Positions 1 through 64,000 of a DNA stretch of 64,000 nt are shown here, piece after piece. Within the stretch, counting starts at the first letter, position 1; each line of letters starts with the position of its first letter. Source of the stretch: Epilithonimonas zeae. Lineage in GTDB: Bacteria; Bacteroidota; Bacteroidia; Flavobacteriales; Weeksellaceae. Both the position numbers and the translations under genes were made by a program. The notes beneath the pieces were generated by a model. The model did not search any database. It saw only the letters and a program-made list of their open reading frames with translations, and was not told where the DNA came from. The stretch lies in contig NZ_FSRK01000002.1 of NCBI RefSeq assembly GCF_900141765.1, positions 372,001-436,000 of the forward strand. Reading direction: 5' to 3'.

Positions 1-283
1 AAATAATAGCATCAAAAGAATGGTCATCTATTGTTTCATTTATGATGGCGTTGCAAGATGGGCAGAAACGAATGGCGTTGTAACCATCAAGGTTTCTGGG
101 AATCCGGATATCGAAGTTGAAATGGGTAAACAGAACGACACCAAAAAATTCTGTGCTATTGCGGAGATTCTATTTTCGCCAACTAGTATGCAGGTGAAGA
201 AACTGGTGACTTTCCATAATTCACATAGCGATTGTGATAAGATGTACAATTGGGGAATGCAATGGGCAGCTGGTTCTAAGTAA
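1..283 (+). CDS. TerA-like TerD-domain protein, C-terminal part (5' end outside window)
   Basis: The open frame enters from the left edge and stops at TAA 281-283, leaving about 93 residues. The tail resembles the C-terminus of TerA/TerD-fold proteins of tellurium resistance operons: a segment reading VIYCFIYDGVARWAETNGVV, then CAIAEILF, and a final GMQWAAGSK. TerD-fold proteins are calcium-binding beta-sandwich stress proteins that associate with the inner membrane through TerC. It is the first visible gene of the ter operon, and the HAD gene starts almost directly after its stop. The ATG at position 20 is internal and is not the real start. The family call rests on the tail only. Confidence 0.75.
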   Translation, partial: NNSIKRMVIYCFIYDGVARWAETNGVVTIKVSGNPDIEVEMGKQNDTKKFCAIAEILFSPTSMQVKKLVTFHNSHSDCDKMYNWGMQWAAGSK

Positions 284-284
284 A

Positions 285-956
285 TTGTTTGTGGAGATAG
301 ATATAGATTCTTACGAGCATTTTTCTTTTGACCTTTGGTTGACAATGATCAAATCAAATCCAGATTTCAAAGCGAAAAGAGATACTTTATTCAGAGATTT
401 TTTTTCCATTGATAAGGACATTGATGAGGTCAGGAAAGTGATAAGGAAATACGATGTTTTATTCAATAGAATATCAGAAAAAACAGGCAATCACATTGAG
501 AGAGAAGAAGTGTTTCTTTTGATGCTGGATGCTTTGGGAAAGGATATTGAGACCGTTGATGACAATCAATTAAAACAATTTTTCCAGCAAGTGGATGAAT
601 TGTTTTTAAATAATAAGCCTGTCCTTTTATGGGAAAGTATTGAGGAAATATTAATCAAAATCAAAGAGAAAAACAAAACGGCAAGCATCTTGAGTAACAC
701 AGCCTTTATACACGGCGACTCATTGAGGAAAGTTTTGGAACATCTTGGTTTAGCGGATTATTTTTCTTTTATGATTTTTTCTGATGAAGTGAAAGCTTCG
801 AAACCAAATCTTCGGGTTTTTGAAATAATGTTTGATGAAATCAATACTTTCAGAACTCTCGAAAAGAAAGAAATTTTACATATCGGCGACAACAAAACCG
901 CTGATTATGAAGGCGCAAAAACATTTGGGGTCAACTCAAAATTGGTGAAATTTTAA
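285..956 (+). CDS. HAD-superfamily hydrolase of the ter operon
   Basis: Haloacid-dehalogenase fold phosphatase of about 223 aa. Motif I is FSFDLWLT, with the nucleophile Asp kept but the second Asp of DxDxT replaced by Trp. Motif II is ILSNTAF, the motif III Lys lies in DEVKASKPN, and motif IV is HIGDNKTADYEGA, near the C-terminus. The frame is open from 234, but 285 (TTG, one base after the TerA stop) is the likelier start because homologous HAD proteins begin just before the IDIDSYEHFSFD segment; GTG 291 is the alternative. HAD and phosphoribosyltransferase genes recur together in ter operons, where they have been proposed to make a nucleoside-like metabolite. The true substrate is unknown. 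Confidence 0.8.
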   Translation: MFVEIDIDSYEHFSFDLWLTMIKSNPDFKAKRDTLFRDFFSIDKDIDEVRKVIRKYDVLFNRISEKTGNHIEREEVFLLMLDALGKDIETVDDNQLKQFFQQVDELFLNNKPVLLWESIEEILIKIKEKNKTASILSNTAFIHGDSLRKVLEHLGLADYFSFMIFSDEVKASKPNLRVFEIMFDEINTFRTLEKKEILHIGDNKTADYEGAKTFGVNSKLVKF

Positions 957-963
957 AAAAGTT

Positions 964-1833
964 ATGAAAAAAAGATTTAGTTTACATAAAATTGAAAGTG
1001 AACTTAAAAGCCCTTTTGATGAGGGAAGTTACAGTAAATTTAAGTTTGGAGATACGGCTGTAGCAAAGCAGTTTGCGAAGGAATTGTTCGAAGGTTTTAT
1101 TTCAGAATTCAAAGATGAATTATTGGAGCAGGAAGAGATTATTCTTTTCCCAAGTCCTTATCATTCTATCCCGACAGCTTCTAATTTTCTTTGTACTTAC
1201 TTCAAAGAACAACTTAATTTTTTCCTTTTCGAGAACGGGAAACCTGCTTGTCTGGAAGGTAAAATCCACAGAAAACAGACTTATGTAGAAGATTACGGCA
1301 ATATGAGTTATGAGGAAAGAATTAATCTCATTTCCAATGATACTTATTATATCGATAAAAGCTTTGTTGATGGGAAATTCTGTTTGTTTTTGGATGATAT
1401 CAAAATTACAGGAAGCCACGAAAATACAGTGGATAAAATCCTGAAACATTACGATGTCAATGGCGAATTCATCTTTGTCTATTTTGCGGAATTAATGAAC
1501 AAAGACATCCATCCGAAAATCGAAAATCATTACAATTATTTCAAAGTTAAAACGACTGAAGATTTGATTGAAGTCATTAATGGAAAGGATTTTCACTTCA
1601 ATACGAGAATTACAAAATACATTTTGCTAATGCAGGATTCGGATTTTGAGAATATTTATAATAATATCTCAGAAGCTAAAAGAAACGAAATCCTGAGCCT
1701 CGCAATTAGCAACAACTACCATTTGGTAGAAGAATACAAACAAAATATTAATAAATTAAAAGATAAAATACAATGGCAATTAACTTACAAAAAGGACAAA
1801 GACAAAACATTAACGCTCCAAAATTCACTATAG
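964..1833 (+). CDS. Phosphoribosyltransferase-like protein of the ter operon
   Basis: 289-aa protein with a PRTase-type PRPP-binding loop, FCLFLDDIKITGSHENT, at about residues 139-155: hydrophobic strand, two acidic residues, then TGS. It fits the orotate-PRTase-like family seen in ter operons, which is thought to act with HAD enzymes on a nucleoside or nucleotide substrate. Its last 61 bp (1773-1833) overlap the next TerD gene in another frame. The tail beyond residue 268 (WQLTYKKDKD...) is therefore just an out-of-frame reading of the TerD start. Comparison with the junction at 4381-4392 suggests a stop codon once stood after ...DKIQ. Function in the cell is inferred. Confidence 0.75.
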   Translation: MKKRFSLHKIESELKSPFDEGSYSKFKFGDTAVAKQFAKELFEGFISEFKDELLEQEEIILFPSPYHSIPTASNFLCTYFKEQLNFFLFENGKPACLEGKIHRKQTYVEDYGNMSYEERINLISNDTYYIDKSFVDGKFCLFLDDIKITGSHENTVDKILKHYDVNGEFIFVYFAELMNKDIHPKIENHYNYFKVKTTEDLIEVINGKDFHFNTRITKYILLMQDSDFENIYNNISEAKRNEILSLAISNNYHLVEEYKQNINKLKDKIQWQLTYKKDKDKTLTLQNSL

Positions 1834-2327
1834 GATTAGGTTGGGATGCTAACAATTCATCTACCGGAGGTGCTTTCGATTTGGATGCTTCGGTTTTTGT
1901 GTTGGGCGAGAATAAAAAAATAGTTTCGGACGAGTTTTTTGTTTTTTACAATAACTTACAAACGCCGGACAAATCCGTGACACACACAGGTGACAACCTA
2001 ACTGGAGACGGCGATGGTGACGATGAACAAATCAAAATTGACTTGACAGGAATCGACCCAAGAGTTAAGGAAATCATCGTGGTTGTAACCATTCACGAAG
2101 CGGATTCCAGAAGTCAAAACTTTGGACAAGTAAGAAATTCTTTCATCAGAGTTTTCAATACTGATACCAATGAAGAGATTTTGAAATACGAATTGGACGA
2201 AGATTTCTCAATAGAAACTGCTGTGGAATTTGGTAGAGTTTACGAGAGAAACGGCGAATGGAAATTCGAAGCGGTTGGAAACGGACAAAGAGAAGGTTTG
2301 GCTAAATACTTAAGTTTATATCAATAA
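1773..2327 (+). CDS. terD: TerD family protein (classical TerD/TerE type)
   Basis: 184 aa, close to the usual 190 for TerD. It begins MAINLQKGQ and carries the family signatures IGLGWDAN, FDLDASVF, FVFYNNL, the Ca2+-binding run THTGDNLTGDGDGDDE, HEADSRSQNFGQVRNSFIRV, and the closing FGRVYERNGEWKFEAVG. TerD binds calcium and is linked to resistance to tellurite, phage and other stresses, acting with TerC at the inner membrane. The start overlaps the preceding PRTase gene by 61 bp, and its first 30 bases recur exactly at 4392. Its TAA overlaps the next ATG (TAATG), so translation is probably coupled to the TelA-like gene. Confidence 0.93.
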   Translation: MAINLQKGQRQNINAPKFTIGLGWDANNSSTGGAFDLDASVFVLGENKKIVSDEFFVFYNNLQTPDKSVTHTGDNLTGDGDGDDEQIKIDLTGIDPRVKEIIVVVTIHEADSRSQNFGQVRNSFIRVFNTDTNEEILKYELDEDFSIETAVEFGRVYERNGEWKFEAVGNGQREGLAKYLSLYQ

Positions 2328-3412
2328 TGGAAATGGATTTACCTCAAGTAACAAACGCTGTCATTGATAAAAATGGCAATGTAGATTTGGCGCAGCTTCC
2401 GTCAACGGATGTTCAGAAATACGACAGTCTTTCTGGCTCATTAGACGAGCAAAACCCGAATTCGATTATCAATTTCGGGTCGGAATTACAGAATTCTTTG
2501 GCTAACCAGAGTGATTCTTTCCTCAATAATGTTAGAAAATCAAATTCTGGAGAAGTTGGAGAATTAATCAATAAATTATTGGTTGAGCTCAACTATGTAG
2601 ATGTTGATGAAATCGAGGGAAGTTCTGTGAAAAAATTCCTGAAGAAGATTCCGTTTTTGAGCAAAATGGTTTCATCTGTAGAAACTTTGTTTGTGAAATA
2701 TGACAAAATCGTCAATAATATTTCTGACATTTCGAATAAAGTAAATGCAGGAATCATCAATTCTACAAAAGATAATGCCGTTTTGCAAACGATTTTCACA
2801 AGTAATATCGAGTCTGTAAAAAAGATTGAAGATTACATCATTGCGGGAAGTCTCAGAATGCAAAAATCCAGTGAGGAATTGGCTTTGATGGAAATCAATG
2901 CGGCACAATATCAGGATTATCAGATTTCTGACAAGCGAGATTTCATCGCAAGATTGGACAGAAGATTGGCTGATTTGAAAGTCGTTCGTTTCATTATTTT
3001 GCAATCGTTGCCTCAAATCAGATTGATTCAGAATAACAACGTTTCTATTGCTGAAAAAGCGCAGACGATTTTAACGACCACGCTTCCGGTTTGGAAAAAC
3101 CAATTGACTTTGGCCGTTGCAATGCACCGTCAACAGCAGAATATTGATATTCAGAAAAAAGTGTCATCTACAACGGAGGAGATTCTGAGAAAAAATGCAC
3201 AAAGATTACAACAGAATACAATAGATGTTACCCGTGCGAACGAGCAAACTATTGTTTCCATAGATACGCTTCGTGATACGACCAGCACATTGATTAGTAC
3301 TTTGAACGAGGTAAAACAAATCCAACAGCAGGGTGCACAATCCAGACAACAGCTGGATGTTGAGTTGAAAAATCTTGAAGACACTCTAAAAAAGCAAATT
3401 CAAAATTCTTAA
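2327..3412 (+). CDS. Toxic anion resistance protein, TelA/KlaA family
   Basis: 361 aa, mostly helical and rich in Gln, Asn and Lys, with no signal peptide and no membrane segment. Features match the TelA family (tellurite and toxic anion resistance). These are the KKIPFLSKMVSS segment, the repeated helical pattern with RLADLKVVRFIILQSLPQIRLIQ in the middle, the TTTLPVWKNQLTLAVAMHRQQQ segment at about residues 245-265, and a long coiled-coil tail. TelA proteins are predicted cytoplasmic partners of TerD-type proteins and are encoded in ter operons. The start codon overlaps the TerD stop. The biochemical role of TelA is not settled. Confidence 0.88.
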   Translation: MEMDLPQVTNAVIDKNGNVDLAQLPSTDVQKYDSLSGSLDEQNPNSIINFGSELQNSLANQSDSFLNNVRKSNSGEVGELINKLLVELNYVDVDEIEGSSVKKFLKKIPFLSKMVSSVETLFVKYDKIVNNISDISNKVNAGIINSTKDNAVLQTIFTSNIESVKKIEDYIIAGSLRMQKSSEELALMEINAAQYQDYQISDKRDFIARLDRRLADLKVVRFIILQSLPQIRLIQNNNVSIAEKAQTILTTTLPVWKNQLTLAVAMHRQQQNIDIQKKVSSTTEEILRKNAQRLQQNTIDVTRANEQTIVSIDTLRDTTSTLISTLNEVKQIQQQGAQSRQQLDVELKNLEDTLKKQIQNS

Positions 3413-3420
3413 ATTAAAAA

Positions 3421-4389
3421 TTGAGTCCAGAGCAAACTATTTTAAAGAACAGTAAAAAAAGAATACAAAAACTAAAGCTTCTAAGTAAGTTTTTTCAGAA
3501 GGAAGACCTTATCAATATTATCATAAAAACCGAAGTGATTCAGTCTTATTTTGAGTCCAAATCCATTGCAGGTTTGGATATCAATAAGTTGGAATTGTTT
3601 CATATCCAATATACTGATAGTCTGATAGTTCTTCTGGATAAAATCAAAAAACAAAAGGAAGCTGGGATTCTTACGGCTTATAAAGAGATTGATGCGAACG
3701 AAGATTACATCGCATCATTCATTTCGCAGGAAAAAAATGGCCGTGATTTCAATACTGAACGGAAATATCAGAATGCTTTGGTTTCGGATTTTTTAAGGTC
3801 TATTTATGAGAATTTGACGGATATCAGAACGCCGATAGATTACAAAAAGGTTAGGAATCTTTCTAATTTCTATGCTCAGGATTATTACAGAAAAGAAGCG
3901 AAAATAGACTGTTTGCTGAGTTTGCCCGATGTCAGATATTATGAATATGATAATGTTGATATCGAGCGAAAATTATTGGGGAAACTGAATTCTAATAACT
4001 TCAAAATCAGATTTATCTGTGGTTATATCATTAGCAATCAGATTTTTGAATTATTCCGGATTGTAGATACGAATGAAGATTTTATCTGGAATCTGCAGAC
4101 CAACGAGTTTTATATTTTGGCAGAAGATATTGCTCTGTTGCTGGACCGTTCTCCGAATACTTCTTCCAAACGTTCTATCGTGAGCGATTTGAGAAACAGA
4201 AACGAAGAACTCAAAACAAAAGCGGAAGATATGAAAACCGAACTTCCTGAAGAGGTTATCACACTTTTGGAAAAATATAAAGAAACATTGGACAGTCAGG
4301 AAGTCCTGAACCAAGTCATAAGCATCGACGAGGAACTGAATATTCTCAACTCGATGCTGAATTTAAACTTAAATAATAAAATACAATAA
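3421..4389 (+). CDS. Uncharacterised ter-operon protein
   Basis: 322 aa starting at TTG 3421, nine bases after the TelA stop. I do not recognise a named family. It is hydrophilic, helical and lysine-rich, with no signal peptide or membrane segment. The N-terminal half is positively charged (KNSKKRIQKLKLLSKFF). The C-terminal third has coiled-coil character with heptad-like Leu, Glu and Lys spacing, from about residue 255 to 320. Its position between TelA and the second TerD, all closely spaced on one strand, suggests a scaffold or TelA partner, but this is context only. Its final codons and the junction to the next gene resemble the PRTase-TerD junction at about 1760. Confidence 0.7.
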   Translation: MSPEQTILKNSKKRIQKLKLLSKFFQKEDLINIIIKTEVIQSYFESKSIAGLDINKLELFHIQYTDSLIVLLDKIKKQKEAGILTAYKEIDANEDYIASFISQEKNGRDFNTERKYQNALVSDFLRSIYENLTDIRTPIDYKKVRNLSNFYAQDYYRKEAKIDCLLSLPDVRYYEYDNVDIERKLLGKLNSNNFKIRFICGYIISNQIFELFRIVDTNEDFIWNLQTNEFYILAEDIALLLDRSPNTSSKRSIVSDLRNRNEELKTKAEDMKTELPEEVITLLEKYKETLDSQEVLNQVISIDEELNILNSMLNLNLNNKIQ

Positions 4390-4391
4390 AA

Positions 4392-5003
4392 ATGGCAATT
4401 AACTTACAAAAAGGACAAAGAATAAGTCTTGTAAAAGAAAACGGGAGCACATTACAAAACGTTTGTGTAGGCGTTAACTGGGGCGCAATCGAAAAGAAAA
4501 GCTGGCTGGGAAGCGTTACAAAAGAAGCAGTAGATTTGGATGCAAGCTGTCTTTTGTTTGATGACGCAAAAAACTCGTTGGATGTTGTTTATTTCGGACA
4601 ATTGAAATCGAAAGATGGAGCTGTAAAACACAGTGGAGACGACCTTACGGGCGATTTGTCCGGCGATGATGGTTTGGACAATGAAATCATTACTTTAGAT
4701 TTTTCTAAATTAAGTTCTAATGTTCAGTCTGTTGCATTTGTTTTAAATAGTTACAAAGGTCAGGACTTCGGGACAATTCCGTTTGCATCCATCAGAATTT
4801 ACGAAGGAACACCAAGCCGAGTGAATGAGGTTTTTGCGACTTACAATATTGCAAAAGGCGATAATTTTGGAGGTCACGTGGCAATGGTAATGGGCGTTTT
4901 CTACAAGAAAAATGGAGAGTGGAAATTTAATGCAATCGGAGAACCTACGAGAGATAAAAAATTACAGGACACTGTAGAAACTGTGAGACAGAATTATTTA
5001 TAA
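4392..5003 (+). CDS. TerD family protein (second paralogue)
   Basis: 203-aa TerD-domain protein. It starts with the same 30 bases as the TerD at 1773 (MAINLQKGQR) and then diverges to the longer TerX/TerZ-like type: VCVGVNWGAIEKKSWLG, VDLDASCLLF, KHSGDDLTGDLSGDDGLDNE as the acidic calcium-binding loop, VAFVLNSYKGQDFGTIPFASIRIYEG, and GVFYKKNGEWKFNAIGEP at the C-terminus. The GTPSRVNEVFATYNI stretch also occurs, almost unchanged, in the third paralogue, so 4392 and 5042 are recent duplicates. Cytoplasmic, probably calcium-dependent and membrane-associated through TerC, by family knowledge. Confidence 0.92.
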   Translation: MAINLQKGQRISLVKENGSTLQNVCVGVNWGAIEKKSWLGSVTKEAVDLDASCLLFDDAKNSLDVVYFGQLKSKDGAVKHSGDDLTGDLSGDDGLDNEIITLDFSKLSSNVQSVAFVLNSYKGQDFGTIPFASIRIYEGTPSRVNEVFATYNIAKGDNFGGHVAMVMGVFYKKNGEWKFNAIGEPTRDKKLQDTVETVRQNYL

Positions 5004-5041
5004 TTTTATCAAAATCAATGTCTAAATAAAAACTAATAACT

Positions 5042-5722
5042 ATGTCAATCAATTTACAAAAAGGACAAAAAATTGACCTTAGAAAAAGTTCAGGAGAGGC
5101 TTTGACCAATTTTTGCGTCGGTGTCAACTGGGGTGCGATAGAAACTACCAAAGCTGGATTTTTAGGATTCGGAACCAAAAAAGTAGTGGAAGATGTCGAT
5201 TTAGACCTCAGTTGTGTAATGCTGAATCAGAATGGTGATTTAGTGGATTGGATTTATTCGCCGGAGTACAACGGCTGGCTTTCTCAGAACAATTTTCCTT
5301 TGGGTAAATTATCCTCAAAAGATGGAGGTTTTAAACATAGCGGAGATGACAGACAAGGCGATGTAGGAGGTGATGATGGTTTGGATAACGAGATTATTTC
5401 CGTAGATCTTGGACGTGTAAGTCCAGATGTGGATAAGATTTTTTTCTTCCTTAATATCTATTTGAATCAAGGTCAGAATTTTGACTTTGCCCAAATCCCT
5501 TTTGCAAAAATCAGAATGTATGAAGGAACGCCAACCCGTGTGAACAGCGTCCATTCGACTTATGATATCGTAACGGATTCTAGCTACAGAGGAAAAGGCG
5601 CTTTGATCTTGGGTAAACTTTACCGTAGAAATGGCGACTGGAAATTTGATGCCATTGGAGATCCTTCGGATGATAAAATTTTTGTTCAGACCATTCAGAG
5701 GATTACACAAAATTACAAATAA
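5042..5722 (+). CDS. TerD family protein (third paralogue)
   Basis: 226 aa, the longest TerD here. It begins MSINLQKGQKIDLRKSSGEA and carries CVGVNWGAIETTK, VDLDLSCVML, an extra segment around IYSPEYNGWLSQNNFP not present in the other copies, the acidic loop KHSGDDRQGDVGGDDGLDNE, FFFLNIYLNQGQNFDFAQIP, RMYEGTPTRVNSVHSTYDI and LYRRNGDWKFDAIGDP. Cell role as for the other TerD paralogues; the insertion may change partner choice. A 38-bp AT-rich gap precedes it, the widest inside the TerD block, with no convincing promoter in it. Confidence 0.92.
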   Translation: MSINLQKGQKIDLRKSSGEALTNFCVGVNWGAIETTKAGFLGFGTKKVVEDVDLDLSCVMLNQNGDLVDWIYSPEYNGWLSQNNFPLGKLSSKDGGFKHSGDDRQGDVGGDDGLDNEIISVDLGRVSPDVDKIFFFLNIYLNQGQNFDFAQIPFAKIRMYEGTPTRVNSVHSTYDIVTDSSYRGKGALILGKLYRRNGDWKFDAIGDPSDDKIFVQTIQRITQNYK

Positions 5723-5733
5723 CCAAATTTTAT

Positions 5734-6372
5734 ATGAGAAGATTACCCGTTTACTTATTGTTGGACACATCGGGCTCAATGTCTGGCGAACCGATTGAAG
5801 CTGTAAAAAATGGCGTTCAGATGATGCTTCATTCTTTGCGTCAAAATCCTCAAGCGATTGAAACGGCTTATGTCAGCATCATTACATTCGATAGTGAAGC
5901 TAAACAAATTGTTCCGCTTACCGATCTTGCATCATTCCAAATGGTGGATATCAAAGCGCAAAGCACAACTTCATTAGGTGCTGCATTGGGATTATTGGCA
6001 GACAAAATGGAAATCGAGATCACAAAAACGACCACCGAGCAAAAAGGAGATTGGAAACCTCTGACTTTTCTAATGACAGATGGTGTACCGACGGATGATT
6101 GGCAAGCTGGTTTTAATAAACTTAAGAACGTCAACAAAGGTTTGATCGTAGGTTGTGCTGCTGGTTCTGGTGCAGATGACAGTATTTTAAAACAAATAAC
6201 GAGTTCTGTTGTGAGATTGGACAATGCAGATTCCGAAAGTATTTCCAAATTTTTCCAATGGGTAACCGCATCCATTTCTACCACATCAACCAAAGTAGAA
6301 GAAACAGGAATTGATTTCGTGGGATTGGATCAGCTGCCACCACCACCATCTGAACTGGTAATCGTATCATAG
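5734..6372 (+). CDS. terY: TerY-type VWA domain protein (copy 1)
   Basis: 212 aa, essentially a single von Willebrand factor A domain. The metal-ion-dependent adhesion site is intact: DTSGSMSG at about residue 9, TSLGAALG near 83, and FLMTDGVPTDDW near 113. The region LKNVNKGLIVGCAAGSGAD is shared with copy 2. No signal peptide, so cytoplasmic. In the TerY-P triad, VWA proteins are thought to present substrates or partners to the PP2C phosphatase and the kinase encoded downstream. The C-terminus ends PPPPSELVIVS and lacks the zinc ribbon seen in copy 3. It sits 11 bp after the TerD stop and 2 bp before copy 2. Confidence 0.9.
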   Translation: MRRLPVYLLLDTSGSMSGEPIEAVKNGVQMMLHSLRQNPQAIETAYVSIITFDSEAKQIVPLTDLASFQMVDIKAQSTTSLGAALGLLADKMEIEITKTTTEQKGDWKPLTFLMTDGVPTDDWQAGFNKLKNVNKGLIVGCAAGSGADDSILKQITSSVVRLDNADSESISKFFQWVTASISTTSTKVEETGIDFVGLDQLPPPPSELVIVS

Positions 6373-6374
6373 TT

Positions 6375-7013
6375 ATGAACAGAAGACTGTTAGCTTATTT
6401 TTTACTAGACACATCTGGATCGATGCGAGGCGAACCGATTGCTGCGCTTAACAATGGCTTTAATGGCCTGATAAGTATGCTGCGCTCTGATCCTCAGGCA
6501 ATGGATTCTCTGCATATTAATGTGGTTACGTTCGATCGGGAAGTTAATAATCTGATTCCGTTAGTTGACTTGGCAAGTTTTCATCCTGTCGAGATCAAAT
6601 GTCCGGACAGTGGGCCTACGCATACAGGTCAGGCTTTGGAAATGATTTATGACCTCGTCAATAAAGATTTGATTAAGGGATCTTCTGACAGGAAAGGCGA
6701 TTGGAAACCATTACTATTTGTTTTTACAGATGGTAAACCTTCTGATCTGCAGAAGTACAGAGAAATGATGCCCAAAATTAAGTCTTTGGATTTTGGTGTG
6801 ATTGTAGGTTGTGCAGCAGGACCTAAAGCAGAAGTAAGTTTTCTTCAGGAATTAACAAGTAATGTGGTAAAATTGGATACGACAGACGCTTCCACTTTGA
6901 CGACATTTTTCCAATGGGTAAGTTCATCCATCGAAATGGGCAGTAAATCGCAAGGCACAGGAGAATCTATGACGCTTCCGCCACCGCCGAGTGAACTCAA
7001 TATTATCGTATAA
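6375..7013 (+). CDS. terY: TerY-type VWA domain protein (copy 2)
   Basis: 212-aa VWA domain protein, a tandem paralogue of copy 1 with the same length and the same PPPPSEL end. MIDAS residues are DTSGSMRG at about residue 10, a Thr in GPTHTGQALE in place of the usual second motif, and FVFTDGKPSDL near 117. Cytoplasmic, by lack of a signal. It begins only 2 bp after copy 1 and ends 13 bp before copy 3, so the three are one transcription unit. The proline-rich end in copies 1 and 2 could be a linker or docking tail; that is inference. Confidence 0.9.
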   Translation: MNRRLLAYFLLDTSGSMRGEPIAALNNGFNGLISMLRSDPQAMDSLHINVVTFDREVNNLIPLVDLASFHPVEIKCPDSGPTHTGQALEMIYDLVNKDLIKGSSDRKGDWKPLLFVFTDGKPSDLQKYREMMPKIKSLDFGVIVGCAAGPKAEVSFLQELTSNVVKLDTTDASTLTTFFQWVSSSIEMGSKSQGTGESMTLPPPPSELNIIV

Positions 7014-7026
7014 AAAACCAAATGCT

Positions 7027-8070
7027 ATGAGAAGATTACCAATTTATTTCCTTCTGGATGTTTCAGAATCGATGATTGGCGAGCCGATAGAACAAGTTCA
7101 GGAAGGTATTGCAACCATTATCAAAGAACTCAAAACTGATCCATACGCTTTAGAAACAGTCTGGATCTCTATTATCGGTTTTGCAGGAAAAAGTAAGACG
7201 ATTACGCCTTTGCAGGATGTGATTGCGTTTTATCCTCCGAAAATTCCGATTGGCAGCGGAACTTCTTTATCAAAAGGTTTGGAAGAATTGATGAATGCCA
7301 TCGACAGAGATGTTGTAAAAACAACTTACGAAAGAAAAGGCGATTGGAAACCGATCATCTTTTTATTCACAGACGGGATTCCGACTGACGATTCTGAAAA
7401 GGCAATCAATCGTTGGAATAATGATTACAGAAGCAAAAGCAATTTGATTATAATTTCAATTGGCGATAATACCAATCTCAATTTGTTAGGAAGATTGTCC
7501 GATCAGGTTTTGTTGTTCAATAATACCGACAGCAATTCCTATAAAGAATTCTTCAAATGGGTAACGGCTTCCATAAAAACGACAAGTGAAAATATTAATA
7601 ATACCAACAAAGAAGGAATCGATTTAAGCAAATCAAATCCTGACATTGTTGAAAAAATCGATTTGACCAAAAATCATTCTTTGCCAGATAATAATTTTGT
7701 TGTCCTCAGTGGAAAATGCTCTACTAATGACAGAATGTATCTGATGAAATTTAAAAAATCTTTGGAAGAATCAAATGTTCCGGGATTTCAGACCAGATTT
7801 TACAAGATAGAAGGCGCTTATAAGATCGATGAGAATTCTTACAGAGAATATTCTGCAGATTCCGTAACTTCAAACAAGATATCAAGCGAAGAATTGTATG
7901 GCAATCCGAGTTGTCCTTCGTGCGGAAACAATTTTGCTTTGGCAACTTGCGTTTGTGGCGGAATCCATTGTATTAACGGCGATGGAAATGCAAAATGTCC
8001 TTGGTGCGGAAACACCGGATTTTACGGGATGGCAGAAGGCGGATTCGATATTAATAGAACTTTGGGATAA
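7027..8070 (+). CDS. terY: TerY-type VWA protein with C-terminal zinc ribbon (copy 3)
   Basis: 347 aa. The VWA domain spans about residues 1-200: MIDAS DVSESMIG, TSLSKGLEE, FLFTDGIPTDD. A variable linker follows, then a small domain near 225-290, then a cysteine-rich zinc ribbon at about 294-331 with CPSCGN, CVCGGIHC and CPWCGN. This zinc-ribbon architecture is typical of the TerY protein in the TerY-P triad. The frame is open from 6991, but ATG 7027 is chosen because MRRLPIYFLLDVS aligns with the starts of copies 1 and 2. It ends 2 bp before the PP2C gene. Confidence 0.9.
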   Translation: MRRLPIYFLLDVSESMIGEPIEQVQEGIATIIKELKTDPYALETVWISIIGFAGKSKTITPLQDVIAFYPPKIPIGSGTSLSKGLEELMNAIDRDVVKTTYERKGDWKPIIFLFTDGIPTDDSEKAINRWNNDYRSKSNLIIISIGDNTNLNLLGRLSDQVLLFNNTDSNSYKEFFKWVTASIKTTSENINNTNKEGIDLSKSNPDIVEKIDLTKNHSLPDNNFVVLSGKCSTNDRMYLMKFKKSLEESNVPGFQTRFYKIEGAYKIDENSYREYSADSVTSNKISSEELYGNPSCPSCGNNFALATCVCGGIHCINGDGNAKCPWCGNTGFYGMAEGGFDINRTLG

Positions 8071-8072
8071 GA

Positions 8073-9452
8073 ATGGAAAATTTTTTAAATAACATTCTAA
8101 AAGAACATCAAATTGAGAGGAATAAAATAGTTGATGCAACGATTTTAAAATTGATGCACAATGCAAAAGTGTCAGAATTATCTCAATCAATTACAGATTT
8201 AAAATCCCAAATCCTACAAATTTTCAATATGAATAAAGCTAAAGAAGAATTCAAAGAAGCACAAATCTATATTCCAAATGCCAATGCCAAAAAGGAATAT
8301 GTTTTTACATTTGATAGGTCTTCCTTTCCTTTGATTAAGATTAATGATATTAAAAATCTGGATCAGGTCGGACTTCAGTTTGACGCAGAAAAAGCCTGTA
8401 TTTTTGGTACTCCAACCAATGCAGACCAAATCGATATTGTGATTGAATTCTTTAATATTGAGGATGAAAATCTGGAAATAGAAATCAAAACTATTCCTTT
8501 CATCGTCAATGCAGACCCAAAAGACCTTTGGCTAAATAAATCAAGTCCTATAGACAGCCGTTTTCCAAAAGAAGAAAACTTGACTTATTCTTCTCAATTT
8601 TTGGATAAAAAAGTTGTGGTGGCTTCCAAAAGAGGAAGGTCTCACGCACACGAGGGAACTTTTCGCGATGATGATTTTTTAGTGAAAATTCTTCCTGATG
8701 ATTGGGCTGTTGTCACAGTTGCTGATGGAGCAGGATCTGCAAAATTTGCCCGAGCAGGGTCAAAATTTGTAACCGAACATATCGTAGAAAGTTTTAATAA
8801 AGAAACTTTTTTACAGAGTTTATCATCAGAAGTATTGAGTTATTTCGATGTTCAATCAGCTAATGATATAAAAATAAAAAATAAAACATTCATCGTGAAT
8901 AGTCTTTACAAAAATGTAAAACAACTTCACGAAGCTTTAAACCAATTCGCAGATTCTGAAGAAATCAATATCAAAGACCTTCATACGACTTTAATCTTTG
9001 TTTTAGTTAAGAAATTTGATTTTGGTTATGTTGTTCTTTCATTTGGCGTTGGCGATTGTCCAATCAATGTCATTGATGAAAACGAGGGAAGTGTAAAACT
9101 TCTGAATTTTCTGGATGTTGGAGAGTTCAGTGGTGGAACAAGATTTATCACAATGTCTGACATTTTCAGCAGGCCAGATATGGCAGACCGATTTGGAATC
9201 AATTGTTTCAATGATTTCTCAAAATTAATTCTGATGACAGACGGAATCTATGATCCGAAATTTGTCGTGGAAAGTAAATTAGAGAATTTAGAAAGCTGGA
9301 AAAATTTCCTCAGAGATTTGGATGGCGAAAATGAAGATCAAATAAAAGTGGATTTTGCAGAAGATCAGAATATCGAAAGTCAATTATCTGACTGGATGGA
9401 TTTCTGGAGCAAAGGCAATCACGACGATAGAACATTAGCTATAATTTATTAA
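8073..9452 (+). CDS. PP2C-type protein phosphatase of the TerY-P triad
   Basis: 459 aa. The C-terminal about 260 residues form a PP2C-like phosphatase domain with the metal-binding signatures TVADGAGSAKFARAGS near residue 214, a later MTDGIYDPKF near 387 and DDRTLAIIY at the extreme C-terminus. The N-terminal about 170 residues are not catalytic. They look like a helical segment followed by a beta-rich domain (around QVGLQFDAEKACIFGTPTNA) that may be Ig-like. In the TerY-P triad such phosphatases reverse phosphorylation by the partner kinase. Placed 2 bp after TerY copy 3 and 4 bp before the kinase, which supports a joint complex. Confidence 0.9.
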   Translation: MENFLNNILKEHQIERNKIVDATILKLMHNAKVSELSQSITDLKSQILQIFNMNKAKEEFKEAQIYIPNANAKKEYVFTFDRSSFPLIKINDIKNLDQVGLQFDAEKACIFGTPTNADQIDIVIEFFNIEDENLEIEIKTIPFIVNADPKDLWLNKSSPIDSRFPKEENLTYSSQFLDKKVVVASKRGRSHAHEGTFRDDDFLVKILPDDWAVVTVADGAGSAKFARAGSKFVTEHIVESFNKETFLQSLSSEVLSYFDVQSANDIKIKNKTFIVNSLYKNVKQLHEALNQFADSEEINIKDLHTTLIFVLVKKFDFGYVVLSFGVGDCPINVIDENEGSVKLLNFLDVGEFSGGTRFITMSDIFSRPDMADRFGINCFNDFSKLILMTDGIYDPKFVVESKLENLESWKNFLRDLDGENEDQIKVDFAEDQNIESQLSDWMDFWSKGNHDDRTLAIIY

Positions 9453-9456
9453 GATT

Positions 9457-10968
9457 ATGAGTACAATCCGAGTTAATTCTATCATTGATCCATCAAAATC
9501 TTATGAGTATATAGACGATGGAAATCCGAAAAGAGGTGGTGTGAAAGATGTTTATTTTTCACCTGACCGAAAATATGTGGTTGCGTTTTTCCGAGATCCA
9601 CTGGATTTTAATCAAAAAGATAGAATCAAACGAATCGTTTCTCTTTATCTGGAAAACATCAAAAAGGGAAACAGTGCGGATTATTTCTTGGACGAGATTT
9701 TCCGTTGGCCTTCTGATGCTGTAGAAAAAAATGGAAAAATTGGGGTCATTGTTCCGATTTATAATTCCAAATTCTTCTTCAAAAAAGGCTATTCCAGAGA
9801 TGAAACGATTAAAGGCGGAGAGAAAGTAGGCAAATGGTTTACAACACCATCATTCCGAAATAATCAATATCCGTTAGCATTAGATAAATCCGAATTGGGA
9901 GATTGGTTGAGTTATTTTCAGATTGCAATCAATATTTCCCGAGGTGTGAAAAAAATGCACCAAATGGGATTGGCGCATTCGGATTTGTCGTATAATAATG
10001 TTTTGGTAGATCCGGTAACGAAATCAGCTACAATTATTGACATCGATGGACTTGTAGTTCCTGGATTATTTCCACCAGAAGTTATCGGGACAGCAGATTT
10101 TATTGCGCCTGAAGTTCTTAAAACCAAGCATTTACCACTTCAGGATTCTAATCGTATTTTACCTAATCAGAAAACCGATTTGCACGCATTAGCGGTTTTG
10201 ATCTATATGTATCTGCTCAGAAGACATCCTTTACGTGGCGGAAAAATTTGGGATTTGGATTCGGAAAGAGATGAGGTTTTATCGATGGGAGAGAAAGCAA
10301 TTTTCGTGGAAAGCTCTACTGATACGACCAATCGTGTAAAAGTAGATCATCTCAAAAAGTGGAATCTGTTTTGGGGCGATCCTCAGAAGATTCCATACAC
10401 AGTTACAGGACCTTATCTGTCAGAATTATTCAAAAGAGCTTTTGTCGACGGTTTGCATAATCCAATGTTGCGACCAATTGCTAACGAATGGGAAACCGCA
10501 TTGCTAAAAACCGTAGATTTGATCCAGCCTTGCAGCAACCCGAATTGTGATGAAAAATGGTATGTTTTTGATAATACATCGAAGCCGAGATGTCCGTTCT
10601 GCGGAACTCAACACAAAGGAACTTTGCCGGTTGTCGATTTGTATTTCAAATTCAAGGATAATGTCTGGAAACCTGAAAATCACAGATTAATGGTCTATCA
10701 CAACCAATATCTTTTCAAATGGCACGTTTCTAAGAAAGTCATCCGGAACGAAAGTTTGACAACTGAAGATAAAAAACCGGTTGGCTATTTTACTTTTCAT
10801 CAGAACAAATGGGTTTTGGTGAATCAAAGTTTGCCGGATATGAAAGATATAACAGAAAATAAACCAGTTCCCATCAACTCGATGGTAGAATTGACCGATG
10901 GAAAAAAAATAATGTTGTCCGATGAAGAAGGCGGACGATTAATGTACATAACTTTGACAAATAAATAA
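9457..10968 (+). CDS. Protein kinase-like protein with zinc ribbon, TerY-P triad
   Basis: 503 aa. The kinase-like domain spans about residues 25-300. The catalytic loop is HSDLSYNNVLVD near 173 and the metal-binding segment is IIDIDGL near 192, followed by GTADFIAPEVL and NQKTDLHALAVLIYMYL. The usual VAIK lysine is not evident: the corresponding strand reads YVVAFFR. HRD is HSD and DFG is replaced by DIDG. A zinc ribbon follows at about 357-380 (CSNPNCDEKW, CPFCG), then a beta-rich tail that may be FHA-like, given its place in these systems. The variant motifs are common in this family, so activity cannot be judged from them alone. Cytoplasmic. Confidence 0.88.
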   Translation: MSTIRVNSIIDPSKSYEYIDDGNPKRGGVKDVYFSPDRKYVVAFFRDPLDFNQKDRIKRIVSLYLENIKKGNSADYFLDEIFRWPSDAVEKNGKIGVIVPIYNSKFFFKKGYSRDETIKGGEKVGKWFTTPSFRNNQYPLALDKSELGDWLSYFQIAINISRGVKKMHQMGLAHSDLSYNNVLVDPVTKSATIIDIDGLVVPGLFPPEVIGTADFIAPEVLKTKHLPLQDSNRILPNQKTDLHALAVLIYMYLLRRHPLRGGKIWDLDSERDEVLSMGEKAIFVESSTDTTNRVKVDHLKKWNLFWGDPQKIPYTVTGPYLSELFKRAFVDGLHNPMLRPIANEWETALLKTVDLIQPCSNPNCDEKWYVFDNTSKPRCPFCGTQHKGTLPVVDLYFKFKDNVWKPENHRLMVYHNQYLFKWHVSKKVIRNESLTTEDKKPVGYFTFHQNKWVLVNQSLPDMKDITENKPVPINSMVELTDGKKIMLSDEEGGRLMYITLTNK

Positions 10969-10979
10969 TTAAAATAAAC

Positions 10980-11993
10980 ATGGAGAAGAGTATTATCGAT
11001 TTACATCCAGGTCTCGTAATAGGGTTTGCTATCGTGGTGATAGTAATGTTATTGCTGGATCTTGGAGTTTTTAACAAGAAAGCACACGAGGTGTCTTCCA
11101 AAGAAGCGACAATCTGGACCATTGTCTGGATTTCCCTATCAATGGTTTTTTCGGGTGTTGTGTATTGGGTTTTCAATCAGGATGTGGGCGGACACGCTTT
11201 GGCAATTGAAAAATTCACCCAGTTTCAGGCCGCTTATTGGATAGAAAAAGCGTTATCAGTCGATAATCTTTTTGTATTCATTCTCGTCTTCGGATTTTTC
11301 AAAGTTCCAAGACATCTGCATCACAAAGTCTTGTTTTGGGGGATTATTGGGGCGTTGATTTTCAGAGCGATTTTCATTTTCGCAGGTGTTGAATTGATTG
11401 AATTAACCTATTTGCCAGAGATGAACGTTTTCGGACATCCGGTTAAAATCAATGTTGTTATGACTCTTTTTGGATTATTTCTGGTCTATGCAGGAATCAA
11501 ATCCTGGGGCGGCGGAGACGATGACGATGAGCAGGATTATAGTGAAAGTGCCGGTGCAAAATTAATCAAAAGCTTCTGGAAAGTTTCAGATAACTACGAT
11601 GGAGACAAGTTCTTCACTGTACAAAACGGAATCAAAATGGCAACACCACTTTTGGTTGTTGTTGCGGTGATTGAGTTCACGGATGTATTGTTTGCAGTGG
11701 ATTCTATTCCGGCAATCTTTGCCATTTCAAAAGATCCATTTATTCTTTATACGTCTAACATTTTTGCGATTTTAGGATTGAGATCTTTGTATTTCTTGCT
11801 ATCCAACTTCATCCATATGTTCAGCAAATTACCTTATGGATTGGCTGTGATTTTGAGTTTCATTGGAGTGAAGATGTTGATTTCTCCTTGGTATCATATA
11901 TCGTCCCCAATTTCATTAGGAATTGTTGGCGGGATATTAATTTTATCAGTGCTGATTTCAATAATGTTTCCAGAGAAAGAAGAAGCAAAATAA
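10980..11993 (+). CDS. terC: TerC family integral membrane protein
   Basis: 337 aa with about 8-9 hydrophobic membrane segments. Family signatures are AAYWIEKALSVDNLFVFILV near residue 80-100 and VVAVIEFTDVLFAVDSIPAI near 220-240, both with acidic residues inside membrane helices. TerC is a polytopic membrane protein that binds TerD and related proteins, and related family members are involved in Mn2+ handling. An acidic loop (GGGDDDDEQDYSES) lies near residue 178. It is the last gene of the operon, 11 bp after the kinase, and a hairpin terminator follows. Confidence 0.93.
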   Translation: MEKSIIDLHPGLVIGFAIVVIVMLLLDLGVFNKKAHEVSSKEATIWTIVWISLSMVFSGVVYWVFNQDVGGHALAIEKFTQFQAAYWIEKALSVDNLFVFILVFGFFKVPRHLHHKVLFWGIIGALIFRAIFIFAGVELIELTYLPEMNVFGHPVKINVVMTLFGLFLVYAGIKSWGGGDDDDEQDYSESAGAKLIKSFWKVSDNYDGDKFFTVQNGIKMATPLLVVVAVIEFTDVLFAVDSIPAIFAISKDPFILYTSNIFAILGLRSLYFLLSNFIHMFSKLPYGLAVILSFIGVKMLISPWYHISSPISLGIVGGILILSVLISIMFPEKEEAK

Positions 11994-12032
11994 AATATTC
12001 AAAAAGCTAGGATTAGCTTCTGTATAAACAAT

Positions 12033-12067
12033 GAGAGTGGTATTAGATATCACTCTCGTTTATTTTT
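12033..12067 (+). terminator. Intrinsic terminator after terC / ter operon
   Basis: Stem GAGAGTG 12033-12039 pairs with CACTCTC 12051-12057, extended inside by further AT pairs, and is followed by GTTTATTTTT. It lies 40 bp after the terC stop. A smaller hairpin AAGCTA/TAGCTT lies just before it at 12004-12019. Confidence 0.75.
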
Positions 12068-12187
12068 ATGACCTATTATTTGTCAAAATCGGTAACTCAA
12101 AATTTCAATATTCTCATCATTCTTTTATTGCAAAACAATTGTCATATTATGTTAAAAACAATTTAAAACCAAATGGCTAATTTTTCG

Positions 12188-12195
12188 TAAATTTG
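12188..12195 (+). promoter_or_regulatory. -7 box of the pgi promoter
   Basis: TAAATTTG fits the Bacteroidetes -7 consensus TAnnTTTG and lies 53 bp before the pgi ATG. No clear TTTG -33 box is seen 19-21 bp upstream, so the -33 element is weak or different. The rest of the 255-bp gap is AT-rich with no other signal. Confidence 0.5.
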
Positions 12196-12248
12196 CAGGT
12201 CTTATAAGAATTTCTTGTAAGTTGATTTTAAATTTAAAACCTTAAAGA

Positions 12249-13892
12249 ATGTTACCAAAAATAAATCCTATTCAGACTTCCGCCTGGAAAGCTTTAGATC
12301 AACAATTTGCTAATAACGATTTTGAGTTGAGAACCTTGTTCCAGTATAACCCGAATCGTTTTCAGGAATTTTCATTAGAAACAGAAAATTATCTTTTTGA
12401 TTATTCTAAGAATTTGGTTGATTCTAAAACTTTGGATTTATTACTGAAATTGGCTGAAGAAACTCAGTTGAAAGAAGCTATTGGAAAAATGTTTTCTGGC
12501 GATAAAATCAATGAGACTGAAGGTAGAGCAGTTCTTCATACGGCTTTGAGAGATTTTTCTGATAAAGAAATTTTGGTTGACGGGGAAAATATCAAACCAG
12601 CAATCAAGAAAGTTCTGGATCATATGAAATCTTTTTCAGAATCAGTTATTTCTGGTTCTCACAAAGGTTTTACAGGTAAAGAGATTACAGATGTTGTCAA
12701 CGTAGGAATCGGTGGTTCTGACCTTGGACCGGTAATGGTTTGTTCGGCATTGAAGCATTTTAAAACAAGATTGAATGTTCATTTCGTTTCTAATGTAGAC
12801 GGAAATCATATGGTTGAGGTTGTTAAAGATCTTAATCCCGAAACAACTTTGTTCATTGTGGCTTCCAAAACTTTTACGACTCAGGAAACAATGACCAATG
12901 CCAATTCTGCAAAAGAATGGTTCCTGAAATCTGGTGCTAAAGATGAAGACGTTGCAAAACATTTCGTAGCATTATCAACTAATATCGAGGCTGTCAAAAA
13001 ATTTGGGATTGCGGAAGAAAATATCTTCGAATTTTGGGATTGGGTTGGCGGTCGTTATTCCCTTTGGAGTGCGATTGGACTGAGCATCGTTTTGTCTGTT
13101 GGTTATGAAAACTTTGAACAATTATTGAAAGGTGCAAACGATACAGACATTCATTTTCAAACTAAAGGTTTTAAGGAAAATATTCCTGTTTTGATGGGTG
13201 TTTTAGGTGTTTGGTACCGTAATTTTTATGCGGCAGGAACTTATGCGATTTTGCCTTATTCTCAGTATCTTGACCGTTTTTCAGCTTATCTTCAGCAAGG
13301 TGATATGGAAAGTAACGGTAAATCTGTAGACAGAAATGGCGAGTTTGTAACTTATGAAACAGGACCAATCATTTGGGGAGAACCTGGAACCAATGGTCAG
13401 CACGCGTTTTATCAATTGATTCATCAGGGAACAGAATTGATTCCTGCAGATTTCATCGCTTATGCAAAATCTCCTAATGAAGTAGGTGAGCATCAGGATA
13501 TTCTTTTAGCTAATTATTTTGCACAGACAGAAGCTTTGGCTTTTGGTAAAACAGAAGATGAGGTTTTTGCTGAATTAAAATCATCTGGCAAATCTGAGGA
13601 AGAAACAGAATTCCTATTGCCTTATAAAGTTTTTGCAGGAAATACACCGACGAACTCTTTCTTGTTTAAAGAATTGACGCCGTTTTCATTAGGACAGTTG
13701 ATTGCTTTGTATGAGCACAAGATTTTTGTTCAAGGTGTGATCTGGAATGTTTTCAGTTTTGACCAATTTGGTGTTGAATTAGGAAAAGTCCTGGCAGGAA
13801 AAATCCTTCCGGAATTGGATGCTGAAGGTCAAGTTGAAACACACGACAGCTCTACAAACGGATTGATCAATTTCTATAAATCTAACCGATAA
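12249..13892 (+). CDS. pgi: Glucose-6-phosphate isomerase
   Basis: 547 aa, the length of the bacterial long-form enzyme. It interconverts glucose 6-phosphate and fructose 6-phosphate in glycolysis and gluconeogenesis, in the cytoplasm. Signatures: [15 protein letters not shown] near residue 148, [14 protein letters not shown] near 203, the [17 protein letters not shown] phosphosugar-isomerase signature near 265, [19 protein letters not shown] near 377 and [20 protein letters not shown] near 490. Single gene with its own promoter and terminator. Confidence 0.98.
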
Positions 13893-13902
13893 AATATAAA
13901 GG

Positions 13903-13937
13903 TGAAGTGTTGGGAAAGGAACATTTCATTTTTTTTC
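13903..13937 (+). terminator. Intrinsic terminator after pgi
   Basis: Stem TGAAGTGTT 13903-13911 pairs with AACATTTCA 13920-13928 (one G-U pair), loop of 8, followed by a run of nine T. Confidence 0.75.
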
Positions 13938-13969
13938 AAAATAAATCTAAAAAGTAAAAAGAAAGAAAA

Positions 13970-14854
13970 ATGGCACAAATTCTAGATGGACTGAAGGTCT
14001 CAAAAGAAGTAAAGGCTGAAATTAAGCAAGAGGTTGAAAAAATTCTTGCCAACAATAGAAGAGCGCCACATTTGGTTGCGATTCTGGTTGGTAACAATGG
14101 TGCGAGCAAAGCTTATGTCAACAGCAAAGTGAAAGATTGTGAGGAAGTTGGATTCAGTTCTTCATTGATTAAATTTCCGAGTACGGTTTCAGAGTCGGAA
14201 TTGTTGGAAAAGATTGATGAGTTGAATAAATCAAAAGCTGTAGACGGTTTCATCGTTCAATTGCCTTTGCCAAAACAGATTGACCAGGAGAAAATCATTA
14301 TGGCGATCGATCCGAGAAAAGATGTGGATGGTTTCCATCCGGAGAATTTCGGGAAAATGGCTTTGGAAATGGATACTTTCCTGCCGGCAACACCATTTGG
14401 AATATTGACATTATTGGAGCGATATAATATCGAAACCAAAGGTAAGAACTGTGTAATCATCGGTAGAAGCAGAATTGTGGGGAAACCAATGAGTATTTTG
14501 ATGGGAAGAAAAGATTTCCCCGGAAACTCTACAGTTACGCTAACACACTCTTACACAGAACATATAGAAGAATATACAAAACAGGCCGACATTGTGATAA
14601 CGGCTTTAGGTGACCCGAATTTCTTAAAGAAAGAAATGATCAAAGAAGGTGCAGTTATCGTAGATGTTGGGATTACAAGAGTAGATGATAACTCTGAAAA
14701 AGGGTATCATCTTGCGGGTGATGTGGATTTTGACAGCTGTGCAGAAAAAGCTAGTTGGATCACGCCAGTTCCGGGAGGAGTTGGGCCAATGACGCGAGCA
14801 ATGCTGATGAAAAATACAATCATTGCCTATAAAACGTCAGTTTATAATGACTAA
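13970..14854 (+). CDS. folD: Bifunctional methylenetetrahydrofolate dehydrogenase/cyclohydrolase
   Basis: 294 aa, normal FolD length. It converts 5,10-methylene-THF to 5,10-methenyl-THF and on to 10-formyl-THF (NADP-dependent), cytoplasmic. Signatures: the substrate site YVNSKVKDCEEVGF with catalytic Lys near residue 53, DGFIVQLPLPKQID near 95, KDVDGFHPENFG, the dinucleotide-binding CVIIGRSRIVGKPMSIL near 163, and GGVGPMTRAMLMKNT near the end. Its stop overlaps the queE start by 8 bp, suggesting coupled translation of two pterin-related one-carbon and tRNA-modification genes. Confidence 0.98.
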   Translation: MAQILDGLKVSKEVKAEIKQEVEKILANNRRAPHLVAILVGNNGASKAYVNSKVKDCEEVGFSSSLIKFPSTVSESELLEKIDELNKSKAVDGFIVQLPLPKQIDQEKIIMAIDPRKDVDGFHPENFGKMALEMDTFLPATPFGILTLLERYNIETKGKNCVIIGRSRIVGKPMSILMGRKDFPGNSTVTLTHSYTEHIEEYTKQADIVITALGDPNFLKKEMIKEGAVIVDVGITRVDDNSEKGYHLAGDVDFDSCAEKASWITPVPGGVGPMTRAMLMKNTIIAYKTSVYND

Positions 14855-15479
14855 GGAAGAAGAAGATATTTTATTAAAAGAAGGTAAAATGCTCCCTGTA
14901 ATGGAGCATTTTTACACTATTCAGGGAGAAGGATTTCACGCAGGGAAAGCAGCCTATTTCATTCGTTTGGGCGGATGCGATGTGGGTTGCCATTGGTGTG
15001 ATGTGAAGGAGAGTTGGGATCCAACCCTACATCCGTTGATGAATACGGAAGAAATTGCAGAAACGGCAGCCAAGTATTGTAAGACGATTGTTCTGACAGG
15101 AGGAGAACCTCTGATGTGGAATCTTGAAATCTTAACTTCGAAGTTAAAAGAGTTGGGTTGCACTATTCATATTGAAACTTCAGGAGCTTATCCTATGAGT
15201 GGACATCTGGATTGGATTACATTGTCGCCTAAAAAAACAGGACTTCCGTTAGCCGATATTTATAAGGAGGCGAGTGAGTTGAAAATGATTATTTTCAATC
15301 AAAACGATTTTAAATTTGCTCAGGAACAAGGCGAAAAAGTGAATGATGACTGTGTACTTTATCTTCAAAGTGAATGGAGCAAACGTGATGCGATGTATCC
15401 AAAAATAACAGATTTTATTTTAGAAAATCCAACATGGAGATCTTCTATCCAAACGCATAAATATCTGAATATTCCTTAA
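14847..15479 (+). CDS. queE: 7-carboxy-7-deazaguanine synthase
   Basis: 210 aa radical-SAM enzyme that turns 6-carboxytetrahydropterin into 7-carboxy-7-deazaguanine on the queuosine pathway. The cluster-binding motif is GGCDVGCHWCD, spacing CX3CX2C, near residue 45, as in one known QueE subgroup. FYTIQGEGFHAGK precedes it, VLTGGEPLMW is the SAM-binding GGE(P) motif, and ETSGAYP and SPKK follow. The frame is open upstream to 14823. ATG 14847 gives MTKEEEDILLKEG and an 8-bp overlap with folD; ATG 14889 (MLPVMEHFYTIQGE) is also possible. Confidence 0.95.
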   Translation: MTKEEEDILLKEGKMLPVMEHFYTIQGEGFHAGKAAYFIRLGGCDVGCHWCDVKESWDPTLHPLMNTEEIAETAAKYCKTIVLTGGEPLMWNLEILTSKLKELGCTIHIETSGAYPMSGHLDWITLSPKKTGLPLADIYKEASELKMIIFNQNDFKFAQEQGEKVNDDCVLYLQSEWSKRDAMYPKITDFILENPTWRSSIQTHKYLNIP

Positions 15480-15488
15480 ATTTGATTT

Positions 15489-16859
15489 ATGCAGAGACTC
15501 CGATATTCCCGATATTTCAAAGCATTTGTGATTTTACTGGATATGATTCTGGTATCATCAGTATTTGTAATTTACTATTGGAGGAATTTTGAGGTTAAGT
15601 ATGATTCGGATTCGCTGGAGCAGAATATTTTATCAATTTTAGTATTGTGTTTCTTTTGGTTGCTACTAAGCGGAAGAACAAGACTTTACCATATTCCCAG
15701 AAACGTAACGTACACGATTTATCTGGAACGGATTTTTGTCCACGTTTTTTTCTTCTTTATTGGCGTTGTGATGCTTGGGAAAGTTAGTCAGAATGATTTC
15801 CTCAAAACAGAACGATTTTATCTGGCTGGGATTTTGTTGCTTGTAGTAATACCGATTAAAAGTTTCATCTATTTTCTTTTGAAATATATCAGGAGTAAAG
15901 GTATTAATCACAGAAACGTGATGTTTATAGAAGAGGGAACTTCTTCTAATGTACTTAGAGATATCATCAATCAGAGAAAAGATTATGGATATAGAATCTA
16001 CGATTATCCGCAAGGAAATTACGATTTATCCAACATGGTAGAATTCTGGAAAGACAATGGAATTCATACCATCTTTTTGCCGTCAGAACATTGTTTGGAT
16101 AAGCAGTTTGAGAATGATCTTTTCCGTCAGGCAGAACTTAATAAAGTGAAAATCTCTTTAGTTCCTAATATTATTCAGAATCAGTTTTTTGAGTATGAAT
16201 TCAATTATATAGAAACAGTTCCTGTATTATCACAGGCAAAATATCCATTGGATTTTTTTACCAATGCCAGTGTTAAAAGACTTTTCGATATTTTATTTTC
16301 GTCGATTGTTTTGATTGGAATTTGCTCTTGGCTTTTCCCGTTAATCATTTTATTAATAAAAATGGATGGATCCAAAGGATCAGCATTTTTTGTCCAGAAA
16401 AGATATGGCTATCACGACGAAGTTTTTAATTGTTTGAAATTCAGAACAATGAGGTCTGAAGATAATAAAGCTCAAAGTACAACTGCCGTAGATGACAAAA
16501 GAATCACTAAGGTTGGAAAATTCTTAAGAAAAACCAGCTTGGATGAGATGCCACAATTCATCAATGTGCTGATGGGCGATATGACTGTTGTAGGACCAAG
16601 ACCTCATATGCTTTTGGTAGATGATTTTTACAAACCCAAAATCAGCAGATATAGCCTCAGAAGTATGGTAAAACCCGGAATTACTGGACTGGCACAAGTC
16701 AGCGGTTTGAGAGGAGATGAGGGTGATATGAATATCGGAATGAAAAAAAGAATCCTTGCAGACTCATTTTATGTGAGAAACTGGAGTTTTAGTATGGATA
16801 TTGTAATCATTCTCAAAACAATGTTTTTAGTAATCATTGGTGACAAAAATGCACGGTGA
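15489..16859 (+). CDS. Undecaprenyl-phosphate sugar phosphotransferase (exopolysaccharide)
   Basis: 456 aa polyprenyl-phosphate sugar-1-phosphate transferase of the WcaJ/CapM type. There are about four N-terminal membrane helices, a CoA-binding-like middle domain, a fifth membrane segment around LFDILFSSIVLIGICSWLF, and a C-terminal catalytic domain with FVQKRYGYHDEVFNCLKFRTM-type signature split around residue 300, SLDEMPQFINVLMGDM, VVGPRPH and KPGITGLAQVSGLRG. It starts polysaccharide repeat-unit assembly on the inner membrane lipid carrier. No other polysaccharide genes are adjacent. Sugar specificity cannot be read from sequence. Confidence 0.9.
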   Translation: MQRLRYSRYFKAFVILLDMILVSSVFVIYYWRNFEVKYDSDSLEQNILSILVLCFFWLLLSGRTRLYHIPRNVTYTIYLERIFVHVFFFFIGVVMLGKVSQNDFLKTERFYLAGILLLVVIPIKSFIYFLLKYIRSKGINHRNVMFIEEGTSSNVLRDIINQRKDYGYRIYDYPQGNYDLSNMVEFWKDNGIHTIFLPSEHCLDKQFENDLFRQAELNKVKISLVPNIIQNQFFEYEFNYIETVPVLSQAKYPLDFFTNASVKRLFDILFSSIVLIGICSWLFPLIILLIKMDGSKGSAFFVQKRYGYHDEVFNCLKFRTMRSEDNKAQSTTAVDDKRITKVGKFLRKTSLDEMPQFINVLMGDMTVVGPRPHMLLVDDFYKPKISRYSLRSMVKPGITGLAQVSGLRGDEGDMNIGMKKRILADSFYVRNWSFSMDIVIILKTMFLVIIGDKNAR

Positions 16860-16892
16860 TATTAATAATAAGAAAAGCACTAATTTAGCCGT

Positions 16893-17645
16893 ATGGTAAA
16901 ACGATTTTTTGAATCTATTGGAGAATATTTCATGCTGTTGGGAAAAGTCTTGAGCAAACCCCAAAAGAGAAATGTTTATATGAAACTTTTGGTGAGAGAA
17001 TTTTACGATCTTGGAGTTAACTCTTTCGGATTGGTACTATTTACATCATTTTTCGTGGGAGCCGTTGTTGCTATTCAGATGTTCAATAACTTCGATGCTT
17101 CATCATTCCCCATTCCTAATAGTTTTGTAGGCTATGCAACAAAAGTGGTTTTGATTCTAGAATTTTCGCCAACTATTATTTCGGTAATTCTTGCTGGGAA
17201 AGTAGGCTCTTATATCGCATCCAGTATTGGAACAATGCGTGTAACGGAACAGATTGATGCTCTTGATATTATGGGTGTTAACTCACCGAATTTCCTGATT
17301 TTGCCAAAAATTGTAGCGAGTGTGGTTTTCAATCCTATTCTGATTGCAATTAGTATTGTAATTGGGATTTATGGAGGATACATTGCAGGAGTTGCTACCG
17401 GAAGCTGGACAAAAGCAGATTATATCACCGGAATCCAAATGTATATGCCATCTTATTTTATTTGGTATGCCTTTATGAAAACAGCAGCTTTCGCCTTTTT
17501 AATTGCAACTATTCCTGCTTATTTTGGATACAACGTAAAAGGAGGTTCTTTGGAAGTTGGACGGGCAAGTACACAAGCGGTGGTTTGGACGATGATTTCT
17601 GTAATCATCATGAATTTATTATTAACCCAAATGTTCCTGAGCTAA
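16893..17645 (+). CDS. mlaE: MlaE-type ABC transporter permease
   Basis: 250 aa, the normal MlaE size, with about five to six membrane segments. The family signature LEFSPTIISVILAGKVGSYI followed by GTMRVTEQIDAL is present near residues 90-125. MlaE is the inner-membrane permease of the phospholipid transport system that maintains outer-membrane lipid asymmetry. Its stop overlaps the MlaF start (TAATG), so the two are coupled. No MlaD-type MCE protein is encoded next to it here. The gene symbol is by homology to the E. coli system; substrate is inferred. Confidence 0.9.
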   Translation: MVKRFFESIGEYFMLLGKVLSKPQKRNVYMKLLVREFYDLGVNSFGLVLFTSFFVGAVVAIQMFNNFDASSFPIPNSFVGYATKVVLILEFSPTIISVILAGKVGSYIASSIGTMRVTEQIDALDIMGVNSPNFLILPKIVASVVFNPILIAISIVIGIYGGYIAGVATGSWTKADYITGIQMYMPSYFIWYAFMKTAAFAFLIATIPAYFGYNVKGGSLEVGRASTQAVVWTMISVIIMNLLLTQMFLS

Positions 17646-18457
17646 TGATAGAAGTAAAAGAATTAAGAAAGAGTTTTGAGGAGGTTGAAGTTCTAAAAGG
17701 TATCACCACAACATTTGATACCGGAAAAGTTAATCTTATCATTGGACAAAGTGGATCTGGTAAAACCGTTTTTTTAAAGTCCCTTTTGAATGTTTATGAA
17801 CCATCCAGCGGAGCCATTTTATTTGACGGGCGTGATATTATGACAATGTCGCGAGAAGAGAAACAAGGCTTGCGTTCTGAGATTGGAACCGTTTTTCAGG
17901 GAAGTGCGCTTTTCGATTCTATGACCGTGGAAGAGAATATCAGTTTCCCTTTGGATATGTTCACGAATCTCACTTATCGTGAGAAAAAGAGAAAAGTTCT
18001 GGAAGTAATTGGGAGGGTTAATTTGGATAAAGCCAATAAAAAATATCCGTCAGAAATTTCTGGAGGAATGCAGAAAAGAGTAGCGATTGCAAGAGCAATT
18101 GTGAACAATCCGAAGTATTTATTTTGTGATGAACCCAACTCTGGATTAGATCCGTACACTTCTAATGTTATAGATGATTTACTTTTAGAAATTACTAAAG
18201 AATATAACACCACAACCATCATTAATACACACGATATGAACTCTGTGATGACCATTGGTGAGAAAATCCTTTACCTGAGATTAGGCATCAAAGAATGGGA
18301 AGGCAACAAAGATATATTGGCAACAGCAAAAAATAAAAATCTGATAGATTTCGTTTATTCTTCAGAGCTCTTTAAACAGCTGAGAGAATTTATGTTAGAA
18401 AATAATCAAACAAGTTTAATTAATGATAAACCAGAAGACAATGAAAAAAATAATTAG
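17645..18457 (+). CDS. mlaF: MlaF-type ABC transporter ATP-binding protein
   Basis: 270 aa ATPase. Walker A GQSGSGKTV near residue 36, Q-loop TVFQGSALFDSM, signature ISGGMQKRVAIARA, Walker B YLFCDEPNSGLDP and H-loop NTHDMNSV. The EPNSGLDP form is usual for the Mla/Ttg2 branch. The open frame extends back to 17462, but ATG 17645 is right because MIEVKELRKSFEEVEVLKG is the standard start and it overlaps the MlaE stop. It powers the permease encoded upstream. Its last 17 bp overlap the following outer-membrane protein gene. Confidence 0.95.
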   Translation: MIEVKELRKSFEEVEVLKGITTTFDTGKVNLIIGQSGSGKTVFLKSLLNVYEPSSGAILFDGRDIMTMSREEKQGLRSEIGTVFQGSALFDSMTVEENISFPLDMFTNLTYREKKRKVLEVIGRVNLDKANKKYPSEISGGMQKRVAIARAIVNNPKYLFCDEPNSGLDPYTSNVIDDLLLEITKEYNTTTIINTHDMNSVMTIGEKILYLRLGIKEWEGNKDILATAKNKNLIDFVYSSELFKQLREFMLENNQTSLINDKPEDNEKNN

Positions 18458-19076
18458 CACGATCGGTGTATTAGCAAGTGTATTTGCTTATTCGCAAGTA
18501 ACATTTGGATTGAGAGCAAACGCTTTGTTAGACACATCATCTGCAAGTTGGGAGAACTTCAAAGGATCAATCAACCAAGCAGTAGATACAAAAGGAGATA
18601 ACTCAACAGGTTTTAATGTTGGTTTAGCTGCTAAAATTGACTTCCCCGTTAGTGGATGGTTTGTAATGCCGGAAATCTATTATACTTCTTTCAAAAAAAG
18701 TGTTGAAACTACTGGAGATGTTGAGATAAAAGCGAAAAGTAACCGAATTGATGTGCCTGTTTTAGTAGGTCACAACTTTCTGTTAGGAAAATTAGCGGCT
18801 TTTGTTGGTCCTGTTGCATCTTACAACCTTTCAACAGACAATACTTATGCTGACTTTAAAGAAAATGGAACTAAAGATTTTACTGTAGGTTATCAATTTG
18901 GAGCTCAAGCTACTCTTTCAAAATTTGTAATTAATGCAAGATATGAAGGTGCTTTTTCTAAAGACAGCAGAAAGTTCATCAATACGGTTGCAGATGCTTC
19001 TGGAAACAATACAGAAATCAGATATGATAACCGTCCAAGTATGTTTATCGTAGGTATCGGTTATAACTTCAAATAA
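18441..19076 (+). CDS. Outer-membrane beta-barrel protein (porin family)
   Basis: 211 aa. Signal peptide MKKIISTIGVLASVFAYS followed by a beta-barrel pattern of alternating aromatic and hydrophobic residues, with final strand FIVGIGYNFK ending in aromatic-x-basic as in outer-membrane barrels. ATG 18441 is chosen over the frame start at 18423 because it begins the signal peptide; it overlaps the mlaF end by 17 bp. The location suggests co-expression with the lipid transport pair. No specific function is recognised. A terminator follows. Confidence 0.85.
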   Translation: MKKIISTIGVLASVFAYSQVTFGLRANALLDTSSASWENFKGSINQAVDTKGDNSTGFNVGLAAKIDFPVSGWFVMPEIYYTSFKKSVETTGDVEIKAKSNRIDVPVLVGHNFLLGKLAAFVGPVASYNLSTDNTYADFKENGTKDFTVGYQFGAQATLSKFVINARYEGAFSKDSRKFINTVADASGNNTEIRYDNRPSMFIVGIGYNFK

Positions 19077-19100
19077 TCATCAAACGATTATATAAAATGA

Positions 19101-19131
19101 GAAGGCTGGAAAGTTAATTTCCAGCCTTCTT
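19101..19131 (+). terminator. Strong intrinsic terminator after the mla/porin operon
   Basis: Perfect 12-bp stem GAAGGCTGGAAA 19101-19112 and TTTCCAGCCTTC 19118-19129 with a 5-base loop GTTAA, then TTC and AT-rich sequence. Confidence 0.8.
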
Positions 19132-19266
19132 CATATATAGACCTTAAAAATTCACAAATTCAATTCTTTGTGAGAAATTGATTTTGTTATACAAAAGTAA
19201 AGGCTATCAATGTAATTTCTTTTAACGCAATAAACAAAAAATAGAACAATATTAATATGTTTTGTT

Positions 19267-19274
19267 TATTTTTG
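19267..19274 (+). promoter_or_regulatory. -7 box for the AraC gene at 19297
   Basis: TATTTTTG fits the Bacteroidetes -7 consensus TAnnTTTG and lies 22 bp before the ATG. No good -33 TTTG at the expected distance. The rest of the 220-bp gap holds only the terminator above. Confidence 0.4.
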
Positions 19275-19296
19275 TTTCATAATAACATTAACTGGA

Positions 19297-20142
19297 ATGA
19301 AAGTTATTCTTGAACATATTTCTCCGGATGAAAACAGTTCTTTCAAAGTACTGCATATTAAAGATGTTCCAATCTCTGAATTGAACTGGAAATACCATTA
19401 TCATTCTGAGATTGAGATAGTTTGTGTTCTTCACGGAAAAGGAACTAGACACGTTGGTTACCACAAAAGCCATTTTGAAGATGGTGCTTTGGCTGTGATA
19501 GGTTCCAATATTCCACATTCTGGATTTGGGTTAAATGCTACTGATCCGCACGAAGAAATCGTAGTTTTGTTCAAAGAAGAGATACTGTCATTACCAGAGG
19601 GGGAAACTGATGCTAATTCAATCAAGAAATTGTTGGAACTATCCAGATATGGCGTTCTGTTTTCTTCTGAAGTTAAAATGCAAATCATTCCAAAACTTAA
19701 AAAACTCGCTGCATCAGAAGGTTATACCAAGTATCTGTTGCTTCTCGAGATTCTCTTTGAACTCTCCAAAACCGAAGATTTTGAATTGATGAATACCGAA
19801 GTGATGCCTTACACCATCGTTTCCAGAAACCGGACAAGGTTGGAAGCGGTTTTCACCTACGTGGAAAATGGTTATCAGAATGAGATTGATATTATGCAGG
19901 CAGCAGACTTGGCAAATCTTACAAAACCGGCTTTCTGTAATTTCTTCAAAAAAGCAACATCATTAACGTTTGTAGAGTTTGTCAATCGATATAGAATTGA
20001 TAAGGCTTGTATTCTTTTATCCCAAGAAAAAAGCATAGCAGAAAGCTGCTATGCTACAGGTTTTAATAATATTACTTACTTTAATAAGACCTTTAAGAAA
20101 TATACCAAGACAACGCCTGGACAATTTATCAGAAATCTGTGA
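19297..20142 (+). CDS. AraC family transcriptional regulator with cupin-like sensor domain
   Basis: 281 aa. The N-terminal half is a cupin-like ligand-binding domain: WKYHYHSEIEIVCVLHGKG with metal-binding-type histidines, then IGSNIPHSG. The C-terminal about 100 residues are a double helix-turn-helix of AraC type: MQAADLANLTKPAFCNFFKK for the first HTH and IAESCYATGFNNITYFNKTF for the second, ending with TTPGQFIRNL. It probably responds to a small carbohydrate-like molecule, by family. Single gene with its own promoter; its target is not evident nearby. Confidence 0.9.
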   Translation: MKVILEHISPDENSSFKVLHIKDVPISELNWKYHYHSEIEIVCVLHGKGTRHVGYHKSHFEDGALAVIGSNIPHSGFGLNATDPHEEIVVLFKEEILSLPEGETDANSIKKLLELSRYGVLFSSEVKMQIIPKLKKLAASEGYTKYLLLLEILFELSKTEDFELMNTEVMPYTIVSRNRTRLEAVFTYVENGYQNEIDIMQAADLANLTKPAFCNFFKKATSLTFVEFVNRYRIDKACILLSQEKSIAESCYATGFNNITYFNKTFKKYTKTTPGQFIRNL

Positions 20143-20144
20143 TT

Positions 20145-20414
20145 TTAAAGATTTCCGTTATTAAGATTTTCACTTTTTTGTCTCTCCAATTCCGCTTTTT
20201 CTTTTTGTAAAAGCTTGAATTCTTGTTGAATTTTGGCTTGCTTTACCGCATTACCCTTGCTTACATAACCAACTAATCCTCCGATAATTAATCCGATTCC
20301 AATCCCACAAAGTGATCCGTAAACGACTCTTAGGTCAACTGCCATATCATTTAAATAAAATAGCAGTGCGCCTAATCCGAATAAAATAATTCCAATAACT
20401 ACTAAACTTCTCAT
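20145..20414 (-). CDS. Small membrane protein with coiled-coil tail
   Basis: 89 aa, not a recognised family. Two hydrophobic segments: VVIGIILFGLGALLFYL and VYGSLCGIGIGLIIGGLVGYV, the second with a GxxxG-rich glycine-zipper pattern. A hydrophilic helical tail rich in Lys, Glu and Gln (QQEFKLLQKEKAELERQK) follows. Convergent with the AraC gene, separated by 2 bp, and shortly downstream of the M48 protease gene on the same strand. Confidence 0.65.
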   Translation of the reverse strand: MRSLVVIGIILFGLGALLFYLNDMAVDLRVVYGSLCGIGIGLIIGGLVGYVSKGNAVKQAKIQQEFKLLQKEKAELERQKSENLNNGNL

Positions 20415-20449
20415 AGTTTTAAATTTTATCTAAATTAACTAAAAAAAGT

Positions 20450-21256
20450 TTACAATTTTCCTCCGGCTGCTTTATAATATTCCAGTGCTTTTGGCATATC
20501 AGCATTTAGGTCAGCTATTCTGTTTTGTGGATTCGGGTGAGTGGATAAGAATTCCGGTTGTCTGCTACCAGTAGAAGAGGCTTCCATTCTTTGCCAGAAA
20601 GCCGTCGCAGTTCTTGGATCGTAACCAGCCATGGCCATTAGTTGCAATCCCATTTCGTCTGCCTCAGATTCCTGTTTTCTTCCGTAAGCTAAAAGTCCAA
20701 CTTGAGCTCCGATTGGATAAACTTTTTCAAAAACGCCTGCCCATTGGCTGTTAGACATTGTTCCGCCTAAAAGACTTCCGCCATATTGAGCCAGCATCGC
20801 CTGCGAAATTCTTTCGTTTCCGTGTCCAGCCAAAGCGTGAGAAACTTCGTGCCCCATTACCACGGCAACACCATTATCATCTTTACACACAGGCATAATT
20901 CCGGTATAAAAAGCTACTTTTCCACCAGGCATACACCAAGCATTCAGTTGACTGTCTTGAATCAAATTAAATTCCCAATTATACCCAGTCAAAGCAGACT
21001 CACGACCGATTTGCTTATAATAAGCATAAGCCGCATTTTTAATTCTGGCACCAACATTTTTTATCCGGTTAGCATCTGCCGTTCCGGTTACAACTTTTGC
21101 TTTGGAAAGTGTTGTCTTATATTCTGATGCAGCAGCAGTTGCGATTTCAGAATTATTAGCAATCTGGATAGATGATCTACCTGTAATTGGGTTAGTGACA
21201 CAAGCAGTAATTCCTAGTGTCGCAATTACAAAAGCTGAAGTTTTTAAAATTTTCAT
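20450..21256 (-). CDS. M48 family metalloprotease lipoprotein (LoiP/BepA-like)
   Basis: 268 aa. Signal ending in a lipobox (ATLGITAC at about residue 19). The zinc site is VVMGHEVSHALAGHG near residue 132, HEXXH, with the third ligand region ESEADEMGLQLMAMAGYDP. The end SRQPEFLSTHPNPQNRIADL is typical of this family. It would degrade misfolded envelope proteins on the periplasmic side of a membrane. The 35-bp gap to the small membrane protein suggests co-transcription. Confidence 0.92.
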   Translation of the reverse strand: MKILKTSAFVIATLGITACVTNPITGRSSIQIANNSEIATAAASEYKTTLSKAKVVTGTADANRIKNVGARIKNAAYAYYKQIGRESALTGYNWEFNLIQDSQLNAWCMPGGKVAFYTGIMPVCKDDNGVAVVMGHEVSHALAGHGNERISQAMLAQYGGSLLGGTMSNSQWAGVFEKVYPIGAQVGLLAYGRKQESEADEMGLQLMAMAGYDPRTATAFWQRMEASSTGSRQPEFLSTHPNPQNRIADLNADMPKALEYYKAAGGKL

Positions 21257-21297
21257 CGTTTATTTTTTAAATGTTTTACAAGTTTTATTCCAAAGAT

Positions 21298-22353
21298 TTA
21301 CTCTTTATTCAGGAATGCATCCCAGCCTTGTGCTGTAAACGGAATCAATTGATTTGAACCTCTTGCTACCAAGAAACTGCCTTGTGCTTCTTCAGTTGCA
21401 TGACCGATGATAGTAAAGTCTGGATGATTCTTAATTTTATCGAAGTCGGAAGGCGCGATTGTGAACAATAGCTCATAATCCTCTCCACCATTAAGTGCTG
21501 CCATTGCAGGATTAAGATTCAATTCGTCTGCTGTATGGATTGTAGATTCATCCATCGGTAATTTCTCTTCATAAACATTGAAGCCGACTTTAGATTGATC
21601 AGAAAGATGCAAGATCTCAGAAGCCAATCCATCAGAAACATCAATCATAGAAGTAGGTAAAATATCCAATTCTTCCAGTTTTTTCTTGATATCTGTTCTT
21701 GCTTCTGGTTTCAATTGTCTTTCGAGGATATAATCATAACCCTCCATTTCAGGTTGCATATTGGGGTTTGCCAAATAAACGGAGTGTTCTCTTTCCAAAA
21801 TCTGAAGACCAAGATAAGCACCACCCAAATCTCCAGTTACAACTAAAAGATCATTCGGTTTTGCACCATTTCTTTTAATGATTTTTTCTTCATTTTCAAG
21901 ACCAATCGCCGTAACGCTAATCACTAAACCAGCGTTGGAACTCGTTGTATCTCCGCCAATTAAATCCACTTTGTATCTGTTGCAAGCCAAAGCAATTCCG
22001 GCATAGATTTCTTCCAAAGCTTCAACTGGAAAACGATTGGAAACCGCAACGGAAACCAGAATTTGAGTTGGTGTTGCATTCATCGCAGCAATATCGCTGA
22101 GGTTGACAACAACAGCCTTATAACCCAAATGTTTCAAAGGAACGTAACCAAGATTGAAATGAACACCTTCCGCCAACATATCTGTTGAAACAATTACTTT
22201 TTGATTTTCAGAATCGATGACAGCAGCGTCGTCACCAATAGAAACTTTGGTCGAGGTTTGAACAACAGGGAAATTCTCTGTCAAATGTTTTATTAGACCA
22301 AATTCTCCAAATTTGGAAATAGGCGTTAATTCTTGAGATTTATCTTCTAACAT
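21298..22353 (-). CDS. thiL: Thiamine-monophosphate kinase
   Basis: 351 aa. Phosphorylates thiamine monophosphate to thiamine diphosphate with ATP, cytoplasmic. AIR-synthase/PurM-like fold, with GEFGLIKHL at the N-terminus, VSIGDDAAVID for Mg-ATP binding near residue 40, DLIGGDTTSS near 135, VTGDLGGAYLGL, MIDVSDGLASEILHL and ALNGGEDYELLFT. All conserved motifs are present and the length is normal. Lies 11 bp after the thioesterase on the same strand. Confidence 0.97.
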   Translation of the reverse strand: MLEDKSQELTPISKFGEFGLIKHLTENFPVVQTSTKVSIGDDAAVIDSENQKVIVSTDMLAEGVHFNLGYVPLKHLGYKAVVVNLSDIAAMNATPTQILVSVAVSNRFPVEALEEIYAGIALACNRYKVDLIGGDTTSSNAGLVISVTAIGLENEEKIIKRNGAKPNDLLVVTGDLGGAYLGLQILEREHSVYLANPNMQPEMEGYDYILERQLKPEARTDIKKKLEELDILPTSMIDVSDGLASEILHLSDQSKVGFNVYEEKLPMDESTIHTADELNLNPAMAALNGGEDYELLFTIAPSDFDKIKNHPDFTIIGHATEEAQGSFLVARGSNQLIPFTAQGWDAFLNKE

Positions 22354-22364
22354 AATTTTTCTAA

Positions 22365-22862
22365 TTAATTTTCAAAAATGGATGCATTAACATTTTCTGG
22401 TCGGAACGGTAATGTTTTCAAATATTCTCTTGTGATGGTTTGCACATTTTCAGATTTGTATTCGTTCATCACTTCCATTATATCATCTGGCGGCGTTGTC
22501 GTTTTTCTTAACATCATATCAATCCAAACGCCTGTTGCTTCGGCTGTCGCACAGTGCGTTCCGTCTGGCAGATAAAATTTGTGAACGAATTGATAAATTG
22601 ATCCGTCTTCAGACAAAGCAGCAACTTCCAGGGCTACAAAAACTGTTTGATCCGCATAGATTTCTTTGAAGAAAGAATAGCGTTCGTGCAACATTACCGG
22701 ACCTACACCCCAACGGTTCAGTTGAGTCAATCCGATTTTGTTTTTATTGAGGAAAGCCATTCTTGTTTGTGAACAATAATCAACATAGGTTGAATTTCCA
22801 AGATGACGATTCGCATCAATATCACTCCATCTCACTTCAAATTTATGGTAATAAACAGACAT
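22365..22862 (-). CDS. Acyl-CoA thioesterase (4HBT hot-dog family)
   Basis: 165 aa. Hot-dog fold thioesterase, N-terminal signature FEVRWSDIDANRHLGNSTYVDYC with the catalytic Asp in SDID. It hydrolyses acyl-CoA (or acyl-ACP) substrates; substrate unknown. ATG 22862 is chosen over TTG 22871. It probably forms an operon with thiL. The upstream region is shared with the divergent oxidoreductase gene. Confidence 0.88.
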   Translation of the reverse strand: MSVYYHKFEVRWSDIDANRHLGNSTYVDYCSQTRMAFLNKNKIGLTQLNRWGVGPVMLHERYSFFKEIYADQTVFVALEVAALSEDGSIYQFVHKFYLPDGTHCATAEATGVWIDMMLRKTTTPPDDIMEVMNEYKSENVQTITREYLKTLPFRPENVNASIFEN

Positions 22863-22896
22863 TTTTTTCAATTTTAATATTCTTCAAAATTAACCA

Positions 22897-22926
22897 TTTG
22901 AGGTGGATATTAAAAATGTAATTTTG
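22897..22926 (+). promoter_or_regulatory. Bacteroidetes-type promoter for the FAD oxidoreductase gene
   Basis: TTTG 22897-22900 as -33 and TAATTTTG 22919-22926 as -7, 18 bases between them. It points to the gene at 23036. Confidence 0.5.
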
Positions 22927-22941
22927 TGCATCGAATATAAA

Positions 22942-23016
22942 GTGTCGAAGACGCGATATGTTGGTAAAAAATATATTACCATATCAAGTAGAGCTCCGAA
23001 GGAGCGACATATCGGT
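22942..23016. repeat. Two-unit palindromic dispersed repeat
   Basis: Two 24-base units, 22942-22965 and 22993-23016, each made of a short hairpin with GAA(G) loop (GTGTCGAAGACGC; GCTCCGAAGGAGC) followed by CGAYATRTYGGT. The same unit occurs twice, inverted, at 36900-36923 and 36948-36971. The spacing between units is nearly equal (51 and 48 bp). Confidence 0.7.
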
Positions 23017-23035
23017 TTCATAGAAATTAAAATTG

Positions 23036-24247
23036 ATGTCAAAGAAGAAAAGAATAATTATCATTGGCGGTGGAGCAGCGGGTTTTTTCACGGCAGCCAA
23101 TCTTGACGAGGAAAAATTCTATGTCACAATTCTAGAGCAAAACTCTGATGTTTTGCAAAAAGTGAAAATCTCCGGCGGCGGAAGATGCAACGTGACGCAC
23201 GCTTGTTTTGACCCAAGAGAGTTGACTCAATTTTATCCTAGAGGCAATCGGGAATTGCTCAGCGTTTTTACCAAATTCCAGCCAGGCGATACAATGGATT
23301 GGTTCGAATCCAGAAATGTACCTTTGAAAATCGAAAAAGATAACAGGATTTTCCCTGAATCCGATTCTTCGCAAAGTATTATGAATGCTTTGATCAATGA
23401 AGTTCGAAATAAAAATTTTGAAGTTAAAAATCAGGTTTCTGTTACCGAAATTATCAAGGAAAATGAAACTTATTTAATTAAAACAAAACAAGGAGATTTC
23501 ATAGCCGATATTGTGATTTACACAACCGGAAGCTCGCCAAAGTCTTTGAAAATTATTGAGAATCTTGGACACAAAATTGTGGAACAGGTTCCATCGTTAT
23601 TCACATTCAATATCAAAAATAATTTGTTGAAAGACCTGCCAGGAACAAGTTTTGAAAATGCAGAAATCAGAATTCCGAGTTTGAAAACGGAAGAATCCGG
23701 ACCATTGTTGATTACACATTGGGGACTTTCTGGTCCTGCGGTTTTGAAAATTTCGGCTTGGGAAGCCAGAACTTTAGCAAAGTTGAAATATCAGTTTGAA
23801 ATTGAAGTTAATTTCATTTCGAAACCAATTTCTGATGCAGAGGAAGAATTAAAAGAATTCAAAAATCAAAATCCTAAAAGATCTATCGGACAATCGAAAA
23901 TATTTGATGTGACGAATCGTTTTTGGAGTAAAATTCTGGAAATCAATCAAATTAATCCCGAAAAGCAAATTGCTAATCTTTCCGGTAAAGAAATGGCTTT
24001 GATTCTTGAAAATCTTTGTCAGAAAAAATTATTGGTTACAGGCAAGTCAACTTTCAAAGATGAGTTTGTAACTGCAGGAGGTGTTGACCTAAAGGAAGTT
24101 AACTTTAAAAATATGTCTTCCAAAATTTTGCCTGATTTTTATATTTCTGGCGAAGTTCTTGATATAGATGCAGTTACGGGTGGTTTTAATTTCCAAGCCT
24201 GTTGGAGTGAAGCTTGGTTGATTTCTCAACATCTGAACGCTTTGTAA
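23036..24247 (+). CDS. BaiN/HI0933-like NAD(P)/FAD-dependent oxidoreductase
   Basis: 403 aa flavoprotein. Dinucleotide fold RIIIIGGGAAGFFTAA near residue 5, family motifs GGGRCNVTHACFDP near 45, HWGLSGPAVLKISAW near 223 and TAGGVDLKEVNFKNM followed by LYISGEVLDIDAVTGGFN-like text near the C-terminus. ATG 23036 is used; the open frame begins 3 bases earlier with TTG. Substrate unknown for most of this family. It may bind FAD with a reductase-type role in the cytoplasm. Confidence 0.93.
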   Translation: MSKKKRIIIIGGGAAGFFTAANLDEEKFYVTILEQNSDVLQKVKISGGGRCNVTHACFDPRELTQFYPRGNRELLSVFTKFQPGDTMDWFESRNVPLKIEKDNRIFPESDSSQSIMNALINEVRNKNFEVKNQVSVTEIIKENETYLIKTKQGDFIADIVIYTTGSSPKSLKIIENLGHKIVEQVPSLFTFNIKNNLLKDLPGTSFENAEIRIPSLKTEESGPLLITHWGLSGPAVLKISAWEARTLAKLKYQFEIEVNFISKPISDAEEELKEFKNQNPKRSIGQSKIFDVTNRFWSKILEINQINPEKQIANLSGKEMALILENLCQKKLLVTGKSTFKDEFVTAGGVDLKEVNFKNMSSKILPDFYISGEVLDIDAVTGGFNFQACWSEAWLISQHLNAL

Positions 24248-24284
24248 CGAAATCTTTTATTAAATTTGAAAAATAAATTTGAAA

Positions 24285-24617
24285 ATGAAATATTCAAAAA
24301 ATGTTCTGAAAACACTTCTGTTAGCCGTGTTTTTTTTAATGGTTTCTTGTAAGACGACTGTTGTATCTCCAAACAAACCGATGTACGACAATACGTTAGA
24401 ACTTTACAAAAAATACTCTATCCAAACCAAAGATGCCAAGACTCAGAAAATCGAAGTTTTGAAAGTAGATGCCACCAAAATATATGGAAAAAATAAAGCC
24501 GGAGAAATGGTTGAAATTGAAAGAAGCGAAGTGCGTGAAATCAAAAAACCAGATGTTTTAGCATCCATTGCTATTGTTGTAGCAGCGGTTGCAGCCGTTA
24601 TTTTTGTTCCGATTTAA
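24285..24617 (+). CDS. Small lipoprotein with C-terminal hydrophobic segment
   Basis: 110 aa. The signal peptide ends with a lipobox-like LMVSC at about residue 22, and the C-terminus has a hydrophobic run ASIAIVVAAVAAVIFVPI. Between them is a short KIYGKNKAGEMVEIERSEV segment that reads like a small beta-rich domain. ATG 24285 follows TTG 24279 in the same frame. No family recognised. It resembles the 172-aa lipoprotein at 32720 in layout only (lipid at one end, hydrophobic segment at the other). Confidence 0.6.
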   Translation: MKYSKNVLKTLLLAVFFLMVSCKTTVVSPNKPMYDNTLELYKKYSIQTKDAKTQKIEVLKVDATKIYGKNKAGEMVEIERSEVREIKKPDVLASIAIVVAAVAAVIFVPI

Positions 24618-24622
24618 AAAAA

Positions 24623-25258
24623 ATGCTTGGTTTAGCAAAATCCAAGAATTTTATCTTAAAAATAATTGTTGCAATTACTTTTATTTATTTTTTTTGGCTG
24701 ATGCTGAACATTACTTTAGATTATGTTCCGATAGCTTCTGATGTTAGTTTCTTAATGATCAAACAGACAGAAGTTACTTCCCGACCGGCATATCTCCCTA
24801 TTTTTTACATACACGTATACAGCAGTATTTTCGCTTTGTTGGCAGGATTTATTGCTGTTTTTTTTGATAAAAATTTAAAATACCTTCATCGTTTTTCTGG
24901 TAGAATTTATGTTTTTGTAACGCTGATTTTTTCCTCTTTATCAGGAATTTATATTGGCATTTTTGCCAACGGCGGATGGACAGCAAAAGTCTCGTTTGTT
25001 TTGCTTGGGATTCTTTGGTTTTATACGACCTACAAATCTTATTCAGAAATTCGGGAAAAGAATATTGTCCAGCACAAATTCTGGATGTGGCGAAGTTATG
25101 CTTTGGCGGTTTCTGCCATCACTTTGAGGATGTGGAAAGTTATTTTAGTATATTTATTCCAGCCCAATCCAATGGACGTTTATCAGGTTATTGCTTGGCT
25201 TGGATGGATTCCGAATTTGTTATTAGTAGAATATTTAATCAAAAAACAAAACCGATGA
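24623..25258 (+). CDS. DUF2306-type membrane protein
   Basis: 211 aa with about six hydrophobic helices. Conserved features are HVYSSIFALLAGFIAVF, LHRFSGRIYVFVTLIFS with a likely metal- or heme-relevant His, and QHKFWMWRSYALAVSAITLR. This pattern fits DUF2306 membrane proteins of unknown function. Starts 6 bp after the lipoprotein gene and overlaps the next gene by ATGA, so the three genes 24285-26181 are probably one operon. Confidence 0.75.
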   Translation: MLGLAKSKNFILKIIVAITFIYFFWLMLNITLDYVPIASDVSFLMIKQTEVTSRPAYLPIFYIHVYSSIFALLAGFIAVFFDKNLKYLHRFSGRIYVFVTLIFSSLSGIYIGIFANGGWTAKVSFVLLGILWFYTTYKSYSEIREKNIVQHKFWMWRSYALAVSAITLRMWKVILVYLFQPNPMDVYQVIAWLGWIPNLLLVEYLIKKQNR

Positions 25259-26181
25259 AAAGCTTAAATCTAATTTTCGCAAGTGTAATTTTGGCAACCT
25301 CTGTTATTTCCTGTAAAAAAGACACGAAATCCGAAGAAAAAACAAAAACGGATTCTTTGGCTTCTAAAAAAGAAGTGGAGCAGGAATTTCATAAAGATTG
25401 GTACGGAATCTACACCGGAGATTTCAACTCAAAACCAATTACAACGGAGTACGGTAATCAAATTGAAGAGTACAAAAAGATATCAGTCAAAATTAATAGA
25501 ATCACAAAAGACAGCGTTTATGGTTATTCTGTTGTGAATGGCAATCAAAGACCTTTGCGTGGCATTCTGAATGGAAATACTTTGGGTCTTGTCTTAGATG
25601 AACCTGGAAGTGATAAATCGGATGGGCGTTTTCAATTGAAAATCAAGCAAGACAGTTTGGTTGGAGATTGGTCTGCTTACAACAAATCTGATGTGAAATC
25701 GCCAGAGAAAACCGTAAAGCTTATAAGAAAAGAGTTTGCCTACAATCCAAATTTTATGCTTTCTAAAAAAAGTTATGAAGAAAGTGATTACGAAAATCCC
25801 GTAGATTGGAACGGTGGAAAAGTGAAAACGGAATCTTATGTGAATGATGAAGGTAAAACAGAAACTTACGAAAATACATTCTACCGAAGTGCTTCCGAGA
25901 AGGTTTTTGTCATTAATGCCTCCAAACAAAAATTAGCTGAAAAAGATTTGAAAAACCTTCGCAAATTAGATCTTCAGATTATCAGAAATACCGTTTTTGC
26001 GCGCCATGGTTATTCTTTCAAAAAAGCAACTTACCGCCAATTTTTCGAGAATACAGATTGGTATGTTCCTGTTTCCAGCAATGTAGATGCTGAACTTTCA
26101 CCTTTGGAAAAGGAAAATGTTGCTCTTCTTGCCCGCTTGGAAAAATATGCTGAAGATCATTACGATACTTTTGGACGATAG
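25255..26181 (+). CDS. YARHG-domain lipoprotein
   Basis: 308 aa. Lipobox SVISC at about residue 20 followed by charged KKDTKSEEK linker. The middle domain reads as a beta-rich unit (WYGIYTGDF, GILNGNTLGLVL). The C-terminal domain has the YARHG signature as NTVFARHGYSFK plus YRQFFENTDWYVP, near residues 245-275. YARHG domains are extracellular and of unknown function. ATG 25255 overlaps the DUF2306 stop (ATGA). The frame continues upstream to 24976 but that is a shadow of the DUF2306 gene. Confidence 0.85.
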   Translation: MKSLNLIFASVILATSVISCKKDTKSEEKTKTDSLASKKEVEQEFHKDWYGIYTGDFNSKPITTEYGNQIEEYKKISVKINRITKDSVYGYSVVNGNQRPLRGILNGNTLGLVLDEPGSDKSDGRFQLKIKQDSLVGDWSAYNKSDVKSPEKTVKLIRKEFAYNPNFMLSKKSYEESDYENPVDWNGGKVKTESYVNDEGKTETYENTFYRSASEKVFVINASKQKLAEKDLKNLRKLDLQIIRNTVFARHGYSFKKATYRQFFENTDWYVPVSSNVDAELSPLEKENVALLARLEKYAEDHYDTFGR

Positions 26182-26213
26182 AATTTTTTAGTAAAATATT
26201 GTTTTTTGATGAA

Positions 26214-26825
26214 ATGATGAAAAAGTACCAAATCCGGTTTTTGTTTTTTCTCATCGTAAATTGTTTATATTTAGGCTCTTGTAAAAAACAGTCAGAAGAT
26301 CCCTTCCTGAACAAGCTGTTCATTTCCAAATATACGCACGACACCATTTGGACTGTAAATATGGTTGATAATGTCGATATTATAAACAATCTCACAAAAG
26401 AGCTTGAAAAAAATGATTTTTCAATTTACGCATATAAAGTGGAAGAAGACAAACCAGAATATAGTTTTGTGTCGGATTGCGATAAGCAGATACAGTATGA
26501 CCTCGAAAAGACAGGAATGCGCTCTTATTCTATAAAAAGCAATTTGGAAAGCGTACGATACAAGAGACGAGATTATTCTAATAAGAAATTCAGACGCTAC
26601 AATTATGAATTCAATGTGTCTGTTTACGAATTTGAAAACGAAAAAGTTGCTAGTAATCAATTTGAAATATTAGAAAATGCAAGCAATTCTGGTCAAGGCT
26701 ATTGCAATAAAATCTTCAACACAAAATTTGTTCTCAAAAAAAATGAAATATTCGAGTTCTCAACTATGGATGAAAAATCTCTGAATGCAATGCGCAATTA
26801 TGCTTATTTCATTAAAAATCAATAA
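26214..26825 (+). CDS. Hypothetical lipoprotein
   Basis: 203 aa. MMKKYQIRFLFFLIVNCLYLGSC gives a lipoprotein signal with Cys near residue 22, then a hydrophilic body rich in Asn, Lys and Glu. No family recognised. It contains a repeated aromatic pattern (KFRRYNYEFNVSVYEFENE) consistent with a small beta-rich fold. Start at the ATGATG 26214/26217; an upstream TTG (26199) is less likely. Lies 33 bp after the YARHG gene; the next gene is convergent. Confidence 0.65.
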   Translation: MMKKYQIRFLFFLIVNCLYLGSCKKQSEDPFLNKLFISKYTHDTIWTVNMVDNVDIINNLTKELEKNDFSIYAYKVEEDKPEYSFVSDCDKQIQYDLEKTGMRSYSIKSNLESVRYKRRDYSNKKFRRYNYEFNVSVYEFENEKVASNQFEILENASNSGQGYCNKIFNTKFVLKKNEIFEFSTMDEKSLNAMRNYAYFIKNQ

Positions 26826-26826
26826 T

Positions 26827-27219
26827 TTAATTTGACTTAAGTTTAACTGAAACGATTTCTATAATATACAAAACTACACATCCAGCAAAATAGCAGAGAA
26901 TATCGATCCAGCTAAATGAGTTGCCAAGAACGATCATCATTACGCGATTGTCTTTGAAGCCCATTAATTCCCCGAAGTGAAAATATTGGGCAAACTCAAT
27001 CAGGCAGGAAAAAATGAAAATTCCGATAATCAGTTTTGTTGAATTGAAATCGAAGAATGCTTTGATGAAATAATACATTAACATTACTACAAAAACATCG
27101 CCCAGATAAGCTCTTACAAAGAACCAATCTTTGAGTTTTGTAGCGATTAGAACTTCTACTATAAAAATGAAGATTGCAATCAGTAAGTTTTTGTAATCAA
27201 ATTTAAAATTAATTTTCAA
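26827..27219 (-). CDS. DUF2809 family membrane protein
   Basis: About 130 aa with four hydrophobic helices. Signature pieces fit DUF2809: LKDWFFVRAYLGDVFVVMLMY and FSCLIEFAQYFHFGELMG. Function unknown. The frame opens at 27255, but that would start inside the terminator hairpin of the upstream redoxin gene. TTG 27219 gives MKINFKFDYKNLL, which looks more natural. Stop is convergent with the lipoprotein gene, 2 bp away. Confidence 0.72.
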   Translation of the reverse strand: MKINFKFDYKNLLIAIFIFIVEVLIATKLKDWFFVRAYLGDVFVVMLMYYFIKAFFDFNSTKLIIGIFIFSCLIEFAQYFHFGELMGFKDNRVMMIVLGNSFSWIDILCYFAGCVVLYIIEIVSVKLKSN

Positions 27220-27240
27220 GGAATTGTTTTTAACTAAAAC

Positions 27241-27273
27241 AAAAAATCGAGACAATTATTACCTCGATTTTTT
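27241..27273 (-). terminator. Terminator after the redoxin gene (minus strand)
   Basis: Eleven-base stem: AAAAAATCGAG 27241-27251 pairs with CTCGATTTTTT 27263-27273, reaching into the redoxin stop codon. On the minus strand the 3' arm runs into T-rich sequence. Confidence 0.7.
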
Positions 27274-27890
27274 TATTTTTTCACTTTTATTGTACAACCA
27301 ATCGCAACTGTTTTCTCCGTCTTGACAGGTTCATTTTTCAAGAGCTGATTTACAGCATCCTGAACATAATAGTCTGAAACGTCATTTGGATTTTCGTAAT
27401 TGTTATCGATCGTTCCAATATATTTCACGATATTTTTTCCGTCCTCTTTTTTCAAAATATAAACGTGAGGTGTTTTTGTAGCACCGTAAATCGGATAGAT
27501 TTTCTGGCCTTCATCCACCAAATAAGGAAACGTGAATCCTTTTTCCCTTGCTCTCGTCTGCATCTCTGCAAAGCCGTCCTGTGGCTGAACTGCCGGGTCG
27601 TTTGGATTGATGGCAATCACAGGATAACCTTTGTCTTTGTACATTTTGTCCAGCGCAATGATTCTGTCTTCATACTTTTTCGCATATGGACAATGGTTGC
27701 AGGTAAAAACAACGATAAAACCTTTTGCAGACTTGAAATCGCTTAATGAAACCATTTTTCCATCCACGTTTTTCAGTTTGAAATCTGTTGCTTCATCGCC
27801 AACTTGGTAACCGGAATTGTAAACTTCGGTAAAACTCAATAATCCCAAAATCAGGATTATACCAAAGGAAAGGCATTTTATTTTTTTCAT
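27273..27890 (-). CDS. Secreted thioredoxin/peroxiredoxin-like protein
   Basis: 205 aa. N-terminal signal (FGIILILGLLSFTEV) then a redoxin domain: GDEATDFKLKNVDGKMVSLS, FIVVFTCNHCPYAKKYED with CxxC near residue 68, and a late FPYLVDEGQKIYPIYGATKTPHVYIL with cis-Pro-type TPHV. This is the thiol-disulfide family often annotated as thioredoxin family protein with a CPYA motif. It would act on envelope thiols. It follows the TlpA gene by 11 bp on the same strand. Confidence 0.88.
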   Translation of the reverse strand: MKKIKCLSFGIILILGLLSFTEVYNSGYQVGDEATDFKLKNVDGKMVSLSDFKSAKGFIVVFTCNHCPYAKKYEDRIIALDKMYKDKGYPVIAINPNDPAVQPQDGFAEMQTRAREKGFTFPYLVDEGQKIYPIYGATKTPHVYILKKEDGKNIVKYIGTIDNNYENPNDVSDYYVQDAVNQLLKNEPVKTEKTVAIGCTIKVKK

Positions 27891-27901
27891 TTTAAATATT
27901 T

Positions 27902-28393
27902 TTATGGATTGTAATTTTTGTTAATTGCTGATTCTAGCTCTTCCAAGGACATTTCGCCATTATTGAAGAACACTTTTTCGCCATTTTTATAGAAAAACGT
28001 TACCGGAATCTCGCCTTCCCAATCTTTCTGGAATTTCGGAATCCAAGTATTCATCCTTTTGTTATCATCCAAAATCACAACTTCTGCAGTCAGGTTTTTG
28101 GCCTTGATAAAATTGATGACTTTCTGTTTATCTCTTGCCATATCCAAAGAAACCAACAGCATTTTGAAATTTGGATTTTGAGAATATTTTTTATTCACTT
28201 CAATGAAATGAGGCAATTCTTTTACGCAAGGCGCGCAAGTCGTTGCCCAAAAATTAACCACAACAAATTTGTCCTTCTGCTGTCGAATATGTTTTTCCAA
28301 ATCTTCATATTTAATCAAAGAGACGTCTTTCTGAATCTGAGCATTCATCACAAAAGGAAAAATCAATAACAAGAATTTTACTAAAGTCTTCAT
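27902..28393 (-). CDS. TlpA-type thiol-disulfide oxidoreductase
   Basis: 163 aa. Signal MKTLVKFLLLIFPFVMNA, then a thioredoxin fold with FVVNFWATTCAPCVKELPHF (CAPC at about residues 57-60), LLVSLDMARDKQKV and a cis-Pro loop GEIPVTFFYKNGEKV. Probably a periplasmic reductant for proteins such as cytochrome c or another thiol substrate. ATG 28393 is used; TTG 28399 is in frame. Operon with the redoxin gene downstream. Confidence 0.88.
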   Translation of the reverse strand: MKTLVKFLLLIFPFVMNAQIQKDVSLIKYEDLEKHIRQQKDKFVVVNFWATTCAPCVKELPHFIEVNKKYSQNPNFKMLLVSLDMARDKQKVINFIKAKNLTAEVVILDDNKRMNTWIPKFQKDWEGEIPVTFFYKNGEKVFFNNGEMSLEELESAINKNYNP

Positions 28394-28413
28394 ATTCAAA
28401 TTTAAAAAATACT

Positions 28414-28443
28414 TTTGATAATTTAAGTTATTGAATATCTTTG
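28414..28443 (+). promoter_or_regulatory. Bacteroidetes-type promoter for the gene at 28457
   Basis: TTTG 28414-28417 and TATCTTTG 28436-28443 with an 18-base spacer, ending 13 bp before the ATG. Confidence 0.5.
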
Positions 28444-28456
28444 GAAAAAAATAACG

Positions 28457-28834
28457 ATGAAAAAAATCTTATTACTATTTGTTTTATTATTCAGCGTTAC
28501 AGCTTTTTCGCAAGAAAAAAATGAAAACGAAGTCTTTGAAGCTGTCGATAAAGCGGCAACTTTTGAAGGCGGAATTTCTTCTTTTAGAAATGAGTTTGCA
28601 AAAAATGTTGACACTAAAAAAGTGCAGGGAAAAGGAACTTTTCGTACTGTTATGACTTTTGTTGTAGAAAAAGATGGAACTATTTCTGAATTAAAAGCCA
28701 ATGGAGAAAATCAAAGCTTTAACGAACAGGCGGTAAAAGCCATGAAAAAAATAAAAACAAAATGGTCTCCGGCAAAAAAAGATGGAACCACAGTAAGGTC
28801 AAGATTTAAATTTCCGGCGGCCATCAATATTTAA
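28457..28834 (+). CDS. Secreted TonB C-terminal-like protein
   Basis: 125 aa. Signal MKKILLLFVLLFSVTAFSQ, then a short domain resembling the C-terminal domain of energy transducer TonB: EGGISSFRNEFAKNV, TVMTFVVEKDGTISELKANG, FNEQAVKAMKKIKTKWSPAK and FKFPAAINI. The TonB N-terminal membrane helix and the long Pro linker are missing. The protein is therefore a stand-alone periplasmic domain, common in Flavobacteria, with unknown role. Confidence 0.78.
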   Translation: MKKILLLFVLLFSVTAFSQEKNENEVFEAVDKAATFEGGISSFRNEFAKNVDTKKVQGKGTFRTVMTFVVEKDGTISELKANGENQSFNEQAVKAMKKIKTKWSPAKKDGTTVRSRFKFPAAINI

Positions 28835-28888
28835 TAATGATTTTCGGTTTGATTTTTGAAAATAGAATCTTAACCAAATCTTATTGTT

Positions 28889-29080
28889 ATGAAAAAGCTA
28901 TTATTCATCGGAGTATTGTCATCATTAGTTATTAGTTGTGTTCCTGACAAAGACAAACGGGACAAAAGAAAAGCAGACCACAGCGCAGAACATATGAGAA
29001 ACAAAGGTGTAGATTCGGCTGCTTTATCCCCCAATAAGAATGCTGCAGATACTGTTTCTACGAAAGAGTCTGGAAAATAG
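28889..29080 (+). CDS. Small lipoprotein
   Basis: 63 aa: MKKLLFIGVLSSLVISC lipoprotein signal with Cys at residue 17, then a hydrophilic, charged tail (DKDKRDKRKADHSAEHMRN). No family recognised. A short inverted repeat (TGGAAA 29071-29076 / TTTCCA 29087-29092) overlaps its stop and the stop of the convergent mutS and may help terminate both. Confidence 0.6.
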   Translation: MKKLLFIGVLSSLVISCVPDKDKRDKRKADHSAEHMRNKGVDSAALSPNKNAADTVSTKESGK

Positions 29081-29082
29081 AA

Positions 29083-31662
29083 TTACTTTCCAATCATCTT
29101 TTTAATCGCATTCAACTTCATCAACGCTTCAATTGGTGTCAACGTATTGATGTCAATTTTCGTCAATTCTTCTCGGATGTTTTCCAAAACAGGGTCATCC
29201 AATTGAAAGAATGAAAGCTGAAGATTTTCTTCGGTCACTCGTTTTATTTTCTCTCCGGAATCTTGAGTTGTTCTTGTCGATTCCAAAGTTTTAAGAATCT
29301 CATTCGCACGATTAACCACTTTGGAAGGCATTCCTGCCAACTTCGCAACGTGAATACCAAAACTATGTTCACTTCCGCCGGAAATCAGTTTTCTGAGGAA
29401 AATAATGTTGCCTTTCGCTTCCTGAATGGAGACGTGAAAATTTTTGATTCTTTCAAAGTTCACAGACATTTCATTCAGTTCGTGGTAATGTGTTGCAAAC
29501 AAGGTTTTGGGTTGTGTAGGATGCTGATGAAGATATTCCGCAATGGCCCAAGCAATGGAAACACCGTCGTAAGTGGACGTTCCGCGTCCGATTTCGTCCA
29601 GCAAAATCAAACTTCTGTCGGAGATATTATTAAGGATATTTGCGGCTTCATTCATTTCCACCATAAAAGTGGATTCGCCGGCAGACAAATTATCCGTTGC
29701 ACCAACTCTTGTAAAAATCTTATCCAAAGTTCCAATCTCTGCGTGTTTCGCCGGAACAAAACTTCCGATTTGAGCCAATAAAGAAATAATCGCAGTTTGT
29801 CTCAAAATCGCCGATTTACCGGCCATATTCGGTCCGGTTACCATAATGATTTGTTGAGAATCTCTGTCCAGAAAAACGTCATTCGGAATGTAAGATTCTC
29901 CGAGTGGCAAAGATTTTTCAATGATTGGATGTCGTCCTTCCTGGATGTCGATTGAAAAAGAATCATTCAAAATCGGTTTTGTATAATTATCTTCAACCGA
30001 TAATTCAGACAAACCAACTGCACAATCTAATTCTCCGACCAATTTTGAATTTTCCTGCAATTGGTCAATATAAATCAGAACATTTTCACAGACATTTCTG
30101 TAAAGTTCCAATTCCAATTTTCCAATTTTTTCTTCAGCGCCTAGGATTTGGCTTTCGTATTCTTTCAGCTCTTCAGTGATGTAACGTTCTGCGTTTACCA
30201 AAGTCTGTTTCCGAATCCAATCTTCCGGCACTTTGTCTTTATGTGTATTTCTAACCTCGATATAATAGCCGAAAACACCATTGAAATCAATTTTCAAACT
30301 TGTAATTCCGGTTCTTTCGATTTCACGCTGACACATTTCGTCCAAGAAACCACGACCTTTATTTTGAAGATTTCTCAAATGGTCGAGTTCTTCCGAGATT
30401 CCTTCTCGGATGACATTTCCTTTGTTGATGTTCACGGGAAGTTCGTCATTCAGATGCTCATTAATCAAAGTAATTAATTCTTCAAGATTAATGAAAGGGT
30501 CAATCCAAGCCAAAACATCAGGAAAATTCAGAAGTTTTTTTCTGATTTCATTAATATTAATGATACTTTGACGGAGATAACCTAATTCTTTCGGTGAAAT
30601 CTTTTCAGCGGCTAATTTTCCTATTAATCTGTCCAAATCTGAGATGCCTTTCAGCAGATCTTTGATGTCATATTTCAAAGAATCTTCTTTATTCAGGAAT
30701 TCAATAAGACTTAACCTTCTGTTGATGTCACTGATATTTTTTAAAGGTAAAATCAATCTGCGTCTCAACAATCTTCCGCCCATTGGCGTACAGGTTTTAT
30801 CGATGATATCAAGAAGTGATTTCCCATTATGATTAGCAGAATAAACAATTTCAAGATTCCTCAAGGTGAAGTTATCCATCATCAGATAATCATCTTGCGG
30901 AATCACTTGGATTCTCGTAATATGCTGCAACAATGCGTGGTGTGTATCTTCAACCAAATAAGCAAAAATGGCTCCTGCAGCCGTGATTCCCAACTTAGAA
31001 TCCTCGATCCCAAAACCTTTCAGAGATTGTGTTTTGAAATGCGACGTCAGTTTTTCGTAAGCGTAAGGATATTTGAAGGCCCAATCTTCCAGCTTGAAAA
31101 CATTTTTATTTTTCAACTGATTTGGAGTCTCAGAAGTTCTTTGATAAATAATCTCGCTCGGGTCAAAAGTATGAACAATATGAAGTAATTTTTCAAGATT
31201 TCCTTCACTCACGAGAAATTCGCCAGTAGAAACATCCACAAGTGCCATTCCGTATTTTTCTTTTTCTTTATGAAGAGAAAGCAGGAAATTATTTTTCTTA
31301 GAAGTCAGAACCTGGTCATTGAACGTAACACCTGGCGTAACCAATTCTGTAACACCACGTTTTACAATTCCTTTGACGGTTTTTGGATCTTCCAATTGGT
31401 CGCAAATCGCCACACGCATTCCGGCTCTTACCAATTTTGGAAGATAAGAATCCACCGAATGATGGGGAAATCCGGCCAGTTCAATATGACCTTCGCCATT
31501 GGCTCTTTTGGTCAAAACAATGCCAAGAATCTGTGACGTTTTTATCGCATCTGTCCCAAAAGTTTCGTAGAAATCCCCTACTCGGAACAATAGCAATGCA
31601 TCAGGATATTTCGCCTTAATTGTATTGTATTGCGTCATTAACGGAGTTTCTTTCTTTGCCAA
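29083..31662 (-). CDS. mutS: DNA mismatch repair protein MutS
   Basis: 859 aa, normal MutS1 length. It recognises mismatches and small loops and starts methyl-independent repair in this phylum. N-terminal mismatch-binding motif FYETFGTDA near residue 31, Walker A GPNMAGKSAILRQ near 607, the conserved NASAGESTFMVE-like text with LSAGESTFMVEMNEAA, Walker B LILLDEIGRGTSTYDG, and FATHYHELNEM. The start codon is TTG 31662 giving MAKKETPLMTQYNTIK, the family start. Confidence 0.98.
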   Translation of the reverse strand: MAKKETPLMTQYNTIKAKYPDALLLFRVGDFYETFGTDAIKTSQILGIVLTKRANGEGHIELAGFPHHSVDSYLPKLVRAGMRVAICDQLEDPKTVKGIVKRGVTELVTPGVTFNDQVLTSKKNNFLLSLHKEKEKYGMALVDVSTGEFLVSEGNLEKLLHIVHTFDPSEIIYQRTSETPNQLKNKNVFKLEDWAFKYPYAYEKLTSHFKTQSLKGFGIEDSKLGITAAGAIFAYLVEDTHHALLQHITRIQVIPQDDYLMMDNFTLRNLEIVYSANHNGKSLLDIIDKTCTPMGGRLLRRRLILPLKNISDINRRLSLIEFLNKEDSLKYDIKDLLKGISDLDRLIGKLAAEKISPKELGYLRQSIININEIRKKLLNFPDVLAWIDPFINLEELITLINEHLNDELPVNINKGNVIREGISEELDHLRNLQNKGRGFLDEMCQREIERTGITSLKIDFNGVFGYYIEVRNTHKDKVPEDWIRKQTLVNAERYITEELKEYESQILGAEEKIGKLELELYRNVCENVLIYIDQLQENSKLVGELDCAVGLSELSVEDNYTKPILNDSFSIDIQEGRHPIIEKSLPLGESYIPNDVFLDRDSQQIIMVTGPNMAGKSAILRQTAIISLLAQIGSFVPAKHAEIGTLDKIFTRVGATDNLSAGESTFMVEMNEAANILNNISDRSLILLDEIGRGTSTYDGVSIAWAIAEYLHQHPTQPKTLFATHYHELNEMSVNFERIKNFHVSIQEAKGNIIFLRKLISGGSEHSFGIHVAKLAGMPSKVVNRANEILKTLESTRTTQDSGEKIKRVTEENLQLSFFQLDDPVLENIREELTKIDINTLTPIEALMKLNAIKKMIGK

Positions 31663-31732
31663 TTGTCTGAATTTTAGAAGCGCTAAAATACGAAATTAAT
31701 AACCAGAAAAAAGAAGGATATTTTGCAGAAAA

Positions 31733-32605
31733 TTATTTTTTCTTCAACTCTTCCAGAGCTTTGGAGCTTTTTCTGTAAGCCCATTCTTCTTTATATTTTA
31801 CCCATTTTGCCTTGAAGATTTTTCGCATCAGCTTATCCGTGTATCGCATAATGAAAACGTGATAAAGCATACTCAGAAACTTTGAAGGACGATTGGGCAA
31901 TGCTCTGATAGACAAAGAAAATCCGGGCTCAAGATATCGGTTGTAATGCCAGAAAGCACCAGGAATAAACAGAGCGTCGCCGTGTTCCATCAGGATTTCG
32001 GTTCCGGTTGCGTATTTCAGAGCGGGATATTTCTTGTAATCCGGATTGTCGTAATCAATCTCTTCTATGGTATGAACGGACAGTGGAACTTTATAAAGTA
32101 ATTCATTTTGTTTCTGATCAAAAAGTAAAATCCTTTTTTTACCACCAAAATGCACGTGGAAAAAGTCTCCCAAATCCACATCGTAATGCATCAAAACGTG
32201 CGCTTCACTTCCTCCAAAAAATAAAGTAGGAAGTCGTTTAAAGAATTTCATTCCCAAATCCGGATAAGTAAAGTCTTTCAGTAATTCCGGCAATCTGTCG
32301 GTGATGATGTAAAAAAAGATCCTGAGGTCGGAAGGTTTACTTTTAATAATGTCAATATAATCCTTCATCTTCATATTAGTTGCTGGTGTGTCAGAGCTTT
32401 TGCTGGCGTCAGCAGGTTTGTTGTCATAGATGGGGACAACCTGGTCACCGGCTTTTTCACGGATATAATCCAGATTCCATTTTTCGTAAGCGCCCCATTG
32501 TTTTGCAAAACCTTTTATCAGAAGCGGTCTGTGCGGTTTGAAATATTTTTTTTGAAAATCTTCTTTATCAATGTGTTCTACAACGTCAACAGGATTCAGA
32601 ATCAT
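31733..32605 (-). CDS. Cupin-like (JmjC-related) domain protein
   Basis: 290 aa. RPLLIKGFAKQWGAYEKWNLDYIR at the start is typical of the cupin_8/JmjC-like hydroxylase family. Likely Fe(II) ligands are HYD in VLMHYDVDLGDFFHVHFGGKK, near residue 145-160, and a distal His in DALFIPGAFWHYNRY. A 2-oxoglutarate-dependent hydroxylase is likely; the substrate is unknown. The C-terminal region is basic and aromatic. Separated from mutS by 70 bp, with no terminator seen between them. Confidence 0.78.
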   Translation of the reverse strand: MILNPVDVVEHIDKEDFQKKYFKPHRPLLIKGFAKQWGAYEKWNLDYIREKAGDQVVPIYDNKPADASKSSDTPATNMKMKDYIDIIKSKPSDLRIFFYIITDRLPELLKDFTYPDLGMKFFKRLPTLFFGGSEAHVLMHYDVDLGDFFHVHFGGKKRILLFDQKQNELLYKVPLSVHTIEEIDYDNPDYKKYPALKYATGTEILMEHGDALFIPGAFWHYNRYLEPGFSLSIRALPNRPSKFLSMLYHVFIMRYTDKLMRKIFKAKWVKYKEEWAYRKSSKALEELKKK

Positions 32606-32719
32606 ATTAATTGGTTTGATTCAATAAAAATAATAAAAATGTTCTTTTCAAAAATTAATAAAAATAAGATTCATCAAAAGAAAATTAGGAATAATCCGTT
32701 TAATTCTTAAATTTAGCTA

Positions 32720-33238
32720 ATGAAAAAATACCTTTACCTCTTTCTTATATCATTCTCTCTGACCAATTGCTATACTTACAAAGTTAGCACAGAGACGGAT
32801 GAAACAATGCAGGACAAAAGTGAACCGAAGAGAAAACCTGAGCCACAGGTAAAATCTAATATGCAGCAGCTTGCCGTGAGCGCAATGGCTGATGATGGTC
32901 AGGCGAATCCAAAAGTCAATTCTAAAGGTCCTCGAAATGCTAAAATCAATAAAGAAAAAAAACCAAAACCGACTAGCATTACAGAAAAGTTGGAGGCGGG
33001 AAAATTTTTTAAAATTGATGTAGCGGACAGAAGCTACAAGATACAGGTCGACAAATGGGAAAGTGACACGTTGGTAGCACATGTTATCCATAAACCGAAA
33101 AAGATTCTTAAATTTCATAAAAACCAAATCAATCAATCTACCATTGCAGAAAGACGTTTTTCTCAGCCGGTAGCCGACATCATTACTGTTACAGCGTATG
33201 CAGGAATTGGTGTTGGAATTTGGGCTTTGGTTCGATAA
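32720..33238 (+). CDS. Hypothetical lipoprotein
   Basis: 172 aa. Signal ending FSLTNC at about residue 17 (lipobox TNC), then a long hydrophilic Lys/Pro/Asn-rich linker to about residue 90, then a short domain (FKIDVADRSYKIQVDKWESD) and a C-terminal hydrophobic segment IITVTAYAGIGVGIWALV. No family recognised. Starts 115 bp after the divergent cupin-like gene with a weak -7-like TAAATTTAG. Confidence 0.6.
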   Translation: MKKYLYLFLISFSLTNCYTYKVSTETDETMQDKSEPKRKPEPQVKSNMQQLAVSAMADDGQANPKVNSKGPRNAKINKEKKPKPTSITEKLEAGKFFKIDVADRSYKIQVDKWESDTLVAHVIHKPKKILKFHKNQINQSTIAERRFSQPVADIITVTAYAGIGVGIWALVR

Positions 33239-33408
33239 GGCTTCAAATCGATTTAGAAAATCAAGCATTTGTTTAATTTTAAATCGGAATCATAAATAAT
33301 ATCAGTTAAAAATTATTTATAGTTAATCCAAATAACCTCATATTTGTATCTGTAAAAAGTTCAAATAATTTAAATTCTAAGTTTTTGAATATAATCTATT
33401 GATTCACA

Positions 33409-34818
33409 ATGAAAATCGAACAAATATATACTGGTTGTCTTGCTCAAGGCGCTTACTACATCACTTCTGAAAACGAAGCCGCAATCATTGACCCGCTAAG
33501 AGAAGTGAAGCCCTATCTTGAGCGTTTGGAGAAAGATAAAGTAAAACTTAAATATATTTTCGAGACACATTTTCACGCAGATTTTGTTTCGGGACATCTT
33601 GATTTATCAAAAAAAACTGATGCTCCAATTGTTTTCGGACCAACGGCGAAACCAGATTTTGAAGCAATTATTGCAGACGATAATCAGGTTTTCGAGATAG
33701 GAAAAATCAAAATTAAAGTTCTTCATACGCCAGGACATACTTTGGAAAGTTCGACTTTTCTTTTGATTGATGAAAACGGAAAAGAAACGGCTATTTTCTC
33801 TGGTGATACCTTATTTTTGGGTGATGTTGGAAGACCGGATTTGGCTCAAAAAGCGGGCGAAATCACAGAAAAAGATTTGGCTGGAATGCTTTATGAAAGT
33901 CTTCAAACCAAGATTTTACCTTTAGATGATTCTATCACTGTTTATCCTGCTCACGGTGCTGGTTCTGCTTGCGGAAAAAATATGCAGAAAGAAACAGTGG
34001 ACACTTTGGGAAATCAGAAAAGAACAAATTATGCGCTTAACCAACCAAATAAGGAATCTTTTATTAATGAAGTTCTTGACGGATTAACTGCGCCGCCAAA
34101 ATATTTTGGGATGAATGTCGCAATGAACAAAGGCGGTTACGAAAGTTTTGACCAAGTTCTGAAAAAAGGAAATAATCCTTTGTCTGTAGAAGATTTTGAA
34201 ACTGCAGCAGAAGAAACCGGAGCTTTGATTCTGGACACAAGAAGTGCATCTGTTTTTCATAAAGGCTTTGTTCCCAATTCTATCAATATCGGAATCAAAG
34301 GTGATTTTGCACCTTGGGTTGGAGCGATGATTGTGGATGTTCAACAACCTATTCTTTTGGTTTCTGACGAAGGAACGGAAGAAGAAGCGATTACCAGATT
34401 GAGCAGAGTAGGATTTGATAATGTTTTAGGCTATTTGGACGGAAGTTTCGAAGCTTGGAAAAACTCTGGTAAAGAAACTGATGAAATCAAAAGGATTTCC
34501 GTAGAAGAATTTGCGGACGAATATTCTGATAATGTGAAAGTTGTCGATGTCAGAAAAGAAACAGAATATGAAGCTGAACACATCAATGAAGCTTACAGTA
34601 AACCTTTGGCTTATATCAATGATTGGGTGAATTCTTTAGATAATTCTGAGCATTTTTATATCCATTGTGCAGGCGGTTACAGAAGTATGATTGCGGCAAG
34701 TATTTTGCAGTCAAGAGGTTATAGAAATTTTACTGAAGTTGACGGTGGATTCAATGCGATCAAGAAAAATGAGAAATTTCCATTGAGCAATTTTGTTTGC
34801 CAAGGTAAAACTTTGTAG
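33409..34818 (+). CDS. MBL-fold persulfide dioxygenase-like protein with two rhodanese domains
   Basis: 469 aa. Residues 1-250 are a metallo-beta-lactamase domain of ETHE1/persulfide-dioxygenase type: ETHFHADFVSGH, VLHTPGHTLESSTFLL, FSGDTLFLGDVGRPDL and YPAHGAGSACG. Two rhodanese domains follow. The first (about 275-355) has the active loop as LLVSDEGTEEEA with no Cys, so it should be inactive. The second (about 365-465) has IHCAGGYRSMIAA with Cys. Role: oxidation of glutathione or protein persulfides, and sulfur transfer. The thioredoxin gene downstream may recycle it. Confidence 0.9.
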   Translation: MKIEQIYTGCLAQGAYYITSENEAAIIDPLREVKPYLERLEKDKVKLKYIFETHFHADFVSGHLDLSKKTDAPIVFGPTAKPDFEAIIADDNQVFEIGKIKIKVLHTPGHTLESSTFLLIDENGKETAIFSGDTLFLGDVGRPDLAQKAGEITEKDLAGMLYESLQTKILPLDDSITVYPAHGAGSACGKNMQKETVDTLGNQKRTNYALNQPNKESFINEVLDGLTAPPKYFGMNVAMNKGGYESFDQVLKKGNNPLSVEDFETAAEETGALILDTRSASVFHKGFVPNSINIGIKGDFAPWVGAMIVDVQQPILLVSDEGTEEEAITRLSRVGFDNVLGYLDGSFEAWKNSGKETDEIKRISVEEFADEYSDNVKVVDVRKETEYEAEHINEAYSKPLAYINDWVNSLDNSEHFYIHCAGGYRSMIAASILQSRGYRNFTEVDGGFNAIKKNEKFPLSNFVCQGKTL

Positions 34819-34826
34819 AATAAAAA

Positions 34827-34907
34827 GGGCTTCGAGAGCCTCAGCCTTACAAAGCGGAGTTAAATTTCAGTACCCTAAAATGTTATTCTGAACCTGTTGA
34901 AGAATCC
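34827..34907. repeat. Two dispersed-repeat fragments between MBL and thioredoxin genes
   Basis: GGGCTTCGAGAGCCTCAGCC at 34827-34846 and an element at 34883-34907 (containing TCTGAACCTGTTGAAGAATC). Both look like short repeats scattered in Flavobacteria genomes, by memory of the lineage; copies in this window are not seen. Confidence 0.4.
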
Positions 34908-34943
34908 TAATAACTAAAATCTAATCTCTAATATCTTTTTATT

Positions 34944-35246
34944 TTGTCACAGAAATTTCAAGAATTAATACAATCCGAACGTCCTGTTCTCGTTGATTTT
35001 TTTGCTACTTGGTGTCAACCTTGCAAAGTTCAGTCTTCCGTTTTGAATTCTGTGAAAGAACAAGTTGGCGAAAAAGCAAGAATCGTTAAAATTGATGTTG
35101 ACCAGTTTCCTTCGATTGCATCAGAAAATGGTGTTCGCGGTGTTCCGACTTTAGCGATTTTCAAAAATGGAGAATTGCTTTGGAAAGAAAGCGGAGTACA
35201 CGATGTTAATTCTTTGGTTGGGTTGTTGAAACAATATTCTAATTGA
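34944..35246 (+). CDS. Thioredoxin
   Basis: 100-aa cytoplasmic thioredoxin. Active site FFATWCQPCKVQS, WCQPC in place of WCGPC, with KIDVDQFPSIASENGVRGVPTLAIFKNG including the cis-Pro loop VPTL. The start is TTG 34944; no ATG fits. Its last 8 bp overlap the convergent lipoprotein gene. Partner of the persulfide-dioxygenase-like protein by position. Confidence 0.92.
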   Translation: MSQKFQELIQSERPVLVDFFATWCQPCKVQSSVLNSVKEQVGEKARIVKIDVDQFPSIASENGVRGVPTLAIFKNGELLWKESGVHDVNSLVGLLKQYSN

Positions 35247-36060
35247 TAATTATATTTCCGCTAGAATCATAATTAAACCCCCAATCTTGTACTTTTGTTG
35301 AAGTGATATTTCCGTAATAGTCATACTTAATTTCTGTGTATTTTCTAAAATTATTTTTAGAAATCGAACGATAGAAGAACTCATCCAGAAGATATAATCT
35401 TTTCCAAGGATTATAAGAATTGTCGTAATCTTCGAAAGTACGAACTATTTTCTCTTTAGTATTTATGCCGTCTTTTTGAAAAATATATTCAGACTTAGTT
35501 AAATTACCTTTTGAGTCATAATAGAATTTTTCCAAATATGTCGGAATGTAGTCATCCGGAGGATAATATGGCATTTTCGGCAAAGTCGTGAGTATTTCGG
35601 TTAATTTACCAGATTCATACTTGTATTGTTGTTTTTTGTAATTGTATTCGTGACCGTCTTCAAATTCTCTTTCAAAAATTTGGTTATTATTATTCAAAAT
35701 AAAATATTTGGAATTTTTTGGAACTGTAAAATCAGGTGATGATGAAAAATTTTCTATTAAGACTGTATTTCCGCTGTAAACCAAAGTTGTAAAAACTTTA
35801 TTTGAAAAGGAACTATCAAATCCTGTTGAGCCAGAAACAGGTAAAAAACCTCCCGTTTTTTTTGTTAAACGCTTGTCATTATCATATTGAAAATAAACAT
35901 TTAAGTCCATATTACTATTAAATGTAAAACCTGAATATAAGACAAGGCTGCTCATTTTTGTAATTAATGGCTCATTATTTTCGATAATTTCATCTTCATT
36001 ATCTCTTGAGCAAGAAAACAGAATAAAACTTAAAAAGAATAATGTAAAGATGTTTTTCAT
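35239..36060 (-). CDS. Hypothetical lipoprotein with YD-like repeats
   Basis: 273 aa. Lipobox LFSC at about residue 17, then a Tyr, Asn and Asp-rich beta-repeat body: YFQYDNDKRLTKKTGG, QYKYESGKLTEI, FYYDSKGNLTKSEY, KYDYYGNITSTKV, FNYDSSGNIIIN. The pattern is like weak YD/RHS-type repeats, as in many Bacteroidetes lipoproteins with DUF4595-type text. Location on the outside of the cell is likely. The 3' end overlaps the thioredoxin gene by 8 bp on the opposite strand. Confidence 0.7.
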   Translation of the reverse strand: MKNIFTLFFLSFILFSCSRDNEDEIIENNEPLITKMSSLVLYSGFTFNSNMDLNVYFQYDNDKRLTKKTGGFLPVSGSTGFDSSFSNKVFTTLVYSGNTVLIENFSSSPDFTVPKNSKYFILNNNNQIFEREFEDGHEYNYKKQQYKYESGKLTEILTTLPKMPYYPPDDYIPTYLEKFYYDSKGNLTKSEYIFQKDGINTKEKIVRTFEDYDNSYNPWKRLYLLDEFFYRSISKNNFRKYTEIKYDYYGNITSTKVQDWGFNYDSSGNIIIN

Positions 36061-36082
36061 TGGTTAAAGCTTTTTTGCAAAA

Positions 36083-36844
36083 CTAAGGAATAATTTCAAA
36101 CTCATCTCTCTCATTCAAAAAAGGAAACTTACTTCTAAATTCCTTCAATTCATCCAAATTCCATTCAGTTGTGATGAGGTTATTTTTTCTTTCAGAGATT
36201 TCTCTTCCATCAGGAAAATAGACTAATGAGCTTTCTTCATATTCAAGATTATAACCATCAAAGCCAATTCGGTTTAATCCAAAAAGAAAAGCCTGATTTT
36301 CAATTGAACGTGCTTTTAGCAGAGATTTCCAAGCTTCAACTCTGGATTTTGGCCAATTCGCGACGTATAAAATCGCATCATAATCATTCTGATTTCTCGA
36401 AAATACAGGAAAACGTAAATCAAAACAAACCTGTAAAAGAATTTTAAATCCTTTATAGTCAATGATTTTCCGCTCAGTTCCCGCAGTATAAATTTTATCT
36501 TCTCCAGAGTAAGAAAACAAATGCCTTTTGTTGTAATATTCGTAATTCCCATTTGGAAAAACAAAGTAAAATCTATTATAGAATTTCCCATTGTCTTCAA
36601 CAGAAACACTTCCTGCGACAGCCGAATTTTTGCTTTTAGCAAACGACTTCATCCAGGTTAGGGATTCTTCATTTCTGTCCGCCACTTCATCGGCTTCCAT
36701 ACAGAATCCTGTGGAAAACATCTCTGGCAAAAGAAATAAATCCGCTTCTGTTGCAGCAAATTCATTTTCAATTTGTTTGAAATTTTCTTCTTTATTTTTC
36801 CAAGCAATATCGAGGTTCAATCCTGCGATTTTAAGTGTTGACAT
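36083..36844 (-). CDS. Nitrilase-family amidase (omega-amidase-like)
   Basis: 253 aa. Catalytic triad in place: Glu in LFLLPEMFSTGFCM near residue 42, Lys in YYNKRHLFSYSGE near 107, Cys in LLQVCFDLRFPVFSRN near 140. The family is the C-N hydrolase NIT2/YafV branch, which hydrolyses alpha-ketoglutaramate or dehydrated glutathione in metabolite repair. Cytoplasmic. Which of the two substrates applies is inferred only. Confidence 0.88.
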   Translation of the reverse strand: MSTLKIAGLNLDIAWKNKEENFKQIENEFAATEADLFLLPEMFSTGFCMEADEVADRNEESLTWMKSFAKSKNSAVAGSVSVEDNGKFYNRFYFVFPNGNYEYYNKRHLFSYSGEDKIYTAGTERKIIDYKGFKILLQVCFDLRFPVFSRNQNDYDAILYVANWPKSRVEAWKSLLKARSIENQAFLFGLNRIGFDGYNLEYEESSLVYFPDGREISERKNNLITTEWNLDELKEFRSKFPFLNERDEFEIIP

Positions 36845-36899
36845 ACTTCAAAAGTTTACTGCAATTTATGATTTTAAATTATTATTGAAATAAATTGTA

Positions 36900-36971
36900 A
36901 CCAACATTTCGGAGCTTCGCTCCTCCATTTCCTTGTTATACTTCTCTACCAATATTTCGAGACTTCGTCTC
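36900..36971. repeat. Two-unit palindromic dispersed repeat (second locus)
   Basis: Units at 36900-36923 and 36948-36971 are inverted copies of the 24-base unit at 22942 and 22993. Each reads ACCAAYATTTCG then a hairpin with GAGCTTCGCTC or GAGACTTCGTCTC. In this 339-bp gap (36845-37183) the rest is AT-rich; nothing else is seen but the promoter below. Confidence 0.7.
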
Positions 36972-37139
36972 TTTATATAAATCCATTTTTGTCGGTCTGA
37001 GGTTTTCGAAGATTATTTAGTAACATATAATCATAATAAAGTCTTAATAAAAATCGTTCAAAATGGACTGTTTTGCGTTAAAGTCTCCTAAAAATTAGTT
37101 AAAAAAAATGATTATAAAGGACTGAAAATGATTTATATA

Positions 37140-37147
37140 TAATTTTG
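37140..37147 (+). promoter_or_regulatory. -7 box of the L,D-transpeptidase gene
   Basis: TAATTTTG fits TAnnTTTG and is 36 bp before the ATG. No clear -33 TTTG. Confidence 0.45.
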
Positions 37148-37183
37148 CCCCACTAAAATAAAAAAACCTAATATTTATAATTA

Positions 37184-37978
37184 ATGAAGAAATTCCCATT
37201 ATTGTTATGCTTAGTTTATTTAGTAACTACTTCTTTTTATCTTGCGAGTTCTGAGGATTTTTCTCAGCCCAAGATAAGTATCAAAGAAATTAAACTAAGT
37301 CCCAAAAAGAATTTCTCACCACAAAATCCAGCAGAAGAAATCTACAAAGAACTTCAGTTTACGGATGAAACATTGAATTTTGAAGTCTTCGAAAAAGCGT
37401 TTTTGGGATTTCAAAATTTAAAGAGCTCCGGAAAATTGGAACCGTCGGCTAAGTTGCTATCGGTTTGTGATTTTAGTTTGTCTTCTAATAGAAAACGACT
37501 TTGGGTCATAGATTTGGGTGAGAAAAAAGTGTTGTTCAATACATTGGTAGCACACGGAAAAGGAACGGGCGAAGAGTTTGCAACAAGCTTTTCCAACACA
37601 GAAGATTCGCATCAGTCGAGTATGGGTTTCTATGTGACAGAACAGACTTACAATGGTGACAACGGCTATTCTATGAGATTATTCGGAATGGACAAAGGTT
37701 ATAACGATGCCGCTTTGGAACGTTGTATCGTGATGCACGGCGCCAAGTATGTAAGCGAGGATTTTATCAAATCTGAAAAAAGGTTGGGGAGAAGTTGGGG
37801 TTGTCCGGCGGTTCCGATGAGTTTGGCAAAGCCTATTATCAATACGATAAAAAACAGAACTTGTTTATTCATTTATTTTCCAGACCAAAATTATCTGGCA
37901 AGTTCTCAATGGTTAAAAAATGTGGAGAAAACTGATTCAATACTTGATTCTCCAAAAGAAAATATGGCAACGAATTAA
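37184..37978 (+). CDS. Murein L,D-transpeptidase catalytic-domain protein
   Basis: 264 aa with an N-terminal signal (LLLCLVYLVTTSFYLAS). The YkuD-like catalytic region at about residues 90-245 has VIDLGEKKVLFNTLVAHGKG, CIVMHGAKYVSEDF and LGRSWGCPAVPMSLAKPI, which holds catalytic His and Cys in SWGCPAV. It would cross-link peptidoglycan or attach it to other molecules in the periplasm. Followed by a bidirectional terminator. Confidence 0.88.
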   Translation: MKKFPLLLCLVYLVTTSFYLASSEDFSQPKISIKEIKLSPKKNFSPQNPAEEIYKELQFTDETLNFEVFEKAFLGFQNLKSSGKLEPSAKLLSVCDFSLSSNRKRLWVIDLGEKKVLFNTLVAHGKGTGEEFATSFSNTEDSHQSSMGFYVTEQTYNGDNGYSMRLFGMDKGYNDAALERCIVMHGAKYVSEDFIKSEKRLGRSWGCPAVPMSLAKPIINTIKNRTCLFIYFPDQNYLASSQWLKNVEKTDSILDSPKENMATN

Positions 37979-38055
37979 GAATTAGACTCTCGCTGATTGT
38001 GCAGAATTAGCTTATTATTAGTAATCAAACCAATCTGTGAGTTGATAAAAAATAA

Positions 38056-38083
38056 AAACCCTTCAGAAAACTCTGAAGGGTTT
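38056..38083. terminator. Bidirectional terminator between L,D-transpeptidase and response regulator
   Basis: Twelve-bp perfect stem AAACCCTTCAGA 38056-38067 and TCTGAAGGGTTT 38072-38083, 4-base loop AAAC; T-rich on both sides. Serves converging genes 37184+ and 38090-. Confidence 0.8.
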
Positions 38084-38089
38084 GTTTTA

Positions 38090-38779
38090 TTAAGGATTCT
38101 TTACTAGCAATCTGAAACCTTCTCCGTGAACGTTGATGATTTCCAAACCTTCATCATCTTTCAGAAGTTTTCTCAATTTTGCAATGTAAACATCCATACT
38201 TCTTGCTGTGAAATAATTTTCTTTTTTCCAGATTTTTCTCAATGCCAAATCTCTAGGCATAAAGTCGTTTCTGTGGATGCAAAGCAATTTCAGAAGTTCA
38301 TTTTCTTTTGGAGAAAGCTTGTATTCATTCTCGCCAACTCTCAGTTGTCTCAACATAGAATCGAAGAAAATATTACTGATTTTAAATTGCTCTTGGTCCT
38401 CGTTTTCCAAAACGGCACTTCTTTGTAGAATAGCTTTGATTTTATAAAGAAGTAACTCCGTATCAAATGGTTTTGTAATGTAATCATCCGCTCCAATTTG
38501 GTAACCTTTCAAGATATCTTCACGCATATTTCTTGCGGTCAAGAAAATGATCGGTGTGTTTTTATCAATTTTCTTCACATCTTCTGCCAAAGAAAATCCA
38601 TCTTTTTTTGGCATCATCACATCGAAAATGCAGATGTCAAATTCTTTTTCTGTAAACTCTTTCAATCCCATTTCTCCATCGGTTGCCAAAGTAACCTCGA
38701 AGTTGTTGATTGTCAAATAATCCTTAAGAACTGCACCAAAACTCTGGTCGTCTTCTACTAATAATATTCTGTTGCTCAT
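38090..38779 (-). CDS. OmpR-family response regulator
   Basis: 229 aa. Receiver domain: acidic DDQ near residue 10, phosphoacceptor Asp in CIFDVMMPKKDG near 54, Thr in IIFLTARN, Lys in YITKPFDTE. C-terminal winged helix: KLSPKENELLKLLCIH, DVYIAKLRKLLKDDEGLEI, VHGEGFRLLV. It pairs with the histidine kinase encoded upstream, separated by 133 bp without a terminator. Target unknown. Confidence 0.95.
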   Translation of the reverse strand: MSNRILLVEDDQSFGAVLKDYLTINNFEVTLATDGEMGLKEFTEKEFDICIFDVMMPKKDGFSLAEDVKKIDKNTPIIFLTARNMREDILKGYQIGADDYITKPFDTELLLYKIKAILQRSAVLENEDQEQFKISNIFFDSMLRQLRVGENEYKLSPKENELLKLLCIHRNDFMPRDLALRKIWKKENYFTARSMDVYIAKLRKLLKDDEGLEIINVHGEGFRLLVKNP

Positions 38780-38912
38780 AGCTTTTTGATTTAATGATTA
38801 AGTTGAAGAATATGGATTCTTCGTTTAGTAATATTTTGATTTGTTGTTTAAAATTTGATTTCGATTTTTTACTTTACATTTTAGTTCTGCTTCATTCAAA
38901 TCAGATAATTGT

Positions 38913-40454
38913 TTATACTATTGGAAGTTTTATCGTAAACGTGCTTCCTTTTCCTTTATGAGAATCTACGTGGATTTGACCTTTGTGATTCTCAATAATC
39001 TTTTTCACGTAAGACAATCCAAGGCCTTGCCCTTTTACATTATGAATGTTTCCGGTTTCTTCCCGGAAGAATTTTTCAAATATTTTGGTTCTGTTGGTTG
39101 ATTCCATTCCCATTCCTTTGTCCGAAATTTCTATCACGTACCAGTTTCCTTCGTTTCTTGTGCTCACCTTTATTTCAGGAGTTTCAGGAGAATATTTGTT
39201 AGCATTATCAAGAAGATTGATCAAAGCATTCGAAATATGAAATTCATCGATTAGGAAATTATATTTTGTGGCATTAAACTCTGTTGTCAAACTTCCGTTT
39301 CTTTCATTAACGATCAGTCGGAAAGATTCTGCGATGCTTTTTATCAATTCCCTTACATTGGTTTCTTTCAGGTGAAGAGGCATTTCGTTTCTTTCGAGCT
39401 TGGACATATTCAAAACGGTCTCTACCTGTTTTTTCATTCTCAGATTCTCTTGCTTTATCAATCCCGAATAGTATTTGACCTTGTCTGGGTCTGTCGCAAT
39501 TTTATCATTGGCTAAAGAATCCGTTGCAACGGAAATCGTTGCCAAAGGCGTCTTGAACTCGTGAGACATATTGTTGATGAAATCGGTCTTAATTTCCGCA
39601 ATCTTTTTCTGCCTCATCATATAATTGATTGAGATAATATAAATCCCCAAAATCGTCAATAATGAGATGAAGGTTCCCAGCAACATCGGCAAATTATGCT
39701 TTACCAAAGAATAATCTTTTCTGGGAAAAACGATTGCCAGCGTGTAAAGCGTTCTGTCTTTGCTGTCCGTAAAAAGCGGATAGGTATAATTGGTTTTGTC
39801 TTTCTGGTCAAGATAGATGTTGTTTGCAACAGTCGTTAACTGATTGGTTTTGTTGATGACACCAAAGCCAAATTTTGTATCAATCCCTTTGAGTCTCAGT
39901 TCTTTTGAGATGACGGAATCAATCGTTTTGCTGTCAACACGTTTTTCTATCGGAAGATTGGTTGCGCTCAAACGTGCAAATTCTTTCATCTGATAAGAAT
40001 TATTGTCGATATCTCTGCTGATATTGGTTGTCAAAGGTTCTGGCGAGCTTCTTTTCAGTTTTAGTTGACCTTCGTCTTTGTAAAGTTTTGTCGTGTACAA
40101 AGTATCACCTTTTGCCGAAACCGGAATATTCTGTTTCTCAACAATGCTGGTCTGGAAAAGGATATTAGAACGGTTGGCCGAATCGGAACTTTGCTGGATA
40201 TAAGTTTTAACAGGCTGGTTAGAAGAGGCTAAAACTTCTTTTCCAACATTACTATAAGTTTCATTCCAATACTTGTTGACCTCGATTTGATTCACTTTCT
40301 GAGTCGAAGTTTCTAATGCTGAATAAACCTTGTTAGAAAAATCCTGCTCAAGAGATGTATATAATTCTTTAATCCAATATAGCTGCAGTGAGACGAAAAC
40401 CACCAAGGAGATTGTCATAAATACAGATATGATAGGAATAAACTTATTGTTCAT
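38913..40454 (-). CDS. Sensor histidine kinase
   Basis: 513 aa. Two membrane segments: residues about 7-27 (VFMTISLVVFVSLQLYWI) and about 260-282 (LPMLLGTFISLLTILGIYIIS), with a periplasmic domain of about 230 residues between. DHp motif NNMSHEFKTPLATIS near residue 300, N-box SNALINLLDNANKYS, G1 ISDKGMGME, F-box IFEKFFRE, G2 GQGLGLSYVKKIIE. No HAMP domain is evident. Autophosphorylates on His and transfers to the OmpR-type regulator. Confidence 0.94.
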   Translation of the reverse strand: MNNKFIPIISVFMTISLVVFVSLQLYWIKELYTSLEQDFSNKVYSALETSTQKVNQIEVNKYWNETYSNVGKEVLASSNQPVKTYIQQSSDSANRSNILFQTSIVEKQNIPVSAKGDTLYTTKLYKDEGQLKLKRSSPEPLTTNISRDIDNNSYQMKEFARLSATNLPIEKRVDSKTIDSVISKELRLKGIDTKFGFGVINKTNQLTTVANNIYLDQKDKTNYTYPLFTDSKDRTLYTLAIVFPRKDYSLVKHNLPMLLGTFISLLTILGIYIISINYMMRQKKIAEIKTDFINNMSHEFKTPLATISVATDSLANDKIATDPDKVKYYSGLIKQENLRMKKQVETVLNMSKLERNEMPLHLKETNVRELIKSIAESFRLIVNERNGSLTTEFNATKYNFLIDEFHISNALINLLDNANKYSPETPEIKVSTRNEGNWYVIEISDKGMGMESTNRTKIFEKFFREETGNIHNVKGQGLGLSYVKKIIENHKGQIHVDSHKGKGSTFTIKLPIV

Positions 40455-40642
40455 TATAATTTTTGATTTTGAAAAGTTAAAATTACTCTTTTTAAGAATA
40501 TCTCGATAATAATAACGCGATGTAATTATTAAATATTTCTTAAAATCAAGTTTTTTAACATTTTATTGTGAATAATCAAAAATGTTGCCATAAGAAAAGT
40601 TTGGTGTGATTTTTTTATATTAATTTTATAAAAAGCAAAGTT

Positions 40643-41140
40643 ATGAACTCAGAAATTGTTTTTAATAAGGATTTCGACAGTGGAGTTTACGTAATGAAGG
40701 TTTACAAAGCTGATGTTTCCACCCTTTGGGATTATTTTACAAAGTCGGAATTGATTGATCAGTGGTGGGCACCAAAACCCTGGAAATGCGAAACCGAAAA
40801 AATGGATTTCCAAGAAAACGGAATCTGGTTGTACGCAATGAAAGGCCCAAACGGCGAAAAAGAAATGGCGTTGGCGAATTACGAAGAAATAATGCCTCAC
40901 AGAAGTATTGCGTGGACAGATGCTTTTGCTGATGACAAAGGAAAAGTAAGAACAGATTTGCCCCAAACTTCTTGGCTGATCGGTTTCACAGGAATTGATG
41001 AAGGCACAAGAATGACTTTCAATCTGCATTTCAACTCTAAAGAAGAAATGAATCAGCTTATCGAAATGGGTTTTGAAGAAGGTTTCAAAATGGGATTGAA
41101 TCAGTTGGAGGATATTTTGGAAGAAAAATATTCTAAATAG
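40643..41140 (+). CDS. SRPBCC domain protein (AHSA1-like)
   Basis: 165 aa, a stand-alone START/Bet-v1-like domain of the AHSA1 family. Signatures: VSTLWDYFTKSELIDQWWAPKPW, FQENGIWLYAMKGPNGEK, ANYEEIMPHRSIAWTDAF and MGFEEGFKMGLNQLEDIL. A hydrophobic ligand-binding pocket is the usual role; a specific ligand is not known. Cytoplasmic. Divergent from the histidine kinase, with a partial promoter (TTTG 40600-40603). Confidence 0.85.
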   Translation: MNSEIVFNKDFDSGVYVMKVYKADVSTLWDYFTKSELIDQWWAPKPWKCETEKMDFQENGIWLYAMKGPNGEKEMALANYEEIMPHRSIAWTDAFADDKGKVRTDLPQTSWLIGFTGIDEGTRMTFNLHFNSKEEMNQLIEMGFEEGFKMGLNQLEDILEEKYSK

Positions 41141-41144
41141 TTTG

Positions 41145-41203
41145 CTCGCAGATTTAGCGAATAATAACTTTGAAAAATCTGTATTATTTGCTAAATCTAC
41201 GAG
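41145..41203. repeat. 22-bp inverted repeat, likely bidirectional terminator
   Basis: Arm 1 41145-41166 (starts CTCGCAGATTTAGCGAATAA) and arm 2 41182-41203 match in 20 of 22 positions; spacer of 15. It fills the gap between convergent genes. The sequence also looks like a dispersed palindromic element. Confidence 0.6.
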
Positions 41204-41212
41204 TATAAAACT

Positions 41213-41557
41213 TTATTCCAAATCAATCTCTTCATCAATAAAATACTGGATAATCGCTTTTTTCATTAGAAGCGATTGTTCGTTAGGTTTCAGTTCTGGC
41301 AAATCATCCAACTTTTCAAATTGTGGCCAGCCATCTTCATAATGCGTGAATTTGTAGTAGCCAAACGGCTCAAGCAACCTGCAAACGGCAATATGAACCA
41401 AATTGACCTTATCATCTTTGGTGAATTTCTGTTGCCCACTTCCCAATTCCTGAACGCCGATAATGAATAGAAATGTTTCTATTGGCGGATTTTTCTCGGT
41501 TTGAAAGTTGACTTCAAAGAAATGTTCTATTTTTTTCCAGATTTCGGATTCGTTCAT
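41213..41557 (-). CDS. Conserved hypothetical protein
   Basis: 114 aa, soluble and acidic with no signal. Conserved-looking pieces: TFLFIIGVQELGSGQ, VNLVHIAVCRLLEPFGYYKF and PNEQSLLMKKAIIQYF. I recognise it only as a small Bacteroidetes conserved protein and assign no function. Not in an obvious operon. Confidence 0.65.
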   Translation of the reverse strand: MNESEIWKKIEHFFEVNFQTEKNPPIETFLFIIGVQELGSGQQKFTKDDKVNLVHIAVCRLLEPFGYYKFTHYEDGWPQFEKLDDLPELKPNEQSLLMKKAIIQYFIDEEIDLE

Positions 41558-41618
41558 TTTTTATTTACTTAAATTTTGTCCAGATTTTTCTTCTCAACTT
41601 TGGCATTAAAAACCAAAA

Positions 41619-41643
41619 CTCTGGCTAAAATTTTAAACCAGAG
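41619..41643 (-). terminator. Terminator after the GH13 gene (minus strand)
   Basis: CTCTGG 41619-41624 pairs with CCAGAG 41638-41643, with extra AT pairing inside; on the minus strand the stem is followed by TTTTGGTTTTT. Confidence 0.65.
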
Positions 41644-41681
41644 CTTTAGTAATCTTACTGCGAATTTACAAAAAATGAATT

Positions 41682-43538
41682 TTAGTTCACGACTTCTAGA
41701 ATCATTGCTGTTTTGGCCGGAATATCTATCGTATTTTGAAAGTTAAAATCTTTTCCGGAAATAATATCTTTTGCTTTGAAGCTATTAGAAATCATTTCAT
41801 TATATCGATTAAGGTCTAAGGTTACTTTATCATTGTTTTTGTTGAGTAAAACCATCACTTTTTGATTTTCTGTGTATCGGAAATAAACATAAACGTCATT
41901 GTTTGTCGGCGCATAGTGTTTGAATTTCCCATTGGCAATTGCATCACTCGTTTTTCTCCAATTAAGCAAATTGGTAAAATATTTCTTCGCTTCTTTTTCT
42001 TCATTGGTTAATCCTGTTTCTGTCACAGCATTTTTAGAATCACCTTTCCAGCCTCCGTAGAAATCGCTTCTTCGTTGTCCGTCGCTTCCGGCTTTGTCAT
42101 TGGTCATCAGAACTTCGGTGCCATAGAAAAACTGTGGCGTTCCGCGCATCGTCATATACATCGCTATCCCGAGTTTCCAGTTTTCAAAATTTTTATTGAG
42201 ACGGGAATAGAATCTGTCCAAATCGTGATTGTCTGGAAAAATCAATTGGTTATCAGGATGTGGAAAAAGGAAATCGTTTGCTACACTTTCGTAAACTTTT
42301 CTCCAGGAAGAAAACCAGCTACTTTTTTCATTGAGCGCAGAAACTATATTGTCATTCATAGAAAAATCCATCATCATCGGCATATAACTTTTGTAACCAT
42401 CATTGTTTTTCTTGTCGATTTGCCAGTAAGAAGTCTGAGCGATATTACGTGACATTTCTTCAGCAACGATGTTCATTTTCGGATATTCTTCCAGAATGGC
42501 TTTTGTCCAATCTGCCAGAAAATTTTTGTCAGAATAAGAATAGGTATCAACACGCAATCCGGAAAGTCCAGCGTACTCAATCCACCAGATGATATTCTGG
42601 GTCAGATATTTTGCCAATAAAGGATTTTTCTGGTTAAGGTCTGCCATATGACCATCGAACCAACCATTGAGATATTCCTCTTTGTCAATTTCGGTGGCGT
42701 AGAGGTCTGTGATTGTGGTTTTAAGGTGATTGGTTCTGATTCTGTTCTTCGAATCAGGATAATTAATCCAGCTTTGCTCAGGCAAGTCTTTGACGAAATA
42801 ATACTCTGAACCACAGTGATTAAGCACAACATCCCAAATCAAACTAATGTTTCTTTTTTTGGCTTCTGTGGATAGTTTTTTCAAATCTTCATTAGTTCCA
42901 AATCTTGGGTCAATCTTGTAAAAATCCGTCGCTGCATAACCGTGATAAGAATAAGTCGGCTCATCATTTTCAATCAAAGGTGTGTTCCAAATCTGAGTAT
43001 AACCCAATGACTTGATGTAATCCAAATGATTGATGATTCCTTGGATATCACCGCCGTGTCTTGCATCTTCATTGTTTCTGTCAAGTTTTTGTTCCAAAGT
43101 TGTTTTGACAATGTCATTCTTTTCATCACCATTTGAAAATCTATCCGGAACAATCAGAAGAATCGCATCTTTTGAACCATAACTTTCCCGATTGGCGCTG
43201 TTAGTTTCCCGAGCATAAATTGGAAAATCTTTTGTCAGAACAACTTTTTTGTCCTTTGAGAATTTGATTTTTACATTTCCAGCTTTTGCTTCAGGGCTGA
43301 TTTGCAAGGTCAGAAACAGATAGTTCTTGTTTTCAACCGTTTTATTTTCAGTAATGGTAATTCCGGGATAAGAAATCGCAGGCTGTAAATCGGAAATGTC
43401 CTTGCCATAGATTAACAACGTGACCGAATTGTTTTTCATTCCAACCCACCAATTGGCAGGCTCAATCCGTTCAATCTTTTGAGAAAGGATGAGATTGAAA
43501 CTGATGAATAGTAAAAGTATTGCAAGTGATTTTTTCAT
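41682..43538 (-). CDS. GH13 family alpha-amylase / neopullulanase-like enzyme
   Basis: 618 aa. Signal MKKSLAILLLFISFNLILS, an N-terminal beta-sandwich domain (cyclomaltodextrinase N-type, about residues 20-115) and then the GH13 barrel: region I DVVLNHCG, region II GLRVDTYSY with nucleophile Asp, region III MNIVAEEMS with acid/base Glu, region IV IFPDNHDLDR with the third Asp. It hydrolyses maltodextrin-type glucans outside the cytoplasm (SusA-like). The esterase gene is directly upstream on the same strand, 22 bp away. Confidence 0.93.
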   Translation of the reverse strand: MKKSLAILLLFISFNLILSQKIERIEPANWWVGMKNNSVTLLIYGKDISDLQPAISYPGITITENKTVENKNYLFLTLQISPEAKAGNVKIKFSKDKKVVLTKDFPIYARETNSANRESYGSKDAILLIVPDRFSNGDEKNDIVKTTLEQKLDRNNEDARHGGDIQGIINHLDYIKSLGYTQIWNTPLIENDEPTYSYHGYAATDFYKIDPRFGTNEDLKKLSTEAKKRNISLIWDVVLNHCGSEYYFVKDLPEQSWINYPDSKNRIRTNHLKTTITDLYATEIDKEEYLNGWFDGHMADLNQKNPLLAKYLTQNIIWWIEYAGLSGLRVDTYSYSDKNFLADWTKAILEEYPKMNIVAEEMSRNIAQTSYWQIDKKNNDGYKSYMPMMMDFSMNDNIVSALNEKSSWFSSWRKVYESVANDFLFPHPDNQLIFPDNHDLDRFYSRLNKNFENWKLGIAMYMTMRGTPQFFYGTEVLMTNDKAGSDGQRRSDFYGGWKGDSKNAVTETGLTNEEKEAKKYFTNLLNWRKTSDAIANGKFKHYAPTNNDVYVYFRYTENQKVMVLLNKNNDKVTLDLNRYNEMISNSFKAKDIISGKDFNFQNTIDIPAKTAMILEVVN

Positions 43539-43560
43539 TTTATGATTGAATTTGAGATTG

Positions 43561-45558
43561 TTATTTTTTCAGAAGAAATTCCAACGGAATTGAAAACCGT
43601 TTGCTCCAGGAACTTTCGCTGTGGTCTGCCGATTCAAATTTTTTGGTTGCCGAGTTATTTTTGTCAAAGCCTTTCTCCTTCATTATCTGGTCAACTTTGT
43701 TCTGATGTTTTTCGTAATGGCTGTCCAATCCCTCGGTTCCAAAATCGAAATAGATTTTATGGGTTTTCGGATTCGGGAGTTTTTGTTGGAGATAATTTTC
43801 AAAAGCAGAAGGGATTTCGTCATTAGAAAGGTCTGTGATTCCAATCCAATGAGTCGAAAGACTAGCTGAACCACCAAAAATCTCTGGATATTCGCAAATC
43901 GCATACATCGATATCAGTCCGCCCATACTGGAACCGGCGATGTAGGTATTTTCCCGGTCTTTCAGAGTTGGATAATTTTTATCAATAAAAGGTTTTACTT
44001 CTTGTACAATGAATTTCAAATAGTTATCGGATTGAACTTTTCCCAGAAAGTATTTTTCAAGCGTCTGATTTTGCAATTCTTTAGATAAACTTTCAAACGG
44101 TTTTTGCGGAAAATACTCCGAATGCCGGGTTGCTCCGGTATTCCATAATCCGACAATGATGCAGTCTTTCAGTTTGATTTTTTTGCTCAGTTCTGTATAA
44201 CTTTCATCCACTTTCCATTCGGAATTATTCCAATTGATTGACCCGTCGAAAAGCATCTGTCCGTCGTGCATATAGAGAACAGCGTATTTTTTATTGGGAT
44301 TAAAATTCTCAGGCAACCAGATATCGACATTTCTCGGAGCAACATATTTCGAAGGAAAATTGTTGACTCTGATGATTTTGCCGGAACTCACAGCAGGAAT
44401 CGAAGTCTGAATGACATCTTTGTAGCGGTCTTTGATATCGACATATTTCTTGATGGCTGTTTTATATTCGTCAAGATTTTTTGGCTTTCTCCAATCCGGG
44501 TCCGGAAAATTGTTCTCAATGTAAGTCCAGTCTTTTCCTGTGAAAAAATCGTCATCATAAGTGCAACCTGTCAAATCTTTGAAAGGTTTGAGGAAAATAT
44601 AACCGTCAAAAAAATCCTCCATTTTGAAATCAGAATGACAAAAACTGAAAAAACTATTGTCTCGTAATTTCCCGACAGGCGTATTAATCAAATCAAAAGC
44701 AATCTGAGGATAATCAAGTTTCTGAAGCGCATTTTCCAATTCTCCATTCGCAGGCGAAACATAAGCCGGATTGTATTGCGTTTTGGAAAACATCGGCGTG
44801 TGAAACATAATATTGAAAATCTTTCCAGGCATTAGCTTGTAAAGACGATTTCCAACCATTCCTTCATCATAATCACAGAAATCATCGTTGTTCACTTTCA
44901 AAATTGGCATTCTGTACTTTGTGAAAACGTGAACGTGTCCCATATAAATCAAGGCTTTTTCATTTTTCTCAATGATTTCTTTTTTAATGATTTCCGTTCG
45001 GAACTGGTCAGGCGTTCCCAGATTAAAAACCGCTTTCATATTCTCGGGCGTTCTTGCGCCACCTTTCAAGTTTTCCCAACGGTATTGATAGCTCAAATTG
45101 ACGATTCGGAATTTTTTCGCATCAGCTTTTAAGGTTTTATTGAATTCCCAAACTGCCTTGTAGATGTCAAAATATTCTTTGTAAGCCCAACCCACATTGT
45201 AATAAAAGAACAAATCTTTTGCTTTTCGTTCATCAAATATTTCTGAATTCAGCAATTCGTCCAGTTCTTTTTGCTTTTCAAAAGACCCGAATTCCATACA
45301 GAGATTGTAAACGCCAGCTTGATATAATTCTGGAATAATGCTCTTAACAAAATCAAGGTTTTCCTTCACAGCGTGGTCTTCTCCCAACAAAACGAGAGGA
45401 TAATTTTTGAATTTCGGAACGAGATAATCTTTAGGACTTTTTGGATGTTGCTTCAGATATTCTACAGCTTCAAGCGTTGGTTTATTTTCCTGACCGAATC
45501 CTAAAACCGGAAAAAGAAATGCTAAAAATAAAAGTGAAAATTGAATAGGAAGTTTCAT
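43561..45558 (-). CDS. Two-domain protein: ChaN/EreA-like domain fused to Fes-type esterase
   Basis: 665 aa with a secretion signal (FSLLFLAFLFPVLGFG). The N-terminal half (about residues 40-300) resembles ChaN/erythromycin-esterase-like folds: LVLLGEDHAVKENLDFVKSI, VYNLCMEFGSFEKQ, ALIYMGHVHVFTKY. The C-terminal half (about 385-660) is a putative esterase of enterochelin-esterase/esterase D type: YAVLYMHDGQMLFDG, TYIAGSSMGGLISMYAI with the Ser nucleophile near residue 540, and a late His in SADHSESSWSKRF. The two-domain fusion is unusual. Neighbour of the GH13 amylase, maybe part of a starch-degradation locus. Confidence 0.82.
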   Translation of the reverse strand: MKLPIQFSLLFLAFLFPVLGFGQENKPTLEAVEYLKQHPKSPKDYLVPKFKNYPLVLLGEDHAVKENLDFVKSIIPELYQAGVYNLCMEFGSFEKQKELDELLNSEIFDERKAKDLFFYYNVGWAYKEYFDIYKAVWEFNKTLKADAKKFRIVNLSYQYRWENLKGGARTPENMKAVFNLGTPDQFRTEIIKKEIIEKNEKALIYMGHVHVFTKYRMPILKVNNDDFCDYDEGMVGNRLYKLMPGKIFNIMFHTPMFSKTQYNPAYVSPANGELENALQKLDYPQIAFDLINTPVGKLRDNSFFSFCHSDFKMEDFFDGYIFLKPFKDLTGCTYDDDFFTGKDWTYIENNFPDPDWRKPKNLDEYKTAIKKYVDIKDRYKDVIQTSIPAVSSGKIIRVNNFPSKYVAPRNVDIWLPENFNPNKKYAVLYMHDGQMLFDGSINWNNSEWKVDESYTELSKKIKLKDCIIVGLWNTGATRHSEYFPQKPFESLSKELQNQTLEKYFLGKVQSDNYLKFIVQEVKPFIDKNYPTLKDRENTYIAGSSMGGLISMYAICEYPEIFGGSASLSTHWIGITDLSNDEIPSAFENYLQQKLPNPKTHKIYFDFGTEGLDSHYEKHQNKVDQIMKEKGFDKNNSATKKFESADHSESSWSKRFSIPLEFLLKK

Positions 45559-45712
45559 TTTTTAGTTTGAATTTTGAACAAAAATATTTCTCCTTTCCTT
45601 TTACTACAAGGCTTTTGGACAAACGACAGGTTATTCTGTACAAAAAACAGACTTAGAAATTACTGAAGATTGTTTTAGGATAAATAATTACATTTGGAGA
45701 AGATTAAAAAGT

Positions 45713-46543
45713 ATGAACCAATCGTTTTCTGAACATTTCAAATCAAAATTTTGGCTGAAACACGTTTTATATTGGACGGCGTTTGTTCTGTTTTTTGGAT
45801 TTGTTTGGGGCGTTTCGGATGACAATTATTTACGGAATATTTTGATTCAGATATGTTGTCTTCCTTCGCGGATGTTGTTGGTTTACGTCACGCTTTTTTA
45901 TCTCTTTCCGAAGTTCTTCAATCAGAAAAAATATTTCAGTTTCTTTGTTTCGTATTGCGTTTTGGTTGCTTTGATAAGTGTGTTTGTCCAGCGTCCATTG
46001 TTTCTTTATTTTATTCAGCCGAACTTTCTTCCGGGTTTCAAGAATTCCGGTTTTTTTATCCTATCAGAAATAGTGAATACGGCTTTGGACATCAATATTG
46101 CTGCGATGATTCCGATAGCTTACACTTATCTGACAACCATTGAGAATCTCCAGAAAAATAATTCGGAGCTGAATGAAGAAAATAAATTATTAAAGGAAGA
46201 CTCTGTAATTCAGGATAATAATGATGAATCTTACATCAATCTGAAAATTGATAAAAGTGTGAGGAAAATTAAAATCAATGATATTGTTTTTGTGGAAAGT
46301 CTCCGGAATTACTGCAGAATCAAACTGAATGATTCGGAAATCACGGTTCTTAAAACATTGACATCAATTCAGGAATTATTGCCCGAATCAAAATTTGTCA
46401 GGATTCATCGTTCTTTTTTGATTAACAAAGACAATATTACCTCTGTTTCTCCCAGCAAGATTGAAATCAATCATATGACAATTCCTGTTGGGAGAAAGTA
46501 TAAAGATGAGGTTAAAAAGAAGATGTTATTGGTCGATTTTTAG
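45713..46543 (+). CDS. LytTR-family transcriptional regulator with membrane sensor domain
   Basis: 276 aa. Four N-terminal hydrophobic segments (about residues 15-140; ALYWTAFVLFFGFVWGV-type, SFFVSYCVLVALISVFV), a coiled coil near 145-165, then a C-terminal LytTR DNA-binding domain: INDIVFVESLRNYCRIKL, TVLKTLTSIQELLPESKFVR, IHRSFLINKDNITSV, ending in PVGRKYKDEVKKKML. It would bind DNA while membrane-attached; signal unknown. Divergent from the esterase-GH13 operon, so it may control it. Confidence 0.88.
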   Translation: MNQSFSEHFKSKFWLKHVLYWTAFVLFFGFVWGVSDDNYLRNILIQICCLPSRMLLVYVTLFYLFPKFFNQKKYFSFFVSYCVLVALISVFVQRPLFLYFIQPNFLPGFKNSGFFILSEIVNTALDINIAAMIPIAYTYLTTIENLQKNNSELNEENKLLKEDSVIQDNNDESYINLKIDKSVRKIKINDIVFVESLRNYCRIKLNDSEITVLKTLTSIQELLPESKFVRIHRSFLINKDNITSVSPSKIEINHMTIPVGRKYKDEVKKKMLLVDF

Positions 46544-48562
46544 CAAGAATGCATATTCCAAAGCGATTTCCTTCAAACTTTCGAAACGTCCGCTTGCACC
46601 GCCGTGTCCAGAACTCATATCGGTTTTGAAAATCAGAATATTGTCATCCGTTTTCAATTCTCTTAATTTCGCTGTCCATTTTGCTGGTTCCCAATATTGA
46701 ACCTGAGAATCGTGGAATCCTGTGGTAATTAAGATATTAGGGTAATTTTTAGCTTCGATATTATCGTAAGGCGAATAGGATTTCATATAATCATAATATT
46801 CCTTTTCATTCGGATTTCCCCATTCGTCGTATTCTCCTGTGGTCAAAGGAATTGTATCGTCCAACATCGTCGAAACCACGTCCACGAAAGGAACCTGCGC
46901 CACAATCCCGTTAAAAAGTTCCGGATTGTAATTCATCACTGCGCCAACCAAAAGTCCTCCGGCACTTCCGCCCATTGCATAAAGGTGTTTTGGCGATGTA
47001 TAATTCTCTGATATTAAATATTTTGCAGCATCGATGAAATCAAAAAATGTATTTTTCTTCTGAAGCATTTTTCCGTCCTCGTACCATTCGCGACCAAGAT
47101 ATTCGCCGCCTCTGATGTGTGCGATTGCATAAATAAAACCTCTGTCCAAAAGAGATAATCTCACGCTGGAAAAACTTGCATCAACGGTGTGTCCATAGCT
47201 CCCGTATCCATAGAGTAGAAGTGGTGTGTTTGCTGACTTTGATGTGTCTTTGTGATAAACCAAAGAAATGGCGACTTCTTTTCCATCTCTTGCAGTTGCC
47301 CAGATTCTTTCTGAGATATAATTTCCTGCGAAGAATTTACCACCCAAAACTTCCTGTTCTTTAAGAAGTACGGTGGTTTTGTCTTTCATATTATATTCGA
47401 AAGTAGAGGCTGGTTTGGTTAATGATGTATAACCGAAACGCAAAATATCAGTATCAAACTCCAGATTGATGCCAATGTAAGCTGTATAGGTCGGGTCGGA
47501 GAAGGGTAAATAATAGGAGTTATTGTTTTGATTATCAATAATGTTAATTTGTAAAAGACCTTTTTCGCGTTCTTCGATTACAAAATAGTTTTTGAAAATC
47601 TCAAAACCTTCCAGCAAAACATTTTCTCTGTGCTGAATAAAATCCTGCCAGTGTTCCATTGACGGCTTATCAACTTTAGTTTTTACTATTTTGAAGTTGG
47701 TAGATTCATCTGCGTTGGTAATGATATAAAAATCATCTTCGTAATGCTCCACCGAATATTCCAAATCCTCTGTTCTTGGTTGGACAATTGTCCAGTCTGC
47801 AAAAACATTATTGGCCGGAATAAATCTCATTTCATCTTCATTAGTGGATGAAGCAGCGATGAAAATGTATTCTAAAGATTTGGTTTTAAAGACGCTAACA
47901 TCAAAAGTCTCATCTTCCTCATGGAAAATCAAAACGTCTTCAGAAGAATCTGTTCCTAATTTGTGACGGTAGATTTGAAATGCTCTGAGACTTTCATCCT
48001 TTCTGATGTAGAAAACGTGTTCGTTATCATTGGCCCAAACCGCTTTTCCGGTTGCATTTTCGATAACATCAGGATAAAGTTCTCCGGTTTTAAGATTCTT
48101 AAAATAAATCTTGTAAATTCTTCTCCCAACATTATCGGTAGAGTAGGCCATAATATCGTTGTTCACGCTAATAGACATACTTCCAGTTTCGAAAAAAGCT
48201 TCGCCTTCTGCCAGAATATTGACATTCAGTAAAATCTCTTCTTCATTATCCAAAGATTGAAATTTTCTGGAGAAAATCGGATACTCTTTTCCAGCTTCAT
48301 AACGTACGATGTACCAATAACCGTTGAAGAAATAAGGCAAAGACTCGTCGTCTTTTTTGTATCGGGATTTCATTTCCTCATACAAATCGTTCTGAAGGTC
48401 TTCTGTATCCTTCATCACAAAATCTGTGTAAGCATTTTCATCCTCCAGATATTGGATGACTTCCGGATTTTCACGTTCATTCATCCAGAAATATGGGTCA
48501 TTTCTTTTATCGTTATGGATTTCTAGAAGTTTATCTATTTTTTTAGCTTTTGGAGCGTTCAT
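46526..48562 (-). CDS. Oligopeptidase B-like S9 peptidase
   Basis: 678 aa. Prolyl-oligopeptidase-family serine peptidase that cleaves after basic residues in peptides. N-terminal beta-propeller with NDPYFWMNERENPEV, FNGYWYIVRYEAGKEYP. Catalytic Ser in LYAMGGSAGGLLVGAVMN at about residue 535; Asp in ILITTGFHDSQVQYWEP; His in SGHGGASGRFE near the C-terminus. ATG 48562 (MNAPKAKKIDKLLEIH) is preferred to the upstream frame start at 48589. No signal, cytoplasmic. The 3' end overlaps the LytTR gene by 18 bp on the opposite strand. Confidence 0.93.
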   Translation of the reverse strand: MNAPKAKKIDKLLEIHNDKRNDPYFWMNERENPEVIQYLEDENAYTDFVMKDTEDLQNDLYEEMKSRYKKDDESLPYFFNGYWYIVRYEAGKEYPIFSRKFQSLDNEEEILLNVNILAEGEAFFETGSMSISVNNDIMAYSTDNVGRRIYKIYFKNLKTGELYPDVIENATGKAVWANDNEHVFYIRKDESLRAFQIYRHKLGTDSSEDVLIFHEEDETFDVSVFKTKSLEYIFIAASSTNEDEMRFIPANNVFADWTIVQPRTEDLEYSVEHYEDDFYIITNADESTNFKIVKTKVDKPSMEHWQDFIQHRENVLLEGFEIFKNYFVIEEREKGLLQINIIDNQNNNSYYLPFSDPTYTAYIGINLEFDTDILRFGYTSLTKPASTFEYNMKDKTTVLLKEQEVLGGKFFAGNYISERIWATARDGKEVAISLVYHKDTSKSANTPLLLYGYGSYGHTVDASFSSVRLSLLDRGFIYAIAHIRGGEYLGREWYEDGKMLQKKNTFFDFIDAAKYLISENYTSPKHLYAMGGSAGGLLVGAVMNYNPELFNGIVAQVPFVDVVSTMLDDTIPLTTGEYDEWGNPNEKEYYDYMKSYSPYDNIEAKNYPNILITTGFHDSQVQYWEPAKWTAKLRELKTDDNILIFKTDMSSGHGGASGRFESLKEIALEYAFLLKIDQ

Positions 48563-48584
48563 TTTGAAATTGATATTTATTAAA

Positions 48585-48668
48585 ACCACATAGGCACATA
48601 GAATTAAAATATTTTGATTTGAACTTTAGAATTATATTTAAGTTTCAGAAACTATGTGTTTATGTGGT
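48585..48668. repeat. 84-bp palindromic element with terminal inverted repeats
   Basis: ACCACATAGGCACATAG 48585-48601 and CTATGTGTTTATGTGGT 48652-48668 match in 15 of 17 positions as inverted repeats. The AT-rich interior has no gene. It looks like a small MITE-like or REP-like element. In the 200-bp gap it is joined by the hemD terminator below. Confidence 0.6.
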
Positions 48669-48719
48669 AAAAAGTTTTCTGAAGTGATTTTTTCAGATTT
48701 TAACAAATTTAAACAAAAA

Positions 48720-48743
48720 ACCATCCCAAAAATTAGGGACGGT
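48720..48743 (-). terminator. Terminator after hemD (minus strand)
   Basis: ACCATCCC 48720-48727 pairs with GGGACGGT 48736-48743, one mismatch, followed on the minus strand by TTTTTTGTTT. Confidence 0.7.
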
Positions 48744-48764
48744 CTTGATTTATGTGGTCAATAA

Positions 48765-49505
48765 TTATTTATTGATGCTTTTGATGTATTTTTCTATGGC
48801 CATTGTCATAGATGGATTTTCTTTGGTTGGAGCCATTATATTAACTGTCAATCCTGCTTCTTCTGCAGCGGCTTGGGTAGTAGTTCCAAAAACAGCAATT
48901 TTTGTATCTTCTTGTTTGAAATCTGGGAAATTAATTCCTAAAGATTTGATTCCCTGATGACTGAAAAACACCAACATATCGTAATCTTTGATGTTGATAT
49001 CTGTCAAATCACTCGGAACAGTTTTATACATTATTGCTCTTGTCCAGTCTAGGTTAGCAGCATCTAAAACCTTAGGAATCTCAGGTGTTAAGACATCAGA
49101 AGAAGGTAAAAGATATTTCTCAGACGGATGCTTTTTGAACAAAGCTGCTAAATCTGAAAAGTTCTTCTCACCAAAGCTGATTTTTCTTTTTCTATAAACA
49201 ATGTGTTTCTGCAAATAGTTGGCAATTGCTTCTGACTGGCAGATGTAACGCATAGAATCCGGAACGCTGAATCTCATTTCCTCAGCAAGACGAAAATAAT
49301 GGTCAATCGCATTCTTACTCGTGAAAATAACGCCTGTATATTGCGTCAGGTCTATTTTCTGAGTTCTGAGTTCTTTCGCATCCACTCCTTCTACGTGTAT
49401 AAAAGGACGAAAATCGATTTTGATTTTCTCTTTTTTCGCTATTTCCAAATAAGGTGAAGATTCATTCGGAGCGGGCTGTGACACTAAAATAGATTTGATT
49501 TTCAT
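48765..49505 (-). CDS. hemD: Uroporphyrinogen-III synthase
   Basis: 246 aa. Two-domain HemD fold with weak sequence conservation as usual: VSQPAPNESSPYLEIAKKEK at the N-terminus, VIFTSKNAIDHYF (typical T-S-xN-A), YICQSEAIANYL, YLLPSSDVLTPEIP, MLVFFSHQGIKSL and AVFGTTTQAAAEEAGL. It closes the tetrapyrrole ring of hydroxymethylbilane with D-ring inversion, for heme synthesis. Paired with DUF4271, as is common in Flavobacteria. Confidence 0.9.
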   Translation of the reverse strand: MKIKSILVSQPAPNESSPYLEIAKKEKIKIDFRPFIHVEGVDAKELRTQKIDLTQYTGVIFTSKNAIDHYFRLAEEMRFSVPDSMRYICQSEAIANYLQKHIVYRKRKISFGEKNFSDLAALFKKHPSEKYLLPSSDVLTPEIPKVLDAANLDWTRAIMYKTVPSDLTDINIKDYDMLVFFSHQGIKSLGINFPDFKQEDTKIAVFGTTTQAAAEEAGLTVNIMAPTKENPSMTMAIEKYIKSINK

Positions 49506-49526
49506 CTTAAAATGTGTATGTTACAT

Positions 49527-50186
49527 TCAATAAAATAAGAACTTCCAAAGTACCAATACCGGTACTATTTGAAGCGTGCAAATATACAAAAATTTATAAT
49601 ACCAGTTTTCCGGCAAAATGGATTGTTTGTGGAATAAGTATATTAAGTTTTTCAAAATAAAAGAAAAAATAACCAGACCAATGATGAAATAAAAATACTT
49701 CACCAAGTCAACCGGAAAGTAATAAAGCGCAAATGATGCCACAATGAAAGCGATTGACTCCAAAAAGTAAAATTTACTCGAAACCAATGTCAGGCCTTTC
49801 AGATTTTTACCGCTTCCAACGCTGGAGTAGAAAAAGAAAGTCAGAATGTTTCTAACAATGTCAAAACTTAACAAAGTCAAAAAAGTAAACCCGAATTTAT
49901 TAATTTCAAAACCAAACAAGTGAAAGTCGGATAAAAACTTTGGAACAATCGGAACAAACTGTGATAATAAAAGCGCTGTCATCACACATTTTACGATAGA
50001 AATGATAACCCAGGATGGTGTGAGGTTGTTAGAATCTTCAATTTTTTGAAGTAAAAAATCCTTGATGTTGGCCTCTCTCTGGAAAACAGACAAAAGGATA
50101 ATGTATATAAAGATACTCCCAAGAATACAATATATCACCCAATCGTTATGTTCCGCGATTCTAATCAACTTCAAAAATTTTTGCAA
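49527..50186 (-). CDS. DUF4271 family membrane protein
   Basis: 219 aa with six to seven hydrophobic segments (WVIYCILGSIFIYIILL; SWVIISIVKCVMTALLLS; FTFLTLLSFDIVRNILTFFF; ALYYFPVDLVKYFYFIIGLVI; FLYICTLQIVPVLVLWKF). It follows the Flavobacteria pattern of a DUF4271 protein upstream of hemD. The start is TTG 50186; no ATG precedes it nearby. Function unknown. The gap to hemD is 21 bp, so an operon is likely. Confidence 0.8.
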   Translation of the reverse strand: MQKFLKLIRIAEHNDWVIYCILGSIFIYIILLSVFQREANIKDFLLQKIEDSNNLTPSWVIISIVKCVMTALLLSQFVPIVPKFLSDFHLFGFEINKFGFTFLTLLSFDIVRNILTFFFYSSVGSGKNLKGLTLVSSKFYFLESIAFIVASFALYYFPVDLVKYFYFIIGLVIFSFILKNLIYLFHKQSILPENWYYKFLYICTLQIVPVLVLWKFLFY

Positions 50187-50263
50187 AAATAGGAATTAGA
50201 TGTGAGCTATTCGATATTTCATATCAATTAAATGGTAAATTATCTGTTGGCTTTTGTTAATAA

Positions 50264-50962
50264 TTATATCCAAAAATATATTTTCAGAATAGCAGATAAA
50301 ATTGTGATACTTCTGCTAAAACCAATGGTTCTTCTGTTCAGTCGTTTCAAATGGTTTCTCAACGTGAGATCTATTCTTTCAATGCCATTCGTTCCATATC
50401 TTTTGGTGTTATGAATCGATTTCGGAATCAGATATTAATAGTTCTTCAGTTGGTCTGTGAATATTGTTGCTGCTCTGGCATTCAATAAGGTTTTCACAAC
50501 AGCGTTGAGAGTTTGATTATTTCTTTTTCCAATATAGAATGCTGCGGTTTCTCTCGTCACCTTATCAATTGCATAAACCAGCCACATCGGGTTGCTCTTT
50601 TTCATGATAAAAAACCGTATCTCATCACGTTCATAAGTCTTTCCGAATGATAGTACAGGAGGTATAATATTTTCTGCTATGTTCTTAATTCTTCTGAGCA
50701 ATGTCATAATAGAGATTTTTAAAACCCTTACCACAGAACGGATACCAAGACCTTCTTTGGTTAATTGGATAATTGATGGATTGATATTAGAGTGATAAGC
50801 TTTATAAGTATAATAATCCAAAAATCTCTTGTGACATTCTTTACAAATATATTGTTGCTTTCTGGTTTTTGTAGTTCCATTTCTAATGATTCTGCCTGAG
50901 TAGCAAAATGGACAAATTCTTGTATCACTAACTTTAGTACATCTATGATGATTCTCAATCAT
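50264..50962 (-). pseudogene. IS1-family transposase interrupted by in-frame TAA
   Basis: The frame reads MIENHHRCTKVSDTRICPFC with a zinc-ribbon-like start (CPFC...CKEC), then the catalytic domain MWLVYAIDKVTRETAAFYIG and IFTDQLKNY. It stops at TAA 50435-50437 (codon 176). The reading continues in the same frame through YLIPKSIHNTKRYGTN, LTLRNHLKRLNRRTI and ILSAILKIYFW to a natural TAA at 50264. This gives about 232 codons in all, normal for IS1-type transposases. A single base change explains the stop. The upstream TTG at 50968 is also in frame. Confidence 0.82.
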
Positions 50963-50988
50963 TTGCAATCTGTTTTTTCTCCAAAAAT

Positions 50989-51018
50989 AAACGAGAGCAA
51001 GCTTACCTACTCTCGTTT
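50989..51018. terminator. Hairpin inside the IS-like element, upstream of the transposase
   Basis: AAACGAGAG 50989-50997 and CTCTCGTTT 51010-51018 make a 9-bp perfect stem with T-rich tails on both sides. It could stop transcripts from the RiPP operon from entering the IS. The 261-bp gap 50969-51229 holds otherwise only the IS end and AT-rich DNA. Confidence 0.55.
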
Positions 51019-51229
51019 TTAAAATTTTTAATTATTATTTTAATTGGTTTCCAATAACTTAATATTTAAAATCATTACCATCACTAACTTTCGAACATTA
51101 CCGGTTTCAGATCGACTCTAAAAAAATTATAAAATTGGTTAATAAAATATCAAAAGGTATTTTATAGCTGTCCGATTTATATTTTAGTCATAAGCTTCTC
51201 GTTTCTTTGATAAACAATTTTTTCAACAT

Positions 51230-52054
51230 CTATAATTGTACTTTGCTAGAAGTCCTATTTTTATAGTGCCGCAATAAATAGTCGTAAACAATCATTTCAA
51301 ACAATCGCTGATTTGAAACAAATGTTCTGTTGATATGCATATGGAAAATGCTTTGGAAAAATCCCGATAATGGATTTTGACTGCTTTGAATGACACTTTT
51401 AATAGCATTATTGCTCTCACTAATATTTGAAATAATTAGATTCCTAATATCAACGAATTCATTAGAATTTACGAAATCTAAATATTGGGGTTTAAATAAT
51501 CTGAATTTTTGATCTAATTGTCGGTTGAGGTTTTTATCAGCATTAAACTCATTCTTAAAGGCGGTATTGTAATCGCTGATCCATTCTAATTTTTCCTCAT
51601 TCGATAGTTTTATTTCTGAAAGAAGCATGTCAATGTAAAACATTGAAACCATAAGCTTTTCTTCATCATCATAATCCAAAAAATTTAAAATCAATTCACT
51701 GCTTTTAAAGAATAAATGTTCAGCATATTCAATTGTACTTTCTCCATACCTTTCGATTTCCCGAACATAAGAATCTATTACGAAATTTGATATTTCTCCT
51801 GAAGCAATGAAATCTTTAATTACGCTATTTATATTCTCTAAAGCGTTTCGGTATGTAAGTTTTAAACGCAGTCTTAGATGGGGTATAGGATCAGTATAAC
51901 GGATAAAGAACCATTGATTTATATACTTTTTTTCCTTAAAATATTTCAATAACGGAATAATCGCTTCTTGTAGAATGCCATCAGAAGTCTTTACACCAGT
52001 ATATATTTTTAGATAAAGCCATTCACTTCCTGGGAGAAATTTTCTAATTGTCAT
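51230..52054 (-). CDS. Thiopeptide-type / lantibiotic dehydratase elimination-domain protein (LanB-C like)
   Basis: 274 aa, the stand-alone form of the C-terminal LanB domain (SpaB_C). It begins MTIRKFLPGSEWLYLKIYTG, and has the conserved WFFIRYTDPIPHLRLRLK and the ERYGESTIEYAEHLFF region near residue 108. In class I lanthipeptide and thiopeptide pathways this domain removes glutamate from glutamylated Ser/Thr to give dehydroamino acids. Its ATG overlaps the stop of the glutamylation gene by one base (TAATG on the minus strand), so the two parts are translated together. Confidence 0.9.
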   Translation of the reverse strand: MTIRKFLPGSEWLYLKIYTGVKTSDGILQEAIIPLLKYFKEKKYINQWFFIRYTDPIPHLRLRLKLTYRNALENINSVIKDFIASGEISNFVIDSYVREIERYGESTIEYAEHLFFKSSELILNFLDYDDEEKLMVSMFYIDMLLSEIKLSNEEKLEWISDYNTAFKNEFNADKNLNRQLDQKFRLFKPQYLDFVNSNEFVDIRNLIISNISESNNAIKSVIQSSQNPLSGFFQSIFHMHINRTFVSNQRLFEMIVYDYLLRHYKNRTSSKVQL

Positions 52055-54228
52055 TAATTAAAATTTTTATAAATCGGAAAAATAAATTGATGCGTGAAAT
52101 TGTGGTGCTCATTGTACAAAAATTCTTCAATGATAATCTCTTTTTCATTTTTTACAGAACTTAAAAACATGACTAACAAATCTTCGTTTTCCAGATTTAC
52201 CAACAGAGTATTATCAGATTCAACCCATTGAATCCATTTTGGGATTTGTCTCTTTTTTCTCCAGTCTTCTATTTCTTTTATTAATAAATATTTATTCTCA
52301 TTATTTAGTAGGGAGACGAAGTGGTTTATTTCTTCGGGATTTACTTTCCATTGGGATTTTGACAGAATGATATTTTCATACGTTACTCTTGGCAGAAAAT
52401 TATAAATATGAGCCAAACCTCCCCAATTAAAAGAAAGACTTGAACGTGTGTTTTGCATATTCAAATCACAAAGAAAATGATAGATCGGCAGAGAGTTAGA
52501 AGAATAATTATGCGCGTTGGTCAAATAGGGTATTATCTCTTTATTGTGTTTTTTTGAACGCAATATGACCTGATTATTTTTTATTGAAATATATAAGTCA
52601 TCAACTGTAATTTGCTGCTCATCAGGCAAAAGAGATTTCGCCAGGTATGGAATTTCGTAATTTCTTACTTCGGGTCTTCTGAGAATATTCCCGATTCTGG
52701 ATTCAGGAAGGTGTATGATCTCTGCATGGATCTGATCAGGACTTAGCTTTTCTTCTTTCATAGCAATTTCTTCTACCAGTTCCTGGATTTTTGATTTTTC
52801 TGAACAGAATCTTGCTAATAATTTTCCGGCATTTCCACTTCCGCCATTTAAAAATAATATTTCTTGGTTATTTTCTGAAATAATCTCTGTCATAAAAGAC
52901 ATCGTTTCCGGCAAATCGTCCCAGTTTTCTTCAAAGCATTTGAAATCATTATCCGAAAGTTCTATTGTACTTTTTCTGTCTGAGATGGCTTCCTGAATTT
53001 TTTGATTAAGAATGATCTGAACTGTGTTAAGTTTAATTTCCAATCCTGCCTTTTCTTTAGATGTGGGAATTATCAGATCTTCTAAGTACGGATGAACTCC
53101 TTTGGTATCAAAATCCTGCCGATAACCGGTTCCGGCTTCTGTGTCTAAAGCAAAAGACAATGAAACTTCTTCAGATTCAAATCTGTCATAAAATGTTTTT
53201 TTGAATTTTTCTAAGTGGGTATCATTATTTTTTTGTGTGAGTTTATTGAGAAATGAAATGCCTTTTTTAAGCGTTTTTTTCCAGTGAAAAGACAAATTTA
53301 TTTCGGTATCATAATAAAGATCTGTCTGGAAAAGGTATTTCTGTTCATAATCAACGTTTAATGATTGGATAAGTTTTTCGATTTCAGAATAGGAAGAAGC
53401 TGGATTTCCAAAACAAGAATCCAGGCCGTTGATTTTATTTTGAATTGAAATTAGAATATCTCTTTCCTTTTCTGCTCCAATTTTATCTAAAACAGAAATA
53501 ATTGATTCTGAAAAATCAACGCCTTCAACATTCGGTTCAAGCTCACTTACCAAAACCTGATTGTCAATAAGTTCTTCTAAAAATTCTAAAGCTTCTTCTG
53601 AAGATATTGCATCATTAATAAGAATATCTTTTATCTGATACAAAGTTTTTCCCTGTTTGGAAAAATTTAATATTTGTTCTAATTCTTCTGAAAGTGGAGC
53701 AGAGGAGATAATGTAATCCCTTTTCCCGTCATTGTTTTCATATTCCACAAATCGGATTTTGTTGCCAACTTTGTAGATGCTGTTATTTGGAAAGAATAAT
53801 AAATTATTTCTTATTCCAGATAATTTTTCAAGAGACTTTGCTAACGAAACAAGAAAATGCATATCCAGTTTTGTGTCACGAATAAGTCCTCGCAAAGTCG
53901 GATTATCATTCTCAAATTGTCCCAGACCAACACCCGAAAACAAACCAAAAGGTGTACATCTGTTGCTGATTCGGCCGTAATATTTTAGTATTGTATTTTT
54001 GAGTTTTGTAGGCAATTCTTTTCGTGAAAGATGCCATCGGTTTATCTCGTCATATAAGTAAGGAGAAGCTAAATAAACAGCTTCCAGAAACAATGGATCT
54101 TCACAGATTTCATAGAACTTTTTATCTTCTATTTTATCCTCTGAAAATATAGTCTGAAATTGATTAAAGGGAAACAAAGGACTTCTAAAAACATAATTTT
54201 TACAGAATTGATAAGGAAATTGAGGCAT
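52054..54228 (-). CDS. Lantibiotic dehydratase, N-terminal (glutamylation) part (LanB-N like)
   Basis: 724 aa. This fits the LanB N-terminal family, which uses Glu-tRNA to glutamylate Ser/Thr in a precursor peptide. Recognisable pieces: FLEAVYLASPYLYDEINRW at residue 48, YYGRISNRCTPFGLFSGVGL (typical R-x-S-TPFG-F) near 88, SFHWKKTLKKGISFLNKL, SRIGNILRRPEVRNYEIPYL near 515, and SKKHNKEIIPYLTNAHNYSS near 555. The elimination domain is absent and is encoded separately downstream. It starts 1 bp before the hydrolase stop upstream. Confidence 0.9.
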   Translation of the reverse strand: MPQFPYQFCKNYVFRSPLFPFNQFQTIFSEDKIEDKKFYEICEDPLFLEAVYLASPYLYDEINRWHLSRKELPTKLKNTILKYYGRISNRCTPFGLFSGVGLGQFENDNPTLRGLIRDTKLDMHFLVSLAKSLEKLSGIRNNLLFFPNNSIYKVGNKIRFVEYENNDGKRDYIISSAPLSEELEQILNFSKQGKTLYQIKDILINDAISSEEALEFLEELIDNQVLVSELEPNVEGVDFSESIISVLDKIGAEKERDILISIQNKINGLDSCFGNPASSYSEIEKLIQSLNVDYEQKYLFQTDLYYDTEINLSFHWKKTLKKGISFLNKLTQKNNDTHLEKFKKTFYDRFESEEVSLSFALDTEAGTGYRQDFDTKGVHPYLEDLIIPTSKEKAGLEIKLNTVQIILNQKIQEAISDRKSTIELSDNDFKCFEENWDDLPETMSFMTEIISENNQEILFLNGGSGNAGKLLARFCSEKSKIQELVEEIAMKEEKLSPDQIHAEIIHLPESRIGNILRRPEVRNYEIPYLAKSLLPDEQQITVDDLYISIKNNQVILRSKKHNKEIIPYLTNAHNYSSNSLPIYHFLCDLNMQNTRSSLSFNWGGLAHIYNFLPRVTYENIILSKSQWKVNPEEINHFVSLLNNENKYLLIKEIEDWRKKRQIPKWIQWVESDNTLLVNLENEDLLVMFLSSVKNEKEIIIEEFLYNEHHNFTHQFIFPIYKNFN

Positions 54229-54229
54229 A

Positions 54230-56473
54230 TTATTGTTCTGTAATAGGAAGTTCTATGTAACTGTCATTAAACCATTTGATTTCCAAAAGTTCTTTTGCAT
54301 CCGCCATAGTTTCATTGCTGACATCTTTGCCTGTGCCATAGTTAATTTGCCAAAGAGGACTTTTATTAATCCCTGCCAGTAATAATAATTTGCTGCCTTT
54401 CTCAATTTTTTTACTGATAAAGGAAGTATTTGTAATAGATAGACTTTCCTTTTGATTAGGTATCAGCGCTTGTCTTTTTGCATTGTTTTTTGAATAACTG
54501 GCTCTTCCTGTATAGGATGAGAGCAAAAAATACTTTCCATTAGGAAGAACTTCATATAAAAAAAGGGAAATATCACAGTCTTTTTTGTTAATTGAAAAAC
54601 TTAAATCTCCCGAAAAGCTGCCAGTAAATTCGGCTTCTTTCGTGAAAGGCAGGGTTTCATATTGTAAATAATTTCCTGTATTCAGTAAGCTATCAGTTAC
54701 GATATTGTATTCGTAACGTAATTGTTGATCCACATCTTTTCTATCTGATAAGTCCACACTCAGATTTGAGAATTTTTGCGGTTTACTTTGGTTTTCGGAT
54801 AAAATTAAATTGTCACCTAAATAGTATTTCTTTTTAGTTCTCTCAAAACCGGACATAGAATCTGCGCTTTTCCAAACATTTTTTCCTATCACTTCATAAT
54901 TGATCTTACCTTTTAAAAACTCAGGCTTCTGCTTGTCTTTCAAAATATAGTCAAACCACTCAAAACAAATCTTATTAAGGTTAATATTTGCTACTTCATC
55001 AATCTTTAATCCTTGAACTTCATTTTTTATAAATCCTTGTCCGCCAGAATGATTGTATGGGCCGATAATCAGATAATGATTTGCCTTTTGATTATGTTTT
55101 AGATGATTGTTATAATAAGATAAGGCGCCAATCTGGTCATCATCAAAATAGCCTGTTGTGGTCAATATGGGGATGTTGATTTTTGAAAATTCCTTTTGGT
55201 CAGGTGTCATACCTTGCCAATAACTGTCATAAGAAGGATGTTGAAGCCATCGTTGAAATATTTCGTTACTATTTCCACTAATAGAATCAAGTTTTTTGAA
55301 TGCCTGTCCGCTGGAATACCATTTTTTGTATATATCCTTCCACTTGTCTTCATCAGAAAAACGCTCATCATTGGTAGTTTTGTTGACGGTTACATAATCA
55401 AGCCATTTCGCCATATAACTCATAAAAACATTGTTTACCATCGGATAATCAATGCCTATTCCTACAGCGACTTGTGGTATAATAGTTTTCAAAGCCGGAT
55501 GTAATTTTTTGGCTGCCGCCCATTGGCTGAATCCCAAATAACTACCGCCTATCATCCCGATTTTTCCGTTGCTCCAGGGTTGTTTTATGATCCAGTCAAT
55601 TACTTCGTTGATGTCTTCAGCCTCATGTTCAAAAGGTTCAATTTTATCATTACTTAAATATTTTCCTCTTGCATTGATGTAAACGCACATATAGCCGTTG
55701 CTTGCGATCTCTTTTGCATCATTGATATCATCGGGACTGGAATAAATTGTATTGACAACAATTGTAGATTCCGGTTTTTTTATTTTATTGTTTAAAACGA
55801 CCCTGATACTGATTGAATTTTTAGACCTTGTTTTAATAACAATACTATCTTGCACCAGATAGTGTTTTTTATCCTGCTCCTCAAGAAATTGTCTTGCGTA
55901 TTTAAAAGATGCTTTTGAGACAACATAAGAATTGTATTTTTTACACAATAATATTGCTGTATTTATGTCTACGTTTTCTTTATTATTAAATCTGGATTGC
56001 AATAGATCATAGACTTCTTTTTTTGCCTGGTCTGCATCAATATTGAAATAGTTGGATAAGATTATTTGGGATCTTACTGGTAACGATATATACTTTTTAT
56101 GCAATTCTTCTTTGTACGTATTTGCGAAACCGTTTTTGCTTTTAGAATTTTTTAAAGCATTGATATACACCTCATATTGCATTCCCATCGCACTGGCAAC
56201 TGCAGGACTGCTTTTGATATAAATATTTCGTACGGAATCTATTTGTTTAAGTGCCAGATCATACTTTTTTCTAACCATGTTTATTCTGAAAAGATTATCA
56301 TAATATGTTGCAGAATCTTCTTCGTGATATGAATTGATAATTTCAGAACTTAAGTAATCTAATAGCAGGTTTATTTTAGTAGAATCTGTTTTTTTAAATT
56401 GATTAATTGATATTTTTTGAGAAAATACAATACAACAAAATAAAATGTTAAAAAATATGAGGCATTTTTTCAT
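54230..56473 (-). CDS. CocE/NonD-family S15-type hydrolase, exported
   Basis: 747 aa. Signal MKKCLIFFNILFCCIVFS, an N-terminal helical region of about 180 residues, then an alpha/beta-hydrolase of the X-Pro dipeptidyl-peptidase S15 type: GYMCVYINARGKYLS, IGMIGGSYLGFSQWAAAKKL with Ser nucleophile in GGSYLG near residue 310, Asp and His in ILTTTGYFDDDQIGAL and IIGPYNHSGGQG, and a C-terminal jelly-roll domain. Substrates could be peptides or esters; the catalytic triad looks complete. Second gene of the RiPP operon, 89 bp after the precursor. It may cut or protect against the product; unproven. Confidence 0.88.
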   Translation of the reverse strand: MKKCLIFFNILFCCIVFSQKISINQFKKTDSTKINLLLDYLSSEIINSYHEEDSATYYDNLFRINMVRKKYDLALKQIDSVRNIYIKSSPAVASAMGMQYEVYINALKNSKSKNGFANTYKEELHKKYISLPVRSQIILSNYFNIDADQAKKEVYDLLQSRFNNKENVDINTAILLCKKYNSYVVSKASFKYARQFLEEQDKKHYLVQDSIVIKTRSKNSISIRVVLNNKIKKPESTIVVNTIYSSPDDINDAKEIASNGYMCVYINARGKYLSNDKIEPFEHEAEDINEVIDWIIKQPWSNGKIGMIGGSYLGFSQWAAAKKLHPALKTIIPQVAVGIGIDYPMVNNVFMSYMAKWLDYVTVNKTTNDERFSDEDKWKDIYKKWYSSGQAFKKLDSISGNSNEIFQRWLQHPSYDSYWQGMTPDQKEFSKINIPILTTTGYFDDDQIGALSYYNNHLKHNQKANHYLIIGPYNHSGGQGFIKNEVQGLKIDEVANINLNKICFEWFDYILKDKQKPEFLKGKINYEVIGKNVWKSADSMSGFERTKKKYYLGDNLILSENQSKPQKFSNLSVDLSDRKDVDQQLRYEYNIVTDSLLNTGNYLQYETLPFTKEAEFTGSFSGDLSFSINKKDCDISLFLYEVLPNGKYFLLSSYTGRASYSKNNAKRQALIPNQKESLSITNTSFISKKIEKGSKLLLLAGINKSPLWQINYGTGKDVSNETMADAKELLEIKWFNDSYIELPITEQ

Positions 56474-56562
56474 TGAAATTTTATATACTGGAAGTTAAAA
56501 TACAAAAATCAGTAATCTATTTTTAAATTACTGATCTGATTACAAAAAACTGAATTATTTTC

Positions 56563-56715
56563 TTACGCTGTAGTTACAGTTTTAGGAACTTTTGTTTTAT
56601 CCTTAATTGTTACATCAGGATCTGCACCACCCTTAATAGAATTTAAGTTGGTTAGTTTTGCTAATTGCAGTTTTTTTAGTGATAGCTTTTTTTCGGTAAT
56701 AGTTTGTTTTTTCAT
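56563..56715 (-). CDS. RiPP precursor peptide, double-glycine leader, cysteine-free core
   Basis: 50 aa. The leader MKKQTITEKKLSLKKLQLAK...SIKGG ends in Gly-Gly at residues 29-30 and resembles precursors of Bacteroidetes class I lanthipeptide loci. The putative core, residues 31-50, is ADPDVTIKDKTKVPKTVTTA. It has five Thr, no Ser and no Cys. A dehydratase could make up to five dehydrobutyrines but could not make (methyl)lanthionine. It is the first gene of the operon, with a palindromic site 58 bp upstream. The core length and modification are inferred. Confidence 0.85.
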   Translation of the reverse strand: MKKQTITEKKLSLKKLQLAKLTNLNSIKGGADPDVTIKDKTKVPKTVTTA

Positions 56716-56771
56716 TATGTATAGAAATTTTCTACAAGGTAGCTCACTATATAATTACACTAAAAAAATGA

Positions 56772-56797
56772 TTGTCGATATTGATCAATTTCGATAA
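56772..56797. promoter_or_regulatory. Palindromic operator candidate upstream of the RiPP operon
   Basis: TTGTCGATATTGA joins TCAATTTCGATAA; 11 of 13 base pairs are symmetric about the central GATC. On the minus strand it reads ATCGAAATTGATCAAT. Closely related sequences lie at 58642 and 58672, beyond the AraC gene. Located 58-83 bp upstream of the precursor ATG. Confidence 0.6.
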
Positions 56798-56829
56798 TAA
56801 CTTTTGTTTCACCTTTGATTATCAGGTGA

Positions 56830-58560
56830 TTATTTAGATTTTTCTTGCAGGAGTTTAATATAGTAAGAAGGCAGAGTTCCTGTCATTTTTTTAAATGCAT
56901 TAGAAAATGATTCGGAATTGTTGAATCCAATATCATCTGCAATAGCTGAAATGGTATATTTTCTGATTTTTTCATTGTTGTTTAATTCCTCAACGATATA
57001 ATTAATACGTAATTCATTGAGATATTGGGAAAAATTCTTCCCCTTAATTTCATTGACAGATTTTGACAGATAATCACGATTTGTACCCAAGGTTTTTGCT
57101 AGACTTTCAACTGTAATATTCTTTTGAAGAAAATCTTTGCTGATTTCAAATGCTGTTAATTTTGATTTTATATCTTCTCTCTTCTCACCAGATATAATAT
57201 TTTTCACTTTTTCTTCTTTAGGAATATCTCCCTCGGTAATTTTATTTTCCTGAATAGACAACGACGACGTTTCTTGCGACTTCTCCAATAAAAGCTCAGC
57301 CTGTCTTTGGTATTCTTTTATTTTCTTTTTATTCTCTCTGTATATGTATACTAAAATGAAAATAATTACAAATCCAAATGCTAATACGCCATATAATAAT
57401 TTATTTTTATTATTAAGATCAGTAATCAGATCTTCTTTCTGTTCCAACAAAATTGGAGTATCATATTTTTTGTATATCTCCTTGGATAAATATTGTTTGC
57501 TGTTATTAATGATACTATCTGCATGAAAAAGTTTGTTGATGTACTTCAGCTGATTCTCCTTATCTCCTTTCTTTTTATAGTAATCTATCAGCATCTCATA
57601 ACCATTTCTTGCAACAGGTTCAAAATCATTTGATGTAAATGAAAGAGAATCCGATTTTGTGAAATAGCTTACTGCTTGTTCTTCTTTCCCAATTTCATTA
57701 TTAATCTTACCTAAATAATAATATAAAATTGAAAGGTTAGAGTAATCTTCATTTTTTAGAAGTTGTTTTTCTATTTTCAGAAAATTGTAAGAAGATGCCG
57801 GATAATTTTTAAGATAATAATCTGCAATACCAACAGACATAATCAAATAGGGGTAATGAGTACAATCCTTATATTTTTTACATTCGGAAATACCAAGATT
57901 TGCATAAAGTTTACTGCTTTTATAATCCTTATTTTTATTATAAGCATTTGATAGAGAAAAAATTGAACCTATGTAACTTTTAATATCTTTTTCTTTGGAG
58001 TTTATTTTTCGTTTTTCATAATTATAATATTCAGCAAAAAGAGATAAAGCTTCTTTATTTTCCCCTGTTTCAATTTTTAAAATACCGATCAGCTTTTTAA
58101 TGTAATAAAACTGATCGGTATTTTTATTTCTACTTAGCTTTTGTGCCTCAATATATTGATCTAAAGCTTCATTATATTTAAAACTGTAATTAAATAGGAT
58201 GCCTTTGATGATATAAGCTTTCGCCGGATATAAGTTGGTATCGATATTTTTGGTTAAAGTTATCAGGGTGTCGGCATAAGGGTGTCCGTTCTCGGATTTT
58301 AAGCCTTTGATATGTGCAATTTTATAGTATCCATCGTATAGGAATTCTTTATTTTTTTCTTGTTTTGCTTTCTTTAATATGGTGTTTGCATACAATTCCC
58401 CTTTATTATTATCAATACGAAACACCCTGTCATAATCATTTTGTAATTGGCTGAAATTTCTATTTTTTAAGGAATCAGGTATTTGGAATTCTTTGATACT
58501 TTGTGAAAAATGAAGAGATGGTAATAAAATTGAAAGAAAAAGTAAAAAAAAGTATTTCAT
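56830..58560 (-). CDS. AraC-type regulator with TPR repeats and a membrane anchor
   Basis: 576 aa. Signal peptide MKYFFLLFLSILLPSLHFS, then about 340 residues of helical TPR-like repeats (YDGYYKIAHIKGLK, SYNFLKIEKQLLKN, LYYYLGKINNEIGKEEQAVS), a membrane segment at about residues 384-406 (LLYGVLAFGFVIIFILVYI), a coiled coil, and a C-terminal AraC DNA-binding domain with ITVESLAKTLGTNRDYLSKS and ISAIADDIGFNNSESFSNAF. It would sense something in the periplasm through the TPRs and bind DNA in the cytoplasm. It lies between the two peptide operons, 115 bp from the precursor. Likely regulator of both. Confidence 0.9.
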   Translation of the reverse strand: MKYFFLLFLSILLPSLHFSQSIKEFQIPDSLKNRNFSQLQNDYDRVFRIDNNKGELYANTILKKAKQEKNKEFLYDGYYKIAHIKGLKSENGHPYADTLITLTKNIDTNLYPAKAYIIKGILFNYSFKYNEALDQYIEAQKLSRNKNTDQFYYIKKLIGILKIETGENKEALSLFAEYYNYEKRKINSKEKDIKSYIGSIFSLSNAYNKNKDYKSSKLYANLGISECKKYKDCTHYPYLIMSVGIADYYLKNYPASSYNFLKIEKQLLKNEDYSNLSILYYYLGKINNEIGKEEQAVSYFTKSDSLSFTSNDFEPVARNGYEMLIDYYKKKGDKENQLKYINKLFHADSIINNSKQYLSKEIYKKYDTPILLEQKEDLITDLNNKNKLLYGVLAFGFVIIFILVYIYRENKKKIKEYQRQAELLLEKSQETSSLSIQENKITEGDIPKEEKVKNIISGEKREDIKSKLTAFEISKDFLQKNITVESLAKTLGTNRDYLSKSVNEIKGKNFSQYLNELRINYIVEELNNNEKIRKYTISAIADDIGFNNSESFSNAFKKMTGTLPSYYIKLLQEKSK

Positions 58561-58576
58561 GAGTTATTCTAATAAA

Positions 58577-58584
58577 CAAATTTA
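58577..58584 (-). promoter_or_regulatory. -7 box for the AraC-TPR gene
   Basis: On the minus strand TAAATTTG fits TAnnTTTG and lies 16 bp before the ATG. No clear -33 TTTG. Confidence 0.45.
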
Positions 58585-58641
58585 ACTAAATAATTTCATT
58601 TTATATTGCATTGGCCGGCAACGTAATATAAAATTGCTTAA

Positions 58642-58687
58642 GTCGAAATTTATCAATGCCTAATAATTCTGGTCGAAATTTACCAAT
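58642..58687. promoter_or_regulatory. Direct-repeat operator candidate between regulator and peptide operon
   Basis: GTCGAAATTTATCAAT at 58642-58657 and GTCGAAATTTACCAAT at 58672-58687, 15 of 16 identical, exactly 30 bp apart. They match the palindrome at 56772 in 14 and 13 of 16 positions (minus-strand reading). Located 82-127 bp upstream of the AraC gene start and 14 bp before the -33 box at 58702. The 252-bp gap also holds the two promoters listed. Confidence 0.6.
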
Positions 58688-58701
58688 CACGGTATACTTG
58701 T

Positions 58702-58733
58702 TTTGTATTTAGAAAAGGATCTACACATATTTG
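58702..58733 (+). promoter_or_regulatory. Promoter of the two-peptide operon
   Basis: TTTG 58702-58705 and CATATTTG 58726-58733, 20-base spacer. The -7 differs from TAnnTTTG only in its first base. Confidence 0.5.
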
Positions 58734-58812
58734 CCATAACAAAAAACATAGATGCTTATATAAAGAACAAAAATTTGGAATACGCAAATTATTAACTTTT
58801 AAAATAAACAAT

Positions 58813-58977
58813 ATGAAAAATCTTAAAAAACTTTCAAGAGTTGATTTGAAAACACTAGCAGGGGGTATTACTGGCCGTAAATGGAAATGTTGTGTAGTTG
58901 GTGGAGGATGTAGTGGAACTCAAACAGGAGACTTTAGTGTTTGTAATAAAAACGGTGGTATTGTAGTTTATGCCTAA
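58813..58977 (+). CDS. Four-cysteine double-glycine peptide (bacteriocin-like), copy 1
   Basis: 54 aa, too short for a normal gene call. Leader MKNLKKLSRVDLKTLAGG ends in Gly-Gly at residues 17-18, the type cut by C39 peptidases. The predicted mature peptide (residues 19-54, ITGRKWKCCVVGGGCSG...) has Cys at positions 26, 27, 33 and 44 of the precursor. Four cysteines and the downstream VKOR-Trx protein suggest two disulfides. NCBI-type name for this class is bacteriocin-like protein; activity unproven. Its 5' UTR and leader are duplicated in copy 2. Confidence 0.85.
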   Translation: MKNLKKLSRVDLKTLAGGITGRKWKCCVVGGGCSGTQTGDFSVCNKNGGIVVYA

Positions 58978-59115
58978 ATATTATTAAAAAAATAGAACCG
59001 AATGCTTTTTTTATATGTGTACAGTATAAAAATTGACATAAAATGCTGATCAGCAAAAGCCCAATGCCAGGGTTTGTATGGCTAAAACAAATTATTAATT
59101 TTAAAATTTAACAAA

Positions 59116-59292
59116 ATGAAAAATCTTAAAAAACTTTCTAGAGCAGAGATGCTAACAGTTAATGGTGGAACCTGGGGCTGGTGGGCGTGTTGTAGCGCTT
59201 CCGCTTGTAGCACAGCAACTTATGGGAATTCTACTGATTTGGTATGTGTAACCAAAGGAACTTCGCTACGAATGGTGGCTAGTCCAATATAA
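59116..59292 (+). CDS. Four-cysteine double-glycine peptide (bacteriocin-like), copy 2
   Basis: 58 aa. Leader MKNLKKLSRAEMLTVNGG with Gly-Gly at 17-18, nearly the same as copy 1. Mature part TWGWWACCSASACSTA... has Cys at residues 25, 26, 31 and 44, so the CC...C...C pattern is kept with shifted third and aligned fourth Cys. It is richer in Trp at the start than copy 1. Both leaders begin with the same 26 bases ATGAAAAATCTTAAAAAAC..., and the AT-rich 5' UTRs match too. A terminator follows at 59296. Confidence 0.85.
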   Translation: MKNLKKLSRAEMLTVNGGTWGWWACCSASACSTATYGNSTDLVCVTKGTSLRMVASPI

Positions 59293-59295
59293 TTA

Positions 59296-59330
59296 AAAGG
59301 CTGTTTTACAACGGTGAAACAGCTTTTTGT
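59296..59330 (+). terminator. Terminator after peptide copy 2
   Basis: Long stem: AAAAGGCTGTTTTAC (59296-59309 region) pairs with GTGAAACAGCTTTTT (59314-59328), 4-base loop AACG with two G-U pairs, T-rich tail. It lies between the peptide genes and the export genes. Confidence 0.7.
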
Positions 59331-59381
59331 TTATTATTTACAATCGTAGTTTTCTCATTTTAAAATCATAAACTTTTTTTT

Positions 59382-60194
59382 ATGCAGTATATAATTTTTT
59401 TGTTCTTTTTTCCTTTAATGTGTTTTTCGCAAGATATTAGATTTACATATAATTACAATTTTGTTTCTGATACTTTGAAGAAAGATTTTAATTCAAATGA
59501 AATAGTTGTCTTAGACTTTTACAATAAAGAGCAACGGTCTGTTTTCACCGGAATAAAACATATTATATCTGATTCTATTATGACAGAAGATTTTAAAAAA
59601 GGGATTATGTCATATCCTGATACTTCAACTAATGTAAGATATGTTGTTGAAAAATTCAACAATAAAAATCTAGTATTTTTCTATACAGCTGATCATATGC
59701 CCGACCCTGTTTTAAAAGTTATAGATGAAAGACAAATTAAATGGCAAATTTCTAATGAACGTTTAAAAATACTAAGTTACTCAGCTCAAAAAGCAACAAC
59801 TTTTTTTGCTGGAAGACATTGGACAGCTTGGTTCACATCTGAAATTCCTATTTCTGAAGGTCCATATAAATTTCATGGATTACCTGGGCTTATTTTAAAA
59901 ATTTTGGATGAAACTAAAACTCATTCATATGAAATTGTATCTGTTCAAAAGCTGAAAACTAATTTTTTTATTTTGAATGATAATGCTTATAAAAATGCAA
60001 AACAAATTACATTAAAAGAATTCGAAAAAATACCAGATAATCCATATGAACGATTTAAAATATTGGCTTTAGCCGGAGAACTTATTTTTAAAGACGATGA
60101 AGATAAACAAGTTTTTTTAAAAGATGTAGATGCTCAAATAAAAGAAAGCAAAAAACATGACAATAATCCAATTGAGCTTTTAAATAAAAAATAA
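59382..60194 (+). CDS. GLPGLI family secreted protein
   Basis: 270 aa with a signal peptide (IIFLFFFPLMCFS). The family hallmark appears as YKFHGLPGLILKILDETKTH near residue 163-182. Central conserved pieces: VRYVVEKFNNKNLVFFYTAD, AGRHWTAWFTSEIPISEGP. GLPGLI proteins are common in Flavobacteria, are secreted and have no firm function; they often sit with peptide export genes. Its stop overlaps the next ATG (TAATG), so it is coupled to the VKOR fusion. Confidence 0.9.
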   Translation: MQYIIFLFFFPLMCFSQDIRFTYNYNFVSDTLKKDFNSNEIVVLDFYNKEQRSVFTGIKHIISDSIMTEDFKKGIMSYPDTSTNVRYVVEKFNNKNLVFFYTADHMPDPVLKVIDERQIKWQISNERLKILSYSAQKATTFFAGRHWTAWFTSEIPISEGPYKFHGLPGLILKILDETKTHSYEIVSVQKLKTNFFILNDNAYKNAKQITLKEFEKIPDNPYERFKILALAGELIFKDDEDKQVFLKDVDAQIKESKKHDNNPIELLNKK

Positions 60195-61711
60195 TGGGAT
60201 CGAAGCAAATTATTTCTAAATTAGGCATTAATTCACAAGAGTTTAATTTTCAGTTCCAATCCCACCCAGATTATCCTTCTGTACTAGCTTTCAGTGATAC
60301 ACTTAATTTTTTGAGTGTAAAGAATGAAGCTTACGAATTAAAGAAAGAACATTGGGAGGAATTGCCTGAGGAATTTATCACAATCTATAATGATAATTTC
60401 GCTTTAGTGAAAAAAGAAGAGTCTGGGATAAAAGTTTTTTCTGATGACGTACAAAATGTTTCCAAAGAAAAACTTTATGAAAATTCAACAGATTTTGTTC
60501 TACTGTTTGAGAAAGAAAATATTTCAAAAGAGAAGAAAATTTTCAATTTTTATTGGTTGTTTAATGGGTTTTTAATTTTTATTTTTGGATATTCTTTATT
60601 CTTTTTAAATTTACAAAATACACTTTTCAATCTACTTTCGATAGTAGGATTGTTTATTTCATTTGAAATCATTCGCAAAAAATTCGGGGATAAGTCTACC
60701 ATTATTAAAAATATATGTGGAAGTAGTGCAACAAATACAACCGCTAAAAATGATTGCAATAAAATTATAAATGCGGATAAAACCGATATTCTTGGATTGA
60801 AATTATCGGATCTTGGTTTATTATATTTTAGCGCATTATTGGTTTTGGGAATTTTCAGCCCTTTTACAGATTCTGTCCTAAAATTTTTGTCGTTTGTTTC
60901 CTGTTTAGTAATTGCTTATTCACTTGTGATACAAATTTTTATAGAAAAGGTTCTTTGTAAGGTTTGTTTATTAATCATCGGTATTTTAATTGGGCAAATT
61001 ATTATTTCTTCTTTATATTTTGGAAATGCGATAATATTGAATACTATTGCGTTGTCTGCATTAGCATTTTTAGTTTTATTTTTCGCATTGGTATTCATTA
61101 ATAACCTTATAAAGCAAAAAGAAGAATATAAAAAATCCGATATTAAAAACTTAAAATTTAAACGTAATTATGGAATTTTTAAACGGGAATTATTAGAAAA
61201 AAATCGAATAATTTTTCAAAGTACAGAAATTTTCCGACTTGGAAAATCTGATGCACGACTTCACATTTCTTTGGTTTCAAATCCATATTGCGGTTTTTGT
61301 AAAGAAGCTCATAGTATTTTGGAAAAACTTTTGGAAAAGTATCCTGATGATATTTCTGCGCAGATCCGTTTTAATTATTTTCCGGATGCAGCCAATTCAA
61401 ATTATAAAAATTTAATAAATGATTTCTTGTACGTTTATAATAAAAAAAATAGAGAGCTTATAAAATCCGTGGATTATTGGTTTGAGCATAAGAACGAAAA
61501 AAAATTAAGAGAATATTATAATTCTCAATTACATAATTCTGATTTGACTGAAATTCTAAATATATCTATTGAAAATGAAGGCCAAGGCCTCAATTTTACT
61601 CCAGTTTTCTTAATAAATGGATATCCGTTCCCAGACAAATACGATCGTAAAGATATTTTCTATTTTGTGGAAGAACTACTTGAAGACGAAGAAATCATAA
61701 ATGAAGCATAA
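60194..61711 (+). CDS. Vitamin K epoxide reductase-thioredoxin fusion (disulfide-forming)
   Basis: 505 aa. The first about 115 residues look like a degenerate C39-peptidase-like domain (HPDYPSVLAFSDTLNFL...) with no catalytic Cys. Five membrane helices of a VKOR domain follow, with the loop pair Cys 175 and Cys 188 and the CxxC pair Cys 255 and Cys 258 (LCKVCLL). A C-terminal thioredoxin-like domain has the CxxC at Cys 366 and Cys 369 (YCGFCK). This is the cysteine set of a quinone-linked disulfide generator. It would oxidise exported cysteine peptides. It overlaps the ABC gene by 11 bp. Confidence 0.9.
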   Translation: MGSKQIISKLGINSQEFNFQFQSHPDYPSVLAFSDTLNFLSVKNEAYELKKEHWEELPEEFITIYNDNFALVKKEESGIKVFSDDVQNVSKEKLYENSTDFVLLFEKENISKEKKIFNFYWLFNGFLIFIFGYSLFFLNLQNTLFNLLSIVGLFISFEIIRKKFGDKSTIIKNICGSSATNTTAKNDCNKIINADKTDILGLKLSDLGLLYFSALLVLGIFSPFTDSVLKFLSFVSCLVIAYSLVIQIFIEKVLCKVCLLIIGILIGQIIISSLYFGNAIILNTIALSALAFLVLFFALVFINNLIKQKEEYKKSDIKNLKFKRNYGIFKRELLEKNRIIFQSTEIFRLGKSDARLHISLVSNPYCGFCKEAHSILEKLLEKYPDDISAQIRFNYFPDAANSNYKNLINDFLYVYNKKNRELIKSVDYWFEHKNEKKLREYYNSQLHNSDLTEILNISIENEGQGLNFTPVFLINGYPFPDKYDRKDIFYFVEELLEDEEIINEA

Positions 61712-63899
61712 AAATTTTCCTTTCTACCTCCAACCCGACACCAAAGACTGTGGCCCTACCTGCCTTCGTATCATCGCCAAATACTATGGTAAAACCATTC
61801 CGCTGCAACAGGTACGAAATCTTTCCGAGACCACAAGAGAAGGCAGCAGTTTACTGGGACTTAGTAATGCCGCGGAGAACCTGGGTTTTAGGTCCCTTGG
61901 AGTTCAGATAGATTATAATACATTGGTAGAGGAAGTTCCGTTTCCGTGCATTATCCATTGGAATAAGCAGCATTTTGTAGTTGTTTATAAAATTGACAAA
62001 TTAGGTCAGGTTCATATTTCCGATCCAAGCTATGGATTGATAACCTACGGAAAAGAGGAATTCATCAAATCTTGGATTGGAGAGAATGCGGGTGAAGCTA
62101 CAGAAGAAGGTATTGCTTTAATTCTGGAAACCACGCCTGCTTTCTTCAAAAACGAATTTGATGAACAGGAAAGCAAAGCCACTTTTTCCTTTCTGTCGAA
62201 ATATGTATTGAAATACAAATCTCTTGTTATTCAGCTTGCAGTCGGACTTTTAGCAGGAAGTTTAATGTCTCTGATCCTTCCTTTCCTTACCCAAAGTATT
62301 GTAGATGTCGGGATCCAGAACCAGGATCTTAATTTTATCTACTTGGTTCTGCTTGCACAGGTTCTGCTTTTTTTAGGAAGAATGGGAATTGAGGTTATAA
62401 GAAGCTGGATTTTGCTGCATCTCTCTGCCAGGATCAATATTTCCATCATCTCAGATTTCTTTATAAAATTAATGAAACTTCCCATAAGTTTCTTTGACAC
62501 CAGAATGACGGGAGATATAATGCAACGGATCAACGATCATCACAGGATTGAGCAACTTTTGACAACTTCCTCTCTCAGCACATTATTCTCTCTTGTTAAT
62601 CTGATTATTTTCAGTATCGTATTGCTATTTTATGATTACAGGTTATTTCTGGTTTATCTGATTGGCGCTACCTTATATATTGCATGGATTACATTTTTCC
62701 TTAAAAAACGAAAAGAACTGGATTACAAAAGATTCTCTCAGATCTCTCAGGAACAGAGTAAAGTGATAGAGCTTATCAACGGAATGCAGGAAATAAAAAT
62801 GCACAATGCAGAAAAGAAAAAACGTTGGGACTGGGAGTTTTTGCAGGTTAAATTATTCAAAATCCAGATCAAATCTTTGTCATTGGAACAATGGCAATCT
62901 GTTGGTGGAAACTTCATCAACCAGATAAAAGATATTCTGGTGAGTTTTCTTGCTGCCAAATTAGTTTTGACTGGAAGCCTTACGTTAGGAATGATGCTTT
63001 CTGTACAATACATTGTCGGACAACTGAATAGTCCGCTAACACAGCTGATTGATTTTATCAAGCAAACCCAAGATGCTAAGATTTCACTCGAGAGATTGGG
63101 AGAAATTCACGATAAAGAAGATGAAGAAAGCGCCGAAGAACATTTTACTTCCGAAATTCCCCAAAAAGATATAGAAATACAGAACATGTCGTTTCGATAC
63201 ATAGGTTCAGATGCTTTTGTTTTTGAAAATCTGAGTTTAAATATCCCTTATCAAAAAACAACGGCCATTGTTGGAGCCAGTGGAAGCGGGAAAACAACTT
63301 TATTAAAATTATTAATGAAGTTTTACGAACCTAATGTTGGAGATATCAAATTGGGAAGTACAAATCTTCAAAATATTTCTCCAAGAATCTGGCGGAATCA
63401 TTGCGGCGTTGTGATGCAGGACGGTTATATTTTCAATGACACGATTGCACAGAATATTGCAGTAGGAGAAGATTATATTGACAAACAAAAATTAAGGAAA
63501 GCTGTAGAAATTGCAAATATCAAAGATTTTGTTGAAGGCTTGCCACTAAGCTACAATACGAAAATCGGAAATGAAGGTGTTGGCGTAAGTGGCGGGCAGA
63601 GACAAAGATTGTTCATAGCCAGAGCCGTTTACAAATCCCCTGAATATATCTTTTTTGATGAAGCAACTTCTGCTCTTGATGCCAACAATGAAAAGGTAAT
63701 TATGGAAAATCTGGAACAATTCTTCAAAGGTAAAACAGCCGTTGTGATTGCTCACAGATTATCTACAGTAAAACACGCCGACAAAATTATCGTTCTGGAC
63801 AAGGGAAAATTAGTAGAAGAAGGGAACCATTCGGAATTGGTTGCAAAAAGAGGAGAATATTATAGACTAGTTAAAAATCAATTGGAACTTGGAAACTAA
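61701..63899 (+). CDS. C39-peptidase-domain ABC exporter
   Basis: 732 aa. The N-terminal C39 peptidase has YLQPDTKDCGPTCLRIIAKY with catalytic Cys 17, PCIIHWNKQHFVVVY with the His, and ISDPSYG with the Asp. Six membrane helices (about residues 170-440) and an ATPase follow: Walker A GASGSGKTT, signature GVSGGQRQRLFIARA, Walker B YIFFDEATSALD, H-loop VIAHRLST. It would cut double-glycine leaders and export the peptides. Base use is clearly more GC-rich than in the two genes before it. The likely cargo is the pair at 58813 and 59116, and possibly the RiPP at 56563. Confidence 0.95.
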   Translation: MKHKNFPFYLQPDTKDCGPTCLRIIAKYYGKTIPLQQVRNLSETTREGSSLLGLSNAAENLGFRSLGVQIDYNTLVEEVPFPCIIHWNKQHFVVVYKIDKLGQVHISDPSYGLITYGKEEFIKSWIGENAGEATEEGIALILETTPAFFKNEFDEQESKATFSFLSKYVLKYKSLVIQLAVGLLAGSLMSLILPFLTQSIVDVGIQNQDLNFIYLVLLAQVLLFLGRMGIEVIRSWILLHLSARINISIISDFFIKLMKLPISFFDTRMTGDIMQRINDHHRIEQLLTTSSLSTLFSLVNLIIFSIVLLFYDYRLFLVYLIGATLYIAWITFFLKKRKELDYKRFSQISQEQSKVIELINGMQEIKMHNAEKKKRWDWEFLQVKLFKIQIKSLSLEQWQSVGGNFINQIKDILVSFLAAKLVLTGSLTLGMMLSVQYIVGQLNSPLTQLIDFIKQTQDAKISLERLGEIHDKEDEESAEEHFTSEIPQKDIEIQNMSFRYIGSDAFVFENLSLNIPYQKTTAIVGASGSGKTTLLKLLMKFYEPNVGDIKLGSTNLQNISPRIWRNHCGVVMQDGYIFNDTIAQNIAVGEDYIDKQKLRKAVEIANIKDFVEGLPLSYNTKIGNEGVGVSGGQRQRLFIARAVYKSPEYIFFDEATSALDANNEKVIMENLEQFFKGKTAVVIAHRLSTVKHADKIIVLDKGKLVEEGNHSELVAKRGEYYRLVKNQLELGN

Positions 63900-64000
63900 A
63901 AAAGACATATTAGATAACCTGCAACTGCGCAGTGAAAGTGTACAGGATATTCTTTCGCAACCTCCTAATTGGATGATTCGTTGGGGAAATACATTGGTGT
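63889..64000 (+). CDS. HlyD-family secretion adaptor (partial, 3' end outside window)
   Basis: The frame begins TTG 63889, overlapping the ABC stop, and reads METKKDILDNLQLRSESVQDILSQ and then PPNWMIRWGNTLV up to the edge. This fits the N-terminal region of membrane-fusion (HlyD) proteins paired with C39 exporters in Flavobacteria, just before the membrane helix. Only about 37 residues are visible, so the call rests on position and start pattern. Confidence 0.7.
   Translation, partial: METKKDILDNLQLRSESVQDILSQPPNWMIRWGNTLV

Follow-up and report, generated by a model that had tools for sequence, protein, structure and literature searches.

A LanC-less split-LanB operon in Epilithonimonas zeae, with a cysteine-free precursor and a candidate TPR-AraC peptide sensor

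Results

Genes at the locus

The window analysed here is a 64,000 nt stretch of Epilithonimonas zeae (assembly GCF_900141765.1, contig NZ_FSRK01000002.1, positions 372,001-436,000), and all coordinates are window positions. The genome is 4.08 Mb long, in 4 contigs, and its completeness is rated 100%. Along the minus strand, the gene order is regulator, precursor, S15/CocE-type hydrolase, LanB N part (LanB-N) and LanB C part (LanB-C) (Table 1). An earlier note had delimited an operon at 51230-56715; each gene that it named is present at its minus-strand position, with domain matches far beyond chance, but the TPR-AraC regulator gene upstream had been missed. This gene is on the precursor's strand, 115 bp upstream of the precursor, and the operon therefore probably reaches 58560. 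The gap between the precursor and hydrolase genes folds at -15.5 kcal/mol (z -3.03 relative to shuffles), and its hairpin is a possible attenuator that would favour the precursor transcript.

Table 1. Features of the operon and its surroundings (window positions).
Feature	Positions	Strand	Basis
TPR-AraC membrane regulator, 576 aa, proposed sensor of the mature peptide	56830..58560	-	PF12833 1.1e-14, hydropathy, AlphaFold
Precursor peptide, 50 aa, leader MKKQTITEKKLSLKKLQLAKLTNLNSIKGG (ends ...SIKGG), core ADPDVTIKDKTKVPKTVTTA	56563..56715	-	ORF and leader profile
Core region, 5 Thr, 0 Ser, 0 Cys	56566..56625	-	ORF
TIKDKT, instance of the T[VIL][VILK][DNE]xT core motif of S15-type precursors	56593..56610	-	Motif count
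Hairpin, 14-bp, then U-rich run, between precursor and hydrolase genes	56506..56537	-	Folding of the gap
S15/CocE-NonD hydrolase, 747 aa, signal-like N-terminus, GGSYLG with putative nucleophile S311, conserved D444 and H475	54230..56473	-	PF02129 etc.
Hydrolase N-terminal helical region, about residues 31-204	55862..56383	-	Comparison with genomic paralogue
LanB glutamylation protein (PF04738 E 2.5e-129), 724 aa, R86/R90 = NisB R83/R87	52054..54228	-	Profile and alignment
LanB elimination protein (PF14028 E 1.8e-60), 274 aa, R61/R63/R102/H238 = NisB R784/R786/R826/H961	51230..52054	-	Profile and alignment
C39 peptidase ABC transporter	61701..63899	+	PF03412 5e-34

A complete LanB pair and a cysteine-free core

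The GG leader and the five-Thr core without Ser or Cys are as first described, so that the Cys used for (methyl)lanthionine in class I lanthipeptides is absent from the window core. The precursor matches the family leader profile with E 1e-14, this profile being built from such leaders, and the NF038153 leader model weakly (15.2 bits, cut-off 22). In a genome search with NF038153, itself weak here, the window precursor was the sole match, below the curated cut-off, and no second precursor with the same leader was found.

Glutamylation and elimination are encoded separately, as had been noted, and both LanB parts of a class I lanthipeptide system are found (PF04738, PF14028), with conserved active-site residues. 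In the clade described below, R86/R90 are kept in 66/66 loci, R61/R63/R102 in 65/65 and H238 in 64/65; we take these positions to have the functional roles of the NisB residues aligned with them. The equivalent of NisB T89 is Thr in 60 of the 66 loci and Ile in six. D307 of the window, considered as a further NisB-equivalent residue, is variable in the clade, and no role was assigned to it. Two other assignments of the pair were rejected. As a thiopeptide pyridine synthase (TbtD-like), LanB-C scores 11.2 bits with NF045556, against a cut-off of 325. A PEARL (peptide aminoacyl-tRNA ligase) is a LanB-N-like protein without an elimination partner, and LanB-C adjoins LanB-N in the window and in 65/66 loci; at locus L057, it is absent from the 7.8 kb downstream.

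Profile searches of the genome gave one match each for PF04738 and PF14028 and none for PF05147 (LanC) or PF02624 (YcaO), so that the absence of LanC, first remarked for the operon, holds genome-wide at the rated completeness. The linear dehydrobutyrine-rich product that the earlier note proposed is predicted from the complete LanB pair, the Cys-free core and the LanC-free genome; the core would thus be dehydrated without any LanC.

Exporter and neighbouring GG peptides

The operon has no transporter of its own, as was observed before. The window does, however, contain a C39 peptidase-transporter, the one PF03412 match found in the genome, next to two other GG peptides. This transporter is the probable exporter and GG protease, acting in trans, of the operon peptide.

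These two GG peptides are Cys-rich; their genes begin 0.25 and 0.56 kb past the sensor gene, at 2.1-2.4 kb from the precursor. We rejected them as LanB substrates, as their leader (NF047798) is unlike that of the precursor and also occurs in another genome (G129) in which LanB was not found. An ordinary lanthipeptide, with its cyclase or a Cys-rich precursor elsewhere, would agree with the proximity of these peptides and with the single Cys of 29/62 clade cores. A LanC gene or a linked Cys-rich precursor, either of which had been named as able to overturn the linear product, was looked for: the genome holds no LanC, which contradicts an ordinary lanthipeptide unless a cyclase is unrecognised, PF05147 is absent from 27 of 58 other genomes with a clade-type locus, and the two Cys-rich neighbours carry the different leader that is also present in G129. 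We regard such a lanthipeptide as extremely unlikely.

A clade of split-LanB loci without their own LanC

The window was compared with 80 of the 83 listed LanB rows having a frame of about 700-790 aa (counted by hand), giving 81 loci among the matches listed. Three rows with LanC beside them were left out, as were short fragments and full-length LanB rows. The loci were divided into 66 and 15 by a score threshold of our own, afterwards backed by a tree (FastTree) in which the 66 form one LanB clade with support 100.

Within this clade, of which the operon, seen singly in the earlier note, is one of 66 sampled members, the regulator is present at 60 loci, the precursor at 61, a serine hydrolase at 63 and both LanB parts at 65. 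The hydrolase (717-755 aa) lies upstream of LanB and is of the S15 type in 17 loci and an S9 prolyl oligopeptidase in 46; three loci have none. The clade is without its own LanC: the LanC profile matched two of the 66 stretches, both times beside a neighbouring LanB set. By comparison, PF05147 lies near LanB in 13 of the 15 other loci. Three LanC-type loci (L085, L091, L101) have a precursor with the clade leader about 6 kb from LanB.

All 62 distinct clade cores contain Ser or Thr, and none has more than one Cys (33 have no Cys, 29 have one). Pro is found in 37/40 S9-type cores and is absent from 8/18 S15-type cores. The motif T[VIL][VILK][DNE]xT, picked after the cores had been seen, occurs in 13/18 S15-type and 0/40 S9-type cores, with 0.16 expected in shuffled cores.

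The exported serine hydrolase

The large exported GGSYLG alpha/beta hydrolase reported between precursor and dehydratase is of the S15/CocE type (PF02129 E 7.5e-42, PF08530 1e-08, CocE/NonD TIGR00976 1.3e-51). S311, D444 and H475, presumably catalytic from what is known of the family, are invariant across 13 aligned sequences. The protein thus has the S15 domain and the catalytic-type residues of an S15 X-Pro dipeptidyl peptidase; NCBIfam X-Pro models score far under their cut-offs, and in Foldseek cocaine esterase and alpha-amino acid ester hydrolases are nearest, X-Pro dipeptidyl peptidases ranking lower. Its extra helical N-terminal region is missing from a 600-aa paralogue, 44% identical, in the same genome. 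Signal-like N-termini are found in 17/17 S15 and 44/46 S9 hydrolases, and in only 2/66 LanB-N proteins.

Since LanB intermediates are glutamyl esters, the match to alpha-amino acid ester hydrolases could mean that the S15 enzyme clears leftover glutamyl esters from Thr. This is highly improbable, given the signal-like N-termini of the hydrolases and their near absence from LanB-N, the retention of the LanB-C residues, and the S9 alternative, which would be left unexplained. Alternatively, the hydrolase could be a macrocyclase, like plant PCY1, and join the dehydrated peptide head to tail. One S9 member has Peptide cyclase 1 and OphP entries among its sequence matches, and most S9-type cores contain Pro; however, the best matches of this S9 member are ordinary prolyl endopeptidases, Pro is missing from the eight S15-type cores mentioned above, and the nearest folds to the S15 enzyme are CocE and ester hydrolases. 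We consider macrocyclisation very unlikely.

A membrane-bound TPR-AraC regulator beside the precursor

The regulator has an N-terminal hydrophobic segment, TPRs at about residues 29-352, one membrane span at about 388-406 and an AraC helix-turn-helix at 458-575 (AlphaFold model, pLDDT 81.7). In Foldseek, its TPR model matches LGN/Pins TPRs highest and Rap pheromone receptors lower, the resemblance to Rap being generic. A TPR-AraC gene with one predicted span lies within 1.5 kb of the precursor in 60/66 clade loci versus 1/15 others, an adjacency of precursor and receptor-like gene as in peptide-pheromone systems. The regulator has 34 matches of any length in the genome, itself included, of which five are near full length. 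Adjacency by chance was rejected, as the six nearest other paralogues have no LanB, S9/S15-kind hydrolase or convincing GG peptide nearby. With this gene beside the precursor, a sensed peptide is no less likely than a simple bacteriocin-type product, and the regulator is a candidate sensor for the mature peptide.

Discordant module histories

The sensor tree requires two changes of hydrolase type, and each LanB tree requires 10 (6 and 14 with all four labels). The S15 type as one LanB lineage was rejected: the tree of 81 rows has 12 changes, and well-supported branches force nine or more of these. Among the 41 loci of the S9 set, hydrolase distance correlates with the sensor given LanB (partial Mantel 0.87, 0/2000), and no association with LanB given the sensor is seen (-0.11, 1752/2000). 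In the S15 set (15 loci), hydrolase distance follows the core given LanB (0.81) and also LanB (0.41, 1/2000); the relation to the sensor is not clear (0.22, 254/2000). Core distance does not single out the sensor by partial Mantel: over 59 loci, it gives 0.21 for the sensor given LanB and 0.16 for LanB given the sensor (0/2000 each), and there is no preference within the S9 set (0.21 and 0.22) or the S15 set (0.17, 288/2000, and 0.38). Part of the association could be explained by neighbour linkage.

DNA similarity ends near the LanB start in 4 of 8 compared pairs. In both pairs whose far-upstream flanks are conserved, one of the two loci lacks part of the set (L087 has no sensor or precursor, L073 no hydrolase), so that loss is possible as well as exchange. 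These discordant histories suggest that sensor, precursor and hydrolase form a largely exchangeable cassette before a common LanB pair.

They also bear on the hydrolase, which had been proposed to be a maturation or immunity protease. Either role is plausible, because most relatives have a serine hydrolase gene between those of the precursor and LanB, and because the kind of hydrolase tracks the sensor rather than LanB. The hydrolase could instead do no more than cleave the leader or core of an ordinary RiPP, the regulator being incidental or sensing something else: the slot, where filled, always holds an S9- or S15-kind serine hydrolase, and hydrolase and core vary together in the S15 set. 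The constancy of TPR-AraC beside the precursor and the agreement of the S9 hydrolase tree with the sensor tree make this rather improbable.

Discussion

Gene content, conservation, the absence of LanC, catalytic-type residues and discordant module histories, all read from the DNA, lead us to a tentative proposal, to which we give slightly less than even chances: a LanC-independent split-LanB system with its own receptor, in which the hydrolase trims a linear dehydrobutyrine peptide, the TPR protein senses it and the cassette is exchanged. LanB-N would esterify core Thr with glutamate from glutamyl-tRNA and LanB-C would eliminate glutamate, leaving a dehydrobutyrine-rich peptide that stays linear because it has no Cys and there is no cyclase. 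The C39 transporter, most likely the window's own, would cleave after GG and export it, and the exported serine hydrolase would trim or activate it outside the cytoplasm. The TPR domain of the AraC regulator, taken to lie on the periplasmic side of the single membrane span, would then bind the mature peptide, and the regulator would control the operon and perhaps other genes.

In the clade, the peptide is nearly always accompanied by an exported peptidase-like enzyme and by a membrane sensor, a hint that the product is a secreted signal and not an ordinary antibiotic. The same gene set would also fit an antibacterial dehydrobutyrine peptide, with the hydrolase as periplasmic immunity destroying incoming peptide, the TPR-AraC protein as induction switch and cassette exchange as toxin-immunity diversification. 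The exported hydrolase is tied to sensor and precursor, the upstream block differs while LanB is conserved, and the window contains a bacteriocin-like GG set close by, all as such a peptide would have it. No further immunity-like gene was seen among ten window proteins scanned, and one regulator per precursor, including in some Flavobacteriaceae tandem modules, somewhat better fits signal-receptor pairs; both weigh lightly against it. We think the antibacterial peptide doubtful. For the signalling proposal, the broader form is a little more speculative still: a Weeksellaceae family of LanB-made, uncyclised dehydropeptide pheromones, whose pherotype cassette, made up of membrane TPR-AraC receptor, precursor and S9/S15 activating peptidase, is swapped before the common LanB pair. 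If true, the peptides that LanB dehydrates here would be linear, carry dehydrated residues and be sensed by the cells that make them, and Weeksellaceae would gain a testable modified-peptide signalling system with naturally matched sensor, peptide and peptidase sets.

Comparison with known systems

In ComQXPA, peptide, processing protein and sensor vary together, and with Rap-Phr the operon shares the TPR fold of the putative receptor. In contrast to both, the putative receptor here is a one-span AraC regulator, the hosts are Bacteroidota and the signal would be LanB-modified. Maturation of class III lanthipeptides likewise ties a prolyl-oligopeptidase-family enzyme to a dehydrated peptide; the enzyme of our clade differs by its signal-like N-terminus, its LanB partner and its alternation with an S15 enzyme. 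Goadsporin and the thiopeptides are examples of YcaO working with split LanB. According to one account, azole RiPPs and thiopeptides combine the two (PMC10676384), and there too split LanB dehydration does not serve lanthionine formation; the YcaO heterocyclases are theirs, none being found in the operon's genome.

No description of the operon was found in a literature search, most subscription journals lying outside it, that took in parts of PMC9993889, PMC7268733, PMC8960859, PMC9576775, PMC10676384, PMC10734526 and PMC10352776. One large lanthipeptide survey was anchored on LanC and searched with PF05147 (PMC7268733), so that LanC-less LanB systems would lie outside its view. The same survey describes pinensin as a class I lanthipeptide cluster with a split LanB (PMC7268733). 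Separate glutamylation and elimination proteins are thus common to pinensin-type clusters and our operon, whereas the operon's clade has no LanC, at most one Cys per core, an S9/S15 hydrolase and a dedicated TPR-AraC gene. The class I lanthipeptide ChmABC of Chryseobacterium comes from the same bacterial family as the operon's host; it was reportedly fully dehydrated in E. coli only with the native tRNA-Glu/GluRS, and it differs from the operon in being expressed as LanA, LanB and LanC, with a core that contains Cys (PMC9993889).

An operon with LanB and a genome without LanC

The genes of the operon are listed in the table below. Hydrolase and LanB-N (glutamylation protein) genes are spaced by 1 bp, and those of LanB-N and LanB-C (elimination protein) overlap by one base. 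Between the precursor and hydrolase genes a hairpin is followed by a U-rich run (fold of the gap -15.5 kcal/mol, z -3.03), possibly an attenuator.

Features of the operon and its surroundings (positions in the window)
Feature	Position	Strand	Remark
TPR-AraC regulator	58560-56830	minus	first in transcription order
Precursor, 50 aa	56715-56563	minus	second in transcription order
S15/CocE-type hydrolase, signal-like N-terminus	56473-54230	minus	third in transcription order
LanB glutamylation protein (LanB-N)	54228-52054	minus	fourth in transcription order
LanB elimination protein (LanB-C)	52054-51230	minus	fifth in transcription order
IS1-family transposase ORF	50435-50968	minus	directly downstream of operon; possibly truncated
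Cys-rich GG peptide 1	58813-58977	plus	NF047798 'bacteriocin-like' leader
Cys-rich GG peptide 2	59116-59292	plus	NF047798 'bacteriocin-like' leader
C39 peptidase transporter	61701-63899		only one found in genome

Only one PF04738 (LanB-N) and one PF14028 (LanB-C) occur in the E. zeae genome, an assembly of 4 contigs with a completeness rating of 100%. Genome-wide, PF05147 (LanC, the cyclase) gave 0 matches, which bears out the LanC-free operon claimed by the earlier note, and YcaO gave 0 as well. The sole genome match of leader model NF038153 was the window precursor, with a score under the cut-off. Both Cys-rich GG peptides precede a gene for a VKOR-thioredoxin protein, then the C39 transporter gene; their leader occurs seven times in another genome, G129, where the LanB search found none.

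A clade of loci without LanC

Within the family, PF04738 is present in 95 of 246 genomes and PF05147 in 60. Our sample of split LanB comprised 80 loci, from 83 open frames of about 700-790 aa among the matches listed (LanC lies beside each of the 3 left out), and 81 with the window. Score against the window's LanB separated 66 close loci (at least 777 bits, window included) from 15 distant ones (at most 559 bits), and the two sets part with support 100 on the LanB tree (FastTree). PF05147 was found near LanB in 13 of the distant loci (exceptions L093 and L104). A profile built from the distant-locus LanCs matched two of the 66 close stretches, L066 and L103, where LanC by its position adjoins a neighbouring LanB set. 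PF05147 is absent from 27 of the 58 other genomes with a close locus.

A leader profile, made from 46 of the leaders, detected a precursor in 61 of the 66 close loci and none in L041, L056, L057, L072 and L087; L056 has a visible frame-shifted copy, the L057 contig ends upstream, and the L087 region is degenerate. The earlier note had proposed a search for homologous loci with Cys-less cores (the core being the part after the GG leader), and this clade provides them: each of the 62 distinct cores contains Ser or Thr and at most one Cys, with 33 being Cys-free (14/18 with S15-type hydrolase, 18/40 with S9-type, 1/4 without hydrolase). The L082 core was cut too early by the script, its Cys count being unaffected. 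The motif T[VIL][VILK][DNE]xT, picked after the cores had been viewed, occurs in 13/18 S15-type and 0/40 S9-type cores, related sequences that are not independent, with 0.16 expected in shuffled cores; the window core carries the instance TIKDKT.

Conservation of the dehydratase

Window LanB has the residues at positions aligned with NisB R83, R87, R784, R786, R826 and H961, which we take to be catalytic; judged from sequence, it should be functional. LanB-N R86 and R90 are invariant in the 66 close loci; at T92 (NisB T89), 60 of them have Thr and the other 6 Ile. LanB-C lies downstream of LanB-N in 65, with R61, R63 and R102 invariant and H238 kept in 64, the exception being L073, whose frame is interrupted. 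L057, on the same contig as L116, has an S9 gene upstream of LanB-N and no LanB-C within 7.8 kb downstream. In L090, an in-frame stop falls within the LanB-N match while the precursor, sensor and S9 gene beside it are open: either this locus is losing LanB or the assembly is in error.

Two hydrolase types and one proposed sensor

Upstream of LanB, 63 of the 66 close loci have a gene for a protein of 717-755 aa, at less than 100 bp or overlapping in 60, at 62 bp with a gap in L045, and at about 0.9 kb in L090 and 1.1 kb in L041. Sequence clustering divides the 63 proteins into 17 of S15 type (window included) and 46 of S9 type. The eight S9-type proteins scanned with Pfam were all prolyl oligopeptidases, and the best solved-structure matches of the L046 protein are prolyl endopeptidases. 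Simple patterns recovered the nucleophile motif in 17/17 S15 and 46/46 S9 proteins, the His motif in 17/17 and 34/46, and the Asp motif in 16/17 and 42/46. N-termini are signal-like in 17/17 and 44/46, versus 2/66 LanB-N controls. In a model of mean pLDDT 75, in which the active-site loops score less than 50, the window hydrolase is predicted to fold like cocaine esterase and alpha-amino acid ester hydrolases. Its N-terminal helical region has no counterpart in a genomic paralogue that is 44% identical to it. S9 and S15 hydrolases are both present in L041, L131 and L136, possibly because a cassette was inserted beside an older one.

In 60 of the 66 close loci the precursor has a TPR-AraC membrane regulator, the proposed sensor, no more than 1.5 kb away, the actual distance being under 320 bp (estimated for L056). 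Each of these 60 regulators is predicted to span the membrane, with a segment whose first residue falls at 375-416. As for the exceptions, the regulator lies at 2.3 kb in L039 and past the S15 gene in L041, its frame is in two pieces in L070, the contig ends in L057, and L072 and L087 have none. The same test was positive in 1 of 15 distant loci (L093, where the sensor belongs to neighbouring L089); L085 and L091 have a sensor at about 1.8 kb and a precursor with this leader in the same stretch. Mean sensor identity is 57% in the DNA-binding domain versus 40% in the TPR domain. The AlphaFold model (pLDDT 81.7) combines a TPR superhelix with a long helix and a helix-turn-helix. LGN/Pins TPR domains came top in Foldseek and Rap receptors next, several of them in pheromone-bound structures; the likeness to Rap is one of predicted fold, not a demonstration of peptide binding. 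Near six other TPR-AraC homologues in the genome there is no LanB, S9/S15-type hydrolase or convincing GG peptide. The own-genome TPR-AraC paralogues L193 and L195 have similar neighbours, namely a 280-aa ORF on the same strand and a membrane-protein-like ORF of 480-532 aa on the opposite strand.

Discordant histories of the modules

Trees of the same loci, 58 of which carry an S9 or S15 label, give 2 changes of hydrolase type for the sensor versus 10 for LanB-N and LanB-C each; when all four labels are counted, the numbers are 6 for the sensor and 14 for LanB-N. In partial Mantel tests, whose significance is overstated on such tree-related data, S9 hydrolase distance (n=41) tracks the sensor with LanB constant (0.87, 0/2000 permutations), and not LanB with the sensor constant (-0.11, 1752/2000). 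LanB-C tracks LanB-N at 0.75, compared with 0.17 for the sensor. Among S15-type loci (n=15), the hydrolase tracks the core (0.81), LanB (0.41) and, weakly, the sensor (0.22, 254/2000). Cores track sensor (0.21) and LanB (0.16) about equally over 59 loci.

At the DNA level, 8 locus pairs were compared, and similarity ends near the LanB-N start in 4. Relative to that start, LanB-N similarity runs from +138 in L097/L103 (sensor 3' end excepted), and the boundary falls at +438 in L053/L080, -26 in L068/L073 and -23 in L087/L069. In the last two pairs similarity resumes far upstream, but each has one incomplete partner (L073 without hydrolase, L087 without sensor and precursor). Similarity fades within the hydrolase gene in L040/L046 and L043/L046, L035/L041 looks like an insertion, and no exchange was seen in L037/L048.

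Related loci and interpretation

A set of 80 named loci comprises 41 from Chryseobacterium and 39 others. The 41 give the same pattern again and are not independent, since many lie on contigs already represented in the sample above. In the others, mostly Flavobacteriaceae, LanB is 38-44% identical, and LanC was found in 27. Regulator-precursor pairs recur among them, as tandem copies in L167 and L177 and as two copies in L178; these Aquimarina and Dokdonia contigs have two modules each near LanB, a regulator then its own small precursor, with LanC in the stretch for L167 and L178 and not detected in L177. In Aquimarina longa L172, LanB-N, LanB-C, regulator, precursor and S9 are consecutive. 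Because such pairs recur in other loci, many with LanC, the one-regulator-per-precursor arrangement may predate LanC loss.

The gene content, the catalytic-type residues, the absence of LanC and the discordant histories of the sensor/hydrolase and LanB modules are established at the level of sequence. Most likely, the product would be a linear Dhb peptide, dehydrated by LanB. The chief rival is an antibacterial peptide, for which the hydrolase would provide immunity. Under the linear Dhb peptide reading, a C39 transporter would export the peptide, the exported hydrolase would trim it, and the TPR-AraC protein would sense it. We found no description of such an operon in the literature searched; a large lanthipeptide survey used LanC as its anchor (PMC7268733).
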